This document shows positions 1 through 64,000 of a stretch of DNA of 64,000 nucleotides, one piece after another. Numbering within the stretch: position 1 is the stretch's first letter; every line of letters starts with the position of its first letter. Made by a program: the position numbers and the translations under genes. The notes beneath the pieces were generated by a model that worked only from the letters and a program-made list of their open reading frames with translations, did not search any database and was not told the origin of the DNA. Source of the stretch: Burkholderia pseudomultivorans (GTDB lineage: Bacteria; Pseudomonadota; Gammaproteobacteria; Burkholderiales; Burkholderiaceae); NCBI RefSeq assembly GCF_001718415.1, contig NZ_CP013378.1, forward strand, positions 4,154,001 to 4,218,000, read 5' to 3'.

Positions 1-1
1 T

Positions 2-244
2 GCTGACGAGGAACACCTCGTCGCGCAGGCCGTGCAGCGCTTCGCCGAGCAGGGTTTCGGTCGCGCCGTCGCCGTACATCTCGGCCGTATCGATCAGGGT
101 CATCCCGAGCGCGATCCCTTCGCGCAACGCGGCGATCTCGTCGGCGCGCCGGGCCGGCCGCTCGCCCATTTCCCAGGTGCCCTGGCCGAGCTTCGGGATC
201 GTCTCGCCGTCTGGCAACGCAACCGTGGCGATCGTGTCTGTCAT
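2..244 (-). CDS. Aldo/keto reductase, partial (C-terminus beyond left edge)
   Basis: Reading leftwards from an ATG at 244, 81 codons remain open to the window edge. The visible part is the N-terminal portion of an aldo/keto reductase (TIM-barrel NADPH-dependent oxidoreductase). It has the early β-hairpin with LGQGTWEMG around residues 19-27, then [14 protein letters not shown] at about 47-60, which carries the family's catalytic Asp (D52) and Tyr (Y57). The translation ends in VFLVS, just where the catalytic Lys of the family is expected next. Substrate cannot be told from this fragment. It is divergent from the GntR regulator starting at 412, so the two could share the 167-bp intergenic region. 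Confidence 0.85.
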
Positions 245-411
245 GCGCTCCTCGCTGCGGATTCGTGGCCGCCCCATCGCGGCCGAAGCATGGAATACGA
301 CGCATCAGTGTAGTCAATCGGCGCGCGCGGCGCCTATTGCACGGCAAAAACCGGCTATAACGGCGCCGCACGATGACTTAGAATGGCCGCAACCTGATCG
401 ACACCCATCCC

Positions 412-1158
412 ATGAAGGCACCCACGGACGACCGCTGGCAGGACCTGCGCCCCGACCCCGACAACGATACGCCGCTCTACCTGCAGCTCGCCCGCAAGCT
501 CGGCGACGCGATCCACGACAACCGCTGGACGGCCGGCGAGGCACTGCCTTCGGAACGGGTGCTGTGCGATGCGCTCGGCGTGTCGCGCATCACCGCGCGC
601 AAGGCGATCGCGCTGCTGGTCGAGCAGGGCTTGATCCGCCGGACGCAGGGCGCGGGCAACTTCATCCAGCCACGCTACGAAGATCCGCTGTCGCGGCTGT
701 CGAGCTTCAGCGAGATGCTCGAGCGGCGCGGCTTCAAGCCGAGTTCGCAATGGCTCGCGCGCGAGATCCAGCCCGCCAACCGCGACGAAGTGATCCAGCT
801 CGGGCTGTCGCCGGCCGCGTCGGTCACGCGCCTGAAGCGGCTGCGCCTTGCCGACGGCATCGTGATGGCGGTCGAGAACTCGACGTTCCCCGCAACGCTG
901 ATTCCCGATCCGCAGGCGATCGGCGGCTCGCTGTACAGCTATCTCGAAGCGCGCGGCACGCCGATCGTGCGCGCGCTCCAGCATTTCCGCGCGGTCAATG
1001 CGAGCGACGAGATCGCCGAGCAGATGGGCATCGCGCCGCACGACGCGCTGCTGCTGATCACGCGGATCGGCTATACGGCGGACCAGCGCGCGATCGAGCT
1101 GACCGATACCTACTGCCGCAACGACTACTACGACTTCGTCGTCGAGCTGCGCAAGTAA
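412..1158 (+). CDS. GntR-family (HutC/UTRA type) transcriptional regulator
   Basis: A 248-residue one-component regulator. Residues about 20-90 form the winged helix-turn-helix, with the family hallmark PSER near residue 47, GVSRITARKA for the recognition helix and a wing ending in GAGNFI. The rest (about 100-245) is a UTRA effector domain of the chorismate-lyase fold, ending with the common LTDTYCRNDYYDFVVEL pattern. HutC-type GntR proteins bind small metabolites such as amino-sugar phosphates or urocanate and usually repress neighbouring genes. No obvious sugar or histidine operon lies next to it here; the divergent aldo/keto reductase is the only close neighbour. Ligand unknown. Confidence 0.9.
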   Translation: MKAPTDDRWQDLRPDPDNDTPLYLQLARKLGDAIHDNRWTAGEALPSERVLCDALGVSRITARKAIALLVEQGLIRRTQGAGNFIQPRYEDPLSRLSSFSEMLERRGFKPSSQWLAREIQPANRDEVIQLGLSPAASVTRLKRLRLADGIVMAVENSTFPATLIPDPQAIGGSLYSYLEARGTPIVRALQHFRAVNASDEIAEQMGIAPHDALLLITRIGYTADQRAIELTDTYCRNDYYDFVVELRK

Positions 1159-1213
1159 GTCGCATCCTGCATGCGCGCGCGCGACGCGGGAACGGGCGCC
1201 GGGCCGCCGGCAC

Positions 1214-2605
1214 TCAGAGCCAGCACGCGTCGTCGGTGCCGAGCGGCACCGGCGGCCGCGCGAACGACGGCGGCGTCGCCGACAACCGCTCGGCCGGACG
1301 CACCGCGTCGATCGTGCCGAACGGCGACGCGATGCGGTCGATCCGGTCGCGCACGTCGGCAGGCGCGAGATCGGGCGCACCCGCGCCGTCCGGCACGAGG
1401 CCGAACGACTGCAGCCAGTGTCCGGTCTGCGCGAGCGACAGCCGCACGTGCCAGCTGCCCCCTTCACGCGCGCGGCGCGCGAGCGCGATCATCGCGCCGA
1501 ACGCCGCCAGATACCCGGTCGCATGATCGAGCGCCTGGCACGGCAGATGACGCGGCCCGTTCGCGTGCGCGGCCTGCTGCTCGCGCCACGCGATCCCGCT
1601 CGCCGACTGCACGAGACTGTCGAAACCGCGCCGCTTCGCCCACGGCCCCGCGTGCCCGTACGCGGACACCGACACGCAGACGATCCCGGGCCGCTGCTGC
1701 GCCAGCGCCTGCGGCGCGAAGCCGCGCGCGGCGAGCGCGCCCGGGCGGTATGCCTGCAGGAACACGTCGGCGTCGCGCACGAGCCCGCGCAGCGTCTCGA
1801 CGCCGGCCGCGTCGCGCAGGTCGATCCACGTCGAGCGCTTGCCGCGTCCGTTGTCGATCACAAGCGGCGCGATGTTCGGCAGGTGCGGACCGTTGACCAG
1901 CAGCGTCTGCGCGCCGTGCGACGCCAGCGTGCGTCCGGCGACCGGCCCCGCGATGATGCGCGTCAGGTCGAGCACGCGCACGCCCGCGAGCGGCCGGTCC
2001 GCCTCGCCGCGGCCGATCGGCTCGACCGGCGCATCGCCGATCCGCTCGATCTCGAACAGCGGCAGCGACGCGATCGCCTGCGCCTGCTCGTGCGCGGCCC
2101 ATTCTTCAGGGGTTCTGATCAAGGCCGCGCACAGCCCGGCTTCGGCGAGCGCGGTATCGAGCGCCGCGCCGTCCCAGCTGCGGATCGCCCTGGCGACGTC
2201 GTCCGGCTGCGCACCGCAGCCGAGCACGTCGAGTATGCCGTGCAGGTGATGCGCAAAGTTCGCATGCAGCTGGATCCAGCGCCCGTCGCGCGTCTCGTAG
2301 AAACCGGTCACCGGATGACGCAGCTCGGGGGGCGGGCCGTCGTCGACGCGCAGGTAGCGTTCGCTGCGAAACGCGACGAGCGCATCGCGCACCGACACCT
2401 CGACGCGCTGCGCGACGCCCGTGCGCAGCCGGTGGCATTCGGCCGCCGCGAGCCCGGCCGCGGCGATCGTCGCTGCGGCGAGCGTGCCGACATGAAACGC
2501 CGACGGCAGCGTCGGATCCTGTCCGGTGAGGGTCGCGCGGGCGCGGGCGTCGGCCTCGCCGTGCGCGAGTTGCCACAGCTGATTCAGTGCGAGTGCGGGT
2601 GTCAT
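1214..2605 (-). CDS. Class III (CaiB/BaiF) CoA-transferase with permuted domain order
   Basis: 463 residues. Residues 206-395 carry the family's large Rossmann-like domain: LAGVRVLDLTRIIAGP, then DNGRGKRSTWIDLR, a YRPGAL segment and ALDHATGYL, in which D360 aligns with the catalytic Asp of formyl-CoA transferase. Unusually, about 200 residues precede this domain, and they resemble the later part of the family (GTLAAATIAAAGLAAAE, then GFYETRDGRWIQLHANF of the small domain). In canonical members the order is the reverse. These enzymes move CoA between organic acids. It is divergent from the citrate-synthase-like gene at 2748 across a 142-bp gap, so a joint acyl-CoA reaction sequence is plausible. 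Substrate unknown. Confidence 0.88.
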   Translation of the reverse strand: MTPALALNQLWQLAHGEADARARATLTGQDPTLPSAFHVGTLAAATIAAAGLAAAECHRLRTGVAQRVEVSVRDALVAFRSERYLRVDDGPPPELRHPVTGFYETRDGRWIQLHANFAHHLHGILDVLGCGAQPDDVARAIRSWDGAALDTALAEAGLCAALIRTPEEWAAHEQAQAIASLPLFEIERIGDAPVEPIGRGEADRPLAGVRVLDLTRIIAGPVAGRTLASHGAQTLLVNGPHLPNIAPLVIDNGRGKRSTWIDLRDAAGVETLRGLVRDADVFLQAYRPGALAARGFAPQALAQQRPGIVCVSVSAYGHAGPWAKRRGFDSLVQSASGIAWREQQAAHANGPRHLPCQALDHATGYLAAFGAMIALARRAREGGSWHVRLSLAQTGHWLQSFGLVPDGAGAPDLAPADVRDRIDRIASPFGTIDAVRPAERLSATPPSFARPPVPLGTDDACWL

Positions 2606-2666
2606 GGCGGGAGAGACGAACCGTTGGGGAGACGGAATCGAGTCTAGAATTCGCGACAGGCGCGAT

Positions 2667-2689
2667 CAATCTTGATTGCACGAATCAAT
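2667..2689. promoter_or_regulatory. Candidate operator between CoA-transferase and HTH-citrate synthase
   Basis: The 142-bp divergent gap contains a perfect inverted repeat, CAATC-TT-GATTG, at 2667-2678. A further ATCAAT copy (2684-2689) repeats 2665-2670 in direct orientation 19 bp away. The surrounding stretch is unusually AT-rich for this genome. Position and symmetry fit a binding site for a regulator controlling both genes, possibly the MerR/excisionase-like N-terminus of the citrate-synthase protein itself. That link is inference. Confidence 0.35.
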
Positions 2690-2747
2690 ACATAACGAAT
2701 AGTTGTAGCGCGGCCGCGCTTCATGCGCGCCGACTGGAGCCATCGGC

Positions 2748-3980
2748 ATGACCTCCCTCAGTGCGCCGGAAGCGGCCGGCATCCTCGGTGTCAGCGTCAG
2801 CACGCTCTACGCGTATGTGAGCCGCGGCCTGCTGCGCTCGCTGCCCGACGGCGCGAGCAAGCGCCGCCGTTACGACGCGGACGAGGTGCGGCTGCTCGCG
2901 CGCCGGCGCGCCGACGCGAAGCGCGCGGGCGGCGTCGCGGAGCGCTCGCTCGACTGGGGCGTGCCGGTGCTCGAATCGCGGATCACGCAGATCGCCGACG
3001 GCCGTCTGCGCTACCGCGGCGCCGATGCGCTCGCGCTCGCCGACGACGCGACGCTGGAACAGGTCGCGGCCCGGCTCTGGGACTGCGCGCCCGCGCGGCT
3101 CGCCGCCGCGTCGCTCGCGGCGGCCGGCTTCGACGCCGCGCAATGGCAGGACTGGGCCGTGCGCTGGGCGCATCTCGCGCCGCTCGAGCGCACGCTGGTG
3201 CTGCTGCCGGCGGCGGCCGCGTCGCTGCCGCGCCGCTGGGCGCAGGGCCGCGACGCGCAACTCGACTCCGCCGCGCTGCTGCTGCGCGTGACCGCCGCCG
3301 CGCTGGCCGGCATCGCGCCGGACGATGCGCCCGTGCACCGTCAGCTCGCGGCCGCGTGGCGCGTGCGGCGGCGCGACGAAGCCGACCTGCTGCGCCGCGC
3401 GCTCGTGCTGTGCGCCGACCACGAACTGAATCCGTCGACGTTCGCGGTGCGCTGCATCGCGTCGACCGGCACGCACCTGTTCGGCGCGATCGCGGGCGGG
3501 CTCGCGGCGCTGTCCGGCCCGCGCCATGGCGGCGAGACCTTCCGCGCCGCGGCGCTGCTCGACGATGCGGCCCGCGCCGCCGATCTCGACCGCTTTCTCG
3601 CGCTGCGCCTTGCGCACGACGAACGCGCCGACGGCGGCCGCACCCTGCTGTCCGGCTTCGCGCATCCGCTCTATCCGGACGGCGACCCGCGCGCGCGATC
3701 GCTGCTCGACGCACTGGAGGCCGCCGTGCCGGACCGCCCCGCGCTGCGCATGGCCCGCGCGCTCGCCGCACGCGTCGAAGCGGCGACCGGCCTGCGGCCG
3801 GCGATCGACTACGCGCTCGCGGTGCTCGAACGCACGCTCGCGCTGCCGGACGGCGCCGCGTTCACGCTGTTCGCGGCCGGCCGCACGGCCGGCTGGATCG
3901 CGCACGCGCTCGAGCAGTACGCGGACGGCAAGCTGATCCGCCCGCGCGCCCGCTATGTCGGCAGCGACGCGGCCGTCTGA
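2748..3980 (+). CDS. Citrate synthase family protein with N-terminal helix-turn-helix domain
   Basis: 410 residues with two parts. Residues 1-55 form an excisionase/MerR-like DNA-binding head (APEAAGILGVSVSTLYAYVSRG, then KRRRYDADEV). Residues about 65-405 are a citrate synthase domain with the catalytic set intact: H260 in SGPRHGG, H306 in GFAHPLYPDGDPRA and D354 in AIDYAL, plus the conserved HELNPSTFA (225-233) and a C-terminal RPRARYVG. It could condense an acyl-CoA with oxaloacetate or another keto acid, and could also sense acyl-CoA as a regulator. The divergent CoA-transferase suggests a shared pathway. The last 28 bp overlap the convergent DUF2917 gene. This is not the housekeeping gltA, which lacks the HTH head. 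Confidence 0.88.
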   Translation: MTSLSAPEAAGILGVSVSTLYAYVSRGLLRSLPDGASKRRRYDADEVRLLARRRADAKRAGGVAERSLDWGVPVLESRITQIADGRLRYRGADALALADDATLEQVAARLWDCAPARLAAASLAAAGFDAAQWQDWAVRWAHLAPLERTLVLLPAAAASLPRRWAQGRDAQLDSAALLLRVTAAALAGIAPDDAPVHRQLAAAWRVRRRDEADLLRRALVLCADHELNPSTFAVRCIASTGTHLFGAIAGGLAALSGPRHGGETFRAAALLDDAARAADLDRFLALRLAHDERADGGRTLLSGFAHPLYPDGDPRARSLLDALEAAVPDRPALRMARALAARVEAATGLRPAIDYALAVLERTLALPDGAAFTLFAAGRTAGWIAHALEQYADGKLIRPRARYVGSDAAV

Positions 3981-4276
3981 CGCCGGCTGTCGCGCCAGGC
4001 GGCGAGCGGCCGCCACCACGCGTGCGCGGCCTGCACGACCGGCGCCGCCTGCGGCCCGAACGCGAAGGTCGCGCCGCCGCGCGCCGCGCTGATCCATACG
4101 CGCATCCCGGGTGTCAGTGTCAGCACGTCGCCGGCGCGCAGCCAGTGATCGTCGGGCCGCCCCTCGACCGTCGCCCACAGCGCACCGTCCGCCACCTGCA
4201 GCGCGGTGCGATCGACGATCCGCCACCGCGCGGCCGGCTCGTCGCCGTCCATCACGTAGAGTCGCAATTCACGCAT
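3953..4276 (-). CDS. DUF2917 domain protein
   Basis: 107 residues. The start ATG (4274-4276) is chosen because a strong GGAGG lies 5 nt upstream and homology of the small β-rich domain begins there. The body reads as a compact β-barrel/cupin-like fold (MRELRLYVMDG at the start, WRIVDRTALQVADGALW, HWLRAGDVLTLTPG in the middle), followed by an Arg/Trp-rich tail. Members are widespread small cytosolic proteins in β-proteobacteria and have no assigned function. Its 3' end overlaps the convergent citrate-synthase gene by 28 bp. Confidence 0.75.
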   Translation of the reverse strand: MRELRLYVMDGDEPAARWRIVDRTALQVADGALWATVEGRPDDHWLRAGDVLTLTPGMRVWISAARGGATFAFGPQAAPVVQAAHAWWRPLAAWRDSRRQTAASLPT

Positions 4277-4505
4277 GGCCGCCTCCTGGTCGCATTCGTC
4301 CGATGACAGCAGTATTTCGGACAGCGGCAGCACGCGGACAGATACGCCTGCGGACACTTTCGGCTGAACTGTACCGGCCCGCCGGCGGACGGGCATCCGC
4401 TCGCGGCCCGGACCCACGCCGGCCGGCGCGCACACGGGGTCGAATCTGCAAGGCGCGGCCGCTTTCCCTACAATGGCGACTGTCCCGCGCCACCGCCCCG
4501 CCGAC

Positions 4506-5942
4506 ATGTTCCAACGCCCGCCTGCCGCCGCTCCCGGCGAAAAAAACCTCACCGTCATGCTCTGGCTCGTCGCGACGGGCTTCTTCATGCAGACGCTCGA
4601 CTCGACGATCGTCAACACCGCGCTGCCGTCGATGGCCGCGAGCCTCGGCGAATCGCCGCTGCGGATGCAGTCGGTCGTGATCGCGTATTCGCTGACGATG
4701 GCCGTGATGATTCCGGTGTCCGGCTGGCTCGCGGATACCTTCGGCACGCGACGCGTGTTCTTCAGCGCAATCCTGGTGTTCTCGCTCGGCTCGCTGCTGT
4801 GCGCGAACGCGCATACGCTGACGCAGCTGGTCGCGTTCCGCGTGGTGCAGGGCGTCGGCGGCGCGATGCTGCTGCCGGTCGGCCGGCTCGCGGTGCTGCG
4901 CACCTTCCCGGCCGAGCGCTACCTGCCCGCGCTGTCGTTCGTCGCGATCCCCGGCCTGATCGGGCCGCTGATCGGGCCGACGCTCGGCGGCTGGCTCGTG
5001 AAGATCGCGTCGTGGCACTGGATCTTCCTGATCAACGTGCCGGTCGGCGTCGCGGGCTGCATCGCGACCTTCTATTCGATGCCCGACGCGCGCAATCCGG
5101 CCGTCGGCCGCTTCGACGTGAAAGGCTACCTGCTGCTGACGATCGGCATGATCGCGATCTCGCTGTCGCTCGACGGCCTCGCCGATCTCGGCATGCAGCA
5201 CGCGGCCGTGCTGGTGCTGCTGATCCTGAGCCTCGCGTGCTTCGTCGCGTACGGGCTGTACGCGGTGCGCGCGCCGCAGCCGATCTTCTCGCTCGAACTG
5301 TTCAAGATCCATACGTTCAGCGTCGGGCTGCTCGGCAACCTGTTCGCGCGGATCGGCAGCGGCGCGATGCCCTACCTGATTCCGCTGCTGCTGCAGGTGA
5401 GCCTCGGCTATTCGGCGTTCGAGGCCGGGCTGATGATGCTGCCGGTGGCCGCGGCCGGGATGTTCTCGAAGCGGCTCATCACGCGCCTGATCACGCAGCA
5501 CGGCTACCGCAAGGTACTGCTCGCGAACACGATCATGGTCGGCGTGATGATGGCGAGCTTCGCGCTGATGCGCGACACGGTGCCGGTGTGGGTGAAGGTC
5601 GTCCATCTCGCGCTGTTCGGCGGCTTCAACTCGATGCAGTTCACCGCGATGAACACGCTGACGCTGAAGGATCTCGGCACCGGCGGCGCGAGCAGCGGCA
5701 ATAGCCTGTTCTCGCTGGTGCAGATGCTGTCGATGAGCCTCGGCGTGACCGTCGCGGGCGCGCTGCTCGCGACCTTCACGGGGATGCTGCGCACCGTGAC
5801 GCCGAGCAACACGCTGCCCGCGTTCCATGCGACCTTCATCTGCGTCGGCATCATCACGGCCGCGTCCGCGTGGATCTTCGCGCAGCTCGCGCCGGAGATC
5901 CGCAGCACCGCGCGCAAGACCGACCCGTCCGAGCGCACGTGA
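4506..5942 (+). CDS. MFS drug exporter, DHA2/EmrB-MdtD family, 14 transmembrane segments
   Basis: About 478 residues from ATG 4506 (an upstream in-frame ATG at 4473 would add 11 residues that look unlike the family). It begins with a short polar segment, then hydrophobic helices throughout. The DHA2 hallmark LDSTIVNTALPSMA occurs in helix 1, the motif A region is GWLADTFGTRRVF, and motif C is GPLIGPTLGG in helix 5. These proton-driven antiporters of the inner membrane export drugs and amphipathic toxins. There is no adjacent EmrA-like adaptor or outer-membrane factor, so it probably acts alone, like MdtD. Substrate unknown. Confidence 0.9.
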   Translation: MFQRPPAAAPGEKNLTVMLWLVATGFFMQTLDSTIVNTALPSMAASLGESPLRMQSVVIAYSLTMAVMIPVSGWLADTFGTRRVFFSAILVFSLGSLLCANAHTLTQLVAFRVVQGVGGAMLLPVGRLAVLRTFPAERYLPALSFVAIPGLIGPLIGPTLGGWLVKIASWHWIFLINVPVGVAGCIATFYSMPDARNPAVGRFDVKGYLLLTIGMIAISLSLDGLADLGMQHAAVLVLLILSLACFVAYGLYAVRAPQPIFSLELFKIHTFSVGLLGNLFARIGSGAMPYLIPLLLQVSLGYSAFEAGLMMLPVAAAGMFSKRLITRLITQHGYRKVLLANTIMVGVMMASFALMRDTVPVWVKVVHLALFGGFNSMQFTAMNTLTLKDLGTGGASSGNSLFSLVQMLSMSLGVTVAGALLATFTGMLRTVTPSNTLPAFHATFICVGIITAASAWIFAQLAPEIRSTARKTDPSERT

Positions 5943-6087
5943 CGCGCGGCGGCGCATCGCGCACCACGGCGGTGCAATCAGGCCGCGCGGTGCGCCGCGG
6001 CGGCCCGCCGCACGGGGCCGGATGCCGTGCATGCTTCTTGCTCGCCTATTCTGTAGGTAAACTGGCAGCCTTCCCTCGGCCGACATC

Positions 6088-7362
6088 ATGAGCATGATCG
6101 ACATCGATCCCCCCGGCTTTCAGCCGCCCCGCCCCGTCGCCGGCGACGACGGCAACCGGCGCACCGTGCTGTACGGCGGCTATACCGTGTTCAGCGTGTT
6201 CCAGCCGGTTTTCTCGGTGTCGCACCGGCGCGCGATCGGCTATCACGCGTCGCTGCGCGCGCACGACGAGGAAAACCGCCAGGTCGCGTCGCACGAGGTG
6301 TTTACGCAGGCGGCGCGGCGCGGCGACCTGCTCGAGCTCGGCCGGCTCGCCGAATCGCTGCACCTGGGCAACTTCCACGCGTTCGACAGCCACGACGAAT
6401 GGCTCTTCCTGAGCCTGCATCCGGCCGCGCTGATGGACACCGTCTATGGCGACGCGCTGCTCGCGAACCTGAAGGCGCTCGGGCTGCCGCCGCACCGCGT
6501 GGTGCTCGAGGTGCCCGAGCAGGCGGGCGGCGAGACGCCGCGCTACGCGGCGATCGTCGACGGGCTGCGCAAGGCCGGCTTCCTGATCGCGCTCGGCGGC
6601 TTCGGCGCGAAGCATTCGAACATCGACCGCGTGTGGCACCTGCACCCGGACATCGTCACGCTCGACCGCGGGATCCTCGCGCAGGCGAGCGAACACTCGC
6701 ATCTCGAACGCGTGCTGCCGAAGCTCGTGTCGCTGCTGCACGAATCCGGTCAGCTCGTGCTGATGGGCGGGCTCGCGACCGAACGCGACGCGCTGATCGC
6801 GCTCGAGTGCGACGTCGATTTCGTGCAGGGCCAGTATTTCGCGGGGCCGAGCGTCGAGCCCGTGCAGCCGCAGGCCGCCGCGGGTTGCATGGACACGCTG
6901 TCGGCCGCGTTGCGGCTGCGCGTCGCCGCGCGCGAGCGCACCCAGGCGGAACGACTCGCGCCGTACGTCGCCGCGCTCGAGGAGGCCAGCCGGAAGATCG
7001 GCGCGGGCGCGACGCTGCTCGATGCGGCCGCCGCGGTGCTGGGGCTGCCCGAGACCGCGCGCTGCTTCCTGCTCGACGCGTCGGGCCGCCAGATCGGCGA
7101 CAACGTGCTCGCGCGCGGCAGCGTATCGCAGCGCGCGAAGCGCTTCCGGCCGCTGCTGCATTCGGAAGGCGCGAGCTGGGAGCGCCGCCCGTACTTCATC
7201 CACGCGATGCGCGCGCCGGGCCGCGTGCATCTGACGCCGCCCTACCTGTCGATCAACGAGGCGCACCTGTGCGTGACCGCGTCGGTCGCCGCGCCGGCCG
7301 CGACCGGCATGCAGGTGCTGTGCGTCGACATCAACTGGGAAGCGGCGCTGAACCGCGAATAA
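6088..7362 (+). CDS. Degenerate EAL-domain protein with C-terminal sensor-like domain
   Basis: 424 residues. Residues about 30-265 follow the EAL phosphodiesterase fold (FQPVFSV, LFLSLHPAAL, VVLEVPEQ, GGLATERDALI, GQYFAGPSVEP). The metal and catalytic residues are mostly gone: the EAL signature is YHASLR (H53 replaces the Glu), the DDFG loop is LGGFG, the Lys before the second conserved Asp is Leu, and the conserved Asn is lost. c-di-GMP hydrolysis is therefore unlikely; a c-di-GMP-binding or protein-docking role is more plausible. The C-terminal about 140 residues (FLLDASGRQIGDNV, LSINEAHLCVTASV) look like a PAS/Cache-type sensor similar to the tail of YkuI-type proteins. No transmembrane segment, so cytosolic. 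Confidence 0.82.
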   Translation: MSMIDIDPPGFQPPRPVAGDDGNRRTVLYGGYTVFSVFQPVFSVSHRRAIGYHASLRAHDEENRQVASHEVFTQAARRGDLLELGRLAESLHLGNFHAFDSHDEWLFLSLHPAALMDTVYGDALLANLKALGLPPHRVVLEVPEQAGGETPRYAAIVDGLRKAGFLIALGGFGAKHSNIDRVWHLHPDIVTLDRGILAQASEHSHLERVLPKLVSLLHESGQLVLMGGLATERDALIALECDVDFVQGQYFAGPSVEPVQPQAAAGCMDTLSAALRLRVAARERTQAERLAPYVAALEEASRKIGAGATLLDAAAAVLGLPETARCFLLDASGRQIGDNVLARGSVSQRAKRFRPLLHSEGASWERRPYFIHAMRAPGRVHLTPPYLSINEAHLCVTASVAAPAATGMQVLCVDINWEAALNRE

Positions 7363-7404
7363 GCGCCAGGGCCCGTTCACGCCAACGACGGGCTTGCGCC
7401 GGCC

Positions 7405-8007
7405 CTAGGCCGCCTCCGCCCTGCGCGCGATCAACCGGTGCACGCGCTTGCCGGACGACGCGCTGACCACTTCATGCTCGTCGATCACGCGCATGCCGGC
7501 GCCAAGCGCGGCACGCATGCGCGCGGCGTCGAGCGGCGTGTACAGGCGCCCGCGCTCGTCGCGCAGCGCGCCGCTGCCGGCCACCCGCCAGCTCAGGTAC
7601 AGCGTGCCGCCCGGCATCAGCAGTTCGGCCAGCCGCGTGGCCGCCGCCACCGCGTCCGCCGGTTCGAGATGCATGACGACCGTCTCGCACAGCACGTTGC
7701 GAAACGCGCCGGACGGCACGCCGGCCAGCGCCGGCAGCGCGGCCTGTTCGAACCGCAGCGCGGGATGGTGCCGCCGCGCCTCGTCGAGCAGCGCCGCGCT
7801 CGCGTCGTAGCCGCGCGCGTCGAATCCGCGCTCCGTCAGCCACGCGGTATCGCGCCCCGCGCCGCAGCCGACGTCCGCGGTCGGTCCGGGCGAAAAATAC
7901 TGCTCGAGCAGCGCATACATGTCGTCGGGCGGGGCCTGGTCGAGCCAGTCCTGCGCGAATTGCGCGGCATGGGCGTCGTAGGCGTCGAGGGTCGGGCGAT
8001 CCACCAT
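7405..8007 (-). CDS. Class I SAM-dependent methyltransferase
   Basis: 200 residues from the ATG at 8007, preceded by GGAG at 8-nt spacing; an upstream ATG at 8049 has no such site. SAM-binding motif I is ADVGCGAGRDTAWL, followed by RGFDARGYDAS (acidic loop of motif II) and a later LLMPGGTLYLSWRV segment typical of small-molecule methyltransferases of the UbiE/Tam type. The N-terminus YDAHAAQFAQDWLDQ is the usual cap. It lies alone between convergent and co-directional neighbours and has no pathway partner. Acceptor substrate unknown. Confidence 0.85.
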   Translation of the reverse strand: MVDRPTLDAYDAHAAQFAQDWLDQAPPDDMYALLEQYFSPGPTADVGCGAGRDTAWLTERGFDARGYDASAALLDEARRHHPALRFEQAALPALAGVPSGAFRNVLCETVVMHLEPADAVAAATRLAELLMPGGTLYLSWRVAGSGALRDERGRLYTPLDAARMRAALGAGMRVIDEHEVVSASSGKRVHRLIARRAEAA

Positions 8008-8118
8008 GTCGATTGCTCCGCAAGCGCGTCGTGCGACGCATCCCGGCATCTTAGCCGTTGCGCGGCGCGCACGCTGCCGGCCGCGACCGCCTGCCCGTCC
8101 TCCCGCTCATCCTCCCGG

Positions 8119-9174
8119 TCACACGGCCGGCGCCGCGCCGTCGCGCGACGCGGCCGCCGCGAGCGTCGCCCACAGCGCGTCGCCGCGCCATGCCGGACGC
8201 ACCGCGGCGGCTTCGGCGTCGTGCACGAGCGCGCACAGCCGCGCATTGACGCTCGCATGCCCGCCGACGCGCTGCGCGAGCCGCACCACCTCACCGTTGA
8301 TCCACTCGACTTCGGTCGCGCGGCGCGCGGCCAGATCGTCGGACATCGACGACCGCGCGAGCGGATCGATCGCGAGCATCGCGCCGCCGAGCACGCGGAA
8401 CACCGGATCGGGCAGGTCAAGCACGGCCGGCACCCACGCGGCCGGCAGCGGCGTGAGCCGCGCGGGCCGGATCGCCGCGCGCGCGAGCCAGTGCAGCGCC
8501 TCGCGCTGCGCGAGCGCGACGCAGCGCCGGTATGCATGCTGCGCGAGCTCGTCGCGCAGCGGCAGGTTGGCGAGTGCGTTGACCGCGTTGTTCAGGTTCA
8601 GCAGCAGCTTCGCCCATTGCACGGCCTGCATGTCGCGGTGCAGCGCCAGCGGCAGCCCGGCGCTCGCGAACAGCTGCGTGAACGGCGCAAGCGCAGGCGA
8701 CGCGTCGGCCGCGAGCGTGCCGGCCGAGCCCTGGTGAAACGCGCCCGGCCCGCGTTCGATCACGTTGAACGGCACCATGCCGGCCAGCACGGTCGCCCGC
8801 GGCAGCGCATCGCGCAGCACGCGCGCGTTGTGCAGCCCGTTCTGGAAGCTGATCACGATCGCGCCGGGCCGCAGCACGCCGGCCAGCTGCATCGCCACGT
8901 CGTGCGTCGCCGCCGATTTCACCGTGACGAGCACGAGCCGCGCTGCGGTCGCCGCGGCCGGATCGGTCGAGAACGCGACCTCGGCCGGCGCGAGCGCCGC
9001 GCGATAGCCGCGCCGGTCGGTCAGCACGAGCCCGTGCGCGCGAATCGCGTCGCCGATCCTTGCCCGGCCGATCAGCTGCACGGGCGCGCCGGCCGCCGCG
9101 AGCCGGCCGCCGAGATAGCAGCCGACCGCGCCTGCGCCGAACACGCAGACCGGCGCCGCCCGCGCATCAGACAT
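8119..9174 (-). CDS. panE: 2-dehydropantoate 2-reductase (ketopantoate reductase)
   Basis: 351 residues, somewhat longer than the usual 300-310. It makes pantoate from ketopantoate with NADPH, in pantothenate and CoA synthesis. The N-terminal Rossmann motif is GAGAVGCYLGG. After β2 comes LIGRAR with R37, the position used to hold the NADPH phosphate. N112 (FQNGLHN), K189 (QWAKLLLNLNN) and E288 (RRATEVEWING) match the catalytic and substrate-binding residues. Its start overlaps the end of the Mpo1-like gene by 8 bp, so the two are probably co-transcribed. Contrast this with the second family member at 48740-49672, whose cofactor site differs. Confidence 0.85.
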   Translation of the reverse strand: MSDARAAPVCVFGAGAVGCYLGGRLAAAGAPVQLIGRARIGDAIRAHGLVLTDRRGYRAALAPAEVAFSTDPAAATAARLVLVTVKSAATHDVAMQLAGVLRPGAIVISFQNGLHNARVLRDALPRATVLAGMVPFNVIERGPGAFHQGSAGTLAADASPALAPFTQLFASAGLPLALHRDMQAVQWAKLLLNLNNAVNALANLPLRDELAQHAYRRCVALAQREALHWLARAAIRPARLTPLPAAWVPAVLDLPDPVFRVLGGAMLAIDPLARSSMSDDLAARRATEVEWINGEVVRLAQRVGGHASVNARLCALVHDAEAAAVRPAWRGDALWATLAAAASRDGAAPAV

Positions 9175-9691
9175 GCGAATGCGCCGCGCCGTGCACGGGC
9201 CCCGCGCGCCGTTCGACCTCGCGGCGCAGGTCGCCGCGCAGCCCGACGAAGAACGCGACCTCGGCGACGACGAACAGCGGCCCGACCATCAGCCCGACCA
9301 GGTCGTCGACGAACGCGGGCTTGCGCCCTTCGAACCAGTGCCCGACGAACTGCACGATCCAGCCGACGACGAACGCGCCGACGCCGATGCCGACCCATTG
9401 CGCGGTCGGCAGCAGCGCGAGCGACTGCGCGCCCCACAGGCCCAGCGCGAACAGCGCGCTCATCACCACGCCGAAGCGCAGGTCGAGCCGCAGGTAGAAC
9501 GCCGCGAACACGACGGCGAGCAGCAGCGCCGGCGACAGCGCGACGCCGGCCAGCATGCCGAACGCCGGCCGCGACAGCAGCACCTCGACCGCGAACACGA
9601 TCAGCGGGATGCCGACCAGATGCGTCGCGATGTTGCGCGCGTCGCGGTGGTAGGCCGCGTACTGGGAAAGGTGGTCTTCGAGCGTCTTCAT
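9167..9691 (-). CDS. Mpo1-like (DUF962) membrane protein
   Basis: 174 residues with about four hydrophobic helices. The family signature is seen at the N-terminus, YAAYHRDARNIATHLVGIP, which carries two histidines, and again in helix 4, IVQFVGHWFEGRKPA. In yeast the Mpo1 member is an Fe(II)-dependent dioxygenase that removes one carbon from 2-hydroxy fatty acids; histidines in these positions are its metal ligands. Whether the bacterial protein does the same is an inference. It is the first gene of a probable two-gene unit with panE (8-bp overlap). Confidence 0.8.
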   Translation of the reverse strand: MKTLEDHLSQYAAYHRDARNIATHLVGIPLIVFAVEVLLSRPAFGMLAGVALSPALLLAVVFAAFYLRLDLRFGVVMSALFALGLWGAQSLALLPTAQWVGIGVGAFVVGWIVQFVGHWFEGRKPAFVDDLVGLMVGPLFVVAEVAFFVGLRGDLRREVERRAGPVHGAAHSHV

Positions 9692-9774
9692 CGCGTCTCC
9701 TGTACGGTCATACGGTCGTTGAGCGCTATGATGCGCGTCACGCCCGAGAACCTCTGTCGGCTACCCGACATCGC

Positions 9775-10491
9775 ATGCCCATGCCGTCGCCGCTCGCTCC
9801 TTACCTGCCGCAGATCGAAGCCAATCCGTGGTTTGCCGCGCTGCCGCCCGCGCTCGGCGCCGACCTACTCGCCCGCGCGGTGCTGCGCCGCCTGCCGGCC
9901 GGCCATGCGCTGTTCCGGCGCGGCGACCCGCCATGCGGGCTGTATGCGGTGCTGGCCGGCTCCCTCACGATAGGCGCGGTCGATCCGCAGGGCAAGGAAG
10001 CGCTGCTGACGGTTGCCGAACCCGTCACCTGGTTCGGCGAGATCGCGCTGTTCGACGGCCAGCCGCGCACGCACGACGCGATCGCGCTCGACGACGCGCT
10101 GCTGCTGCACGTACCGCAGGCCGCGCTGCTCGAAATCCTCGATGCGACGCCGCAATACTGGCGGCAGTTCGCGCTGCTGATGGCGCAGAAGCTGCGCCTG
10201 AGCTTCCTGACCGTCGAGTCGATGAGCGTGATGCCGGCCGCGCAGCGGCTCGCCGCGCGGCTGCTGATGATCGCCGACGGCTACGGCGGCATCAGCGCGG
10301 GCCGCACGCGCATCCGGCTGTCGCAGGAGAAGCTCGCGGCGATGCTGTCGCTGACGCGGCAGACCACCAACCAGCTGCTGAAGGCGCTGCAGGCCGACGG
10401 CGTCGTGCGGCTGCATGTCGGCGAGATCGAACTCGTCGACGTCGAGGCGCTGCGACGCGCGAGCGGGCTGCCGGACGGCGGCGTACACTGA
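9775..10491 (+). CDS. Crp/Fnr-family transcriptional regulator
   Basis: 238 residues; ATG 9775 or the ATG two codons later at 9781 are equally possible. Residues about 15-135 are a cyclic-nucleotide-binding-like β-roll (LPAGHALFRRGDPPCGLYAVLAG, WFGEIALFDGQPRTHDA). Residues about 155-225 are the winged HTH with RLSQEKLAAMLSLTRQTTNQ. There is no N-terminal cysteine cluster, so it is not an Fnr-type oxygen sensor. It lies 106 bp upstream of the chromate transporter in the same direction and may regulate it. Ligand unknown. Confidence 0.88.
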   Translation: MPMPSPLAPYLPQIEANPWFAALPPALGADLLARAVLRRLPAGHALFRRGDPPCGLYAVLAGSLTIGAVDPQGKEALLTVAEPVTWFGEIALFDGQPRTHDAIALDDALLLHVPQAALLEILDATPQYWRQFALLMAQKLRLSFLTVESMSVMPAAQRLAARLLMIADGYGGISAGRTRIRLSQEKLAAMLSLTRQTTNQLLKALQADGVVRLHVGEIELVDVEALRRASGLPDGGVH

Positions 10492-10597
10492 AGCGGCACG
10501 CCGGCGCAATCCGCGCGCCGCTGGCCGACGCCGAACGCCGCCCCGCCGCCCTCGCGTTGCGCTATCGTGGCGGCTCGTCCGTTCGCCACTCCGCCCC

Positions 10598-11812
10598 GTG
10601 TTGAAACCCTCGACCGCTACCATCCCGTCGCACCGCCCGTGGCTCGTTTTCGTCGCGTTCCTGCGGCTCGGCCTCACGTCGTTCGGCGGACCGGTCGCCC
10701 ACCTCGGCTATTTCCGCGACGAATTCGTCACGCGGCGCGGCTGGCTGACCGAGCGCACCTATGCGGATCTGGTCGGGCTGTGTCAGTTCCTGCCCGGCCC
10801 TGCGAGCAGTCAGGTCGGCATGGCGATCGGCCTCGCGCGCGCCGGTTATGCGGGGATGCTCGCCGCATGGCTCGGCTTCACGCTGCCGTCCGCGCTGCTG
10901 ATGGTGCTGTTCGCGCTCGGCATGCACGCGACCGGCGCGCCGATCGAAGCGGGTGCGCTGCACGGTCTTCGCATCGTGTCGGTCGCCGTGATCGCGCAGG
11001 CGGTCTGGGGGATGGCGCGCACGCTGTGCCCGGATGCGCGCCGCGTGACGCTGATGGCCGCGGCCGCGTGCGTCGCGCTGCTCGCGCCGGGCGCGTGGCT
11101 GCAGGTCGCCGTGATCGCGGCGGCGGGCGCGGCCGGCCTCGTGCTGCTGCCGCAGGCCGCGCGCAGCGCGCACGATCCGCTGCCGCTGCATGTGTCGCAG
11201 CGCGCGGGGATGCTGTGGCTCGCGTCGTTCGCGGTCTTGCTGGTCGCGCTGCCGTTCGCGGCGCGCGCGCTGCATGCCGACGCGCTCGCCGTCGCCGACG
11301 CGTTCTTCCGCACCGGTGCGCTCGTGTTCGGCGGCGGCCACGTCGTGCTGCCGCTGCTGCAGGCGGCGGTCGTCGCGCCCGGCTGGGTCGGCGACTCGGC
11401 GTTCCTCGCCGGATACGGCGTCGCGCAGGCGGTGCCGGGGCCGCTGTTCACGTTCTCGGCGTTCCTCGGCGCGTCGCTGCGAATCGCGCCGAACGGCTGG
11501 CTCGGCGGCGCGCTCGCCCTCGTGTCGATCTTCGCGCCGTCGTTCCTGCTCGTCGCGGGCACCGCGCCGTTCTGGGAACGCCTGCGCCGCAGCGCGCGCA
11601 TGCAGGCGGCGCTCGCGGGCGTAAACGCCGCCGTCGTCGGGCTGCTGCTCGCCGCGCTCTATCACCCGGTCTGGTCGGACACGATCGTGTCGCCGCGCGA
11701 CTTCGGCGCGGCGCTCGTCGCCTTCGTCGCGCTGACGTTCTGGCGCGTGCCGCCGTGGGCCGTCGTGATCGCGAGCGCCACGCTCGGCTGGCTGGCGGCG
11801 ACGCTCGCGTAA
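10598..11812 (+). CDS. chrA: Chromate transporter, CHR family (ChrA, two-domain form)
   Basis: 404 residues from the GTG at 10598; a TTG directly after it is an alternative, and no ATG fits the family N-terminus. Both CHR halves are present. The first has FLRLGLTSFGGPVAHLGYF and GLCQFLPGPASSQVGMAIG. The second has TGALVFGGGHVVLPLL and GYGVAQAVPGPLFTFSAFLG. About ten transmembrane helices are visible. Long-chain CHR proteins expel chromate from the cytoplasm using the proton gradient. The Crp/Fnr gene just upstream may control it. Transcription ends at the hairpin at 11851-11879. Confidence 0.88.
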   Translation: MLKPSTATIPSHRPWLVFVAFLRLGLTSFGGPVAHLGYFRDEFVTRRGWLTERTYADLVGLCQFLPGPASSQVGMAIGLARAGYAGMLAAWLGFTLPSALLMVLFALGMHATGAPIEAGALHGLRIVSVAVIAQAVWGMARTLCPDARRVTLMAAAACVALLAPGAWLQVAVIAAAGAAGLVLLPQAARSAHDPLPLHVSQRAGMLWLASFAVLLVALPFAARALHADALAVADAFFRTGALVFGGGHVVLPLLQAAVVAPGWVGDSAFLAGYGVAQAVPGPLFTFSAFLGASLRIAPNGWLGGALALVSIFAPSFLLVAGTAPFWERLRRSARMQAALAGVNAAVVGLLLAALYHPVWSDTIVSPRDFGAALVAFVALTFWRVPPWAVVIASATLGWLAATLA

Positions 11813-11850
11813 GCGGACGCGGCCGGCGCGCGCGGGCAGGCGCAAACATG

Positions 11851-11879
11851 AAAAAAGCCCTCGTTGCGAGGGCTTTTTC
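11851..11879 (+). terminator. Bidirectional rho-independent terminator between chrA and sodB
   Basis: AAAAAAGCCCTCG-TTG-CGAGGGCTTTTT: an 8-bp GC-rich stem flanked by an A-run on the left and a T-run on the right. It can terminate chrA read rightwards and sodB read leftwards. Confidence 0.92.
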
Positions 11880-11921
11880 GGGGTGCCGCGCGCCGCCGCA
11901 GCGGCGCGCATGGCGTCGGAT

Positions 11922-12500
11922 TTACGCGAAGTTCTTCGCTGCGAAGTCCCAGTTCGCGATGTTCCAGAACGCTTCGACGAACTTCGGACGGGCGTTGCGG
12001 TAGTCGATGTAGTACGCGTGTTCCCACACGTCGATCGTCAGCAGCGGCTTGTCGGCGGTCGTCAGCGGCGTGGCGGCGTTGCTCGTCGACACGATGTCGA
12101 GCGAACCGTCGGCCTTCTTCACGAGCCATGCCCAGCCCGAGCCGAACGTGCCGACTGCGGCCTTCGTGAACGCTTCCTTGAACGCGTCGAACGAACCCCA
12201 CTTCGCGTTGATCGCGTCGCCGAGCGCGCCGGTCGGGGCGCCGCCGCCGTTCGGCGACAGGCTGTTCCAGAAGAACGTGTGATTCCAGACTTGCGCGGCG
12301 TTGTTGAAGATACCGCCCGACGACTTCTTCACGATCTCTTCCAGCGGCAGGTTTTCGAATTCCGTGCCCGGGATCAGGTTGTTCAGGTTCGTCACATAAG
12401 CCTGGTGATGCTTGCCGTAGTGGTACTCGATCGTCTCTTTCGAGATGGTCGGCGCGAGTGCGTCTTCAGCGTACGGGAGCGGCGGGAGCGTATGAGCCAT
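11922..12500 (-). CDS. sodB: Superoxide dismutase, iron type
   Basis: 192 residues, the normal length. The start ATG at 12500 follows AAGGA. Metal ligands are at the expected places: H27 ([12 protein letters not shown]), H74 (VWNHTFFW), D157 and H161 ([11 protein letters not shown]). Gln in [10 protein letters not shown] (Q70) and the overall pattern point to the iron rather than the manganese form. It converts superoxide to peroxide and oxygen in the cytosol. Upstream is a candidate promoter (12558-12586), so it is probably transcribed apart from xseA. Confidence 0.97.
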
Positions 12501-12557
12501 GGCGAATTCCTTCGTTGAGTATGTAGGGAGGCTGTGTTGAATGCTGCCGAGCGTCCG

Positions 12558-12586
12558 ATTGTAGGCGAGGACGAATAACCCCGCAA
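12558..12586 (-). promoter_or_regulatory. Candidate sigma-70 promoter of sodB
   Basis: Read on the minus strand: TTGCGG (12581-12586), 17-bp spacer, TACAAT (12558-12563). The -10 has five of six consensus bases; the -35 is weak. It would start transcription about 50 nt before the sodB ATG. Confidence 0.4.
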
Positions 12587-12739
12587 ACTCGTCGGCCATT
12601 TATCTGCGGTATGCGGAAAAGCGGTGCTGGCGCAACGTCCGGCAGGACGAGCCGACCACGCGCGCAGCATCCGTTCCCGCGCCGGCTCGATTCAGACGAC
12701 GCCGGGTATGACGGATGCGCGTCGGCGTGCGCGCCTGCG

Positions 12740-14122
12740 TCAGATCGTATCGGTCAGCCGCGGCTGCACGTCGGCGAGCGACACGTCGGCCGAGCCTTCC
12801 GCGAGATGCACGGTCAGCCGGCGCTGCGGCTTCAGCGCGTTCGGCGTGCGCACCGCGCGGCCGGTCTGCGCATCGATCAGCGCCGCATAGCCGCGCTCGA
12901 GCGTGCGCTGCGGGCTCAGCACCTCGAGCCGCGCCGCGCATGCGGCGACGCGCGCCGTGTCGCGTTCGTGACGGCGCTGCAGCGCGGCCGCCAGACGCTG
13001 CGACAGGCCCGCGAGCGCATGGCGCGCATGCGCCGGATCGGGGCGCGCGCGCTGCCAGCGCAGCTGCGCCAGCGCGAAGCGCGCGCGCGCATCGCGCACC
13101 GGCCGGCCGCCGGCCGATGCGAGCCGCACCGCGAGCTGCCGGACATGGACGCGCTGCCGCCGCAGGCGTTCGGCGGGGCTGACAAGCCGGCGCGCGAGCC
13201 AGTCGAGCTGCTGCGCGCGCTGTTCGAGCCCGCGCGCCAGGCCGCGCGCCAGCGCGCGCTGCCGTTCGGCGACCTCGCGCAGCAGCAGCGCGCGCTGCGG
13301 GCTCGCGAGCTCGGCCGCGCCGGTCGGCGTCGGCGCGCGCACGTCGGCCGCGAAGTCCGCGATCGTGAAATCGGTTTCGTGCCCGACGCCGCTGACGACC
13401 GGCAGCTCGCTCGCCGCGATCGCGCGCGCGAGCGCCTCGTCGTTGAACGACCACAGATCCTCGATCGAGCCGCCGCCGCGGCACACCAGCAGCACGTCGA
13501 CCTCGCGCCGCGCATTGGCCGTCTGCACGGCGGCGACGAGCTTCTCGGCCGCGCCTGCGCCCTGCACGGGCGCCGGATAGACGATCACCGGAATGTGCGG
13601 CGCGCGGCGCGCGAGCGTGGTCAGCACGTCGCGCAGCGCGGCGGCCTGCAGCGACGTGACGATACCGATCGCGCGCGGATGCACCGGCAGCGGCCGCTTG
13701 CGCTCCGGCGCGAACAGCCCTTCGGCCTCGAGCTGCGCCTTCAGGCGCAGGAACGCCTCGTACAGGCGCCCCTGCCCGGTGCGCCGCACGGCCTCGACGT
13801 TGAGCTGCACCTCGCCGCGCGGCTCGTACATCGTGACGACCGCGCGCACCTCGATGCGGTCGCCTTCGCGCGGCGTGAACTCCGCGTACTGCGCGCGGCC
13901 GCGGAACATCACGCAGCGCATCTGCGCCTGCTGGTCCTTGATCGAGAAATACCAGTGACCGCTCGCGGCGCGCGTGAAGTTCGACACTTCGCCGGAGATC
14001 CACAGCAGCGGAAACGAGCGCTCGAGCATCGTCGAAATCGCGCGGTTGAGCGCCGAAACGGGAATCACTTCATCGCCGCCGCGCGTCGCGCCGGGCGCGG
14101 CAAAAGGGGAGTCGGAAAGCAT
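12740..14122 (-). CDS. xseA: Exodeoxyribonuclease VII large subunit
   Basis: 460 residues from ATG 14122. The N-terminal OB-fold (about 20-115) contains [15 protein letters not shown] and GHWYFSIKD. The central catalytic domain has [34 protein letters not shown] and [24 protein letters not shown]. The C-terminal third is long, Arg/Gln-rich and coiled-coil-like, where small subunits (XseB) attach. Exo VII degrades single-stranded DNA from both ends in mismatch repair and in removal of damaged ends. xseB is not in the window. sodB lies 239 bp downstream on the same strand. Confidence 0.95.
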
Positions 14123-14276
14123 GGAAGCTCGAATGAATGCTGGCGGCGACACGATAGTCCGACATCCGTCCGGCGTCCAGCGCCGCGCCGGGCCCCTCGC
14201 TCGCGCGGAATGTGTCCACATTTCGGCACGCACCCCGGAAAAACCCCGCAAAACCGCCGGAAACGCCAGACAATTC

Positions 14277-14398
14277 CTTGTAACCCGTTGATTTTTATAA
14301 TTTTTTAAACCTTACAAGTCGATTGCCATCCGACTCGATGCCCGCCCCACGGGCGTCTGCGGCCAGCGACCGGGGAGTTTTTCACAGAGTTATCCACA
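14277..14398. promoter_or_regulatory. AT-rich island with inverted repeat and consensus DnaA box (xseA-lpxK gap)
   Basis: The 450-bp gap 14123-14572 between divergent xseA and lpxK has no gene. It contains a run of about 35 bases almost free of G/C (14288-14310, with TATAAT at 14296-14301), flanked by an exact inverted repeat CTTGTAA (14277-14283)/TTACAAG (14312-14318). About 75 bp further on is TTATCCACA (14390-14398), a perfect match to the DnaA-box consensus. The AT-rich part probably serves as promoter DNA for one or both genes. The DnaA box could be functional or chance. Confidence 0.4.
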
Positions 14399-14572
14399 GG
14401 CTCTCCCGATCCGGCCCTGTCGGCCGCGGCAGCCCGCCGCGCTTGCCGCGCCCGCGTGCGGCGCGCTAGAGTGCCGCCTTCCGCAGACCTTGCGGCATCT
14501 GCCGCCCAACGGAGAATCCGTGTTGACGAATCCGTCCCTCGCCGCGGCGCACGACGCGCCGCGCCCGGCCCG

Positions 14573-15601
14573 ATGAGCGCGCCCGGCGGCCCGCTCGCGC
14601 GGCTCGAAGCGCGCGTGACGCGCGAATGGCAGCGCCGCGGCGCGCTCGCGTGGGCGCTCACGCCGTTCGCATGCGTGTTCGGCCTGTGCGCGGCGCTGCG
14701 GCGCACCGCGTATGCGCAAGGCTGGAAGCAGCCGGTCGACGTCGGCGTGCCGGTGGTCGTGGTCGGCAACGTGACCGTCGGCGGCACCGGCAAGACGCCG
14801 ACCGTGATCGCGCTGGTCGATGCGCTGCGGGCGGCCGGCTTCACGCCCGGCGTCGTGTCGCGCGGCTACGGCGCGAACGTGCGCACGCCGACCGCCGTCA
14901 CGCCCGCCTCGCGCGCCGGCGCGGCCGGCGACGAACCGCTGCTGATCGCGCGCCGCACCGGCGCGCCCGTGTGGGTGTGTCCCGACCGCGTCGCGGCCGC
15001 GCAGGCGCTGCGCGCCGCGCACCCCGACGTCGACGTGATCGTCAGCGACGACGGGCTCCAGCACTACCGCCTCGCGCGCACGGTGGAACTCGTCGTGTTC
15101 GACCACCGGCTCGGCGGCAACGGTTTCCTGCTGCCCGCCGGCCCGCTGCGCGAGCCGCTGTCGCGGCATCGCGACGCGACGCTCGTCAACGATCCGTACA
15201 GCGGCGCGCTGCCGCCATGGCCCGACACCTACGCGCTCAAGCTGACGCCGGGCGCCGCCTGGCACCTCGACCAGCCCGCGCTGCGCCGCCCGCTGTCGCA
15301 GTTCGCCGGCGAGCGCGTGCTCGCCGCGGCCGGGATCGGCGCGCCGGAACGCTTCTTCGCGACGCTGCGCGCGGCGGGCCTCGCACCCGCGACGCGCGCG
15401 CTGCCCGACCACTACGCGTTCGCCGACAACCCGTTCGTCGACGATGCGGTCGACGCGATCCTGATCACCGAGAAGGATGCAGTAAAATTGGGCGCTTCCT
15501 GGCGCGACGCTCGACTGTGGGTGGTCCCCGTCGAAGCCGCGCTCGACCCTCGCCTCATTGCCCTCGTTGTGGAGAAACTCCGTGGACGCTCGCCTGCTTG
15601 A
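14573..15601 (+). CDS. lpxK: Tetraacyldisaccharide 4'-kinase (lipid A biosynthesis)
   Basis: 342 residues from ATG 14573. It phosphorylates the 4' position of the lipid A disaccharide at the inner face of the inner membrane. A hydrophobic N-terminal segment (about 23-42) anchors it. The P-loop is [13 protein letters not shown] at 65-77, and [13 protein letters not shown] carries the catalytic DDGxQH cluster. The last 20 bases overlap the GTG start of the Trm112-like gene, so translation is probably coupled. It heads a set with kdsB for the lipopolysaccharide core. Confidence 0.97.
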
Positions 15602-15776
15602 AATCCTTGTGTGCCCTATCTGCAAAGGCCCGCTCCACTACGACCGCGCCGCGCAGGAGCTGATCTGCAACGCGGACAAGCTCGCCTACCCGATCCGCGA
15701 CGGCATCCCCGTGATGCTCGTCGACGAAGCGCGCCAGACCGTCGAAGGCACGCCGGTCGACCCGGCCGGCCGCTAA
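15582..15776 (+). CDS. Trm112-family small zinc-binding-like protein
   Basis: 64 residues starting at the GTG at 15582; family members begin with [11 protein letters not shown], which fixes this start inside the end of lpxK. The knuckle [13 protein letters not shown] supplies two cysteines and a third follows in [21 protein letters not shown]. In yeast Trm112 activates several methyltransferases; bacterial YcaR-type members have no assigned role. It is commonly found between lpxK and kdsB, as here. Confidence 0.9.
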
Positions 15777-15889
15777 GCCGCCGGCCGCCGTCGTACCGCG
15801 GCCCGGCCCGTGCCGGCCCGCCCCGCACTGCCGGGCGCCGCGCCGCCGCGACGGCGCCGCCCGCCCCGCCCTCTCACCGCCCGATCCCG

Positions 15890-16681
15890 ATGACTCATCC
15901 GCAACCCTTCATCGCCGTCGTTCCCGCCCGGCTCGCGTCGACGCGCCTGCCGAACAAGCCGCTCGCCGATCTCGGCGGCAAGCCGATGGTCGTGCGCGTC
16001 GCCGAGCGCGCGCGCGAAGCGGGCGCGCAGCAGGTGCTGGTCGCGTCCGACGCGCAAAGCGTGCTCGACGCGGCGCGCGAGCACGGCTTCGAAGCGATGC
16101 TGACGCGCGCCGACCACCCTTCCGGCACCGACCGGCTCGCGGAAGTCGCGGCCGCGTGCGGCTGGAGCGACGACACGGTGGTCGTCAACGTGCAGGGCGA
16201 CGAGCCGCTGATCGACCCGGCGCTGGTGCGCGACGTAGCGTCGCACCTCGCCGCGCATCCGGCGTGCGCAATCGCCACTGCCGCGCATCCGATCCACGAC
16301 GCGTCCGACGTGTTCAACCCGAACGTCGTCAAAGTCGCACTCGACGCGCAGAACGTCGCGCTGTACTTCTCGCGCGCGCCGATTCCGTGGAGCCGCGACG
16401 CCTACCAGCCGCACTGGCCCGACGTCGCGGCCATGCCGGCGCCTGCGTTTCCGGTCTATCGGCACATCGGCCTCTATGCATATCGCGCGCGTTTCCTGCG
16501 CACCTATCCGTCGCTCGCGCAGGCGCCGATCGAGCAGGCCGAGCAGCTCGAACAGCTTCGCGCGCTGTGGCACGGCGAACGGATCGCGGTGATGCTCACC
16601 GCGCACGCGCCCGCAGCGGGCGTCGATACGCCGGCCGATCTCGCACGGGTGCAGGCCCTTTTTCGGCCGGAATCAAAATAA
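15890..16681 (+). CDS. kdsB: 3-deoxy-manno-octulosonate cytidylyltransferase (CMP-KDO synthetase)
   Basis: 263 residues. It activates KDO with CTP to give CMP-KDO for the lipopolysaccharide inner core. The N-terminal nucleotide-binding signature is [35 protein letters not shown] carries the metal-binding Asp, and the C-terminal half has [12 protein letters not shown] and a [12 protein letters not shown] segment, all standard. It lies 113 bp after the Trm112-like gene and in the same direction as lpxK; the three probably form one transcript. Confidence 0.97.
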
Positions 16682-16693
16682 CCCGTGGCATAA

Positions 16694-17551
<858 letters not shown>

Positions 17552-17583
17552 GCGCCGTCAACGCCGCCTTCCGTTCCGGCGAA

Positions 17584-17611
17584 GCCGCCCTGTTGCAGGG
17601 CGGCTTTTTTT
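17584..17611 (+). terminator. Rho-independent terminator after adk
   Basis: GCCGCCCTG-TTG-CAGGGCGGC followed by seven T: a perfect 9-bp stem with a 3-nt loop, 33 bp after the adk stop codon. Confidence 0.93.
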
Positions 17612-17653
17612 ACGCGCCGGCGTTCCGGCGGCGGGGGCGCGCGGCGCGCGGCC

Positions 17654-18496
17654 TCAGTCTTCCGCGTCGCGCTGCATCCGCTGCCGCAATTCGCTCACCT
17701 GCGATTCGACGACGGTTGCATCCTCGGCATCGGGCCGTTCGCCGAGATACTGCTCCAGATCCTCGAGCGCCGGGCGCAGGTAGTCGAGCCGTGCATAGGC
17801 GAAGCCGCGATCGCGCACCTCGTCGAGATGGTCCGGCAACAGGATCACGAGCCGCTGCTGCACCGCGAGCAGCCGCTGCCAGCGCTCGGTCTGCAGATAG
17901 ATCGTCTTCAGGTTGCGCAGCATCCGCGCGATGATCTCGCGGCTCGTCGCCGGCTGCAGCAGCGCGCGCAACGCGCTGTCGACCGCGCCGGCGGCCCGCG
18001 CGACGTACGGCTCCAGCATCTCGACCATCTCGGCCTCCGACAGCGAATGACCGTTGGTCGGATCGATGATCAGGTCGCCGTCCGGCAGCGTCACGCGCAG
18101 CAGGAAATGGCCGGGGAACGACACGCCGCGCGCCGGCACGCCGATCTGCTCGGCGAGTTCGAGATACAGCACCGACAGCGAGATCGGAATCCCGCGCCGC
18201 CGCCTCAGCACCGCGTTCAGGTGGCTGTTGTCGGGGTCGTAGTAGTCGTTGTGATTGCACGCGAAGCCGAGTTCGCGGAAGAAGAAGTCGTTCAGCGCGG
18301 CGACGCGGCCCTTCAGGTCCGCATCGTCGGCCAGCCGGCGGCTCAGCCGCGCGGCCAGCATGTCGATCTCGGCGAGCGTGCCCTGCAGGTCGAGGTCGGG
18401 ATACGCGTCCTGCGCCAGCGACAGCGCCGTTTCGGTGACGGGAAGACTGTCGTCGTCCGCCACGAGCGTGCTGAAGTAGTCGAGGACGCGGGTCAT
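17654..18496 (-). CDS. SirB1-type transglutaminase-like/TPR protein
   Basis: 280 residues from ATG 18496. Residues about 60-180 contain the SirB1 core: LNDFFFRELGF, DPDNSHLNAVLRRRRGIPISLSVLYLELA and GVSFPGHFLLRV, which resemble a degenerate transglutaminase fold. After about 200 come helical repeats of TPR type (LAVQQRLVILLPDHLDEVRDRGFAYARL). The molecular role of the family is not established. It starts 8 bp after murJ ends, so the two are likely co-transcribed. Confidence 0.85.
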   Translation of the reverse strand: MTRVLDYFSTLVADDDSLPVTETALSLAQDAYPDLDLQGTLAEIDMLAARLSRRLADDADLKGRVAALNDFFFRELGFACNHNDYYDPDNSHLNAVLRRRRGIPISLSVLYLELAEQIGVPARGVSFPGHFLLRVTLPDGDLIIDPTNGHSLSEAEMVEMLEPYVARAAGAVDSALRALLQPATSREIIARMLRNLKTIYLQTERWQRLLAVQQRLVILLPDHLDEVRDRGFAYARLDYLRPALEDLEQYLGERPDAEDATVVESQVSELRQRMQRDAED

Positions 18497-18504
18497 TGCG
18501 GTCG

Positions 18505-20055
18505 TCACTTGGCGCGCCTTCTGAAGTAAGCGTATTTGAAGCCCATTACCCACAACATACCGAAATATAGTGCAGCGAACAGCACGAGGCACGCCGCCAT
18601 CAGCACGATGCGGTCGAGCGGCTGCGCGCGCATGCCGGTCCAGTCGAAGCTGATCGCGCACCAGTGCATCAGGCCGGCGAGTACGAGCGCCGCGCCGACC
18701 AGCTGGACGAAGAAGCGCAGCCAGCCCGGCGACGGCTGGTAGATGCCGCGCTTGCGCAGCCCGAGGAACAGCAGCAGCGAGTTCAGGCACGCGCCGACGC
18801 CGATGCTCAGCGTCAGGCCCGCATGGCCGATCAGCGGCACGAACACGTAGTTCGAGATCTGCGTGACGATCAGCACGCCGACCGCGATCTTCACCGGCGT
18901 CTTGATGTCCTGCTTCGCGTAGAAGCCCGGCGCGAGGATCTTGATCAGGATGATGCCGACCAGGCCGATGCCGTAGGTCGCCAGCGCGCGCGCGACCATC
19001 GTCACGGTGTGCGCGTCGAACTTGCCGTAGTTGAACAGCGTCGCGGTGAGCGGCGTCGCGAAGAAGAACAGCGCGAGCGCGCTCGGCGCCGCGAGCAGGA
19101 ACGTGACGCGCAGCCCCCAGTCGAGCAGCGCCGAATATTCGTGCGTATCGGCGTCGACGTGCGCCTTCGACAGGCTCGGCAGCAGGATTGTGCCGAGCGC
19201 GACGCCGAGCAGCGCCGTCGGGAATTCCATCAGGCGGTCCGCGTAGTTGATCCACGACACCGCGCCCTGCCCGAGCCGCGACGCGATATTGGTGTTGATG
19301 ATCAGCGACAGCTGCGCGACCGACACCGCGAACGTCGCGGGCACCATCTTTGCGAGCACGCGCTTCACGCCGCGGTGACGCAGCGCGCGCAGCGGGTTCA
19401 GGCCGATCAGCGGCACCATGTCGATCTTCTTCAGCCCCGGCAGCTGCACGAGGAACTGCAGCACGCCGCCCACGATCACGGCCCACGCGAGCGCGAACAC
19501 CGGCACCTTCAGGTGCGGCGCGACGAACACGGCGGCGGCGATGAACGCGACATTGAGCAGCACCGGTGCGAACGCGGGCAGCGAGAAGCTCTTGTACGTA
19601 TTCAGCACGCCGGACGCGAGCGTCGTCAGCGAGATGAACACGATGTACGGGAACATGATGCGCGTCATCGTGACGGCAAGCGGGAACGCCTGGCCGTCGG
19701 TGTGCAGGCCCGACGCGACCGCGAACACGACCCACGACGCGCCGGCGATGCCGAGCACCGACAGCACGGCGAGCGCCCACGCGAGCACGGTCGACATCGC
19801 GTCGACGAGCGCCTTGGTCGCATCGTGCCCCTGCTGGTTCTTGAACTCGGCAAGGATCGGCACGAACGCCTGCGAGAACGCGCCTTCGGCCGACAGCCGG
19901 CGCAGCAGGTTCGGAATGCGGAAGGCGACGTAGAACGCGTCGGTGTATTGACTGGCGCCGAACGCACGGGCGATCAGCGTCTCGCGGGCCAGTCCGGTCA
20001 CGCGCGACAGCAGCGTGAAGCCGCTGACCGTCAGCAGGGCTCGGAATAGATTCAT
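18505..20055 (-). CDS. murJ: Lipid II flippase MurJ
   Basis: 516 residues, about 14 transmembrane helices. It moves lipid II across the inner membrane for peptidoglycan synthesis. The N-terminus MNLFRALLTVSGFTLLSRVTG fits the family and fixes the start; an upstream ATG at 20139 would add 28 unrelated residues. Arg residues lining the central cavity are seen in LSRVTGLARETLIARAFGAS and AFRIPNLLRRL. It is divergent from rpsT across a 303-bp gap and directly upstream of the SirB1-like gene. Confidence 0.97.
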   Translation of the reverse strand: MNLFRALLTVSGFTLLSRVTGLARETLIARAFGASQYTDAFYVAFRIPNLLRRLSAEGAFSQAFVPILAEFKNQQGHDATKALVDAMSTVLAWALAVLSVLGIAGASWVVFAVASGLHTDGQAFPLAVTMTRIMFPYIVFISLTTLASGVLNTYKSFSLPAFAPVLLNVAFIAAAVFVAPHLKVPVFALAWAVIVGGVLQFLVQLPGLKKIDMVPLIGLNPLRALRHRGVKRVLAKMVPATFAVSVAQLSLIINTNIASRLGQGAVSWINYADRLMEFPTALLGVALGTILLPSLSKAHVDADTHEYSALLDWGLRVTFLLAAPSALALFFFATPLTATLFNYGKFDAHTVTMVARALATYGIGLVGIILIKILAPGFYAKQDIKTPVKIAVGVLIVTQISNYVFVPLIGHAGLTLSIGVGACLNSLLLFLGLRKRGIYQPSPGWLRFFVQLVGAALVLAGLMHWCAISFDWTGMRAQPLDRIVLMAACLVLFAALYFGMLWVMGFKYAYFRRRAK

Positions 20056-20153
20056 GGGGCGCTTATTATACGGACCTTGCGTGACCCGGCACGGCCGGAT
20101 GCGGAAAAGCGCGGCGGCCGCCCGCGCGCCGTTCCGCACGACTCACTTCGCGC

Positions 20154-20183
20154 TTGCCACACGCTTGATTTTGTTGCTATAAT
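20154..20183 (+). promoter_or_regulatory. Strong sigma-70 promoter of rpsT
   Basis: TTGCCA (20154-20159), 18-bp spacer, TATAAT (20178-20183): four of six and six of six consensus bases. Initiation near 20190 gives an untranslated leader of about 170 nt. The leader holds an inverted repeat CCCCTG (20266-20271)/CAGGGG (20284-20289) and a T7 run at 20254-20260. The 303-bp gap 20056-20358 otherwise contains no gene. Confidence 0.8.
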
Positions 20184-20358
20184 TGCCGGTTTCTGAGCCT
20201 GTACATGCGCGGCAATTGCCGTTTCCATGTCCCGGCCTCGGTTAAAATCACCGTTTTTTTATGCGCCCCTGGGCAATCGTTCTCAGGGGACGGATCGAAA
20301 AGCAGCGCTTGGCCGTCAGGCTCCAAGCTCTGGAAACAGGACAGGATAAGGAACCGTC

Positions 20359-20631
20359 ATGGCTAACTCCGCACAAGCACGCAAGCGCGCCCGCCAGGCC
20401 GCGAAGGCAAACTCGCACAACTCGGCGCTGCGCTCGAAATTCCGTACCGCGATCAAGGCCGTTCGCAAGGCTGTCGACGCCGGCGACCAGGCAAAGGCTG
20501 CCGAGCTGTTCAAGGCTGCCGTCAAGACGATCGACACGATCGCCGACAAGAAGATCGTTCACAAGAACAAGGCCGCTCGCAGCAAGAGCCGCCTCGCCGC
20601 AGCCGTCAAGGGCCTGCAGGCAGCAGCGTAA
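20359..20631 (+). CDS. rpsT: 30S ribosomal protein S20
   Basis: 90 residues, very basic and helical, binding 16S rRNA in the small subunit. [20 protein letters not shown] is the usual N-terminus, and [20 protein letters not shown] with [19 protein letters not shown] completes the family pattern. AAGGA precedes the ATG. It is monocistronic, with its own strong promoter and a strong terminator at 20680-20707. Confidence 0.99.
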
Positions 20632-20679
20632 ATTCCGGTGTGCCCGCCTCGCGCGGGCACTCCTGTTTCCTGCGATCGC

Positions 20680-20707
20680 AAAAAAGCCCGCTTCGGCGGG
20701 CTTTTTT
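20680..20707 (+). terminator. Rho-independent terminator after rpsT
   Basis: AAAAAAGCCCGC-TTCG-GCGGGCTTTTTT, a perfect stem with a UUCG tetraloop and both A and T runs, so it can act on both strands (rpsT rightwards, the DUF3579 gene leftwards). A second hairpin without T-run, GTGCCCGC/GCGGGCAC (20640-20660), lies just before it. Confidence 0.95.
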
Positions 20708-20799
20708 GCGGGTGCGTCCGGCGAACGACCATGCCGTCGGCGGCGCGGCGCACCATCGGCGGCCCGGCGAGGATGCCCTCGCCCGCCGCCCGCGCCTCG

Positions 20800-21120
20800 T
20801 TACTTCTTCGCGCTATAGTCCGGCAGCTCGCACGCCTCGGTGACGACGAGATTGTTGTCCTTCGCGAAATTCATCACGAAATCGAAGGCCATCGGCTCGC
20901 AGTCGCGCAACCGCGAATCGAGGATCACGCATTTGGTGTCGCCGAGCAGCGTCGGGCGCACGTACAGCGAATACTGGAGACGCGCATTCGGCCCGCTCGC
21001 CCCCGGCCCGAAGCAGGACATCACGCCGGCCAGACGCTCCGACCAGTCGCTCGGGCGAAACTTTTTCCCGTCTTTCGTGATGCCCTGGATGAAGTATTCG
21101 GTCGGAGGGGTTTCAGCCAT
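20800..21120 (-). CDS. DUF3579 domain protein
   Basis: 106 residues from ATG 21120; an in-frame extension to 21255 lacks family character. The conserved body begins YFIQGITKDGKKFRPSDWSE, continues RLAGVMSCFGP and VILDSRLRDCEPMAFDFVMN, and ends in LVVTEACELPDY. Members are β-proteobacterial cytosolic proteins of unknown function, usually found between rpsT and argF as here. A TATAAT on the minus strand (21339-21344) lies about 220 bp upstream, but no good -35 goes with it. Confidence 0.85.
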   Translation of the reverse strand: MAETPPTEYFIQGITKDGKKFRPSDWSERLAGVMSCFGPGASGPNARLQYSLYVRPTLLGDTKCVILDSRLRDCEPMAFDFVMNFAKDNNLVVTEACELPDYSAKK

Positions 21121-21536
21121 GTGGTTACCCAAGTGACGGCCCGGCGATAGCCAGGCGACGGCGCCTGGGTACGCGAACACAAAGCTGGAATCGACACCGG
21201 CAGCCCGCGCGCCGAACCCGCGAAAAAACAGGCTGTCGGCACGTGCCGCCGGCACGCCGCACGGGATTTGTGCAGCGCACGGCTTGTGTCCGGCAGAGCG
21301 CGAAGCGGCTTGCCTGCCGGGCTGGAGAAAACTTTTGGATTATACCGCAGCGCGCCATTGCGCGTCGGCTCGCGGCCCCGCTCGCGACGCCGTCCGGCCC
21401 GCAGATCGATCGCGCCCCGCTTTTCGGCGCGGCTCGTCAAAGCACCGAAAATCCTTTATGCTGCTCTGAGTCATCCACATCCGACGGCGGCGCCGTCCGG
21501 CCTCGCTGCCGGGTGAAGCCCGCCGTATTTCGTTTC
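21121..21536. other. Intergenic region between DUF3579 gene and argF
   Basis: 416 bp without a convincing gene. It holds the candidate argF promoter (21434-21462) near its right end and an isolated TATAAT on the minus strand at 21339-21344. Short open stretches here have no family resemblance. Confidence 0.6.
21434..21462 (+). promoter_or_regulatory. Candidate promoter of argF
   Basis: TCGTCA (21434-21439), 17-bp spacer, TATGCT (21457-21462): four of six consensus bases in each box. It would give a leader of about 68 nt. I see no clear arginine-repressor palindrome. Confidence 0.4.
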
Positions 21537-22466
21537 ATGACCGCCAAAACCATTCGTCACTACCTGCAGTTCAAGGATTTCTCGCTGGAAGACTACGAGT
21601 ACGTGCTCGAACGCACGGGTATCCTGAAGCGCAAGTTCAAGAACTACGAGACCTATCACCCGCTGCACGACCGCACGCTCGCGATGATCTTCGAGAAGAG
21701 CTCGACGCGCACGCGCCTGTCGTTCGAAGCCGGGATCTTCCAGCTCGGCGGCCACGCGGTGTTCATGAGCACGCGCGACACGCAGCTCGGCCGCGGCGAG
21801 CCCGTCGAGGATTCCGCGCAGGTCATCTCGCGAATGGTCGACATCATCATGATCCGCACGTTCGAACAGGACGTGATCCGGCGCTTCGCGGAAAACTCCC
21901 GCGTGCCGGTGATCAACGGCCTGACCAACGAATACCATCCCTGCCAGGTGCTCGCCGACGTCTTCACGTACTACGAGCATCGCGGCCCGATCGCCGGCAA
22001 GACGGTCGCGTGGGTCGGCGACGCGAACAACATGCTCTATACGTGGATCGAAGCCGCCCAGATCCTCGGCTTCAAGCTGCGCCTGTCGACGCCGCCGGGC
22101 TACGCGCTCGACATGAAGCTGGTGTCGCCGGACAGCGCGCCGTTCTACGAGGTGTTCGACGATCCGAACGAAGCGTGCCGCGGCGCCGATCTCGTGACGA
22201 CCGACGTGTGGACGAGCATGGGCTTCGAGGCCGAGAACGAAGCGCGGATGAAGGCGTTCGCCGACTGGTGCGTCGACGAGGAAATGATGGGTCACGCGAA
22301 CCCGGACGCGCTGTTCATGCACTGCCTGCCCGCGCACCGCGGCGAGGAAGTGACGGCCGGCGTGATCGACGGCCCGCAGAGCGTCGTCTGGGACGAGGCG
22401 GAAAACCGCCTGCACGTGCAGAAGGCGCTGATGGAGTTCCTGCTGCTCGGCCGCCTGAAGCACTGA
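21537..22466 (+). CDS. argF: Ornithine carbamoyltransferase
   Basis: 309 residues. It makes citrulline from ornithine and carbamoyl phosphate in arginine synthesis. The carbamoyl-phosphate site is FEKSSTRTRLSFE. NEYHPCQVLADVFTYYEH is the second conserved block. The ornithine-binding segment is TTDVWTSMGFEAE, and FMHCLPAHRGEEVTAGV carries the catalytic Cys. ATG 21537 fits the family start. It ends at a terminator and converges on murB. Confidence 0.98.
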   Translation: MTAKTIRHYLQFKDFSLEDYEYVLERTGILKRKFKNYETYHPLHDRTLAMIFEKSSTRTRLSFEAGIFQLGGHAVFMSTRDTQLGRGEPVEDSAQVISRMVDIIMIRTFEQDVIRRFAENSRVPVINGLTNEYHPCQVLADVFTYYEHRGPIAGKTVAWVGDANNMLYTWIEAAQILGFKLRLSTPPGYALDMKLVSPDSAPFYEVFDDPNEACRGADLVTTDVWTSMGFEAENEARMKAFADWCVDEEMMGHANPDALFMHCLPAHRGEEVTAGVIDGPQSVVWDEAENRLHVQKALMEFLLLGRLKH

Positions 22467-22513
22467 CACCGACCGGCGCGCGGCATGCCGCCGCGCGCGA
22501 TCCGTCGCCACGA

Positions 22514-22539
22514 CGCCGATCCCCGGATCGGCGTTTTTT
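22514..22539 (+). terminator. Rho-independent terminator after argF
   Basis: CGCCGATCC-CC-GGATCGGCG followed by six T: a perfect 9-bp stem in the short gap between convergent argF and murB. Confidence 0.9.
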
Positions 22540-22563
22540 ATTGGCCGGCGCCGCGCCGATCGG

Positions 22564-23613
22564 CTACAGGCAGACGGGCTCCGCTTCCAGCTCGACGCCG
22601 AACTGCGCGCGCACGTCGTCCTGGATCGCCCGCGCGAGCGCAAGCACGTCGGCGCCCGTCGCACCGCCGCGATTGACGAGCACGAGCGCCTGCCGGTCGT
22701 GCACGGCCGCCGCGCCGAGCGCACGCCCTTTCCAGCCGCAGCGGTCGATCAGCCAGCCGGCCGCGAGCTTCACCCCGCCGTCCGGCTGCGGATACGACAC
22801 GATCTCCGGCACGCGCGCGCGCAGCGCGTCGAACTGCGCGGCATCGATCACCGGGTTCTTGAAGAAGCTGCCCGCGTTGCCGAGCACGAGCGGATCGGGC
22901 AGCTTCGCGCGACGGATCGCGACCACCGCGTCGAACACGTCGCGCGGCGTCGCCGCGTCGGGCGCGATGCCGCGCGCATCGAGCTCGCGCGTGACGTCCG
23001 CATAGCCGAGCCGCGGCGTCCAGCGCTTCGGCAAGCGGAACGTGACCGACACGATCGCGAAGCGCGCGCGCCCTTCCCGCTTGAAGAAACTGTCGCGATA
23101 GCCGAACGCGCAGCGTGCGGCGTCGAAGCGCTCGCTGCGCCCGCTCGCGAGCTCGACCGCGACGAGCGAGTCGAAATACGTCTTCATCTCGAGCCCGTAC
23201 GCGCCGATGTTCTGGATCGGCGCCGCGCCGACGGTGCCCGGAATCAGCGCGAGATTCTCGAGGCCCGCCATGCCGCGCTCGAGCGTCCACGCGACGAACG
23301 CATGCCAGTTCTCGCCGCCGCCCGCCTCGACATACCAGGCTTCGGCGTCCTCGCGCACGACGCGCCGGCCGGCGATCTCGTCGAGCAGCACGACGCCGTC
23401 GAAGTCGCGCGTGAACACGACGTTGCTGCCGCCGCCGAGCACCAGCAGCGGCAGGTTCGCGATGCGCGCGTCGCGATGCAGCGCGGCGAACTGGTCGGCC
23501 TGCGTGATGCGCGCGGCGTAGCGCGCGGTCGCGGCGATGCCGAACGTGTTGTGCGCGGCGAGCGGATGGTCGGGGAGCAGCGACAGGGCGGAATCGTCAG
23601 GGGGCATCGGCAT
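22564..23613 (-). CDS. murB: UDP-N-acetylenolpyruvoylglucosamine reductase
   Basis: 349 residues, the type I (E. coli-like) form. This FAD- and NADPH-dependent enzyme makes UDP-N-acetylmuramate in the cytosol. The N-terminus has [24 protein letters not shown] and [24 protein letters not shown] are the FAD-binding blocks. [10 protein letters not shown] holds the catalytic Ser, and a Glu near the C-terminus (LEAEPVCL) is in place. It is divergent from yajQ across 136 bp. Confidence 0.97.
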
Positions 23614-23650
23614 TCGCGGTCATGCGTGCCCGTGCCGCGGATGGACGGCC

Positions 23651-23679
23651 TTGGGCAAACGGAGGGGCATCGGTAAAAT
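23651..23679 (+). promoter_or_regulatory. Candidate promoter of yajQ
   Basis: TTGGGC (23651-23656), 17-bp spacer, TAAAAT (23674-23679). Transcription would start about 65 nt before the yajQ ATG. Confidence 0.5.
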
Positions 23680-23749
23680 GGCAAACAGTCCGCAATTATA
23701 GCGAGTGCCCGCGCACCAGCCGGGCGCCCGCGCCTCAAGGGAGAATGCC

Positions 23750-24235
23750 ATGCCATCGTTCGACGTCGTTTCCGAAGCGAACATGATCGAAGTGAAGAAC
23801 GCCATCGAGCAGTCGAACAAGGAAATTTCGACGCGCTTCGACTTCAAGGGCTCCGACGCGCGCGTCGAGCAGAAGGAGCGCGAGCTGACGCTGTTCGCCG
23901 ACGACGATTTCAAGCTCGGCCAGGTGAAGGACGTGCTGATCGGCAAGCTGGCCAAGCGCAACGTCGACGTGCGCTTCCTCGACTACGGCAAGGTCGAGAA
24001 GATCGGCGGCGACAAGGTCAAGCAGCTCGTCACCGTGAAGAAGGGCGTGACCGGCGACCTCGCGAAGAAGATCGTGCGGCTCGTGAAGGACAGCAAGATC
24101 AAGGTGCAGGCGAGCATCCAGGGCGACGCGGTGCGCGTGTCAGGCGCCAAGCGCGACGACCTGCAAAGCGTGATCGCGCTGCTGCGCAAGGACGTGACCG
24201 ACACCCCGCTCGACTTCAACAACTTCCGCGACTGA
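23750..24235 (+). CDS. YajQ-family nucleotide-binding protein
   Basis: 161 residues, the complete two-ferredoxin-like-domain YajQ fold. It starts [20 protein letters not shown] and continues [14 protein letters not shown]; the C-terminal half has [24 protein letters not shown] and ends [11 protein letters not shown]. Members bind nucleic acid or nucleotides; in Xanthomonas a member binds c-di-GMP and alters virulence gene expression, and whether this protein does so is unknown. GGGAG lies upstream of the ATG. It is alone between divergent murB and convergent plsY. Confidence 0.95.
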
Positions 24236-24301
24236 CCGGTCGCGTCACGCCGCCCGGTGCGCGCACCTCATCAGGCGCGCCGGCCGGCGTCTCTCCTTCC
24301 T

Positions 24302-24943
24302 TCAGGCCTTGCCGCCGTCCTGCGCGCCGCCGTTCGCGGCCGCCTTCTTCTTGTCGCCGATCCGGCTTTCCTGCCCTGCCAGCAGCTTCGAAATATTGGC
24401 GCGGTGACGCCAGATCAGCAGCACGCTCATCGCGAGCACCGCCCAGGCGATCGGGTTGTGGCCCGGCATGCCGAACAGGAACACGTCGAACAGCGGCGCG
24501 AACACGGCCGCGACCAGCGCCGCGAGCGACGAATAGCGGAAGAAGAACGCGACGATCAGCCAGGTGAGCGCGGTCGCGAGGCCGAGCACCGGGTGCACGG
24601 CGAGCAGCACGCCGGCCGCGGTCGCGACGCCCTTGCCGCCCTGGAAGCGGAAGAACACCGGATACAGGTGGCCGAGGAACACCGCGATCGCGACCCACGC
24701 GATCGCGACGTCGGACAGGCCGAAGCGCCGCGCGAGCCAGACGGCGATCCAGCCCTTGAACGCGTCGCCGAGCAGCGTCAGGATCGCGGCCTTCTTGTTG
24801 CCGCTGCGCAGCACGTTGGTCGCGCCGGGGTTCTTCGACCCGTACGAGCGGGGGTCGGCAAGGCCCATCGCGGCGCTGACGATGACGGCGAACGACACCG
24901 AGCCGATCAGGTAGGCAACGAGGGCGGCGAGCAGGATCTGCAT
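24302..24943 (-). CDS. plsY: Acyl-phosphate:glycerol-3-phosphate acyltransferase
   Basis: 213 residues with five to six transmembrane helices. It puts the first acyl chain on glycerol-3-phosphate, using acyl phosphate, in phospholipid synthesis. The three conserved loops are visible: [35 protein letters not shown] and [14 protein letters not shown]. The C-terminal about 25 residues are polar and Lys/Gly-rich and extend beyond the usual end. ybaK lies 131 bp upstream on the same strand. Confidence 0.96.
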
Positions 24944-25074
24944 GCGGGGGACTCTTCTTTCAACGTATCGGTGAAGGGACGGCTCGCGCGGCAGGCCGGC
25001 AACGCCGGCGCCGTCGCGGCCGAAGCGGCGCCCATTCTACCGAACGGGCGCAGGCTGCCACGAAGGTGAAACCC

Positions 25075-25566
25075 TCAGTCGACGCTCGCGCACTGCACGG
25101 GCTTCGCGCCGAGCAGCGTCGTGAGCACCGTCGGCGCGAGGCTGACGAGGTAGCCGCGACGGCCGCCGTTCAGGTAGATCGTCGGCAGCTCGAGGATCGT
25201 CGACTCGACGTAGACCGGCATCGCCTTGCGGGTGCCGAACGGCGACGTGCCGCCGACCAGATAGCCGGAATGGCGGTTCGCGACCTCGGGCTTGCACGGC
25301 TCGACGCGCTTCGCGCCGATCTGCCGCGCAAGGTTCTTCGTCGATACCGTGCGGTCGCCGTGCATCAGCACGATCAGCGGCTTCGCATGCTCGTCTTCCA
25401 TCACGAGCGTCTTCACGACGCTGTGCTCGTCGACGCCGAGCTGGCGCGCCGATTCGCCGGTGCCGCCATGCTCGACGTATTCGTACGGATGCTCGCCGAA
25501 CGCGACGGCATGGCGTCTCAGCAGCTGGGTCGCGGGGGTTTCGGACACGTGTCTGGATTTGCTCAT
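25075..25566 (-). CDS. ybaK: Cys-tRNA(Pro)/Cys-tRNA(Cys) deacylase (YbaK)
   Basis: 163 residues. It hydrolyses mischarged cysteinyl-tRNA(Pro) in trans. The editing-domain pattern is complete: TPATQLLRRHAVAFGEHPYEY, the key Lys in VVKTLVMEDE, SGYLVGGTSPFGTRKAMPVY and YLNGGRRGYLVSLAP. It stands alone before plsY. Confidence 0.95.
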   Translation of the reverse strand: MSKSRHVSETPATQLLRRHAVAFGEHPYEYVEHGGTGESARQLGVDEHSVVKTLVMEDEHAKPLIVLMHGDRTVSTKNLARQIGAKRVEPCKPEVANRHSGYLVGGTSPFGTRKAMPVYVESTILELPTIYLNGGRRGYLVSLAPTVLTTLLGAKPVQCASVD

Positions 25567-25788
25567 GGCGGCATTCTAATGGCGAACGACGCGCCGCGGA
25601 CCGTCGGCGCGCAGGCGGTATACTCGCCGCCCGCTTTCGACCGTGCGGCCGCCGCCCGGCATCATTGCGAACCTCGCGCAGCGCTATTGCCCGATCGACC
25701 GATTGTGGCGCGCGCCCAGTCATGGCACGATCGTTCGAAAATATTGCCGCGCCGGGCCGACGCCGCCCGGCCCTCTTCTGGAGACGCC

Positions 25789-27351
25789 ATGACTTCGTCC
25801 ATTCGTTGCGCCGCGCCGCCCGACGTCGACACGCTGCTGGCCGCGCTGCCGGCCCGCATCGCCGACCTGCCCGCACGCCGGGCCGCACAAGCACCCGCGC
25901 ATCCCGCGCTGATCGAGGACGCGCGGCGCCTGTCTTACGGCGAGCTGTCGCAGGCCGTCGATGCGGCCGCCGCGCGGCTCGCGGCGCTCGGCGTGCGCGG
26001 CGGCGACCGCGTGATGATCGTCGCGGAAAACAGCGTCGCGCAGATCGTGCTGCTGCTCGCCACCGCGCGGATCGACGCATGGGCGCTGGTGTCGAATGCG
26101 CGGCTGTCGGCCGGCGAGCTCGATGCGATCGCCGCGCACGCGCGCCCGCGGCTGATCGCGTTCGCAACCGAAACCTCGGCCGATGCGCGCGCGCATGCGG
26201 CACGCCACGACGCGACGCCCGCGGACGCGCTGCCGATCGACATCGGCGCGTGGTCGCACCGGATCGATGCCGACGCGCCCGCCGAAGCGGTGGCCGCCGA
26301 CGGCGCCGCGCAGTGCGCAGCGCTGATCTACACGACCGGCACGACGGGTTCGCCGAAGGGCGTGATGCTGTCGCATCGCAACTTGCTGTTCATTGCGGCG
26401 ATGTCGAGCACGCTGCGGCGCGTGTCGCCCGACGACCTCGTCTATACGGTGCTGCCCGTGTCGCACGTGTACGGGCTCGCGTCCGTGTGTCTCGGCAGTC
26501 TTTACGCCGGCGCGACGCTGCGGCTCGCACCGCGTTTCGCGCCGGAGGCCGTGCGCGTCGCGCTCGCCGACGAGGGCGTCACGATCTTCCAGGGCGTGCC
26601 CGCGATGCACGCGAAGCTGCTCGAGCATCTGCACACGCACGGCCACGCATGGCGCGCGCCGCGCCTGCGCTTCGCGTATTCGGGCGGCTCGCCGCTCGAC
26701 GCCGACCTGAAGGCGCGCGTCGAGCGCGTGTACGGCGTGCCGCTGCACAACGGTTACGGCATGACCGAAAGCAGCCCGACGATCACGCAGACGCCGCTCG
26801 ACGCGCCGCGCACCGACTGCTCGGTCGGCGTGCCGATTCCCGGCGTCGAAATGCGCGTGGTCGCGCCGGACGGCAGCGACGTGCCGCGCAGCGAGGTCGG
26901 CGAGATCCTCGTGCGCGGGCCGAACGTGATGCTCGGCTACTACCGCAATCCGGACGCGACGCGCGCGGCCGTCTCGCCGGACGGCTGGCTGAGTACCGGC
27001 GATCTCGCGCGGCAGGACGCCGACGGCGCGGTGACGATCGCCGGGCGCAGCAAGGAGCTGATCATCCGCTCGGGCTTCAACGTCTATCCGGTCGAGGTCG
27101 AGCAGGTGCTGAACGCGCATCCGGACGTCGTGCAGGCAGCGGTCGTCGGCCGCGCGGTCGAGGGCAACGAGGAAGTGCTCGCGTTCGTCGAACTGGCGCC
27201 GGGCGCCGCCGCGACCGAGACGACGCTGCACGCGTGGTGCGCGGAACGGCTCGCGCCGTACAAGCGCCCCGCGCAGATCCGCGTGCTCGATGCGCTGCCG
27301 GCCGCATCGACGGGCAAGGTGCTGAAGCACAAGCTGCGCGAGCTCGCGTAA
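25789..27351 (+). CDS. Acyl-CoA synthetase (AMP-forming, class I adenylate-forming family)
   Basis: 520 residues. It activates a carboxylic acid as acyl-AMP and transfers it to CoA. The P-loop is YTTGTTGSPKG at 181-191. HNGYGMTESSPT is the A5 motif, GWLSTGDLARQDADG and GRSKELIIRSGFNVYPVEVE are the A7-A8 hinge, and STGKVLKHKL carries the catalytic Lys. It starts at ATG 25789 after CTGGAG. Specificity (fatty, aromatic or dicarboxylic acid) is not readable from the sequence. No β-oxidation genes are adjacent; it converges on xerD. Confidence 0.9.
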   Translation: MTSSIRCAAPPDVDTLLAALPARIADLPARRAAQAPAHPALIEDARRLSYGELSQAVDAAAARLAALGVRGGDRVMIVAENSVAQIVLLLATARIDAWALVSNARLSAGELDAIAAHARPRLIAFATETSADARAHAARHDATPADALPIDIGAWSHRIDADAPAEAVAADGAAQCAALIYTTGTTGSPKGVMLSHRNLLFIAAMSSTLRRVSPDDLVYTVLPVSHVYGLASVCLGSLYAGATLRLAPRFAPEAVRVALADEGVTIFQGVPAMHAKLLEHLHTHGHAWRAPRLRFAYSGGSPLDADLKARVERVYGVPLHNGYGMTESSPTITQTPLDAPRTDCSVGVPIPGVEMRVVAPDGSDVPRSEVGEILVRGPNVMLGYYRNPDATRAAVSPDGWLSTGDLARQDADGAVTIAGRSKELIIRSGFNVYPVEVEQVLNAHPDVVQAAVVGRAVEGNEEVLAFVELAPGAAATETTLHAWCAERLAPYKRPAQIRVLDALPAASTGKVLKHKLRELA

Positions 27352-27430
27352 CGCGGGCGCGCATGCCGCCGTGCCGCGTGCCGTTGCGCGTGGCGGCGCG
27401 GGCCGCGCCCGGTTCGCGCGCAACCGCGTG

Positions 27431-28381
27431 CTAGCCGCGCGGGTGATGCTGCGCGTGCAGCGTGCGCAGCCGCTCGCGCGCGACGTGCGTATAGATCTGC
27501 GTGGTCGAGATGTCGCTGTGGCCGAGCAGCAACTGCACGACGCGCAGGTCCGCGCCGTGGTTCAGCAGGTGCGTCGCGAACGCGTGCCGCAGCGTGTGCG
27601 GCGACAGGTGCGCGCGCACGTCGGCCTGCTGCGCATGGCGCTTGATGATGTTCCAGAACTGCTGGCGCGTCATTCCGTCGCCGCGCGCGGTCACGAACAG
27701 CGCATCGGCCGCGCGCGCGCCGAGCAGCGCGGGCCGCGCGTCGCGCAGGTAGCGCTCGATCCAGCCGTGCGCGACTTCGCCGAACGGCACGAGCCGCTCC
27801 TTCGAGCCCTTGCCCATCACGCGCACGACGCCTTCGTTGAGCCCGACCTCCACCGTCTTCAGCGTGACCAGCTCGCTCACGCGCAACCCGCTCGCATACA
27901 TCAGCTCCAGCATCGTGCGGTCGCGCAGGCCGAGCGGCGTCGCGATGTCCGGCGCGCCGAGCAGCGCCTCGACCTGCGCCTCCGACAGCGTCGACGGGAA
28001 GCGCGCGGCCTGCTTCGCGGACGTGATCCGCAGCGTCGGGTCGGCGCTCGCGCGATGCTCGCGCACGGCCCAGCCGTAATAGCGACGGAACACCGACAGC
28101 CGCCGGTTCGACGAGGTCGCCTTGCCGTCGCTGCGCGCGGCGATGTAGCCGGTCACCATCGTTTCGTCGGCCAGGTCGAGCGGCGCATCGTGGGTCGCCG
28201 CGAGCCATCGGGAAAACAGCACCAGATCGCGCCGGTACGCATCGAGCGTATTGCGCGCGAGCCCGTGCTCGAGCCACAGCGCGTCGCAGAAGGCGTCGAT
28301 CGACGCGCGGCTCGCGAGCAGCGCGGGCGAGGCCGCGATCGCGTCGTCGTCGGTTTCGGGGGACAGCAGCGGTTCGTTCAT
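27431..28381 (-). CDS. xerD: Site-specific tyrosine recombinase XerD
   Basis: 316 residues. With XerC it resolves chromosome dimers at dif. The N-terminal SAM-like core-binding domain (about 25-115) is followed by the catalytic domain with the full set R167 (SGLRVSEL), K191 (MGKGSKER), H262 and R265 (PHTLRHAFATHLL), H288 (LLGHSDIS) and Y297 (TQIYTHV). Its start overlaps the end of ogt by 4 bp (ATGA), so it is translationally coupled in a queG-ogt-xerD unit. Confidence 0.96.
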   Translation of the reverse strand: MNEPLLSPETDDDAIAASPALLASRASIDAFCDALWLEHGLARNTLDAYRRDLVLFSRWLAATHDAPLDLADETMVTGYIAARSDGKATSSNRRLSVFRRYYGWAVREHRASADPTLRITSAKQAARFPSTLSEAQVEALLGAPDIATPLGLRDRTMLELMYASGLRVSELVTLKTVEVGLNEGVVRVMGKGSKERLVPFGEVAHGWIERYLRDARPALLGARAADALFVTARGDGMTRQQFWNIIKRHAQQADVRAHLSPHTLRHAFATHLLNHGADLRVVQLLLGHSDISTTQIYTHVARERLRTLHAQHHPRG

Positions 28382-28848
28382 CGGTACGGCACGCCTTCGT
28401 GTGCGAGCAGCCAGCGCTTGACCTTCAGGTAGTAGCCGTCGTCGTCGTGGTTCGCAAAGCCGCCGATTCCGCCCGCTGCGACGACGCGATGGCACGGGAT
28501 CACGAGCGGGAAGTAGTTCGCGCCGCACGCCTGGCCGACCGCGCGCGGCGCGCTGCCGATCCGCTTGGCGACCTGTCCGTAGGTCAGCACGGTGCCGGGC
28601 GGGATGTCGCTGATCACGTCCCACACGCGATGCTGGAACGCGCTGCCGACGTCGGCGAGCGGCAGGTCGAAGCGCGCGGACGCGCGCTCGAAATAACGCT
28701 CGATCTGCCGGACCGCGCGCTTCGCGAGCGGCGTGTCCGGGTCGACCGACTTCACCGACTCGGGCAGATAGACGATCTCGCGCACCGCCGCGGCATCCGT
28801 GCGGATGCCGACCTTGCCGAACGGCGCGTCGATCACTGCGTTGAACAT
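28378..28848 (-). CDS. ogt: Methylated-DNA-protein-cysteine methyltransferase
   Basis: 156 residues. It repairs O6-alkylguanine by suicidal transfer to C119 in VIPCHRVVAAGG. The helix-turn-helix segment FQHRVWDVISDIPPGTVLTYGQVA and the Asn hinge (CGANYFP) are intact. It lacks an N-terminal AdaA-type domain, so it is the constitutive Ogt form. It sits between queG (63 bp upstream) and xerD (4-bp overlap). Confidence 0.95.
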   Translation of the reverse strand: MFNAVIDAPFGKVGIRTDAAAVREIVYLPESVKSVDPDTPLAKRAVRQIERYFERASARFDLPLADVGSAFQHRVWDVISDIPPGTVLTYGQVAKRIGSAPRAVGQACGANYFPLVIPCHRVVAAGGIGGFANHDDDGYYLKVKRWLLAHEGVPYR

Positions 28849-28911
28849 TGCATTCTCCTAACCGATGGATGCGGGCGCGCCGCCGCGCGCCGACGACACT
28901 TTACGCCGCCT

Positions 28912-30147
28912 TCACGCGGCACGCAGCGCCCATTCGACATGCTCGCGCACGACCGGCGACGAATCGTCGGCCCGCGCCCGCAGCGCCGCGACGATCGCCT
29001 CGCGCGCAGCCGGCGCAAGCTGCCCGGCCGGCGCGCGCAGCGCATTGCCGAGCCCGACCGCGAGATTGCGCAGCCAGCTTTCATGGCCGATGCGCCGGAT
29101 CGCGCTGCCCTGCATCCGCGTCTCGAAGGTGTCGGCGTCCCAGCCGAACAGCTCGACCAGCGTCGCGCGATCGAGGCCGTGCCGCACGTCGAAATCGGCG
29201 ACCGGCGCGGCCTGCGCGAACTTGTTCCACGGACAGACGAGCTGGCAGTCGTCGCAGCCGTACACGCGATTGCCGATCAGCGGCCGCAGCGGCTCGGGGA
29301 TGCTGCCTTTCAGTTCGATCGTCAGGTAGGAAATGCAGCGGCGCGCATCGACGCGGTACGGCTCGACGATCGCGCCGGTCGGGCACGCGTCGATGCAGCG
29401 CGTGCAGCTGCCGCAGTGCGCGCCGGGTGACTCGGGTGCCGCGTCGGGCGAGCTCTGCGCATCGGTCGGCAGCGGGATGTCGACGTAGATTTCGCCGAGG
29501 AAGAACAGCGAGCCGGCGTCGCGCTGCAGCAGCAGCGTGTGCTTGCCGCGCCAGCCGACGCCGGCCTTCTGCGCAAGCTCGACCTCGAGCACCGGCGCCG
29601 AATCGGTAAACACGCGATAGCCGAACGCGCCGATCTCGTGCTCGATGCGCTCCGCGAGCGTCTGCAGGCGATTGCGCAGCACCTTGTGATAGTCGCGGCC
29701 GCGCGCGTAGATCGACACGACGGCCGCCTGCGGATCGTCGAGCCGCGCCCGTTCCCGCGCGCGCCAGTCGCGCGGCGTGAGCGCGCCGGCGGCGACGGCG
29801 GGGGCGTCGCCGGCGAGCGTCTGGGCCGGCAGATACGCGAGCCGCGCGGAAATCACGCGTCGCGTACCGGCCACAAGTTCGGCCGGCCGCGCACGTTTCA
29901 TCCCATGTTTGGCCATATAATCCATCTCGCCGTGGCAACCGGCTTCCAGCCAGGCGGCGAGCCCTGCTTCGGCATCCGAGAGATCGGTGTCGCTGATGCC
30001 GATCGCCCCGAAACCCAATTCGCGCCCCCACGCCCTGATGCGCGCGGCGAGCGCAGTCAACGTCGCATCGTCGAGCGCGCACGGTGCCGCCCCTTCGGCT
30101 CGGGTCGAAGGTCTGTCGGATGCGGCGAGTTCCGGTAATCGGTTCAT
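28912..30147 (-). CDS. queG: Epoxyqueuosine reductase
   Basis: 411 residues. It catalyses the last step of queuosine synthesis in tRNA, using cobalamin and two [4Fe-4S] clusters. The two cluster motifs are CGSCTRCIDACPTGAIV and CDDCQLVCPWNKFA. The catalytic and cobalamin-binding N-terminal part has LGFGAIGISDTDLSDAE and EMDYMAKHGMKRARPAELV. The C-terminal HEAT-like helices (WLRNLAVGLGNAL) are typical. Its start codon is only 17 bp from that of the divergent tsaE. Confidence 0.96.
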   Translation of the reverse strand: MNRLPELAASDRPSTRAEGAAPCALDDATLTALAARIRAWGRELGFGAIGISDTDLSDAEAGLAAWLEAGCHGEMDYMAKHGMKRARPAELVAGTRRVISARLAYLPAQTLAGDAPAVAAGALTPRDWRARERARLDDPQAAVVSIYARGRDYHKVLRNRLQTLAERIEHEIGAFGYRVFTDSAPVLEVELAQKAGVGWRGKHTLLLQRDAGSLFFLGEIYVDIPLPTDAQSSPDAAPESPGAHCGSCTRCIDACPTGAIVEPYRVDARRCISYLTIELKGSIPEPLRPLIGNRVYGCDDCQLVCPWNKFAQAAPVADFDVRHGLDRATLVELFGWDADTFETRMQGSAIRRIGHESWLRNLAVGLGNALRAPAGQLAPAAREAIVAALRARADDSSPVVREHVEWALRAA

Positions 30148-30164
30148 CGCACTATTTTACGAGA

Positions 30165-30719
30165 ATGCCAGCCACGCCCAGCCACCCGTCTCATGCCGCC
30201 GCGCTGCCCGCCCCGCTCGAAACGCGCGTGATCGCGCTCGCCGACGAAGCGGCGACCGAGGCGTTCGGCATCCGCTTCGCGCACGCGCTCGACGCCGCAC
30301 GCGCCGAACTCGCGCGCGCGCACGCGTTCGACGGGCTGCAGATCCAGCTCGTCGGCGATCTCGGCGCGGGCAAGACCTCGCTCGTGCGTGCGATCCTGCG
30401 CGGTCTCGGCCATGCGGGGCGCGTGCGCAGCCCGACCTATACGCTCGTCGAGCCGTATGCGCTCGAACGCGACGATGGGGAACTCGAGGTCTATCACTTC
30501 GATCTGTATCGATTCAACGATCCGGCCGAATGGTCCGACGCAGGCTTTCGCGAGTATTTCAATTCCAGCGCGATCTGTCTGGTCGAATGGCCGCAACAGG
30601 CGGGGACGCTGCTCGGCGTGCCCGATCTGGTCTTCTCGCTCGACGTGGATGGCGACGGCCGCGCCCTCACCGTCCGGGCGTACAGCGCTTCAGGAAAGGC
30701 ATGTCTCGAAAGATGTTGA
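30165..30719 (+). CDS. tsaE: tRNA threonylcarbamoyladenosine biosynthesis ATPase
   Basis: 184 residues from ATG 30165. It is the ATPase of the TsaBDE complex that makes t6A37 in tRNA. The P-loop is GDLGAGKTS at 64-72. VRSPTYTLVEPY and VYHFDLYRF are the switch and Walker-B-like segments, and CLVEWPQQAG is conserved. The N-terminal about 20 residues are less conserved, and a start within them is possible. It overlaps amiC by 19 bp. In many proteobacteria tsaE precedes an amidase gene, as here; mutL does not follow in this window. Confidence 0.95.
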   Translation: MPATPSHPSHAAALPAPLETRVIALADEAATEAFGIRFAHALDAARAELARAHAFDGLQIQLVGDLGAGKTSLVRAILRGLGHAGRVRSPTYTLVEPYALERDDGELEVYHFDLYRFNDPAEWSDAGFREYFNSSAICLVEWPQQAGTLLGVPDLVFSLDVDGDGRALTVRAYSASGKACLERC

Positions 30720-32227
30720 TCAAACCGTTCCGCTCGATCGAATCGGCGGCCACCGCGACGCACAACTGGCGGCGCCGCCAGATCCTGTGCGCGGGCGCGT
30801 CGACGCTGGTGCTCGGTCTCGTCGCGCCGCGGCTCGCGCACGCGTCGTCGGTGCTCGGCGTGCGCGTCTGGCCCGCGCGCGATTACACGCGCGTGACGAT
30901 CGAATCTGACCAGCCGCTGCAGAATAGCCAGCAGCTGCTGCAGGGCCCCGACCGCCTCGTCGTCGACCTGACCGGCCTCGATCTCGACCAGGCGCTGCGC
31001 GACCTCGTGTCGAAGATCGCGCCGAACGATCCGCAGATCCAGTCGGTGCGCGTCGGCCAGTATCAGCCGCACGTGGTGCGGATGGTGTTCGACCTGAAAG
31101 GCTCGGTGAAGCCGCAGGTATTCACGCTGCCGCCGGTGGGCACCTACAAGTACCGGCTCGTGTTCGACCTGTATCCGGCCGTCGCGCCCGATCCGCTGAC
31201 CGACCTGATCGCGCAGACGGAACGCAAGGAACAGGCGCTCAACGACGCGGCGCGCGCGCAGCAGATGCAGCCGCCCACCGCGCTGAACGGCCCGACCCCG
31301 CCGCCCGTCGCGGGCAACGACAACAGCGACGCATTCTTCCAGCGCTTCGCGCAGAACACGCCGGCCACGCCGCATGCGCCGCCGGCCGCGGCCGCGCCGT
31401 CGGCCCCCGCGAAGCCGGCCGTCAAGCCGCCGCCCGTGATCGCGCGCCGCGACGACAGCGACGACGACGGCGACACCTACAAGTTCACCGCACCGAAATC
31501 CGGCAAGGGCGGCACCGTGCGCCTGCTGACCGTCGCGATCGATCCGGGCCACGGCGGCGAGGATCCGGGCGCGATCGGCGGCGGCGGTACGTACGAGAAG
31601 CACATCGCGCTCGACATCGCGAAGAAGCTGCGCGCGAAGATCGACGGCGCGCCGAACATGCGCGCGATGATGACGCGCGACGCCGACTTCTTCGTGCCGC
31701 TGAACGTGCGCGTGCAGAAGGCGCGCCGCGTCGGCGCGGACCTGTTCGTGTCGATCCACGCGGATGCGTTCACGACGCCGTCCGCGCGCGGCTCGTCGGT
31801 ATTCGCGCTGTCGGACCACGGCGCATCGAGCGCCGCGGCGCGCTGGCTGGCGAACAAGGAAAACTCGTCGGACCTGATCGGCGGCATCAACATCAAGACG
31901 CAGGACGCCGCCGTGAGCCGCGCGCTGTTCGACATGTCGACCACCGCGCAGATCCGCGATTCGCTGCGCTACGGCGGCTACGTGCTGAAGGAAGTCGGCG
32001 GCATCAATAAGCTGCACAAGGGCTCGGTCGAGCAGGCCGGGTTCGCGGTGCTGAAGGCGCCCGACATTCCGTCGATCCTGGTCGAGACCGCGTTCATCAG
32101 CAACCCGGACGAAGAGCGCAAGCTCAACGACGACAGCTATCGCGACCAGATGGCCGACGCGATCTTCCGCGGCATCAAGCGCTATTTCGCTGCCAATCCG
32201 CCGCTCGCGAAGAACCGGATGGCCTGA
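30701..32227 (+). CDS. amiC: N-acetylmuramoyl-L-alanine amidase with AMIN domain, Tat signal
   Basis: 508 residues. It cleaves septal peptidoglycan so that daughter cells separate. The N-terminus has a twin-arginine signal (WRRRQILCAG followed by a hydrophobic stretch and PRLAHASS), so export as a folded periplasmic protein is expected. An AMIN domain (about 52-165) targets the septum. A Pro/Ala linker follows, then the Zn amidase_3 domain (about 270-495): IDPGHGGEDPGA, EKHIALDIA, SIHADAF and the catalytic Glu in VETAFISNPDEE. It starts inside tsaE (AGGAAAGG before the ATG). Confidence 0.95.
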   Translation: MSRKMLIKPFRSIESAATATHNWRRRQILCAGASTLVLGLVAPRLAHASSVLGVRVWPARDYTRVTIESDQPLQNSQQLLQGPDRLVVDLTGLDLDQALRDLVSKIAPNDPQIQSVRVGQYQPHVVRMVFDLKGSVKPQVFTLPPVGTYKYRLVFDLYPAVAPDPLTDLIAQTERKEQALNDAARAQQMQPPTALNGPTPPPVAGNDNSDAFFQRFAQNTPATPHAPPAAAAPSAPAKPAVKPPPVIARRDDSDDDGDTYKFTAPKSGKGGTVRLLTVAIDPGHGGEDPGAIGGGGTYEKHIALDIAKKLRAKIDGAPNMRAMMTRDADFFVPLNVRVQKARRVGADLFVSIHADAFTTPSARGSSVFALSDHGASSAAARWLANKENSSDLIGGINIKTQDAAVSRALFDMSTTAQIRDSLRYGGYVLKEVGGINKLHKGSVEQAGFAVLKAPDIPSILVETAFISNPDEERKLNDDSYRDQMADAIFRGIKRYFAANPPLAKNRMA

Positions 32228-32278
32228 CGGCCACGCCCCTTCCGCCCGCCGGCACGTCACGCGTGCCGGCGGCGCGCA

Positions 32279-33160
32279 TCACGACGCCGCGAAGCGGCGT
32301 ATCAGCTTCCCGCCGAACACGTTCACCGCGAGGCCGCCCATCACGAGCGCGGCGCCCAGCACCTGCGCACGCGTCAGATGCTCGTCGAGCAGCAGCGCCG
32401 ACGACGCGAGCCCGACGATCGGCACCAGCAACGAGAACTGCGCGACCTGCGCGGCCGGATAGCGCGACATCAGGCGGCTCCACAGCCCGTAGCCGAGCAG
32501 CGTCGCGACGAACGCGAGATAGACGACCGCGAAGATCGATGCGCCGTCCAGCCCCGCGAGCGCGGACGCGATCCGCTGCGGCCCTTCGAACCACAGCGAC
32601 AGCAGGAAGAACGGCACCGGCGGCACGAGGCTCGCCCACACGACCAGCGACACGAGATTCGCGTTGCCGACCTTTTTCGTGACGATATTGCCGATCGCCC
32701 ACATCGCGGCCGAGCAGATCGTCAGCAGGAAACCGGCCAGCGTCATCGCGCGGCCGCCCTGCGACGCGATCACGACGAGGCCGGCCGCCGCAATCGCCAG
32801 GCCGACCAGGTTCTGCACGCGCAGCCGCTCGCCGAGGAACAGCATCGCGAACACGAGCGTGAAGAACGCCTGCGACTGCAGCACGAGCGACGCGAGGCCG
32901 GCCGGCATCCCGACGTACATGCCGGTGAACAGGAACACGAACTGGCCGAGCTGGATGGTCGCGCCGTACAGCAGCAGCAGGCGCCACGGGATCTGCGGCC
33001 GGCGCACGAAGAACACCGCGGGCACGGCCGCGAGCGTGAAGCGCAGCGCGCCGAGCAGCATCGGCGGCATCCCGTGCAGGCCGACCTTGATCACGACGAA
33101 GTTCACGCCCCACGCGAGGATCACGACCAGCGCCAGCAACAAGTCCTTCGGGGCCATCAT
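32279..33160 (-). CDS. EamA/DMT-family transporter
   Basis: 293 residues with ten transmembrane helices in two EamA repeats. The first begins LLLALVVILAWGVNFVVIKVGL, the second GFLLTICSAAMWAIGNIVTKK. GAGG lies at usable distance before the ATG pair at 33155-33160. The family exports amino acids, nucleobases or other metabolites across the inner membrane; this closely resembles the YedA/RhaT-like EamA group, with substrate unknown. It lies between convergent amiC and divergent pirin. Confidence 0.9.
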   Translation of the reverse strand: MMAPKDLLLALVVILAWGVNFVVIKVGLHGMPPMLLGALRFTLAAVPAVFFVRRPQIPWRLLLLYGATIQLGQFVFLFTGMYVGMPAGLASLVLQSQAFFTLVFAMLFLGERLRVQNLVGLAIAAAGLVVIASQGGRAMTLAGFLLTICSAAMWAIGNIVTKKVGNANLVSLVVWASLVPPVPFFLLSLWFEGPQRIASALAGLDGASIFAVVYLAFVATLLGYGLWSRLMSRYPAAQVAQFSLLVPIVGLASSALLLDEHLTRAQVLGAALVMGGLAVNVFGGKLIRRFAAS

Positions 33161-33355
33161 CGGCATCTCCTCGTGGTCGGATGATCGTTCTGAAAGCATC
33201 GAGTTTACCGGGCTTTCCCCACCCGCCCCGATACCCGCGCACCGCGCGTGGAATCGGCGCGCGCGCGGCGGCGCAGCATCGGACGCGCGACGCGCGCCCG
33301 ACGCGGCCCGCCAGTACAATGACCCGCATCGCAGCTGCCCCCCACAGGATCCGCC

Positions 33356-34237
33356 ATGACCGACCCGATCAAAGCCCTGCTGAAGCCGCACGTGCGCGAC
33401 ATCGGCAACCTGCAGGTGCGTCGCACGCTGCCCGCGCTCGCCGCGCGCCTCGTCGGCCCGTTCATCTTCTTCGACCACATGGGGCCCGCCGTGCTGCCGG
33501 CCGGCACCGGGCTCGACGTGCGCCCGCACCCGCATATCGGGCTCGCGACCGTCACCTATCTGTTCGACGGCGCGATCCTGCATCGCGACAGCCTCGGCTC
33601 GCGGCAGGAAATCGTGCCGGGCGACGTGAACTGGATGACGGCCGGCCGCGGCATCGTCCATTCGGAGCGCACGCCCGATGCGCAACGCGCGAGCGGCCAC
33701 ACGGTGCACGGCATCCAGACCTGGGTCGCGCTGCCGCGCGCGCACGAGAGCGTCGAACCGTCGTTCGAGCACCATCCGGGCGCGACGCTGCCCAGGCGCG
33801 ACGAAGGCGGCGTGTCGCTGACGGTGATCGCCGGCGACGCGTTCGGGCTCGTCTCGCCCGTCACGACCTTCTCGCGCACGCTGTACGTCGCCGCCGAATT
33901 CGCGGCCGGCGGCAGCATCGAGCTCGACGCCTCGCACGAGGAACGCGCGGTCTACGTCGTCGACGGCGATCTCGCGATCGACGGCACGCCGGTGGCGGCC
34001 GAGCAGATGGCCGTGCTCGCGCCGGGCGCGGCCGTCACGCTGACGAGCGGCAGCGGCGCGCGCGCGATGCTGCTGGGCGGCGACAAGATCGACGGCGAGC
34101 GTTTCATCGAGTGGAATTTCGTCGCGAGCAGCCGCGAGGCGATCGCGCGCGCGAAGGAAGCCTGGAGCCGCCAGGAAATGGGCAAGGTGCCCGGCGAGAC
34201 CGAGTGGATTCCGTTGCCGGAAGCGAAGCCGCGTTGA
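33356..34237 (+). CDS. Pirin family protein
   Basis: 293 residues, a bicupin. The metal-site motif of the first cupin is FDHMGPAVLPAG and RPHPHIGLATVTYLFDGAILHRDSLG, and MTAGRGIVHSERTP follows. The second cupin (SHEERAVYVVDGDLAIDG) is less conserved. Bacterial pirins include quercetinase-like dioxygenases and metabolic regulators; this one's role is unknown. It is 52 bp upstream of the cnoX-like gene in the same direction. Confidence 0.92.
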   Translation: MTDPIKALLKPHVRDIGNLQVRRTLPALAARLVGPFIFFDHMGPAVLPAGTGLDVRPHPHIGLATVTYLFDGAILHRDSLGSRQEIVPGDVNWMTAGRGIVHSERTPDAQRASGHTVHGIQTWVALPRAHESVEPSFEHHPGATLPRRDEGGVSLTVIAGDAFGLVSPVTTFSRTLYVAAEFAAGGSIELDASHEERAVYVVDGDLAIDGTPVAAEQMAVLAPGAAVTLTSGSGARAMLLGGDKIDGERFIEWNFVASSREAIARAKEAWSRQEMGKVPGETEWIPLPEAKPR

Positions 34238-34289
34238 AAAACGGGCGCACCGCCCCCAATCTGACGACATTCGAACCGAAGAGAACGAC

Positions 34290-35138
34290 ATGGACACCAC
34301 GCTTGCCACTTTCGAGAAAGACGTCATCGAGGCGTCGCTGGACACGCCCGTGCTGGTCGACTTCTGGGCGCCGTGGTGCGGCCCGTGCAAGACGCTCGGC
34401 CCGCTGCTGGAGAAGCTCGAAGCCGCTTACGAGGGCCGCTGGAAGCTCGTGAAGGTCAACGTCGACGAGAACCAGGAACTCGCCGCGCACTTCCAGACGC
34501 GCAGCATTCCGCACGTGATCGCGTTCGCCGACGGCCGCCCGGTCGACCAGTTCGTCGGCGTGCTGCCCGAAGGGCAGCTGCGCGCATTCCTCGACCGGCT
34601 GCTGCCGGCGCCCGAGGAAGCCGAGCGCCGCGCCGCGCAGTTCGCGCTGGCCGAATCGCGCGTCGACGAGGCACGCGCGCACCTCGAAGCCGCGCTGGCG
34701 CTCAATCCGGGCTTCGACGAAGCGCGGCTCGACCTGATCGAACTGCTGCTCGCGAGCAACCGCGTCGACGACGCGCGCGCCGAGGCCGAGCGCCTGTCGC
34801 CGCAAACCGTGCAGGGCGCCGATCCGCGCTACCAGGCGATCAAGACCCGTTTCGACGCGCTCGATGCGACGGCCGACCTGCCGCCGACCGACGCGCTCGA
34901 AGCCCGCATCGCGGCGAACCCCGGCGATCTCGATGCGCGCTTCGACCTCGCGCAGAGCCTGATCGCGCGGCGCGCGTACGAAGGCGCGCTCGAGCAGCTG
35001 CTGGAAATCGTCATGCGCGATCGCGCGTACGGCGACGACCTGGGCCGCCGCACGATGATCTCGGTGTTCGAGCTGGCCGGCGATCGCCCCGAGCTCGTCG
35101 CCGCGTGGCGGCGCAAGCTGAGCATGGCGCTGAACTGA
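34290..35138 (+). CDS. cnoX: Thioredoxin-TPR chaperone CnoX (YbbN)
   Basis: 282 residues. Residues about 5-110 are a thioredoxin domain with an intact WCGPCKTLGP active site; the rest is a set of TPR-like helices (EARAHLEAALALNPGFDEARLDLIELL) and a C-terminal helical domain. CnoX proteins protect cytosolic proteins under hypochlorous-acid stress and pass them to GroEL and DnaK. E. coli CnoX has lost the redox cysteine pair, while the Caulobacter protein keeps it; this one is the redox-competent kind by sequence. Confidence 0.93.
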   Translation: MDTTLATFEKDVIEASLDTPVLVDFWAPWCGPCKTLGPLLEKLEAAYEGRWKLVKVNVDENQELAAHFQTRSIPHVIAFADGRPVDQFVGVLPEGQLRAFLDRLLPAPEEAERRAAQFALAESRVDEARAHLEAALALNPGFDEARLDLIELLLASNRVDDARAEAERLSPQTVQGADPRYQAIKTRFDALDATADLPPTDALEARIAANPGDLDARFDLAQSLIARRAYEGALEQLLEIVMRDRAYGDDLGRRTMISVFELAGDRPELVAAWRRKLSMALN

Positions 35139-35296
35139 GCGGCGCTGCGGCCGGGCAGCCGAAGCCCGGCCCCGCGCACGGCGGCGCCGCCGTCGTGCCC
35201 GCGCAGCGGCGCGCATGCGACGCGCGAGCCGCTTCGGCGCGACGCGTGCGTGCGCCCGCCGTCACCGCGCTCAGTCGGCGCCGTTCCCGCGCTGCG

Positions 35297-36190
35297 TCAT
35301 TGCGCCGTCCCTGCCGTGCGAAGCGCCGCCGCCTCGCCGTTCGCCCGCGCGGCGATCGCGCGCAGCGCATGCGCGGCGGCCGCGAAACCGAAGCTCGCGG
35401 TCACGCAGACGCTCGACCCGAATCCTGCGCAGTTCAGCCCCGCGACATGCGCGGCCGTCGACGGCTCGGCGCCGTCCTCGATGTCGCAGGCGGCCGCTTC
35501 CGGATAGATCAGCGGCTCGTCCGAATACACGGCGCCGACCTTGAAGCGCGCCTTCGGCCCGCGCGGGAAGCCGTGCTGCTTGCGCAGCTGCGCGCGCACC
35601 TTCGACAGCAGCGGATCCTGGATCGTCAGCGCGAGATCATCGATACGGATCCGCGTCGGGTCGAGCTGCCCGCCCGCGCCGCCGACGGTAATCAGCGGCT
35701 GCCCTTTCGCGACGCACCACGCGATCAGCGCGACCTTCGTGCGCACGCTGTCGATCGCGTCGATCACGTAGTCGAAACCGCCGCCGAGCAGCGCGTCGAA
35801 GTTGTCGGGCTCCGCGAAGTCCTCGACGCGGTTCACGCGGCACGCGGGATCGATCAGCGCGATCCGCTCGGCCATCGCGTCGACCTTCGGCTTGCCGTAA
35901 TTGCCGTCGAGCGCGTGGATCTGCCGGTTGGTGTTGCTCTCCGCGACGTTATCGAGATCGATCAGCGTCAGCTCGCCGATCGCGCTGCGCGCGAGCGCCT
36001 CGGCGCTCCACGAGCCGACGCCGCCGATCCCGATCACCGCGACGTGCGCGCGCTCGAACGCGGCGAGCGCCGGCGCGCCGTAGAGCCGCGCGATGCCGCC
36101 GAAGCGGCGCCCGCGATCCACGTCAAGCTGGATTGTCGGGCTCGGGGTAAGATCGGAAGAACTGGGCGGGAGAGCGTCGGCGGCTGACAT
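35297..36190 (-). CDS. tcdA: tRNA threonylcarbamoyladenosine dehydratase
   Basis: 297 residues from ATG 36190. This E1-like enzyme cyclises t6A to ct6A in tRNA. The adenylation domain has [45 protein letters not shown] and [16 protein letters not shown]. The C-terminal part has [16 protein letters not shown] and [20 protein letters not shown], matching the CsdL/TcdA family. It is divergent from pdxH across 128 bp. Together with tsaE and queG it makes three genes for modified tRNA bases in the window. Confidence 0.93.
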
Positions 36191-36318
36191 GGAAGAAAGG
36201 AAAACGTAAGTCGTACAGCCTTCTATTTTGCCTGATCTCCCCGCCCGCACGCGCCACTGTGCACGCACGATTCTTCGGCGTTCGCTATACTGGCCCCCGA
36301 TTGAAGCGTTTGCATAAC

Positions 36319-36963
36319 ATGACGACTCTCGCCGATCTCCGCATCAACTATTCGCGCGCTTCGCTCGACGAAGCCGATGCCGCCTCCGACCCGTTCGCCC
36401 AGTTCGACCGCTGGTTCAAGGAGGCGCTCGCCGCCAAGCTTCCCGAGCCCAATACGATGACGCTCGCCACCGTCGGCGCCGACGGCCGGCCGTCGGCCCG
36501 CATCGTACTCATCAAGGGCGTCGACGAACGCGGCTTCGTCTTCTTCACCAACTACGAAAGCCGCAAGGGGCGCGACCTCGCCGCGCATCCGTACGCGGCG
36601 CTGCTGTTCTACTGGATCGAGCTCGAGCGCCAGGTGCGCATCGAAGGCCGCATCGAGAAGACCAGCGCCGACGAAAGCGACCGCTATTTCGCGTCGCGCC
36701 CGCTCGGCTCGCGCATCGGTGCGTGGGCGTCCGAGCAGAGCGCGGTGATCGACAGCCGCGCGACGCTCGAAGCGCGCGAGAAGGCCATTGCCGAACGCTA
36801 CGGCGACAACCCGCCGCGCCCGCCGCACTGGGGCGGCTACCGCGTCGTGCCCGATTCGATCGAGTTCTGGCAGGGTCGCCCGTCGCGGCTGCACGACCGC
36901 CTGCTTTACACGCGCGACAGCGATGCCGCGCAGGGCTGGACGATCTCGCGCCTGTCGCCGTAA
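36319..36963 (+). CDS. pdxH: Pyridoxamine 5'-phosphate oxidase
   Basis: 214 residues from ATG 36319. This FMN enzyme makes pyridoxal 5'-phosphate. The family blocks are [45 protein letters not shown] and the C-terminal [23 protein letters not shown]. Complete and of normal length. A stable hairpin (37008-37031) follows before cfa. Confidence 0.97.
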
Positions 36964-37007
36964 GCGCGGCGCCGGCGTCGCGCCGGTCGTGTCCCGGGTT
37001 GCATCCG

Positions 37008-37031
37008 GGCGCCCGCTTCGCAGCGGGCGCC
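37008..37031 (+). terminator. Stable hairpin without T-run between pdxH and cfa
   Basis: GGCGCCCGCT-TCGC-AGCGGGCGCC: a perfect 10-bp stem, 45 bp after pdxH and 51 bp before the cfa ATG. No T-run follows, so it is either a weak terminator of pdxH or a leader structure of cfa. Confidence 0.4.
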
Positions 37032-37081
37032 GGTCAAGATACTTGGCTGTATTCGATTCAACGAACAAACGGAGAATCCAA

Positions 37082-38302
37082 ATGTTCTGGGAAAAGAAGC
37101 TGGCACAGTGGGCGGACGAAGTACGGACGACGGCGAACATACCGGCGCGCCTCGTACTGTGGAACGGTAACCAACTCGACTTCGGCACGTTCGCCGCGCC
37201 GCAGGTCACGCTGAAGGTCAACAACGCGTCGGCGCTGCCGCTGCTGCTCGAACCGAGCCTCGACAATCTCGGCGAGGCGTACGTGAAGGGCAAGATCGAC
37301 ATCGAGGGCAAGCTGTCCGACATCATCAACATCGGCTACTCGCTCGCGCGCAGCACGGTCACGAGCGCCAGCAAGCTCGCGCGCGTGAAGCGCTACTTCA
37401 ATCACACGAAGAGCACCGACAAGAAGGCGATCCAGTATCACTACGACGTCTCGAACGAGTTCTACAAGCTGTGGCTCGACGAGAACATGGTGTACTCGTG
37501 CGCGTACTTCGAGAACGGCGACGAGGATCTCGCGACCGCGCAGATCAAGAAGATCGACCACATCCTGACCAAGATCCGGCTCGAACCGGGCCAGCGCCTG
37601 CTCGACATCGGCTGCGGCTGGGGCGCGCTCGTGCTGCGCGCCGCGCAGAAGTTCGGCGCGAAGTGCCTCGGCGTGACGCTGTCGCAGAACCAGTTCGATC
37701 TCGCGACCGAGCGCGTGAAGGCCGCCGGCCTGCAGGACCAGATCGAGATCCGCCTGCAGGACTACCGCGAAATCGAAGGCCAGTTCGACCGCATCACGAG
37801 CGTCGGGATGTTCGAGCACGTCGGCCGCAAGAACCTGCCGCTCTATTTCTCGCGGATTCGCGAACTGCTGGTCGACGACGGCATCGCGATGAACCACGGG
37901 ATCACGTCGACCGACGCCGAAAGCGGCGAAACGGCGCTCGGCGGCGGCGAGTTCATCGACCGCTACGTGTTCCCGGACGGCGAGCTGCCGCACATCAGCC
38001 TCGCGCTCGAATCCGCGCAGCGCGGCGGACTGGAGGCGGTTGACGTCGAAAGCCTGCGGCGGCACTATGCGCGCACGCTCGACATCTGGACCGAGAACTT
38101 CGAGGCGAAGGCCGAGGAAGCGAGAAAGCTCGTCGACGACGAAAAATTCCGCATCTGGCGCGTGTACCTCGCCGGCTGCGCGTATGCGTTCGAGCACGAC
38201 GACGTGTCGATCTTCCAGATCGTCTGCCGCAAGGCCGGACGCAGCGCGAAAACGCTGCCGTGGTCGCGGCGCTACATGTACGAACACGCGCTGCCGCGCT
38301 AG
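37082..38302 (+). CDS. cfa: Cyclopropane-fatty-acyl-phospholipid synthase
   Basis: 406 residues. It adds a methylene bridge from SAM to unsaturated acyl chains of membrane phospholipids. The N-terminal lipid-binding domain (about 1-115) precedes IQYHYDVSNEFYKLWLDENMVYSCAYF. SAM motif I is LLDIGCGWGALVLRAA, and SVGMFEHVGRKN and FIDRYVFPDGELPHIS are the conserved acceptor-site blocks. GGAG lies 7 nt before the ATG. The DUF72 gene follows after 23 bp and is probably co-transcribed. Confidence 0.96.
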   Translation: MFWEKKLAQWADEVRTTANIPARLVLWNGNQLDFGTFAAPQVTLKVNNASALPLLLEPSLDNLGEAYVKGKIDIEGKLSDIINIGYSLARSTVTSASKLARVKRYFNHTKSTDKKAIQYHYDVSNEFYKLWLDENMVYSCAYFENGDEDLATAQIKKIDHILTKIRLEPGQRLLDIGCGWGALVLRAAQKFGAKCLGVTLSQNQFDLATERVKAAGLQDQIEIRLQDYREIEGQFDRITSVGMFEHVGRKNLPLYFSRIRELLVDDGIAMNHGITSTDAESGETALGGGEFIDRYVFPDGELPHISLALESAQRGGLEAVDVESLRRHYARTLDIWTENFEAKAEEARKLVDDEKFRIWRVYLAGCAYAFEHDDVSIFQIVCRKAGRSAKTLPWSRRYMYEHALPR

Positions 38303-38325
38303 GCGGCGCTTCACGCTGGGCAGGC

Positions 38326-39654
38326 ATGGGTGACGGCAGGACGCGGCGCAAGGCGCCGCCGGAACGACGGCAAGGCGACGACGCGAACGATGCGCACGCC
38401 GACGGACAATTCGACCTGTTCGGCGGCTCGCCCGACGACGCGCGCGACGCGCCGCCGGGCGCTGCCGGCGCCGGTGCGAATTCCCGCGCACGCGCGACGA
38501 CGGAGGACGGCGACGGCGGACCCGCCCGTCCCGCACGCACCCGCGCGTCGCCCGGTGCCCCGGCTGCCGCCGACGAAGCGCTTCGTGCGCACGACGAACC
38601 CGCGCCGCCGTCCACCGGCATGCTGTGGGACGACCCTGCCCCGCCGCCCGCCCCGAAGCAACGCAAGCGCCGCCGCGGCGTAGCACCCGCGCCGGTCTCG
38701 CCCGACGTCGCCGCCGCGGCAGCCGGCCTGCCGCCGAACGTGCGGCTCGGCACGTCGTCGTGGTATTTCCCCGGCTGGAACGGCATCGTCTACGACGGCG
38801 ACTTCGCGCAGACGAAACTGTCGCGCGAAGGGCTCGAAGCGTACGGCGCGCATCCGCTGCTGAAAAGCGTCAGCCTCGACCGGTCGTTCTACGGCCCGCT
38901 GTCCGTCGCCGACTACCTGCGCTACGCGCAGCAGGTGCCGGACGACTTCCGCTTCGTCGTGAAGGCGCCGGCGTCGGTCACCGACGCGGTCGTGCGCGGC
39001 CGCCGCGGCGAGCCGTCGGGGCCGAACCCGACCTTCCTCGATGCGCGGCTCGCCACCGACGAATTCGTGCGGCCGTGCCTCGACGGGCTCGGCAGCAAGG
39101 CCGGTGTGCTCGTGTTCCAGTTCTCGCCGCTGCCCGATGCGCTGCTCGCCGAACCGGCCGTGCTGATCGAGCGGCTGTCCGCGTTCTTCGCGGCGCTGCC
39201 GCCGCTGCCGTCCGACGCCGACGGCCCGCGCTACGCGATCGAGATCCGCGACGCGAGCCTGCTCACGCCGCGCTTCATCCGCGCGCTCGCCGCGCTCGGC
39301 GTGCGCTACTGCGTCGGGCTGCACGCGCGCATGCCGGACCCGCTGCGCCAGGCCGCCGCGCTCGCGCTGCTCGACGGCGACGCGCCCGGCCCGCTGATCG
39401 TGCGCTGGAGCCTGCACGGCGGCTTCAAGTACGAACAGGCGAAGGCGAAGTACGAACCGTTCGACAAGCTCGTCGACGAAGACCCGGCCACGCGCTCGGC
39501 GCTCGCCGAGCTGGCCGCGCGCTACGCGCTGGCCGGCCAGCCGGTGATCATCACGATCAACAACAAGGCGGAAGGCTCCGCGCCGCTGTCGTGCCTCGCG
39601 CTCGCGCGCGAGATCGCCGCCGCATGCGCGCAGTGGCGCGGCGAGGCGGCGTAG
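38326..39654 (+). CDS. DUF72 (YecE-like) protein with long disordered N-terminus
   Basis: 442 residues. DUF72 occupies about residues 138-435, a TIM-barrel-like fold with LGTSSWYFPGWNGIVYDGD, SVSLDRSFYGPLS, FRFVVKAPASVTD and VFQFSPLPDALL. The function of DUF72 is unknown. The first about 135 residues are Ala/Pro/Arg/Asp-rich and look disordered. They include QFDLF at residues 28-32 (38407-38421), which resembles the QLxLF pentapeptide used to bind the DNA polymerase sliding clamp. ATG 38326 is the first in-frame start after cfa (23-bp gap). Confidence 0.85.
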   Translation: MGDGRTRRKAPPERRQGDDANDAHADGQFDLFGGSPDDARDAPPGAAGAGANSRARATTEDGDGGPARPARTRASPGAPAAADEALRAHDEPAPPSTGMLWDDPAPPPAPKQRKRRRGVAPAPVSPDVAAAAAGLPPNVRLGTSSWYFPGWNGIVYDGDFAQTKLSREGLEAYGAHPLLKSVSLDRSFYGPLSVADYLRYAQQVPDDFRFVVKAPASVTDAVVRGRRGEPSGPNPTFLDARLATDEFVRPCLDGLGSKAGVLVFQFSPLPDALLAEPAVLIERLSAFFAALPPLPSDADGPRYAIEIRDASLLTPRFIRALAALGVRYCVGLHARMPDPLRQAAALALLDGDAPGPLIVRWSLHGGFKYEQAKAKYEPFDKLVDEDPATRSALAELAARYALAGQPVIITINNKAEGSAPLSCLALAREIAAACAQWRGEAA

Positions 39655-39678
39655 CACTGCGGGTCGGTCGCGCGCGGC

Positions 39679-40239
39679 TTACGCGCCGCGCAGCGACTTC
39701 AGCCGGTGCGAGAACTTCTGCCGGAATTTCGCGAGCTTCGGCCCGATCACGACCGAGCAGTATCCCTGGCCCGGATTGCGCGCGTAATAGTTCTGGTGAT
39801 AGTCCTCGGCCGGCCAGTAGTTGCCGTCGAGCGGCGTCACCTCGGTGACGATCGGCTGCCCGAACACCTGCTCGCGCTCCAGCTCGCGGATCACGTCGAG
39901 CGCAGTGTCGCGCTGCGCGTCCGAATGCGTGAACACGACCGAGCGGTACTGCGTGCCGACGTCGTTGCCCTGGCGGTTGAGCTGGGTCGGGTCGTGCGTC
40001 GCGAAGAAGATCTCGAGAATCTCGCGATAGCCGATGCGCGCCGGATCGAACGTCACGTTGACGACTTCCGCATGCCCCGTGTCGCCGTCGCAGACGTCGC
40101 GATAGCCGGGATTGCGCGTATGGCCGCCCGCGTAACCCGACTGCACGGCCGTCACGCCGTCCACGTCGAGGAACACCGCCTCCGTACACCAGAAGCACCC
40201 GCCTCCCAAAGTCGCGGTTTCAAGCATTTCGTTCACCAT
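39679..40239 (-). CDS. msrA: Peptide methionine-S-sulfoxide reductase
   Basis: 186 residues from ATG 40239 (GGAACGGG upstream); an internal ATG at 40227 would give 182 residues. It repairs methionine-S-sulfoxide. The catalytic Cys lies in LGGGCFWCTEAVF. VQSGYAGGHTRNPGY, FFATHDPTQLNRQGNDVGTQY and the C-terminal AEDYHQNYYARNPGQGYC, with the resolving Cys, are all present. It stands alone, convergent with the DUF72 gene. Confidence 0.96.
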   Translation of the reverse strand: MVNEMLETATLGGGCFWCTEAVFLDVDGVTAVQSGYAGGHTRNPGYRDVCDGDTGHAEVVNVTFDPARIGYREILEIFFATHDPTQLNRQGNDVGTQYRSVVFTHSDAQRDTALDVIRELEREQVFGQPIVTEVTPLDGNYWPAEDYHQNYYARNPGQGYCSVVIGPKLAKFRQKFSHRLKSLRGA

Positions 40240-40683
40240 CCCGTTCCATACCACGTTGATGACAGGCGGCGACGCGCATACGCGCCGGCGCCCCCGATTC
40301 GTCTCGCCGCATCCGACCCTTCGCCGGCTACGGCACTGCGGCAAGTATCTCACTCGTGCGCGCACGCCGCCGGTCGCGCGCGGCGATAGTCCGACACGGT
40401 TCCTTCCTGCGCGCCGCGGCCGGCGCCGCGCACGACCCGCCGCGCGTTTCTCGACTACACTTAGGCACGCCCGTCGCCGCCGCTGGTCGTGCGGCCGGGC
40501 GCCGTGTCCGATGCATGCCCGAACCCGATGCAACCCACGTCCGCCGGAACATCGATATGCATGCCTTAGCAGATTTCGTCCGCATCGCGGGGCCGGCCGA
40601 TCGTCGCCCCGCCAGCGTCGCGCGCGCCGCTCCATCCGTTCACCGCGCGATCCCGAATCCGGCACAACCGAGAGGGTTTTTCC
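40240..40683. other. Intergenic region before the SBP56/MtoX gene
   Basis: 444 bp between divergent msrA and the selenium-binding-protein gene. I find no gene, strong promoter match or repeat. It presumably carries both promoters and a leader for the downstream gene; GAGAGGG lies just before the ATG at 40684. Confidence 0.5.
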
Positions 40684-42090
40684 ATGAACCTGCGGCCTGA
40701 CCCGACGTTCCACGCATCGCCCGAACTGGCGATGCAAGCCCCGGCGGAGACATTCGCCTATACGTTGTTGCTGAGCCCCGATTTTTCCAGGCCCGACGCG
40801 CTGGCCGTGATCGACGTGAAGCCCGGCTCGCCGAGCTACGGAAAGATCGTGCACACGGTGACGATGCCGAACACCGGCGACGAGTTCCACCACTTCGGCT
40901 GGAACGCGTGTTCATCGGCGCTCTCGCCGCTGACGGGCCACGCGTTTCTCGAGCGCCGCTTCCTGATCATCCCGGGCCTGCGCTCGTCGCGCGTGTACGT
41001 GATCGACACCAAGCCGCATCCGACCCAGGCGCGCATCCACAAGATCGTCGAGCCCGACGAGATCTTCCGCAAGACCGGCTATTCGCGTCCGCACACCGTG
41101 CACTGCGGCCCGGAGGGCATCTACGTGAGCACGCTCGGCGGCGCAGGCAAGGACGGCACCGACGGCGCGCCCGGCATCTTCATCATGGACTGCGAGACCT
41201 TCGACGTGCTCGGCCGCTGGGAGATCGATCGCGGCCCGCAGGACAAGCACTACGACTTCTGGTGGAACCTGCCGCGCGACTACATGGTGTCGAGCGAGTG
41301 GGCGCTGCCGCCGCAGTTCGAGAACGGCATCGTGCCCGAGGACCTGCTCGCGAACAAATACGGGCACCGGCTGCATTTCTGGGACCTGCGCGCGCGGCGC
41401 AACGTACAGACGATCGATCTCGGCGCGCATCACCAGATGGCGCTCGAGGTGCGGCCCGCGCACGATCCGGTGCGCGAATACGGGTTCGTCGGCGTGGTGG
41501 TCGATACGACCAGTCTCGAAGGCTCGATCTGGACCTGGTGGCGCGAAGGCGGCGAATTCCATGTGAAGAAAACCGCGACGATCCCGCCCGAGCCGGCCGC
41601 GGCCGACCAGCTGCCGCCGCTGCTGAAGGCGTTCGGCGCGGTGCCGCCGCTCGTGACCGACATCGACCTGTCGCTCGACGATCGCTTCCTGTACGTGTCG
41701 TGCTGGGGCACCGGCGAGATGCGCCAGTACGACGTGTCGGATCCGCATCATCCGGTGCTCGCCGGCTCGGTCCGCATCGGCGGCATCGTGCGCCGCACGC
41801 CGCATTCGAACGGCCGCGCGTTCGCGGGCGGCCCGCAGATGGTCGAGATCAGCCGCGACGGGCGCCGCGTGTACTGGACCAACTCGCTCTACTCGACGTG
41901 GGACGACCAGTTCTATCCGGACGGCGTGCCGGCCGCGCAGGTGCTCGCGCACGCGGGGCCCGACGGCGGGCTGACGCTCGCCGACGACTTCTGGGTCGAC
42001 TTCCCCGACGGCTATCGCGCGCACCAGATCCGGCTCGAAGGCGGCGACTGCTCGACCGACTCGTTCTGCTATCCGTCGGTCGGGCGTTGA
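40684..42090 (+). CDS. mtoX: Selenium-binding protein SBP56 family (methanethiol oxidase-like)
   Basis: 468 residues. The seven-bladed propeller pattern of the SBP56/MtoX family is clear: DEFHHFGWNACSS near the start, IPGLRSSRVYVIDT, TGYSRPHTVHCGPEGIYVSTLGG, DYMVSSEWALP, TDIDLSLDDRFLYVSCWGTGEMRQYDVSDP and HSNGRAFAGGPQMVEISRDGRRVYWTNSLYS. In Hyphomicrobium the family member is a copper enzyme turning methanethiol into formaldehyde, H2S and H2O2, and the His-rich conserved sites are kept here. No signal peptide is obvious from this start. Its stop codon overlaps the TTG start of the next gene. Confidence 0.88.
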   Translation: MNLRPDPTFHASPELAMQAPAETFAYTLLLSPDFSRPDALAVIDVKPGSPSYGKIVHTVTMPNTGDEFHHFGWNACSSALSPLTGHAFLERRFLIIPGLRSSRVYVIDTKPHPTQARIHKIVEPDEIFRKTGYSRPHTVHCGPEGIYVSTLGGAGKDGTDGAPGIFIMDCETFDVLGRWEIDRGPQDKHYDFWWNLPRDYMVSSEWALPPQFENGIVPEDLLANKYGHRLHFWDLRARRNVQTIDLGAHHQMALEVRPAHDPVREYGFVGVVVDTTSLEGSIWTWWREGGEFHVKKTATIPPEPAAADQLPPLLKAFGAVPPLVTDIDLSLDDRFLYVSCWGTGEMRQYDVSDPHHPVLAGSVRIGGIVRRTPHSNGRAFAGGPQMVEISRDGRRVYWTNSLYSTWDDQFYPDGVPAAQVLAHAGPDGGLTLADDFWVDFPDGYRAHQIRLEGGDCSTDSFCYPSVGR

Positions 42091-42764
42091 GCGGCATCCT
42101 GCAGGCGCCGGCCGGGCCGCAGTTCGCGCTGTGGGCGGCCGTGCTCGCGAGCGGCGTCTATCACGGCCTCAATCCGGCGATGGGCTGGCCGCTCGCGGTG
42201 TCGAACGCGCTGATGACGCGCCGCGGCGGCGCGCTGGTCGCGGCGCTCGGCTATCTCGCACTCGGCCACGCGCTCGCGGTGTTCGCGGTGATGCTGCCGT
42301 TCGGGCTGCTCGCCGCGCTGCTCGCGTGGCAGTCGGCGATCCGGATCGGCGCGAGCGCGCTCGTGATCGGCTTCGGCGCGCGGCTGCTGATCCGCCGCCG
42401 ACACCCGCGTGCGCTCGCGCGAATCGCGCCGGCGCGGCTCGGGCTGTGGTCGTTCGCGGTCGCGATCGCGCATGGCGCGGGGCTGATGCTCGTGCCGATC
42501 TATCTCGGGCTGTGCGGGCTCGACGCGGACGCCGGCCACCGCGCCGCGGCCGCGCTCGTCGACGCGCATCTCGGCATGGCGCTCGTCGTCGCGGCCGTGC
42601 ACGCGAGCGCGATGATCGCGGCCGGCGGTGCGCTCGCGTGGCTCGTGTACCGGTACCTCGGGCTGAAATTCGTGTCGCGGAGCTGGTTCAACCTCGATGC
42701 CGTGTGGGCATCGAGCCTGATCCTGACGGGCGCGCTGTCGCTCGGCCTCGCGGCGGCGCGATAA
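42087..42764 (+). CDS. His-containing six-helix membrane protein coupled to SBP56/MtoX
   Basis: 225 residues if the TTG at 42087 is used. This TTG overlaps the TGA of the upstream gene (TTGA), a classic translational-coupling arrangement, and no ATG precedes the first helix. About six hydrophobic helices are visible, several with a His or Asn: VYHGLNPAMGW (H26), YLALGHALAVF, IAHGAGLMLVPI, DAHLGMAL and AVHASAM. I do not recognise the family with certainty. The His-in-helix pattern recalls metal permeases of the NicO/HupE or UreH type. Given that MtoX enzymes use copper, a metal-supply role is a reasonable guess, not a finding. Confidence 0.75.
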   Translation: MSGILQAPAGPQFALWAAVLASGVYHGLNPAMGWPLAVSNALMTRRGGALVAALGYLALGHALAVFAVMLPFGLLAALLAWQSAIRIGASALVIGFGARLLIRRRHPRALARIAPARLGLWSFAVAIAHGAGLMLVPIYLGLCGLDADAGHRAAAALVDAHLGMALVVAAVHASAMIAAGGALAWLVYRYLGLKFVSRSWFNLDAVWASSLILTGALSLGLAAAR

Positions 42765-42964
42765 CGCGGCAGGCGCGCCCCGCTGTGTTCGCTACGTCAC
42801 GCTGACGCCGCGCAGCGCCGCCGGCGGCGGGCCCGCCGGCCCCGATTCCGCTAAAATCGGGCCATGCGCATTCCATTCCAACCGACCGCCTTGTCGCCTT
42901 TCGTCCGCCGCGCGTGCCGCCACCGCGCGGCGCGCCCGCCCGTTTCGTCCCGGATCGCCACCCG

Positions 42965-43471
42965 ATGAGCCACGCCACTCCGCCGGACTTCGATTCGGCC
43001 GCCTTTCGCCAGGCGCTCGGCCAGTTCGCGACCGGCGTGACGGTGATCACGACGCGCGCGCCGTCCGGGCAACTGATCGGCATTACCGCGAGCTCGTTCA
43101 ACTCGGTGTCGCTCGATCCGCCGCTCGTGCTGTGGAGCCTCGCGCACCGCTCGGCGTCGACGCCGGTGTTCCGCAACAACAGCCATTACGTGGTGAACGT
43201 GCTCGCCGCGTCGCAGCTCGACCTGTGCAAGCGCTTCTCGAGCTACAAGGGCGACCGCTTCGAAGGCATCGCGCACGCGGCCGGCAACTCCCGGATGCCG
43301 GTGCTCGACGGCGCGCTCGCGTGGTTCGAATGCCACAATCGCAGCCGCTACGACGAAGGCGACCACGTGATCTTCGTCGGCGAAGTGGAGCGCTGCGGCG
43401 TGCGCATGCCGAACGCCGCGCCGCCGCTGGTGTTCCACGGCGGCGGCTTCCACGGCCTCACACCGCTTTGA
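42965..43471 (+). CDS. Flavin reductase family protein
   Basis: 168 residues from ATG 42965. It is a small FMN-binding split-barrel protein: FRQALGQFATGVTVITT, GITASSFNSVSLDPPLVLWSL, FRNNSHYVVNVLAASQ and a C-terminal HVIFVGEVERC followed by [13 protein letters not shown]. These enzymes hand reduced flavin to partner monooxygenases. No monooxygenase is adjacent. Its last 14 bp overlap the end of convergent kynR, so a link to aromatic catabolism is only suggested by position. Confidence 0.92.
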   Translation: MSHATPPDFDSAAFRQALGQFATGVTVITTRAPSGQLIGITASSFNSVSLDPPLVLWSLAHRSASTPVFRNNSHYVVNVLAASQLDLCKRFSSYKGDRFEGIAHAAGNSRMPVLDGALAWFECHNRSRYDEGDHVIFVGEVERCGVRMPNAAPPLVFHGGGFHGLTPL

Positions 43472-43958
43472 TCGCCCCGGTGCGCGCCAGCCCGACCGGC
43501 GCGCCCGCCTCGTCCTTCAGCGTCTGCAGCACGATGTTCGAACGGATGTCCATCACGCCCGGCGCCTTGTAGAGCCGGTTCAGCACGAAATCCGAATAGT
43601 GCTTGAGGTTGTGCGCGAGCACGCGCAGCAGGTAGTGGCTTTCGCCCGTGACGACGAACGCGCCGACCACCTCCGGCCATTCGCGCAGCGCCTCCGCGAA
43701 GCGCTCGTGCCACTGGTTTTCCTCGTTGCGCATCGACACCTGCACGAACGCCTCGAGCTCGAAACCGAGCTTTTCTCGGCTCAGGCACGCGCGATAGTGC
43801 TCGATCACACCCTGGTCCTCGAGCAGTCGCATGCGGCGCAGGCAGGCGGATGGCGAAAGCGAGATCCGTTCCGCCAGGTCGAGATTGCTGATTCGGCCCT
43901 CCTCCTGCAATACCGCGAGAATCCGGCAGTCGGTGGCATCGAGCGTGATCGCGTGCAT
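43458..43958 (-). CDS. kynR: Lrp/AsnC-family regulator of the kynurenine operon
   Basis: 166 residues. The N-terminal HTH reads [43 protein letters not shown]. The C-terminal RAM (ligand-binding) domain has [29 protein letters not shown] and [14 protein letters not shown]. It is divergent from kynB with a 130-bp gap; in Pseudomonas and Burkholderia an Lrp-type KynR in this position activates kynBUA in response to kynurenine. A candidate binding site is at 43997-44011. Confidence 0.92.
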
Positions 43959-43996
43959 TTTTGGTCCCCCTTTTCCCTCTGATTCGAATTATCTGC

Positions 43997-44011
43997 CAAT
44001 CCGGCGGATTG
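43997..44011. promoter_or_regulatory. Candidate KynR operator
   Basis: CAATCC-GGC-GGATTG is a perfect 6-bp inverted repeat with a 3-bp centre, 15 bp long like Lrp-type sites. It lies in the middle of the 130-bp kynR-kynB gap, about 40 bp before the kynR start and 78 bp before kynB. Confidence 0.45.
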
Positions 44012-44088
44012 TCCATGTCTATTTCGCAAGCACTTTCTGCGAGCGTCCGCCTATCATTCGAAGGATCGATTCACCGATCCGTCATGCC

Positions 44089-44730
44089 ATGGACACACTC
44101 TGGGACATCTCCCCGCCCGTCAGCCCCGCCACGCCCGTATGGCCCGGCGACACGCCCGTTTCCGTCGAACGCGTGTGGCGCATGGAAGCCGGCTCGCCCG
44201 TCAACGTCGCGCGGCTCACGCTGTCGCCGCATACGGGTGCGCACTGCGACGCACCGCTGCACTACGACGCCGACGGCGCGCCGATCGGCGCCGTGCCGCT
44301 CGAGACCTATCTCGGCCCGTGCCGCGTGATCCACTGCATCGGCGCGTCGCCGGTCGTGCGGCCGGCCGACGTCGCCGACGCGCTCGACGGCGTGCCGCCG
44401 CGCGTGCTGCTGCGCACCTATGCGCGGTCGCGCGTCGAGCAATGGGACAGCGACTTCTGCGCGGTCGCGCCGGAGACCGTCGACCTGCTCGCCGCGCATG
44501 GCGTGAAACTGATCGGCATCGACACGCCGTCGCTCGATCCGCAGGAATCGAAGACGATGGATGCGCACCACCGCGTGCGCGCGCACCGGATGGCGATCCT
44601 CGAAGGCATCGTGCTCGACGCGGTGCCGCCCGGCGACTACGAACTGATCGCACTGCCGCTGAAATTCTCGACGCTCGATGCGAGCCCCGTGCGCGCCGTG
44701 CTGCGCACGCTGCCGGCCCGCGCCGCCTGA
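44089..44730 (+). CDS. kynB: Kynurenine formamidase
   Basis: 213 residues, cyclase-type metal-dependent amidohydrolase. It turns N-formylkynurenine into kynurenine. The metal-site motif is [13 protein letters not shown] with H48, H52, D54 and H58. [14 protein letters not shown] and [23 protein letters not shown] match the family C-terminus. ATG 44089 starts the family N-terminus ([18 protein letters not shown]). It is first in the kynB-kynU-kynA operon, 25 bp before kynU. Confidence 0.96.
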
Positions 44731-44755
44731 CCATTCCGACTCACGACCCCACATC

Positions 44756-46009
44756 ATGATCAAAACCCGTGAAGACGCGCTCGCGCTCGACCGCGACGAC
44801 CCGCTCGCCCCGCTGCGCGACCAGTTCGCGCTGCCAGACGGCGTGATCTATCTCGACGGCAATTCGCTCGGCGCGCAGCCGCGCGCATCGGCCGCCCGCG
44901 CGCAGCAGGTGATCGGCGCCGAATGGGGCGAAGGCCTGATCCGCAGCTGGAATACGGCCGGCTGGTTCGCGCTGCCGCGCCGCCTCGGCGACAAGCTCGC
45001 GACGCTGATCGGCGGCGCGCCCGGCGAAACCGTCGTGACCGACACGATCTCGATCAACCTGTTCAAGCTGCTGTCGGCGATGCTGCGCCACCAGGCCGAA
45101 CGCGCGCCGGAGCGCCGCGTGATCGTGTCGGAACGCTCGAACTTCCCGACCGACCTGTATATCGCGCAAGGGCTGATCGAACAGCTCGGCGGCGGCTACG
45201 AACTGCGCCTGATCGACGATCCGGCCGACCTGCCCGCCGCGCTCGGCGCGGACACCGCCGTCGCGATGATCACGCACGTGAACTACCGCACCGGCTACAT
45301 GCACGACATGCCGGCCGTCACGCAGCTCGCGCACGACGCGGGCGCGCTGATGCTGTGGGATCTCGCGCACTCGGCCGGCGCGGTGCCGGTCGACCTGAAC
45401 GGCGCGCGCGCGGACGGCGCGGTCGGCTGCACCTACAAGTACCTGAACGGCGGCCCCGGTTCGCCCGCATTCGTGTGGGTGCCGCAGCGCCACCACGCGC
45501 ATTTCTCGCAGCCGCTGTCCGGCTGGTGGGGCCACCGCGCGCCGTTCGCGATGCAGCCGGGCTTCGCGCCCGATCCGGGCATCGCGCGTTTCCTGTGCGG
45601 CACGCAGCCGATCGTGTCGATGTCGATGGTCGAATGCGGGCTCGACGTGTTCCTGCAGACCGACATGCACGCGATCCGCCGCAAGTCGCTCGCGCTGACC
45701 GACGCGTTCGTCGCGCTCGTCGAGGCGCGCTGCGCGGGCCGCTCGCTGAAGCTCGTCACGCCGCGCGCGCATCACCAGCGCGGCTCGCAGGCGAGCTTCG
45801 AGCATCCGCACGGCTATGAAGTGATGCAGGCGCTGATCGCGCGCGGCGTGATCGGTGACTACCGCGAGCCGTACGTGCTGCGCTTCGGCTTCACGCCGCT
45901 CTATACGCGCTTCGTCGACGTGTGGGACGCCGTCGAGACGCTGCGCGAGATCCTGGACACCGACGCGTGGAAGGCGCCCGAATTCGCCGAGCGCGGCGCG
46001 GTGACCTGA
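44756..46009 (+). CDS. kynU: Kynureninase
   Basis: 417 residues. This PLP enzyme splits kynurenine into anthranilate and alanine. The N-terminal block [11 protein letters not shown] is standard. [14 protein letters not shown] holds the Asp that contacts the pyridine ring, and [14 protein letters not shown] carries the PLP Lys (K228). [11 protein letters not shown] and [21 protein letters not shown] are substrate-site blocks. Complete and of normal length, between kynB and kynA. Confidence 0.97.
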
Positions 46010-46073
46010 TCGCCGACCGTTGGCGGCGCGCGCCGCGCGCGCCGCGCCCCGTCATTCAATCCTGGAGACAGTC

Positions 46074-47012
46074 GTGAATTCTGGTCATATGCAGCCGCCC
46101 GGCAACGACGCGCCGGCGGGCTGCCCGTTCGCGGGCGCACGCCCGCAAGCCGCGCACGAAGCGCCGCACGTGCCGGGCGACGCCGGCGAGCAAGCCGGCT
46201 GGCACAACGCGCAGCTCGATTTCTCGAAGTCGATGAGCTACGGCGACTACCTGTCGCTGAATGCGATCCTGAATGCGCAGCATCCGCTGTCGCCCGATCA
46301 CAACGAGATGCTGTTCATCATCCAGCATCAGACCAGCGAGCTGTGGATGAAGCTCGCGCTGTTCGAACTGCGCGGCGCGCTCGACGCGGTGCGCGGCGAT
46401 GCGCTGCCGCCCGCGTTCAAGATGCTCGCGCGCGTGTCGCGCATCCTCGAGCAGCTCGTGCAGGCGTGGAACGTGCTGTCGACGATGACGCCGTCCGAGT
46501 ATTCGGCGATGCGGCCGTATCTGGGCCAGTCGTCGGGCTTCCAGTCGTACCAGTACCGGCAGCTCGAATTCCTGCTCGGCAACAAGAACGCGCAGATGCT
46601 GCAGCCGCACGCGCACCGCCCCGACATCCTCGAACAGGTGCGCGCGACGCTCGACGCACCGTCGTTCTACGACGAAGTCGTGCGCCTGCTCGCGCGGCGC
46701 GGCTTCCCGATCGCGCCGTCGCGGCTCGAGCGCGACTGGACGCAGCCGACGCAGCACGACGAAACCGTCGAGGCCGCGTGGCTCGAGGTGTACCGGCATC
46801 CGCAACAGCACTGGGAACTATACGAGATGGCCGAGGAACTCGTCGATCTCGAGGACGCGTTCCGCCAGTGGCGCTTCCGGCACGTGACGACCGTCGAGCG
46901 CATCATCGGCTTCAAGCAGGGGACCGGCGGCACGAGCGGCGCGCCCTATCTGCGCAAGATGCTCGACGTCGTGCTGTTCCCCGAGCTCTGGCACGTACGC
47001 ACCACGCTGTAA
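46074..47012 (+). CDS. kynA: Tryptophan 2,3-dioxygenase
   Basis: 312 residues from the GTG at 46074, or 307 from ATG 46089. The GTG has GGAG at 6-nt spacing, while the ATG has no good ribosome site; family proteins are usually annotated from MQPPG, so both are possible. This heme enzyme opens the indole ring of tryptophan to N-formylkynurenine. The core has [45 protein letters not shown], the heme-ligand His in [19 protein letters not shown] and [13 protein letters not shown]. The first about 45 residues are a poorly conserved Pro/Ala-rich extension. Confidence 0.96.
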
Positions 47013-47092
47013 CGCGCGAAGCCGCCGCCGGGCGGCACCCGGCGGCATCCGGCAGGCGGCGCGAATACGCAACGCACGCGCGACGCCCGCCG

Positions 47093-48490
47093 TCACGACG
47101 ACGTGCGGACCAGCTCCTCCCGCTCGCGCGGCCGCGCCGGCTCGCGCGACAGCTTCGGGATATGCCGCCGCACGACCAGCAGCGCGACGCAGACGATGCC
47201 CATCGCGACGGCCAGCATCGTCAGATAGGCGGTCGCGCCGCCCGTCGTGATCACGAACGCGCCCGCGAACGCGCTGAGGATCGCACCGAGCCGGCCGAAC
47301 GCGAGCGCGCTCGCGGTGCCGGTCGCGCGCACCGCCGTCGGGTAGATGTACGCGCAAAGCGCATACATCGTCGACTGCACCGCGTTGACGAACAGGCCGT
47401 GCGCGCCGAGCCCGACGATCAGCCAGCTCGTATGGCTGCCCGCATCGACGCCCATCAGCCACGCCGCGCTCGCCGCGCCGCCGACGCTGCACAGCACGAG
47501 CGGCCAGCGCGAGCCGACGCGCGCGATCGTCCATGCGCACAGCAGCGCGCCGATCACGCCGCCGAGGTTGTACGCGGTGAGCCCCGCGCCCGCGACCGAC
47601 ACGCTCAGCCCGCTCGCGGCGAGCATCGTCGGCAGCCAGCTGAATGCCGCATAGACGGCCAGCAGGCACATGAAGAACGCGCACCACAGCGCGATCGTGT
47701 CGCGCGCCTGGCCGCCCGCGAACAGCGAGCGGAACCCGCCGCTGCCGCCGTGCGCATGCGCATCCCGCAGGTCGGTGAACACGGCGCCCGGCGCGACCGG
47801 ACGCTTCATCCGCGCCAGCAGCGCCGCGAGCTCGGCCCAGCGGGCGGGACGCCGCGCGAGGTAGCGCGGCGATTCCGGCAGCGCCGCCGCCAGCACGAAG
47901 CCGAGCACGAGCGGCAGCGCACCGCCCGCGAAGAACAGCATGCGCCAGCCGTGGCGCGGCAGCACCTCGTGCGCGAACAGCCCGGCCAGCATGCCGCCGA
48001 GCGGCACGCAGACGATCGTCGCGGTGACCATCATCGTGCGGCGCCGCGCAGGCGTGTATTCGGCGGTCATCGTGGTCGCGGTCGGCAGTGCGCCGCCGAT
48101 GCCGAGGCCGGCGACGAAGCGCAGCGCGGCGATCGTCTCGACGTTGTGCGCGAGCCCGATCGCGCAGGTCGCGGCCCCGAACAGGAACACGCTGCCGAGC
48201 ACCGCGCCGCGCCGGCCGAAACGGTCGGCGACGAGCCCCGCGCACGCGCTGCCGATCCCCATCCCGATCAGCCCGGCCGCGACCGCCGGCGCGAAGGCGC
48301 CGCGCGTGATGCCCCATTCCTTGATCAGCACCGGAATCGCGAAGCCGATCAGCTGGCCGTCGAAACCGTCGAGCACGATCGACAGCGCGGCCAGCAGCAC
48401 CACGCATTTCTGCATCGTCGTAAACGGGCCGTCGTCGAGCGTCGCGCCGATGTCGACGGCCGGCGCAGTGGAGTCGTCGCGCGTGCTCAT
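47093..48490 (-). CDS. MFS transporter, aromatic-acid:H+ symporter type
   Basis: 465 residues, 12 transmembrane helices, from ATG 48490 with GGAGGC upstream. The helix-1 motif LDGFDGQLIGFAIPVL with its acidic pair is typical of AAHS permeases such as PcaK and BenK. The loop 2-3 motif is GLVADRFGRRGAVLGS, and LPESPRYLARRP follows helix 6. It lies downstream of the mdlC cluster on the same strand (249-bp gap) and is the likely uptake system for the aromatic acid used there, such as mandelate, benzoylformate or benzoate. It converges on kynA. Confidence 0.9.
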   Translation of the reverse strand: MSTRDDSTAPAVDIGATLDDGPFTTMQKCVVLLAALSIVLDGFDGQLIGFAIPVLIKEWGITRGAFAPAVAAGLIGMGIGSACAGLVADRFGRRGAVLGSVFLFGAATCAIGLAHNVETIAALRFVAGLGIGGALPTATTMTAEYTPARRRTMMVTATIVCVPLGGMLAGLFAHEVLPRHGWRMLFFAGGALPLVLGFVLAAALPESPRYLARRPARWAELAALLARMKRPVAPGAVFTDLRDAHAHGGSGGFRSLFAGGQARDTIALWCAFFMCLLAVYAAFSWLPTMLAASGLSVSVAGAGLTAYNLGGVIGALLCAWTIARVGSRWPLVLCSVGGAASAAWLMGVDAGSHTSWLIVGLGAHGLFVNAVQSTMYALCAYIYPTAVRATGTASALAFGRLGAILSAFAGAFVITTGGATAYLTMLAVAMGIVCVALLVVRRHIPKLSREPARPREREELVRTSS

Positions 48491-48739
48491 GCGTGCCTCC
48501 ATCCCGCACAAGGCGGAACCGTGCGCATGCCGTGCGCGGCGAAACTGCGGCAATCGAGTGCTTTCATCCTGTCTCCTTCCGATGCTTCCCGTTCGACCCG
48601 GCCGGCGCAGCAGCGCCGATCCGGACCCCATGCCTCGCACGCCAGCCTCGTGCCAGGCGAGATGACGATCCGGCGCCGTGGCGATGCCCGGCGCTCTTGT
48701 ATCTCGTCGCGCGGCGCAAGCCGGCCGCCGGCGTGACGC

Positions 48740-49672
48740 TCAGCCCGCCTGCGCGTCGATCACGCGCACCAGGCCCAGCATCGTTTCGGTATGCGGGACC
48801 GCCAGCCCGACCTCGCGCGCGGCGGCGACCACCTTGCCGCTGATCGCGTCGATCTCGGTGCGGCGACCCGCGAGCACGTCCTGCAGCATCGACGGACGAT
48901 GGCCGCGATGTTCGCGGATCGCATGCTCGACGTTGCGCGCGATGCGCGCGGCGTCGACCGCGATGCCCTTCGCACGCGCGACCGCGGCCGTCTCGGCGAC
49001 GATCGCCTGCGCGAGGCGCGGCCCGTCGTGATGCTCGCCGAGCTGGTCGACCGTGCAGCGCGTCACCGCGCACAGCGTGTTGAGCGCCGCGTTGAACGCG
49101 ACCTTCTCCCAGATCGCGGCCCACACGTCCGCATCGAGCGTGCAGGCGAGCCCCGCGCTCGACAGCGCGTCGGCCACCGCCGCCGCGAACGCGCTGCCCG
49201 CGCCGTCGGCCGTCATCATGCGGATCGTGCCCGCGCCATGCGAATGCACGCGCCCGGGGCCGGCCAGATCGGCGGGCCAGGTCGTGACGCCGACCAGGAT
49301 CCGCTCGAGCGGCACGAACGCGTTCAGCGTCTCGACATTGCCGAGCCCGTTCTGCAGCGTCAGCACATGCGTGTGCGGCGTCAGCAGCGCGCGCACGCCG
49401 TCGAGCGCGACGCGCGTATGCAGCGACTTCGTGAAGACGATCAGCAGATCGAACGGTGTGCCGGCCGACGCATTCGCGGCCTCGGGCCGCAGCGCCTGCA
49501 ACGTCGTGACGCGGCGCTCGCCGCGGTCGTCGTCGATGCGCAGCCCGTCGCGGCGAATCGCGTCGAGATGCGCGTCGTTGACGTCGATCAGCGTGACGTC
49601 CTCGCCGCTTTCCGCGAGCAGCCCGCCGAACAGCGAGCCCATTGCGCCGGCGCCCAGAATCGCGATTCTCAT
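48740..49672 (-). CDS. Ketopantoate-reductase-family dehydrogenase (candidate D-mandelate dehydrogenase)
   Basis: 310 residues. The Rossmann motif is GAGAMGSLFGG; N108 (LQNGLGN), K190 (WEKVAFNAALNTL) and E273 (RRTEIDAISG) are the family's catalytic residues. The β2 end reads TLIDVND: D30 is present and the Arg that binds the NADPH phosphate in E. coli PanE is V31, which predicts NAD use. The window already has a conventional PanE (8119-9174) with that Arg. NAD-dependent D-2-hydroxyacid dehydrogenases, including enterococcal D-mandelate dehydrogenases, belong to this family. The gene is 13 bp downstream of the aldehyde dehydrogenase and in one unit with mdlC. D-mandelate to benzoylformate is therefore a reasoned guess; ketopantoate reduction is the alternative. 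Confidence 0.85.
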   Translation of the reverse strand: MRIAILGAGAMGSLFGGLLAESGEDVTLIDVNDAHLDAIRRDGLRIDDDRGERRVTTLQALRPEAANASAGTPFDLLIVFTKSLHTRVALDGVRALLTPHTHVLTLQNGLGNVETLNAFVPLERILVGVTTWPADLAGPGRVHSHGAGTIRMMTADGAGSAFAAAVADALSSAGLACTLDADVWAAIWEKVAFNAALNTLCAVTRCTVDQLGEHHDGPRLAQAIVAETAAVARAKGIAVDAARIARNVEHAIREHRGHRPSMLQDVLAGRRTEIDAISGKVVAAAREVGLAVPHTETMLGLVRVIDAQAG

Positions 49673-49685
49673 CGTTGGCGGCCTC

Positions 49686-51137
49686 TCAGAACGGATAGTG
49701 GCGCGGCGCGGTCTGCACGGTGATCCAGCGCAGGTCCGTGAAGGCCGCGATGCCGGCCTTGCCGCCGAAATGGCCGAAGCCGCTGTCCTTCACACCGCCG
49801 AACGGCATCTGCGCCTCGTCGTGCACGGTCGGGCCGTTCACGTGACAGATGCCCGACTCGATGCGGGCGGCGACGCGCAACGCGCGCGCGACGTCGCGGC
49901 TGAACACGGCCGACGACAGGCCGAACGCGTTGTCGTTCGCGCAGCGGATCGCGGCCGCCTCGCCGTCGACGCGCACGATGCCCTTCACCGGACCGAACGA
50001 TTCCTCCGCGTAGATCCGCATCGCGGGCGTCACGTGGTCGAGCAGCGTCGCCGGGAACAGCGTGCTGTCGGCCTTGCCACCGCACAGCAGCGTCGCGCCG
50101 TGCGCGAGCGCATCGTCGATCAGCGCGTTGCAGCGTTCGACGGCCTTCGCGTCGATCAGCGAACCGAGCACGACCGGCCCGTTTCGCGGATCGCCGAGCG
50201 GCAGCGACGCGGCCTTGTCGGCGAGCTTCGCGGCAAACGCATCGGCGATCGACGCATCCACGACGATTCGCTCGGTCGACATGCAGATCTGCCCGGAATT
50301 CGCGAACGCGCCGAACGCGGCGGCCGCGACCGCGGCATCGAGGTCCGCGTCGTCGAGCACGACGAGCGGCGCCTTGCCGCCGAGTTCGAGCACCGACGGC
50401 TTCAGGTGGCGCGCGCACGCTTCGGCGACGATCCGGCCGACCCGCGTCGACCCGGTGAAGTTCACGCGGCGCACGGCCGGATGCGCGATCAGCGCGTCGA
50501 CGACGGCGCCCGCATCGTCGGGCGCGTTCGTCACGAAGTTGACGACGCCCGGCGGCAGCCCGGCGTCCTGCAGCGCCTCGACGATCAGCCCGTGCGTGAC
50601 CGGGCACAGCTCCGAGCCCTTCAGCACGACCGTGTTGCCGCATGCGAGCGGCAGCGCGAGCGCGCGCGTGCCGAGGATCACCGGCGCATTCCACGGCGCG
50701 ATGCCGAGCACGACGCCGGCCGGCTGGCGCACGCCCATCGCGAGCGAGCCGGGCACGTCGGACGGAATCAGCTCGCCGCCGACCTGGGTGGTCAGCGACG
50801 CGGCCTCGACGAGCCCGCTCACCGCGAGCTGCACGTTGAATTCCGCCCACAGCGCCGACGCGCCCGTCTCGGCCGCCATCGCCCCGACGAACTGCTCGCG
50901 CTTCGCGTCGAGTGCGTCGGCCGCCTTCAGCAGCAGCGCGCGCCGCGCGCCGGGGCCGAGCGCGGCCCACTCGGGAAACGCACGGCCGGCCGCGTCGGCC
51001 GCCGCGCGTGCATCGTCGACGGTGCACGCAGGCGCTTCGGACGCGATCGCGCCGTCGAGCGGATTGCGGCGCACGAAGGTCGCGCCGTCGGACGATTGGC
51101 GGCGTTCGCCGCCGATCAGCATCGATACGGTTTGCAT
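49686..51137 (-). CDS. Aldehyde dehydrogenase, probably benzaldehyde dehydrogenase
   Basis: 483 residues from ATG 51137 (GGAGAG upstream). It has E251 in LELGGKAPLVV and the catalytic C285 in FANSGQICMSTERIVVD, with APWNAPVILGTRAL and the NFTGSTRVGR segment of the NAD site. The sequence belongs to the salicylaldehyde/benzaldehyde/vanillin dehydrogenase group. In context it should oxidise benzaldehyde released by MdlC to benzoate. It differs in class from the shorter Pseudomonas putida MdlD, so I give no gene symbol. It is 29 bp downstream of mdlC. Confidence 0.92.
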   Translation of the reverse strand: MQTVSMLIGGERRQSSDGATFVRRNPLDGAIASEAPACTVDDARAAADAAGRAFPEWAALGPGARRALLLKAADALDAKREQFVGAMAAETGASALWAEFNVQLAVSGLVEAASLTTQVGGELIPSDVPGSLAMGVRQPAGVVLGIAPWNAPVILGTRALALPLACGNTVVLKGSELCPVTHGLIVEALQDAGLPPGVVNFVTNAPDDAGAVVDALIAHPAVRRVNFTGSTRVGRIVAEACARHLKPSVLELGGKAPLVVLDDADLDAAVAAAAFGAFANSGQICMSTERIVVDASIADAFAAKLADKAASLPLGDPRNGPVVLGSLIDAKAVERCNALIDDALAHGATLLCGGKADSTLFPATLLDHVTPAMRIYAEESFGPVKGIVRVDGEAAAIRCANDNAFGLSSAVFSRDVARALRVAARIESGICHVNGPTVHDEAQMPFGGVKDSGFGHFGGKAGIAAFTDLRWITVQTAPRHYPF

Positions 51138-51166
51138 GGTCTCTCCGGAATGACGCGCGGGGCGCA

Positions 51167-52774
51167 TCAGGCAATCTCGACTTCGACGACGACCGGTGCG
51201 GTTGCACGCAGCGCATCGGCCAGCGTGTCGCGCAGGCGCGCCGGGTCGCCGACGCGCACGCCGCGGCAGCCGAGCCCGACCGCGAGCGCGACGAAGTCGA
51301 GATCGGGCAGATCGGTGCCCTGCACCGGATCGTCCGGCCCGAAGCCGAAGACCGGCGCGAAATCCTGCAGCGCCGCGTAGCGCCGGTTGTTCAGGATCAC
51401 GAATGTGATCGGCAGCCTGAGCTGCGCAGCGCTCCACAGCGCCTGGATCGAATACAGGCTCGACCCGTCGCCGATCAGCCCGATCACGCGCCGCCCCGGC
51501 CGTGCCAGCGCGACGCCGACGGCAGCCGGCATCCCGTAGCCGAGCCCGCCGCTGTCCATCGTGTAGAACGTGCCGCTCTGCGTGAACGGCAGATGCGCCT
51601 GCATGATCGGCCGCGCGCTCGGCGCTTCCTCGACGACGATGTCGTGCGCATCGCGCAGGTCGGCGAGCGTCTGCAGCGCGAACGCGGCCGACATGCGCTC
51701 GCCGGCGGCCGGCGGTGCGACGCGCTCGCGCGGCGCGCGCGCGGCCGGCATCGGCCGCTCGGCCGGCGCGGGCCGCGCGAGCAGGTCGCGCGCGGCGAGC
51801 TTCAGGTTGCCGACGACCGCGTCGCCCTGCGGCGTCCAGGCGGCCGTACCGGGATCGTCGACGAGCTGCACGAGCGTGGCGCCGGACGGCACGTGCGGGC
51901 CGAAACCCTCGATGTGATAGGTGAAGGCGGGCGCGCCGAACGCGAACACGAGGTCGTGCCCGTCGAGCCGCGCGACGATCTTCTCGCGAATCGCGGGCAG
52001 GAAACCGGCGAACAGCGGATGGTCTTCGGGAAAGCTGCAGCGCCCTGACATCGGCGCGACGTACACGCGAGCGCGATGCCGCTCGGCGAGCCGCACGGCC
52101 TCATCCCATGCGCCGGCCCGATCGATCGCCGCGCCGACCACGAACGCGGGACGGCGCGCGGCATCCAGTGCGTCGCCGAGCCGCGCGAGCGCGTCGGGGT
52201 CGGGCCGCACGACATGGCTCACGTCGCGCGCCGGCAGCAGTTCGGCCGGCTGGTCCCAGTCGTCGACCGGGATCGACACGAACACGGGCCCGCGCGGCTC
52301 CTGCATCGCGATCCGGTAGGCGCGCGCGATCGCGGCCGGCACGTCCTGCGCGCGCGCCGGCTCGATGCTCCATTTGACGTAAGGCTTCGGCAGCTCGGTG
52401 GCCTGCGCGGCGCCGAGGAACGGATCGAACGGCAGGATCGCACGCGCCTGCTGCCCGGCGGTAATGATCAGCGGCGTGCGGTTCTTGTAGGCGGTGAAGA
52501 TATTGCCCATCGCGTTGCCGACGCCGGCCGCCGAATGGAGATTGACGACCGCCGCATTGCCGCACGCCTGCGCGTAGCCGTCGGCCATGCCGACCACGAC
52601 GGCTTCCTGCAGCCCGAGCACGTAGCGGAAATCGGACGGGAAATCGCGGAACATCGGCAGCTCGGTCGAGCCGGGATTACCGAACACGCGGTCGATGCCG
52701 AACTGGCGCAGCAGGTCGATCACCGCGTCGCGGACGGTGACGGGCGCGGCGGACGGGGTTGGGTGGCCGGACAT
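51167..52774 (-). CDS. mdlC: Benzoylformate decarboxylase
   Basis: 535 residues from ATG 52774; the in-frame extension to 52861 crosses the promoter. This thiamine-diphosphate enzyme turns benzoylformate into benzaldehyde and CO2. The specific active-site residues of the Pseudomonas enzyme are kept: S36 (FGNPGSTELPMF), E57 (LQEAVVVGMADGYA), H80 (NLHSAAGVGNA) and H287 (FTYHIEGFG). The cofactor motif runs from GDGSSLYSIQALW to ILNN. It is first in a unit with the aldehyde dehydrogenase and the PanE-like gene, divergent from a LysR regulator. Confidence 0.94.
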   Translation of the reverse strand: MSGHPTPSAAPVTVRDAVIDLLRQFGIDRVFGNPGSTELPMFRDFPSDFRYVLGLQEAVVVGMADGYAQACGNAAVVNLHSAAGVGNAMGNIFTAYKNRTPLIITAGQQARAILPFDPFLGAAQATELPKPYVKWSIEPARAQDVPAAIARAYRIAMQEPRGPVFVSIPVDDWDQPAELLPARDVSHVVRPDPDALARLGDALDAARRPAFVVGAAIDRAGAWDEAVRLAERHRARVYVAPMSGRCSFPEDHPLFAGFLPAIREKIVARLDGHDLVFAFGAPAFTYHIEGFGPHVPSGATLVQLVDDPGTAAWTPQGDAVVGNLKLAARDLLARPAPAERPMPAARAPRERVAPPAAGERMSAAFALQTLADLRDAHDIVVEEAPSARPIMQAHLPFTQSGTFYTMDSGGLGYGMPAAVGVALARPGRRVIGLIGDGSSLYSIQALWSAAQLRLPITFVILNNRRYAALQDFAPVFGFGPDDPVQGTDLPDLDFVALAVGLGCRGVRVGDPARLRDTLADALRATAPVVVEVEIA

Positions 52775-52807
52775 GCTCGGCGTCTCCTTGAAGGCTAATC
52801 GGTTTCC

Positions 52808-52842
52808 ACAGTATCGAAGCGCAAGCCATTCTCGGATACTGT
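52808..52842. promoter_or_regulatory. Candidate LysR operator between mdlC and its regulator
   Basis: Perfect 8-bp inverted repeat ACAGTATC (52808-52815)/GATACTGT (52835-52842) with a 19-bp spacer, inside the 98-bp divergent gap. The repeat centre is about 50 bp from each start codon, as expected for a LysR protein that represses its own gene and activates the other. Confidence 0.55.
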
Positions 52843-52872
52843 ATTTTCTGTAAAAACCCATACCGCTCCAGC

Positions 52873-53784
52873 ATGACTTTCGATCTCCGCCAGTTGCGCG
52901 CCTTCACGACGATCGTCGCGTGCGGCAGCCTCGGCCGTGCGGCCGACGCGCTGCACGTCACGCAGCCGGCGCTGAGCCGGATCCTGAAGCGCCTCGAGGA
53001 CCAGGTCGGCGCGCCGCTGTTCGAGCGCCATTCGAAGGGCGTGCAGCTCACCGCGTTCGGCGAGGCGCTGCTGCCGCACGCGACGCTGCTGCAGCACGAG
53101 GCCGAGCACGCGCGCGAGGAACTCGACGCGATGCGCGGCCTCGCGAAGGGCACGATCAAGGTCGGCACGGTGGGCAGCATCGCGAGCCTCGTGCTGCCCG
53201 TCGCGGTCGGCCGCGTGCTCGACCGCTGGCCGAACCTGCGCGTCGAGATCATCGAAGGCGTGTGGGACCGGCTCGCCGAAGGACTGTTCAAGCACGAGAT
53301 CGACCTCGCGCTGTCCGCGCACGGGCCCGACACCGATGAAATCGTCGCGATTCCCGAATGCCGCTGGACCGATCGCAGCCATATCGTTGCCGCGCCGCAC
53401 CATCCGCTGCGTGCGCTCGGCCGCGCGCCGACGCTCGCCGACACGCTGCACGCGCGCTGGGCGATCCCGCCGCGCGGCACCGCGCCGTTCGACCACATGC
53501 GCGCGACCTTCGAGGCGCACGGGCTGCCGCTGCCCGATATCGCGGTCGAGACGCGCTCGGTCACGACGCTGAAGAGCCTCGTCGCGCATGCGGGCTTTCT
53601 GTGCTGGATGGCCGAGCCGATGTACGGCGCCGAGCAGCGCGCCGGCACGATCGATACGCTGCCGGTGCGCGAAGTGGTCGCGCAGCGCACGCTCACCGCG
53701 TTCCGCCGCCGTCACGGGATTCTGCCGGGGCCGGCCGGCAAGCTGCTGGAAGAACTGGTCGCGTTGACACGCGAGGCGCGCTGA
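52873..53784 (+). CDS. LysR-family regulator of the benzoylformate cluster
   Basis: 303 residues. The N-terminal HTH is LRQLRAFTTIVACGSLGRAADALHVTQPALSRILKRLEDQVG. The effector domain (about 92-295) starts at IKVGTVGSIASLVLPVAVGR. It is divergent from mdlC with the inverted repeat 52808-52842 between them, so it most likely controls mdlC and the genes behind it, with an aromatic acid such as benzoylformate or mandelate as inducer. The inducer is inference. Confidence 0.92.
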   Translation: MTFDLRQLRAFTTIVACGSLGRAADALHVTQPALSRILKRLEDQVGAPLFERHSKGVQLTAFGEALLPHATLLQHEAEHAREELDAMRGLAKGTIKVGTVGSIASLVLPVAVGRVLDRWPNLRVEIIEGVWDRLAEGLFKHEIDLALSAHGPDTDEIVAIPECRWTDRSHIVAAPHHPLRALGRAPTLADTLHARWAIPPRGTAPFDHMRATFEAHGLPLPDIAVETRSVTTLKSLVAHAGFLCWMAEPMYGAEQRAGTIDTLPVREVVAQRTLTAFRRRHGILPGPAGKLLEELVALTREAR

Positions 53785-53898
53785 CGCGCCCTCCCTTTCG
53801 CCGCGGTGCCTGCGCGTCGGCCGGCTCACCGGCCGCGGGCGCGCACGCCGCGGCGCACCATCGAAATGCCGTTTCCCCGCCTTGACTTTCGGTCGCCC

Positions 53899-53941
53899 CG
53901 ATACGATCATTCGCTCACGTAAAGAGCAAATGATCGTATCG
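53899..53941. promoter_or_regulatory. 43-bp near-perfect palindrome upstream of the arabinitol operon
   Basis: CGATACGATCATT (53899-53911) and AATGATCGTATCG (53929-53941) are perfect reverse complements. Inside them, GCTC (53913-53916) pairs with GAGC (53924-53927). In all 17 of 18 facing base pairs match around a 7-bp centre. It lies about 250 bp before the dehydrogenase start and is the most symmetrical sequence in the window. It is a likely operator, perhaps for the SorC-type regulator encoded two genes downstream. No T-run follows, so it is not a terminator. Confidence 0.6.
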
Positions 53942-54074
53942 ACACGGCGCGCATCGCGAACGCACGCGAGCGTCGATCCGGCATCGGAGCCGGCGCGCCC
54001 GTCGAAGGATGGCGCGGCGCGCGCTCGCGCATGGAACCCGCGAAACACTGGCTCCGGGGAAGCGCCAACCGGAG

Positions 54075-54174
54075 CCGACCGCAAAGCATGGGGCCCCGGC
54101 AAGCGCCAAAGCGCCAACCGGGACCGACCGCAAAGCATGGGGCCCCGGTAAGCGCTAAAGCGCTAACCGGGGCC
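54075..54174. repeat. 49-bp tandem repeat ending in a strong hairpin before the arabinitol dehydrogenase gene
   Basis: Two full copies (54075-54123 and 54124-54172), differing at about five positions, begin CCGACCGCAAAGCATGGGGC. Partial copies flank them (from 54062 and from 54173). Each copy contains GGGGCCCCGG and doubled AGCGCY units. In copy 2, 54141-54156 pairs with 54159-54174 (GGCCCCGGTAAGCGCT with AGCGCTAACCGGGGCC, one mismatch). This gives a 16-bp hairpin that ends 3 bases before the AGGAG ribosome site at 54178-54182. The 405-bp gap 53785-54189 otherwise holds only the palindrome at 53899. Confidence 0.85.
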
Positions 54175-54189
54175 GACAGGAGACACCGG

Positions 54190-55584
54190 ATGATCGAATC
54201 GCCTTCCGCCCGCACGCCCGTGCTGCTGCACATCGGCGCGGGCTCGTTCCACCGCGCGCACCAGGCGTGGTACCTGCATCGCGTGAACGCGGCCGTGCCG
54301 GCCGACGAACGCTGGTCGCTGACCGTCGGCAACATCCGCGACGACATGCGCGCGACGATGGACGCGCTCGCCGCGCAGCACGGCGCCTACACGCTCGAAA
54401 CCGTCACGCCGCAAGGCGAGCGCGCGTACGAGACGATCCGCGCGATCACGCGCGTGCTGCCCTGGTCGATCGACCTCGCCGCGCTGATCGACGCGGGCGC
54501 CGATCCCGCGTGCCGGATCGTGTCGTTCACCGTCACCGAAGGCGGCTACTACCTCGACGAGCACAACCGGCTCGACGTCGCGAATCCCGATCTCGCGGCC
54601 GACCTGCAAGGCGCGCGCACCACGTTGTACGGCGCGCTCGCGGCGCTGCTCGCCGAGCGCATGCGGCGCGGCGCGGGCCCGCTCACGCTGCAGAGCTGCG
54701 ACAACCTGCGCAACAACGGCGCACGCTTTCGCGCAGGGATGCGCGAATTCCTCGAACGGCGCGGCCAGGCCGACCTGCTCGCGTGGTTCGACGCCCAGGT
54801 CGCCACGCCCAGCGCAATGGTCGACCGGATCACGCCGCGCCCGACCGCCGACGTGCGCGAGCGCGTGCGCGCGGCCACCGGCGTCGACGACGCGTGCCCG
54901 GTGATGGGCGAATCGTTCATCCAGTGGGTGATCGAGGACCGCTTCGCGGCCGGCCGGCCGAAGTGGGAACTGGCCGGCGCGGAGCTCGTCGACGACGTGC
55001 ATCCGTACGAGGAAGCGAAGATCCGCATCCTCAACGCGACGCACAGCTGCATCGCGTGGGCCGGCACGCTCGCGGGCCACACGTATATCCACGAAGGCAC
55101 CCACGACGCGCCGATCCGCCGCTTCGCGCACGACTACGTGACGCAGGACGTGATCCCGTGCCTCACGCCGAGCCCGCTCGATCTCGCGCGCTACCGCGAC
55201 GTCGTGCTCGAACGCTTCGGCAACCCGTACGTGCTCGACACGAACCAGCGCGTCGCGGCCGACGGCTTCTCGAAGATTCCCGGCTTCATCGCGCCGACGC
55301 TCGTCGAATCGTTCGCGCGCGGCGCGACGCCGGTCGCGACCGCGGTGCTGCCCGCGCTGTTCCTGCGCTTCCTCGAACGCTGGGCGCGCGGCGCACTGCC
55401 CTACGCGTACCAGGACGGCGTGATGGACGAAGACGCCGCGCACGCGATCGTCGCGGCGCCCGATCCCGTCGTCGCGTTCTGCGCGAGCCGCGCGCTGTGG
55501 GGCTCGCTCGCCGGCAACGCGGCGCTGTTCGAGGCGCTGCGCGCCGGGCTCGCGCGCGTCGACGCGTGGCTCGCGCAGCACTGA
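54190..55584 (+). CDS. dalD: Polyol dehydrogenase, probably D-arabinitol 4-dehydrogenase
   Basis: 464 residues from ATG 54190 (AGGAG upstream; the in-frame extension covers only the repeat DNA). It is a long-chain mannitol/arabinitol dehydrogenase: the N-terminal NAD domain has LLHIGAGSFHRAHQAWYLHR, and the catalytic set is K277, N282 and H285 in AKIRILNATHSCIAW. The next gene is a xylulokinase, and D-arabinitol 4-dehydrogenase yields D-xylulose, so arabinitol is favoured over mannitol. A mannitol or sorbitol role, with D-fructose as product, cannot be excluded. Confidence 0.85.
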   Translation: MIESPSARTPVLLHIGAGSFHRAHQAWYLHRVNAAVPADERWSLTVGNIRDDMRATMDALAAQHGAYTLETVTPQGERAYETIRAITRVLPWSIDLAALIDAGADPACRIVSFTVTEGGYYLDEHNRLDVANPDLAADLQGARTTLYGALAALLAERMRRGAGPLTLQSCDNLRNNGARFRAGMREFLERRGQADLLAWFDAQVATPSAMVDRITPRPTADVRERVRAATGVDDACPVMGESFIQWVIEDRFAAGRPKWELAGAELVDDVHPYEEAKIRILNATHSCIAWAGTLAGHTYIHEGTHDAPIRRFAHDYVTQDVIPCLTPSPLDLARYRDVVLERFGNPYVLDTNQRVAADGFSKIPGFIAPTLVESFARGATPVATAVLPALFLRFLERWARGALPYAYQDGVMDEDAAHAIVAAPDPVVAFCASRALWGSLAGNAALFEALRAGLARVDAWLAQH

Positions 55585-55683
55585 CGCGCTCGGCAGCCGG
55601 CCCGCGTCCGGGCGAACCTGCGTTGGCAGGCGCCCGGTCGTGCGGCTAAAGTAGCGGCTCCTCACTGACGGAACGGATCGCTC

Positions 55684-57165
55684 ATGTATCTCGGCATCGA
55701 CCTCGGCACCTCGGAAGTGAAGGTGCTGCTGCTCGCCCCGGACGGCACGGTCGTCGGCACCGCGGGCACGCCGTTCACCGTGTCGCGCCCGCATCCGCGC
55801 TGGGCCGAACAGCATCCGGAAGACTGGTGGCAAGGCACGCTCGCCGCGCTCGCGGCGCTGCGCGAGCGACATCCGCATGCGTTCGCGCAGGTGCGCGGAA
55901 TCGGCCTGTCCGGCCAGATGCACGGCGCGGTGCTGCTCGGCCGCGACGATCGCGTGCTGCGCCCGGCGATTCTGTGGAACGACATGCGCAGCGCGGACGA
56001 ATGCGCGCTGCTCACCGAACGCGCGCCCGACCTCCATGCGCTCGCCGGCAATCTCGCGATGCCGGGCTTCACCGCGCCGAAGCTGCTGTGGGTCGCGCGT
56101 CACGAACCCGACGTATTCGCGGCCACCGCATGCGTGCTGATGCCGAAGGACTATCTGCGCTTCCGGCTGACCGGCGCGAAAGTCTCCGACCCGTCCGACG
56201 CGGCCGGCACGCTGTGGCTCGACGTCGCGCGACGCGACTGGTCCGACGCGCTGCTCGGCGCATGCGAGATGACGCGCGCGCAGATGCCGCGCATCGTCGA
56301 GGGCAACGCGCCGTCCGGCACGCTGCGCGCCGACGTCGCGCGCGTGCTCGGCCTGTCGGAAGCCGTCGTGGTCGCGGGCGGCGGCGGCGACAACGCGACG
56401 AGCGCGCTCGGCATTGGCGCGATCCACGCGGGCGACGGCTTCGTGTCGCTCGGCACGTCGGGCGTGCTGAGCGTGGTCGGCGACCGCTTCACGCCGAATC
56501 CGGCGTCGGCCGTGCACGCGTTCTGCCACGCGATTCCCGATCGCTGGCAACTGATGAGCGTCGTGCTGTCGGCCGCGAGCTGCCTGCGCTGGGTCTGCAA
56601 GCTGACCGGCACCGACGAGCCCGCGCTGCTCGCCGAAGTCGAGGCGCTCGACGCCGACGCGCTCGCGACGGCGCCGCTGTTCCTGCCTTACCTGTCCGGC
56701 GAGCGTACGCCGCACAACGATCCGTACGCGCAGGGCGTGTTCTTCGGCATGACGCATGCGACCGAGCGCGCGCATCTCGGCTACGCGGTGCTCGAGGGCG
56801 TGACGCTCGGCCTCGCCGACGGCCTCGACGCGCTGCATGCAGCCGGCGTCGCCACCGACCGGCTGTCGCTGATCGGCGGCGGCGCGCGCAGCGCGTTCTG
56901 GGCGCAGCTGATCGCCGATGCGCTGAACGTGCGCACGCGCCAGCACGGCGGCGGCGAGACCGGCGCGGCGCTCGGCGCGGCACGGCTCGGCTGGCTGGCG
57001 GTCGGCGGCGATCCGCACGCGGTGCTGACCAAGCCGCCGGTGCGCGCCGAATACGCGCCCGACGCCGCGCGCCACGCGACGCTGCGCGAACGGCTCGACG
57101 CGTTCCGCGCGCTGTATCGCCACGTGCGCCCGCTTTACGAACCGTCGCGCGCGCGGCTTGCCTAG
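55684..57165 (+). CDS. xylB: Xylulokinase
   Basis: 493 residues, FGGY carbohydrate kinase. It makes D-xylulose 5-phosphate, which enters the pentose phosphate pathway. The first phosphate motif is LGIDLGTSEVKVLL. GLSGQMHGAVLLGRDDRVLRPAILWND is the specific substrate block of xylulokinases, VAGGGGDNATSALGIG carries the catalytic Asp, and IGGGARSAFWAQLIAD is the adenosine motif. It follows the dehydrogenase by 99 bp and precedes a SorC-type regulator by 101 bp. Confidence 0.93.
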   Translation: MYLGIDLGTSEVKVLLLAPDGTVVGTAGTPFTVSRPHPRWAEQHPEDWWQGTLAALAALRERHPHAFAQVRGIGLSGQMHGAVLLGRDDRVLRPAILWNDMRSADECALLTERAPDLHALAGNLAMPGFTAPKLLWVARHEPDVFAATACVLMPKDYLRFRLTGAKVSDPSDAAGTLWLDVARRDWSDALLGACEMTRAQMPRIVEGNAPSGTLRADVARVLGLSEAVVVAGGGGDNATSALGIGAIHAGDGFVSLGTSGVLSVVGDRFTPNPASAVHAFCHAIPDRWQLMSVVLSAASCLRWVCKLTGTDEPALLAEVEALDADALATAPLFLPYLSGERTPHNDPYAQGVFFGMTHATERAHLGYAVLEGVTLGLADGLDALHAAGVATDRLSLIGGGARSAFWAQLIADALNVRTRQHGGGETGAALGAARLGWLAVGGDPHAVLTKPPVRAEYAPDAARHATLRERLDAFRALYRHVRPLYEPSRARLA

Positions 57166-57266
57166 GCGTCGCGCCTGCCAGGCGCACGCGCGGCAGGCGG
57201 CAGGCATGCGCTACAGTGGATGCCGTTGCGCCGCCCGCCGGCCCCGATCCGAACCGAAACGCTATC

Positions 57267-58220
57267 GTGTCCAAGTCCTCAGAAAAACTCGATCTCGCCA
57301 CGCGCGCCGCGTGGCTCTACTACGTCGCGGGCGACACGCAGAACGAAATCGCCGAGAAGCTGCAGGTGTCGCGCCCCGTCGCGCAGCGCCTGGTCGCCTT
57401 CGCGGTCGAGAAGAACCTGATCCGCGTGCGCGTCGACCATCAGCTTGCCGACTGCCTCGATCTCGGCGCGCAGCTGTCGAAGCGCTACGGCCTGGCGATG
57501 TGCGAAGTCGTGCCGGTCGACGCCGACACGCCCGACGCGATCGACCGCAAGCTCGCGGTCGCGGGCGCGCAGGTGATGGAGCGCTACCTGAGCGAGACGC
57601 GGCCGATGGTGATCGCGGTGAGCAGCGGCCGGACGCTGAAGGCCGCGGTCGCGCAGATCGCGCAGATCGACCGGCCGCAGCACCGGCTCGTGTCGATGGT
57701 CGGCGCGATCGCGGCCGACGGCTCGTCGAACCGCTACGACGTCGCGCAATACATCTCCGAGAAAACCGGCGGCAAGCACTTCCTGCTGCCCGCGCCGCTG
57801 TTCGCCGACAGCGGCGCCGAGCGCGCGCAGTGGTGCAATCACCGGCTGTACCGGATCGTCGACGCGCTGTCGGGCAAGGCCGACGTCGCGTTCGTCGGGA
57901 TCGGCAACATCGGCCCGCACTGCCCGCTGTACGAGGACGGCTTCATCACCGAGCAGGAACGCGACGAGATGACCGCGCGCGGCGCGGTCGCCGAGCTGCT
58001 CGGCGTGCCGATCGACGCACAGGGCAGGCTGGTCGACGTGTCGACCAGCGCACGCGTGACCAGCGTGTCGCTCGCGACGCCGCCGAAGCGCCCGACGATC
58101 GCGTTCGCCGGCGGCCCGAAAAAGCGCGACGCGGTGATCGCCGCGCTGCGCGGCGGCTGGCTGTCGGGGCTGGTGACCGACGAAACCTGCGCGCGCGCCG
58201 CGCTCGACGCGACGAACTGA
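57267..58220 (+). CDS. SorC/DeoR-type sugar-binding transcriptional regulator
   Basis: 317 residues from the GTG at 57267 (MSKSSEKLDLATRAAWLYY by family convention). The N-terminal HTH is DTQNEIAEKLQVSRPVAQRLVAFAVEKNLI. The C-terminal effector domain is the SorC sugar-phosphate-isomerase-like fold: VIAVSSGRTLKAAV, VSMVGAIAADGSSNRYDVAQ, LPAPLF, VAFVGIGNIGPHCPLYEDGFI and IAFAGGPKKRDAVIAAL. It probably represses the dehydrogenase-xylulokinase genes until a pentulose or its phosphate binds. The palindrome at 53899-53941 is a candidate site. Confidence 0.92.
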   Translation: MSKSSEKLDLATRAAWLYYVAGDTQNEIAEKLQVSRPVAQRLVAFAVEKNLIRVRVDHQLADCLDLGAQLSKRYGLAMCEVVPVDADTPDAIDRKLAVAGAQVMERYLSETRPMVIAVSSGRTLKAAVAQIAQIDRPQHRLVSMVGAIAADGSSNRYDVAQYISEKTGGKHFLLPAPLFADSGAERAQWCNHRLYRIVDALSGKADVAFVGIGNIGPHCPLYEDGFITEQERDEMTARGAVAELLGVPIDAQGRLVDVSTSARVTSVSLATPPKRPTIAFAGGPKKRDAVIAALRGGWLSGLVTDETCARAALDATN

Positions 58221-58263
58221 CGCCGCGGGCGGCGCGCCGCCCGCTCCCGGCACGCCGCCGTGC

Positions 58264-59484
58264 TCATGCGGTGCGCGGCGCCGCGAACGCGTGCCGGCGC
58301 GCACGCCACGCGCCGAGCGCGGCCGCGCCCAGCAGCGCGACGAGCACCCACGGTATCGGGCCGGCGCCCACTGCGTCGAGCAGCATGCCGCCCGCGATGC
58401 CGCCGCCGGCGATCGCCAGGTTCCACACCGTGACGAGCATCGACTGCGCGACGTCGGCTGCGTCGCCGGCAGCCTGCGCGGCGGCCGTCTGGAACAGCGT
58501 CGGCGCGCCGCCGAACGCGAGCCCCCACAGCGCGACGCCCGCATAGACGGCCGCCATGCCGGCGCCGGCACCAAGCATCAGCGCGGCAAGCGCGAACAAC
58601 GCGATGCTCGCGAACGTGAGCCGCCGCTGCGCGGCGCCGATCCATGCGCCCGTCAGCGCGATCCCGGCCAGCGACGCGACGCCGAACACGAGCAGCACCG
58701 TATCGACCTGCGCGCCCATCCGCTCCCCCGCGAGAAACGGCGCGATGTACGTGTACAGCATGTTGTGCGCGAGCACGTACGCGAACATCACGGCCAGCAC
58801 CGCCCGCACGCCGGGCAGCCGCATCACCGCGAGCACGGGTTCGCGCGAACCGGCCGGCTGCCCCGGATGATCGGGCAGGCGCAGCCGCACCCATCCGATC
58901 AGCGCGAGCGCCGCGAGCGTGATGCCTGCGAACGCGATGCGCCAGCCGAACACCGCACCGAGCGCGGTGCCGGCCGGAATGCCGACCGACATCGCGACCG
59001 GCACGCCGAGCATTGCGACCGCGATCGCGCGGCCGCGCAGGCACTCGTCGACCATCCGGCTCGCATAACCGGCGAGCAGCGCCCACAGCAGCCCGGCCGA
59101 CATGCCGGCGACGAAGCGCGCGGCGAGCGTGAGCGCGTAGTGCGGCGACACGGTCGTCAATGCGTTCGACACGACGAAGCCGGCCAGCGCCGCGATCAGC
59201 AGACGGCGTCGCCCGATCCCGCGCGTCGCCGCGACGAGCGGAATCGCGGCGACGATCGAACCGAGCGCGTAGATGGTCACGAGCTGGCCGATCAGCGCCT
59301 CGGTCACGCGCAGGTCGGCGCTCATCAGCGGCAGCAGGCCGGCCGGCAGCGCTTCGGTCAGGACCGTGATGAAGCCGGCCGTCGCAAGCGCGAGCAGGTT
59401 CGCGACCGGCAGGCCTTCGCGCGGCGCGGCGGCGCGCCCGTTTGCATGCGCGGACCGATCGTCCGCCGACAGGCAGTCGCTCAT
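58264..59484 (-). CDS. MFS transporter, DHA1 type
   Basis: 406 residues, 12 helices, from ATG 59484. Helix 1 has TEALPAGLLPLMSADLRV, typical of the arabinose-efflux/drug-efflux DHA1 group (AraJ- or PbuE-like). Motif-A-like RGIGRRRLLIAALAG follows helix 2, and GIPAGTALGAVFGWR is the motif C region. Its start overlaps the end of the serine hydrolase by 4 bp (ATGA), so the two are translationally coupled. Substrate unknown. Confidence 0.9.
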   Translation of the reverse strand: MSDCLSADDRSAHANGRAAAPREGLPVANLLALATAGFITVLTEALPAGLLPLMSADLRVTEALIGQLVTIYALGSIVAAIPLVAATRGIGRRRLLIAALAGFVVSNALTTVSPHYALTLAARFVAGMSAGLLWALLAGYASRMVDECLRGRAIAVAMLGVPVAMSVGIPAGTALGAVFGWRIAFAGITLAALALIGWVRLRLPDHPGQPAGSREPVLAVMRLPGVRAVLAVMFAYVLAHNMLYTYIAPFLAGERMGAQVDTVLLVFGVASLAGIALTGAWIGAAQRRLTFASIALFALAALMLGAGAGMAAVYAGVALWGLAFGGAPTLFQTAAAQAAGDAADVAQSMLVTVWNLAIAGGGIAGGMLLDAVGAGPIPWVLVALLGAAALGAWRARRHAFAAPRTA

Positions 59485-60677
59485 GTCGCACTCCGTCCGT
59501 CGGTGCCGTAAACCGCATCGCGCACGTCGGTCACGATGCGCCCGTGCATGCCTTCGTACAGCGTATTGGTCAACGCGACGACGGTCAGACCCGCCGCGCG
59601 ATCGACGAACCACGCATGCCCGTATGCGCCGCCCCAGCGCCAGGTGCCGACCGACTCCGGCGACTGCGCGGCCGCCGGATCGCGCAGCACCGAAAAGCCG
59701 AGCCCGAAGCCGAAGCCCGGTGCGTCGGCGAGTTCGTGCGCGCCCGGCTGGATGCGCGCCATCTCGTCGATCCACGCGCGCCCGAGCCAGCCGTCGCGAC
59801 CGGTGCGCAATGCGTCGAGCAGCGTCAGGCAGTCGCGCGCCGTGCCGGCCATCCCCGCGCCGCCCGACGGCCACGCATCCGCGTCGAATACGCGCGCGGG
59901 CGCGAAACGGATGCCGATCGTGCCGTCGTACACGGGGACCAGATCGTCGTCCGCCATCCGGCGCGGCGCGCCTGCCGTGCTCACGTAAGGCGTCGCGACA
60001 CGCGCGGCGTCGTGCGCGACGAACGCGGTGTCGGTCATCCCGAGCGGCGTCGTGACCAGCGCGGCCACCGCATCGGCGAGCGGCCGGCCGTCGACCGCCT
60101 CGATCAGCGCGCCGACCACGTCGGTCGCCAGCGAATAGCCCCACGACGTACCGGGCGCGAACTGCAGCGGCACGCTCGCGATGCGCCGCAGGTTCTCCGC
60201 GAGCGACACGCGCGCGCCGTCCATGCCGTCGGACACGCCGGCGCGCGCATACGGGCCGTCGCCGTCGGCTTCGAGGAAGCGATAGCCGAGGCCGGCCGTA
60301 TGCGACAGCAGATGCCGCAACGTGATCGCGGCGGGCGTGCCGTCGCGCAGCGTCGGCCGGAACGCGGGCAGCCAGCGCGCAACCGGCTCGTCGAGCGCGA
60401 GGCGGCCGGCGGCGACGAGCCGCATCGCGGCGGCCGTCACGATCGGCTTGGTGACCGATGCGAGCCGGAACAGCGTGCCCTCGCGCATCGGCGTGCCGGC
60501 CTCGCGGTCCGCAAGGCCCGCTGCGCGCGCATAGCGCAGCTCGCCGTCGCGCGCGACCATCACGACCGCGCCGACGACGCGCTCGTCCGCGAGCACGCGA
60601 TCGAGCGCGTCGTCGAGCCGCACGTGCAGCGCGGCGTCCGCCTCGCTGTCGCGGGCAATCACAGGCAGGGATGACAT
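59481..60677 (-). CDS. Serine hydrolase, class C β-lactamase-like
   Basis: 398 residues from ATG 60677. The nucleophile motif is S74-V-T-K77 in LASVTKPIVTAAAM. The second motif, normally YxN, is YSL in SWGYSLATDVVG, and the third is GGAYGHAWFVD, closer to HxG-type esterases than to true β-lactamases. HLLSHTAGLGYRF is the usual conserved loop. There is no signal peptide, so it is probably a cytosolic esterase of the EstB kind. It is coupled to the MFS gene and divergent from a LysR regulator. Confidence 0.9.
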   Translation of the reverse strand: MSSLPVIARDSEADAALHVRLDDALDRVLADERVVGAVVMVARDGELRYARAAGLADREAGTPMREGTLFRLASVTKPIVTAAAMRLVAAGRLALDEPVARWLPAFRPTLRDGTPAAITLRHLLSHTAGLGYRFLEADGDGPYARAGVSDGMDGARVSLAENLRRIASVPLQFAPGTSWGYSLATDVVGALIEAVDGRPLADAVAALVTTPLGMTDTAFVAHDAARVATPYVSTAGAPRRMADDDLVPVYDGTIGIRFAPARVFDADAWPSGGAGMAGTARDCLTLLDALRTGRDGWLGRAWIDEMARIQPGAHELADAPGFGFGLGFSVLRDPAAAQSPESVGTWRWGGAYGHAWFVDRAAGLTVVALTNTLYEGMHGRIVTDVRDAVYGTDGRSAT

Positions 60678-60688
60678 GGCAATGACCT

Positions 60689-60712
60689 CGATGAGTGAAC
60701 GAACGCTCATCG
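60689..60712. promoter_or_regulatory. Candidate operator in the serine hydrolase-LysR gap
   Basis: CGATGAG (60689-60695)/CTCATCG (60706-60712) is a perfect 7-bp inverted repeat around TGAACGAACG, starting 12 bp before the hydrolase ATG on its strand. It probably overlaps the hydrolase leader or promoter. Confidence 0.4.
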
Positions 60713-60749
60713 TAGGGAGCCGGCAAACGAAGAAAAACTGGGCTAGAGT

Positions 60750-60766
60750 TCCGGACAATCCGGACA
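60750..60766. promoter_or_regulatory. TCCGGACA direct repeat upstream of the LysR gene
   Basis: TCCGGACA occurs twice with 9-bp period (60750-60757 and 60759-60766). Each copy contains the palindrome TCCGGA. It lies 25-42 bp before the LysR start and is a candidate autoregulatory site. Confidence 0.35.
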
Positions 60767-60791
60767 CCGACGTCCGTAATCGGGAACCTGC

Positions 60792-61676
60792 ATGGAGAAT
60801 CTGGGCGGCTTCATCGTATTCGTTCAGGTCGCGGAAACGCGCAGCTTCGTCGCGGCCGGTCGCGCGCTCGGGCTGTCCGCGTCGGCGGTCGGCAAACGCA
60901 TCGCGCGGCTCGAGGCGCGCCTGAACGTGCGGCTGTTTCACCGCAGCACGCGCAGCGTCACGCTGACGGCCGAAGGCGCGCGCTTTCTCGATCGATGCCG
61001 CCGCGTGATCGCCGAAATCGACGCGGCCGAGCGCGAGCTCACGCAAAGCGTCGAAGCGCCGCGCGGGCGGCTGCGCGTCAGCCTGCCGACGATCGGCACG
61101 CTGATGCTGCCGGTGCTCGCCGGTTTCATGGCCGCGTATCCGGAGATCGAGCTGGATCTCGATTTCAACGACCGGCTCGTCGACGTCGTCGACGAAGGTT
61201 TCGATGCCGTGCTGCGCACCGGCCGCCCGGCCGACTCGCGGCTGTCGTCGCGGCTGCTCGGGCATTTCCGCCAGCATCTGGTCGCGTCGCCCGACTACCT
61301 CGAACGGCACGGCACGCCGCGCACGCCGGCCGATCTCGTGCGCCATCGCTGCCTGCACTACCGGTTCCCGAGCAGCGGCAAGCTCGAGATCTGGCCGCTG
61401 CGCACGTCGCGTTCGCACGCGCCGCCGGACGTGCCGGTGTCGATGGTCAGCAACAACGCGGAAACGCGCCTGTGCTTCGCGTTGCGCGGGCTCGGCATCG
61501 CGTGCCTGCCCGAGTTCTTCGTGCGCGAGCCGATCGACGCCGGCACGCTGCGCACGGTGCTCGACGACCATGTCGCGAGCCGCACGCCGGTCTACGTGCT
61601 GTGGCCGTCAGGCCGCCATCCGACGCCGAAGCTGCGCGCGTTCGTCGACCACATGGTCGAGCACCTGCCCCTGTGA
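60792..61676 (+). CDS. LysR-family regulator
   Basis: 294 residues. The HTH reads FIVFVQVAETRSFVAAGRALGLSASAVGKRIARLEARLNVRLFHRSTR. The effector domain starts at GRLRVSLPTIGTLMLPVLAGFMAAYPEIELDL and belongs to the CrgA-like group. It is divergent from the serine hydrolase-MFS pair across 114 bp with two repeat elements, so it likely controls them. It converges on the ABC transporter ATPase gene with only 13 bp between them. Confidence 0.92.
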   Translation: MENLGGFIVFVQVAETRSFVAAGRALGLSASAVGKRIARLEARLNVRLFHRSTRSVTLTAEGARFLDRCRRVIAEIDAAERELTQSVEAPRGRLRVSLPTIGTLMLPVLAGFMAAYPEIELDLDFNDRLVDVVDEGFDAVLRTGRPADSRLSSRLLGHFRQHLVASPDYLERHGTPRTPADLVRHRCLHYRFPSSGKLEIWPLRTSRSHAPPDVPVSMVSNNAETRLCFALRGLGIACLPEFFVREPIDAGTLRTVLDDHVASRTPVYVLWPSGRHPTPKLRAFVDHMVEHLPL

Positions 61677-61689
61677 CGCGCGCCGTGCG

Positions 61690-62799
<1,110 letters not shown>

Positions 62800-62853
62800 G
62801 ATCTGTCTCCGTTCGTTCGTGATGCGCCGCTTTCCGGCGGCGCGCAATCGGTT

Positions 62854-63558
62854 CTAATGCGGCAGCACCGCGCCGGTCGCCTGCCAGCGCGCGACGTAGC
62901 CGGGCAGCTCGTGCATGTCGTCGAATACGTGGCGCGCGCCGATCCCGCGCAGCGCGTCGATCTGCGCGGCCGCCGCATGCCCGCCGCCGACGAAGCCGAG
63001 CACGGTCATGCCGGCCGCGGCCGCCGCGGTGATCCCGGTCGCGCTGTCCTCGACGACGAGGCACTGCGCGGGCGCGACGCCGAGCGCGTGCGCGGCCGCG
63101 AGATACACGTCGGGCGCCGGCTTCGGCCGCGCGACGGCGTCCGCGCAGAACAGCCGGTCGCCGAAGAAGCGCGCGAGGCCGGTGCGCGCGAGCGCCGCTT
63201 CGACGTAGCCGCGATAGCTGTTGCTCGCGCAGGCCTTGGTCAGCTCGATCGCCGCGAGCGCCGCGTCGATGCCGTCGACCATCGGTGCATGCACGGCCGC
63301 CGCTTCGACCGTGCGACGGATCGCGTCGACGTCGGCGGCGCTCAGCGTGCGGCCGACCGCCTCGCTCGCGCCGGCCAGCACGCGCTCGATGCGCAGCCCG
63401 AGCAGCGGCATCACGGCCGGCCGCGCATCGACGCCCGGCCAGCGCGCGTCGAGCTCGCGCACGAGCACGTCGGCGGCGACGGCCTCGCTGTCGATCAACA
63501 CGCCGTCGCAGTCGCAGATCAACGCGGCTGCGCCTTCGCCCGTCGCACCGGCGCTCAT
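62854..63558 (-). CDS. HAD-family phosphatase in the sugar ABC operon
   Basis: 234 residues from ATG 63558. Motif I is CDCDGVLIDSEAV with D16 and D18; a motif II Ser/Asn region ACASNSYRGYVEAAL, motif III RPKPAPDVY and motif IV CLVVEDSATGITAAAAAGM complete the β-phosphoglucomutase/sugar phosphatase subfamily. It overlaps the permease stop by 4 bp. It sits between permease and ATPase, which suggests dephosphorylation or recycling of a sugar phosphate derived from the transported substrate; the substrate is unknown. Confidence 0.92.
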   Translation of the reverse strand: MSAGATGEGAAALICDCDGVLIDSEAVAADVLVRELDARWPGVDARPAVMPLLGLRIERVLAGASEAVGRTLSAADVDAIRRTVEAAAVHAPMVDGIDAALAAIELTKACASNSYRGYVEAALARTGLARFFGDRLFCADAVARPKPAPDVYLAAAHALGVAPAQCLVVEDSATGITAAAAAGMTVLGFVGGGHAAAAQIDALRGIGARHVFDDMHELPGYVARWQATGAVLPH

Positions 63559-64000
63559 TTGACGGCCCCGAACGTGAGCCCGCGCACCAGCTGCTTCTGC
63601 GACAGCCAGCCGACGATCAGGATCGGCGCGACCGCGAGCAGCGACGCGGCGGACAGCTTCGCCCAGAACAGCCCTTCGGGGCTCGAGTACGACGCGATGA
63701 ACACGGTCAGCGGCGCGGCGTTGGAGCTCGACAGGTTGATGCTCCAGAACGCCTCGTTCCACGACAGGATCACCAGGAGCAGCGCGGTCGACGCGAGCCC
63801 CGGCAGCGCCATCGGCATCAGCAGGTAGACGATCTCCTGCCACGTCGACGCACCGTCGATGCGCCCCGCTTCGAGAATGTCCTTCGGGATCTCGTTGAAG
63901 TACGTGAAGGTCATCCACACCGCGATCGGCAGGTTGATCAGCGTATAGACGATCACCAGGCCCGACACGGTATCGAGCAGCCCCGCGTTCTTCCACAGCA
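63555..64000 (-). CDS. Sugar ABC transporter permease (MalG type), partial at right edge
   Basis: The reading frame is open through the right edge, so the N-terminus lies outside; the visible 147 residues are the C-terminal half. Hydrophobic helices and the EAA loop EAGRIDGASTWQEIVYLLMPM, which docks on the ATPase, are clear. The end, VGWLSQKQLVRGLTFGAVK, is typical of the carbohydrate permease 2 (CUT1) family. The second permease and the binding protein should lie to the right. Confidence 0.93.
   Translation of the reverse strand, partial: LWKNAGLLDTVSGLVIVYTLINLPIAVWMTFTYFNEIPKDILEAGRIDGASTWQEIVYLLMPMALPGLASTALLLVILSWNEAFWSINLSSSNAAPLTVFIASYSSPEGLFWAKLSAASLLAVAPILIVGWLSQKQLVRGLTFGAVK

Follow-up and report, generated by a model that had tools for sequence, protein, structure and literature searches.

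A ketopantoate reductase-fold protein proposed as an NAD-dependent D-mandelate dehydrogenase in benzoylformate decarboxylase gene clusters of Burkholderia and other bacteria

Introduction

The MdlABCD system of Pseudomonas putida has a racemase, uses the FMN enzyme MdlB for its first step and includes the benzoylformate decarboxylase (BFDC, MdlC) and aldehyde dehydrogenase (ALDH) steps. An (R)-mandelate dehydrogenase has reportedly been found in a P. putida strain; no such report was located in the openly licensed literature. The bzfRABCD cluster of Pseudomonas sp. LLC-1 was described with LysR, BFDC, MFS and ALDH genes and, in the available text of that description, without a ketopantoate reductase (KPR) gene; this strain grows on benzoylformate and not on mandelate (PMC7760541). 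D-mandelate dehydrogenases (D-ManDHs) of the KPR family are a known kind of enzyme (Wada 2008, cited in PMC4230899), and the title of a further study states that coenzyme and substrate recognition by D-ManDH differs from that by KPR (Miyanaga 2013, cited in PMC4230899). The enzyme kind, the BFDC step and the ALDH step are already known. In the openly licensed literature, no account was found of a mandelate dehydrogenase of the KPR type encoded in a benzoylformate cluster of proteobacteria, and within that literature the new element would be the conserved use of a KPR-type D-ManDH for the first step of such modules.

Here, a stretch of 64,000 nucleotides (the window) from the genome of Burkholderia pseudomultivorans (7.96 Mb in three contigs) was analysed, in which a sequence-only reading had proposed that a PanE paralogue placed beside a BFDC gene may be a D-mandelate dehydrogenase. 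The module shares the BFDC and ALDH steps with MdlABCD, whereas its first step is proposed to use a KPR-fold NAD-type enzyme instead of MdlB. It also has the LysR, BFDC, MFS and ALDH genes of bzfRABCD but, unlike that cluster as described (PMC7760541), carries a KPR gene inside.

Results and Discussion

Gene organization of the locus

The KPR-fold (PanE/ApbA) dehydrogenase gene was located at 48740..49672 on the minus strand, together with an ALDH gene (about 49686..51122, minus strand; PF00171), the BFDC gene (51167..52774, minus strand) and a gene for an MFS permease of the aromatic acid/H+ symporter (AAHS) type (about 47093..48502, minus strand), while a gene for a LysR-type regulator (52873..53784, plus strand; PF00126 and PF03466) diverged from the operon. 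The intergenic gaps were 44 bp between BFDC and ALDH, 13 bp between ALDH and KPR, about 237 bp between KPR and MFS and 98 bp between LysR and BFDC, and the shortness of the first two suggests that BFDC, ALDH and KPR form one operon. BFDC scored 865 bits with NCBIfam NF005485 (cut-off 493) and its top PDB matches were the BFDCs of the 4q9d, 4mpp and 1bfd group. The ALDH, a proposed (hydroxy)benzaldehyde dehydrogenase, had salicylaldehyde dehydrogenase 6qhn (640 bits) and vanillin dehydrogenase 9ihb (616 bits) as its top PDB matches. For the permease, TIGR00895 was the best family with 299 bits, under its cut-off of 418.55. The neighbours listed in the sequence-only reading (MdlC, a benzaldehyde dehydrogenase, an aromatic-acid permease and a LysR regulator) were thus all present, with the qualifications that the ALDH was nearest to salicylaldehyde and vanillin dehydrogenases and that the permease stayed below the family cut-off.

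Family assignment and nearest relatives of the KPR protein

The KPR protein belongs to the PanE/ApbA (KPR-fold) superfamily, with ApbA (PF02558, 144 bits) and ApbA_C (PF08546, 127 bits) domains over its full length. It was 97% identical to Burkholderia multivorans and B. dolosa proteins and 96% identical to a B. pseudomultivorans protein, and in public databases it carries the name 2-dehydropantoate 2-reductase or ketopantoate reductase family protein. These names and the Pfam and TIGR00745 assignments would fit a true NADPH-dependent ketopantoate reductase that stands in the operon by chance. However, TIGR00745, a broad subfamily model (261 bits, cut-off 141), was the only one of 20 NCBIfam families listed that the protein passed, and none of the narrow curated PanE models among them was passed. 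Narrower 2-dehydropantoate 2-reductase models were passed by other KPR genes of the same genome, namely the gene at 8119-9174 in the window (equivalog NF006083, 545 bits, cut-off 371), L002, L006 and, narrowly, L005. The absence of the NADPH-site Arg and the linkage to BFDC in 58 of 59 family genomes, which is not chance, also speak against a true ketopantoate reductase, and this reading was considered very improbable.

The best PDB entries by sequence were 2ew2, the 8wl1/3/4 set and 3wfi; the phmmer scores were 190 bits for 2ew2, 181 for 8wl1 and 162 for 3wfi, compared to 126 for 5hws and 73 for Escherichia coli PanE. A Foldseek search with the predicted model (pLDDT 94) returned only D-ManDH entries or 2ew2 at ranks 1-16, and the identity was about 32-36% to D-ManDHs and 27% to E. 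coli PanE (1ks9). Both the sequence search and the structure-plus-sequence search therefore gave the D-ManDHs of Enterococcus and Lactobacillus as the nearest characterised relatives. Comparison of folds with VIA-align did not separate D-ManDH from KPR, and by fold alone there was a tie with 5ayv.

Catalytic and coenzyme-site residues

Residues N108, K190 and E273, which had been called intact, were confirmed at these positions by translation and alignment. The translation reads ...VTLIDVNDAH, with D30 present and V31 in place of the Arg of the NADPH site, as had been pointed out together with the contrast to the conventional PanE at 8119-9174, which reads ...VQLIGRARIG and does keep its Arg (R37). 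Asp30 was found in 32/32 aligned rows of the clade of the window protein and in 3/3 D-ManDH chains, and the next residue in the clade was Val or Ile, not Arg. In the same alignment, Asp30 was missing from E. coli PanE, 3hwr, 5hws, 3i83 and the own-genome proteins L002, L004 and L006. Asp30 is also present in four outsiders (L195-L198) and in three paralogues (L201, L202 and L203, the last from the own genome and with Arg as the next residue), so that it does not by itself mark a mandelate enzyme. An Asp at this position without the Arg would be expected to give the enzyme a preference for NAD.

In addition, the window protein shared W132, C201, H258 and P260 with the three D-ManDH chains and not with E. 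coli PanE, although W132 varied within the clade. Overall, the protein resembles the KPR-type D-ManDHs of E. faecium (3wfi, 3wfj, 5x20) and L. brevis (8wl1) in fold, in the beta-2 Asp, in the catalytic Asn, Lys and Glu and in these four residues. It differs from those Gram-positive enzymes, which have Leu or Ala where the clade has Gln107, and in its operon with BFDC. With biosynthetic PanE (E. coli 1ks9) it shares the fold and the catalytic residues but lacks the NADPH Arg and stands in a different genomic setting.

Phylogeny of KPR-family proteins

A full tree of 50 KPR-family rows contained a branch that parts the clade from the D-ManDH chains. Because of long branches, the backbone of this tree decides nothing deep, including the placing of both groups among the other rows. 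A reduced tree was built without L002, L006, 3i83, E. coli PanE, the window gene at 8119, L199 and L201, all flagged as long; 3hwr and 5hws, the two canonical KPRs left in, were kept although likewise flagged. In this unrooted tree, the clade, its four close outsiders and the D-ManDHs were separated from 3hwr, 5hws and three paralogues with a support of 98/95. The grouping with D-ManDHs, for which a phylogeny had been suggested as a check, was recovered in the reduced tree only.

Linkage to BFDC and distribution

A KPR orthologue (≥58% identity; next listed matches ≤39%) was found in 59 of 299 genomes of the host's family. BFDC (≥68%) was found in 98 of the 299, comprising 59/59 genomes with KPR and 39/240 without. 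The distance between KPR and BFDC was 1.5-3.5 kb in 58 of the 59 genomes, with both genes on the same strand in 57, and G181 was the sole genome without this proximity. A class-wide single-protein search of 369 genomes at E ≤ 1e-60 matched the own genome only.

Wider sampling considered the best 80 of at least 556 confirmed GTDB loci. Among these 80, BFDC was found within 7 kb of KPR in at least 74 loci and ALDH within the same distance in 74, while a permease and a LysR regulator, each at least 45% identical, stood within 7 kb in 69 and 51 loci, respectively. The genera represented in the 80 loci include Ralstonia, Cupriavidus, Paraburkholderia, Caballeronia, Trinickia, Variovorax, Achromobacter, Curvibacter, Hydrogenophaga, Acidovorax, Thiomonas and Pseudomonas, and one locus was from an Acidobacterium MAG. 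Six of the 80 loci were not counted for BFDC: a contig end cuts BFDC in L109 and L124, the contig of L169 is just 3.5 kb, L170 has a 24%-identical ThDP enzyme, L154 has unrelated genes upstream, and L164 (B. seminalis) has a 110-aa reading frame beside an intact KPR gene. This frame starts BFDC-like as judged by eye and ends ALDH-like (89-residue match), and it looks like a leftover of BFDC and ALDH. The count of 74 of 80 is a lower bound because genes with an atypical composition escaped the gene caller, as happened upstream in L154. The close outsiders L195-L198 (45-47% identity) stood in other contexts, with BFDC absent from the stretches examined. The synteny with BFDC across many genera, together with the nearest structures, supports the D-ManDH reading proposed from the window.

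Co-occurrence of KPR and MdlB

For comparison, 40 family loci were taken, 20 selected for the presence of KPR and 20 selected for a BFDC gene that lacks a neighbouring KPR. KPR alone was found in 17 loci, KPR with MdlB in 3, MdlB alone in 7 and neither in 13, so that the LysR-BFDC-ALDH set without KPR had MdlB in 7/20 loci and neither gene in 13/20. Both genes also occurred together in 11 of the best 80 of at least 556 GTDB loci. Strict mutual exclusion of MdlB and KPR is ruled out by these 11 loci and by the 3 of 20 KPR family loci with both. The MdlB of L086 had (S)-mandelate dehydrogenase 6bfg as its best PDB match (476 bits). An in-frame TAG had been flagged in some MdlB genes; it was absent from the N-terminal stretches, its position was not located and it was dropped.

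The 13 loci without KPR or MdlB resemble the bzf cluster of LLC-1. All 11 Pseudomonas loci among the best 80 of at least 556 GTDB loci had the order LysR, BFDC, MFS, KPR, ALDH, followed in 9 of the 11 by a porin cluster whose scanned member was OprD; in kind, these are the genes of the bzf cluster with KPR among them. A nitrilase-like gene was found near KPR in 4 of the best 80 of at least 556 loci, with the scanned member under its NCBIfam cut-off, and a nitrilase gene together with MdlB in four loci without KPR (L084, L086, L092 and L093). If these nitrilases act on mandelonitrile, KPR would stand among mandelate-forming and mandelate-oxidising genes.

Other mandelate and ring-cleavage genes of the host genome

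The absence of the usual flavin mandelate dehydrogenase and racemase had been put forward for the window, with a search of the genome as the check. A full-length MdlB/LldD-type gene was not found in the own genome with the FMN_dh profile or an MdlB query: FMN_dh gave three short matches of 28-35 bits, above the Pfam cut-off but spanning less than one third of the model, and the MdlB query gave one partial match of 27 bits compared to best matches of 254-616 bits in six other genomes. For the racemase, the MR_MLE_C profile gave nine matches, of which eight were examined further. By NCBIfam, five were a galactonate dehydratase, two muconate cycloisomerases and two glucarate-dehydratase-like proteins (one under the cut-off), and another was closest to 4ip4 and then to L-fuconate dehydratase. 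For the remaining two, the best matches were uncharacterised entries that bear the title mandelate racemase/muconate lactonizing enzyme, with far lower, or no listed, scores to the P. putida mandelate racemase. In total, the best PDB entry of three of the eight bore such a title (-like or putative), and none of the eight of nine enolase-superfamily proteins examined was closest to a characterised mandelate racemase. In contrast to MdlABCD, no racemase was recognised among eight of the nine candidates. The own genome also carries a near-BenA gene (746 bits, cut-off 781) and a PobA gene (543 bits, cut-off 539).

Proposed pathway and direction of the reaction

On sequence and gene context, the BFDC-ALDH-KPR-MFS operon with its divergent LysR gene very probably serves the catabolism of D-(R)-mandelate or of mandelates substituted on the ring, and its KPR enzyme would most likely carry out the first step of this breakdown. 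The permease would import a mandelate-type acid, and the KPR-fold enzyme would convert the (R)-2-hydroxyacid and NAD+ to the aryl-2-oxoacid by hydride transfer from C2 to NAD+, with Lys190 as the general base by analogy to KPR, whose mechanism uses a Lys in this role. BFDC would irreversibly decarboxylate the aryl-2-oxoacid to the aldehyde and CO2, and ALDH would oxidise the aldehyde to a benzoate-type acid that could enter ben/cat or pob/pca ring cleavage. KPR yields (R)-pantoate, which is of the same spatial arrangement, and by analogy with this and with the D-ManDH relatives the window enzyme would be R-specific. We infer its substrate and oxidative direction.

The equilibrium between hydroxyacid and oxoacid in NAD-linked reactions favours reduction. 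This general chemistry would suit an enzyme working in reverse, from benzoylformate or another aryl or alkyl 2-oxoacid to the D-hydroxyacid, for example in overflow or detoxification, as would the activity of the E. faecalis D-ManDH on 2-oxoacids, among them 2-ketoisovalerate and benzoylformate, which is stressed in the part of the source available (PMC4230899). A permease, a decarboxylase and an aldehyde dehydrogenase in the same operon nevertheless form a catabolic chain, and within the module KPR is replaced or accompanied by MdlB, a flavoenzyme that works oxidatively; a reverse reductase was judged unlikely. In the oxidative module, the unfavourable NAD-linked oxidation is proposed to be pulled forward because decarboxylation by BFDC removes its product.

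Physiological substrate

The substrate of the window module may be mandelate or 4-hydroxymandelate. With the same enzyme and direction, a ring-hydroxylated physiological substrate (4-hydroxymandelate, vanillylmandelate or 3,4-dihydroxymandelate) in place of mandelate is a real possibility, though given somewhat less than an even chance. Two Achromobacter loci (L136 and L149) carry BFDC-ALDH-PobA-MFS-KPR-PcaB-PcaC-PcaH-PcaG in one run, which would lead from 4-hydroxymandelate to ring cleavage, provided that KPR catalyses the first reaction. In L136, PcaH and PcaG passed their models, PcaB and PcaC were under the cut-offs and PobA passed NF006091 but not TIGR02360; the genes of L149 were named by similarity to L136. 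Among the best 80 of at least 556 GTDB loci, PobA was near KPR in 8, and 9 of the 11 Pseudomonas loci had a cluster whose scanned member was a VanA_C Rieske (vanillate-demethylase-like) protein, a hint that vanillate may be an end product. The salicylaldehyde and vanillin dehydrogenases nearest to the ALDH and the pobA gene of the own genome point the same way, and the BFDC of P. fluorescens Pf-5 is cited, in the available text, for benzoylformate or 4-hydroxybenzoylformate (PMC7760541). However, the window operon has no ring-modifying gene, the near-BenA gene is likewise in the own genome, and the PhgR system of C. necator, which may or may not be orthologous to the window LysR, responds to unsubstituted phenylglyoxylate in the part of the source available (PMC7057948).

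For the clade as a whole (including Burkholderia, Ralstonia, Paraburkholderia, Variovorax, Achromobacter and Pseudomonas), we tentatively propose, with clearly less than an even chance, dedicated NAD-dependent (R)-arylglycolate dehydrogenases acting mainly on 4-hydroxymandelate and vanillylmandelate, natural R-configured products from plants, octopamine or catecholamines, as a racemase-free and flavin-free route into the benzoylformate pathway.

If the proposed function is true, the missing first step of mandelate-type catabolism would be supplied for many proteobacteria, the PanE name of a conserved clade would be corrected and one module would use either an FMN or an NAD enzyme. Gene content would then predict enantiomer preference, KPR for (R) and MdlB for (S), and (R)-selective biocatalysts would be on offer, along with a growth phenotype that is easy to test.

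Other features of the Burkholderia loci

A 35-bp inverted repeat, ACAGTATC-N19-GATACTGT, was located at 52808..52842 (minus strand) in the LysR-BFDC intergenic region and is a candidate operator or promoter element. Apart from the window copy, it was present in 17 of the 52 LysR-BFDC intergenic regions compared, each of these 17 from a Burkholderia locus (among L094-L113). Finally, kyn genes were observed downstream in 20 of the best 80 of at least 556 GTDB loci, all of them from Burkholderia.

Candidate operators in the LysR-BFDC spacer

A 35-bp inverted repeat, ACAGTATC-N19-GATACTGT, was located on the reverse strand at window positions 52808-52842, between the genes for the divergent regulator LysR and benzoylformate decarboxylase (BFDC), and was found in 17 of the 52 LysR-BFDC intergenic regions, all in Burkholderia loci (L094-L113). 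In addition, a palindrome-like motif close to the LysR start, AAAGG-TAATG-NCTTT, was present in 36 of these regions with at most two mismatches allowed. Both elements are candidate operators.

Gene content of related loci

In Achromobacter (L136:2147-12025 and L149), the gene order was BFDC, aldehyde dehydrogenase (ALDH), PobA, MFS permease, the PanE/ApbA-fold gene (KPR), PcaB, PcaC, PcaH and PcaG, a run which possibly encodes a 4-hydroxymandelate pathway as far as ring cleavage. The KPR orthologue of Azoarcus sp. L1K30 (L170:3496-8909; 53%) adjoined a ThDP enzyme that shares just 24% identity with BFDC, with ALDH and, by eye, a solute-binding-protein-like gene also alongside; this set may perform the same chemistry on a different 2-oxoacid. 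In B. seminalis (L164:7658-8948), an intact KPR gene stood beside only a 110-aa frame, BFDC-like at its start (by eye) and ALDH-like at its end. Genome G181 of the window's family, in which KPR lies on a contig equal in length to that of L164, carried a second BFDC locus (L093) with MdlB-like and nitrilase-like genes, on a contig other than that of KPR.

A KPR homologue of 45% identity (L198:7746-12732) adjoined a thioesterase-like gene and two genes resembling, by eye, an indolepyruvate ferredoxin oxidoreductase pair, and is perhaps another aryl-2-oxoacid/hydroxyacid enzyme. Finally, the source genome held a further KPR-family gene (L203:7894-11756; contig C1, about 146.9-150.8 kb) with Asp, then Arg, after beta-2. 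Its run of VOC-family-like, MaoC-like, CoA-transferase-like and shikimate-dehydrogenase-like genes (named by reading) was conserved, also occurring in L200 and L202, and the gene is perhaps another misnamed ketopantoate reductase.
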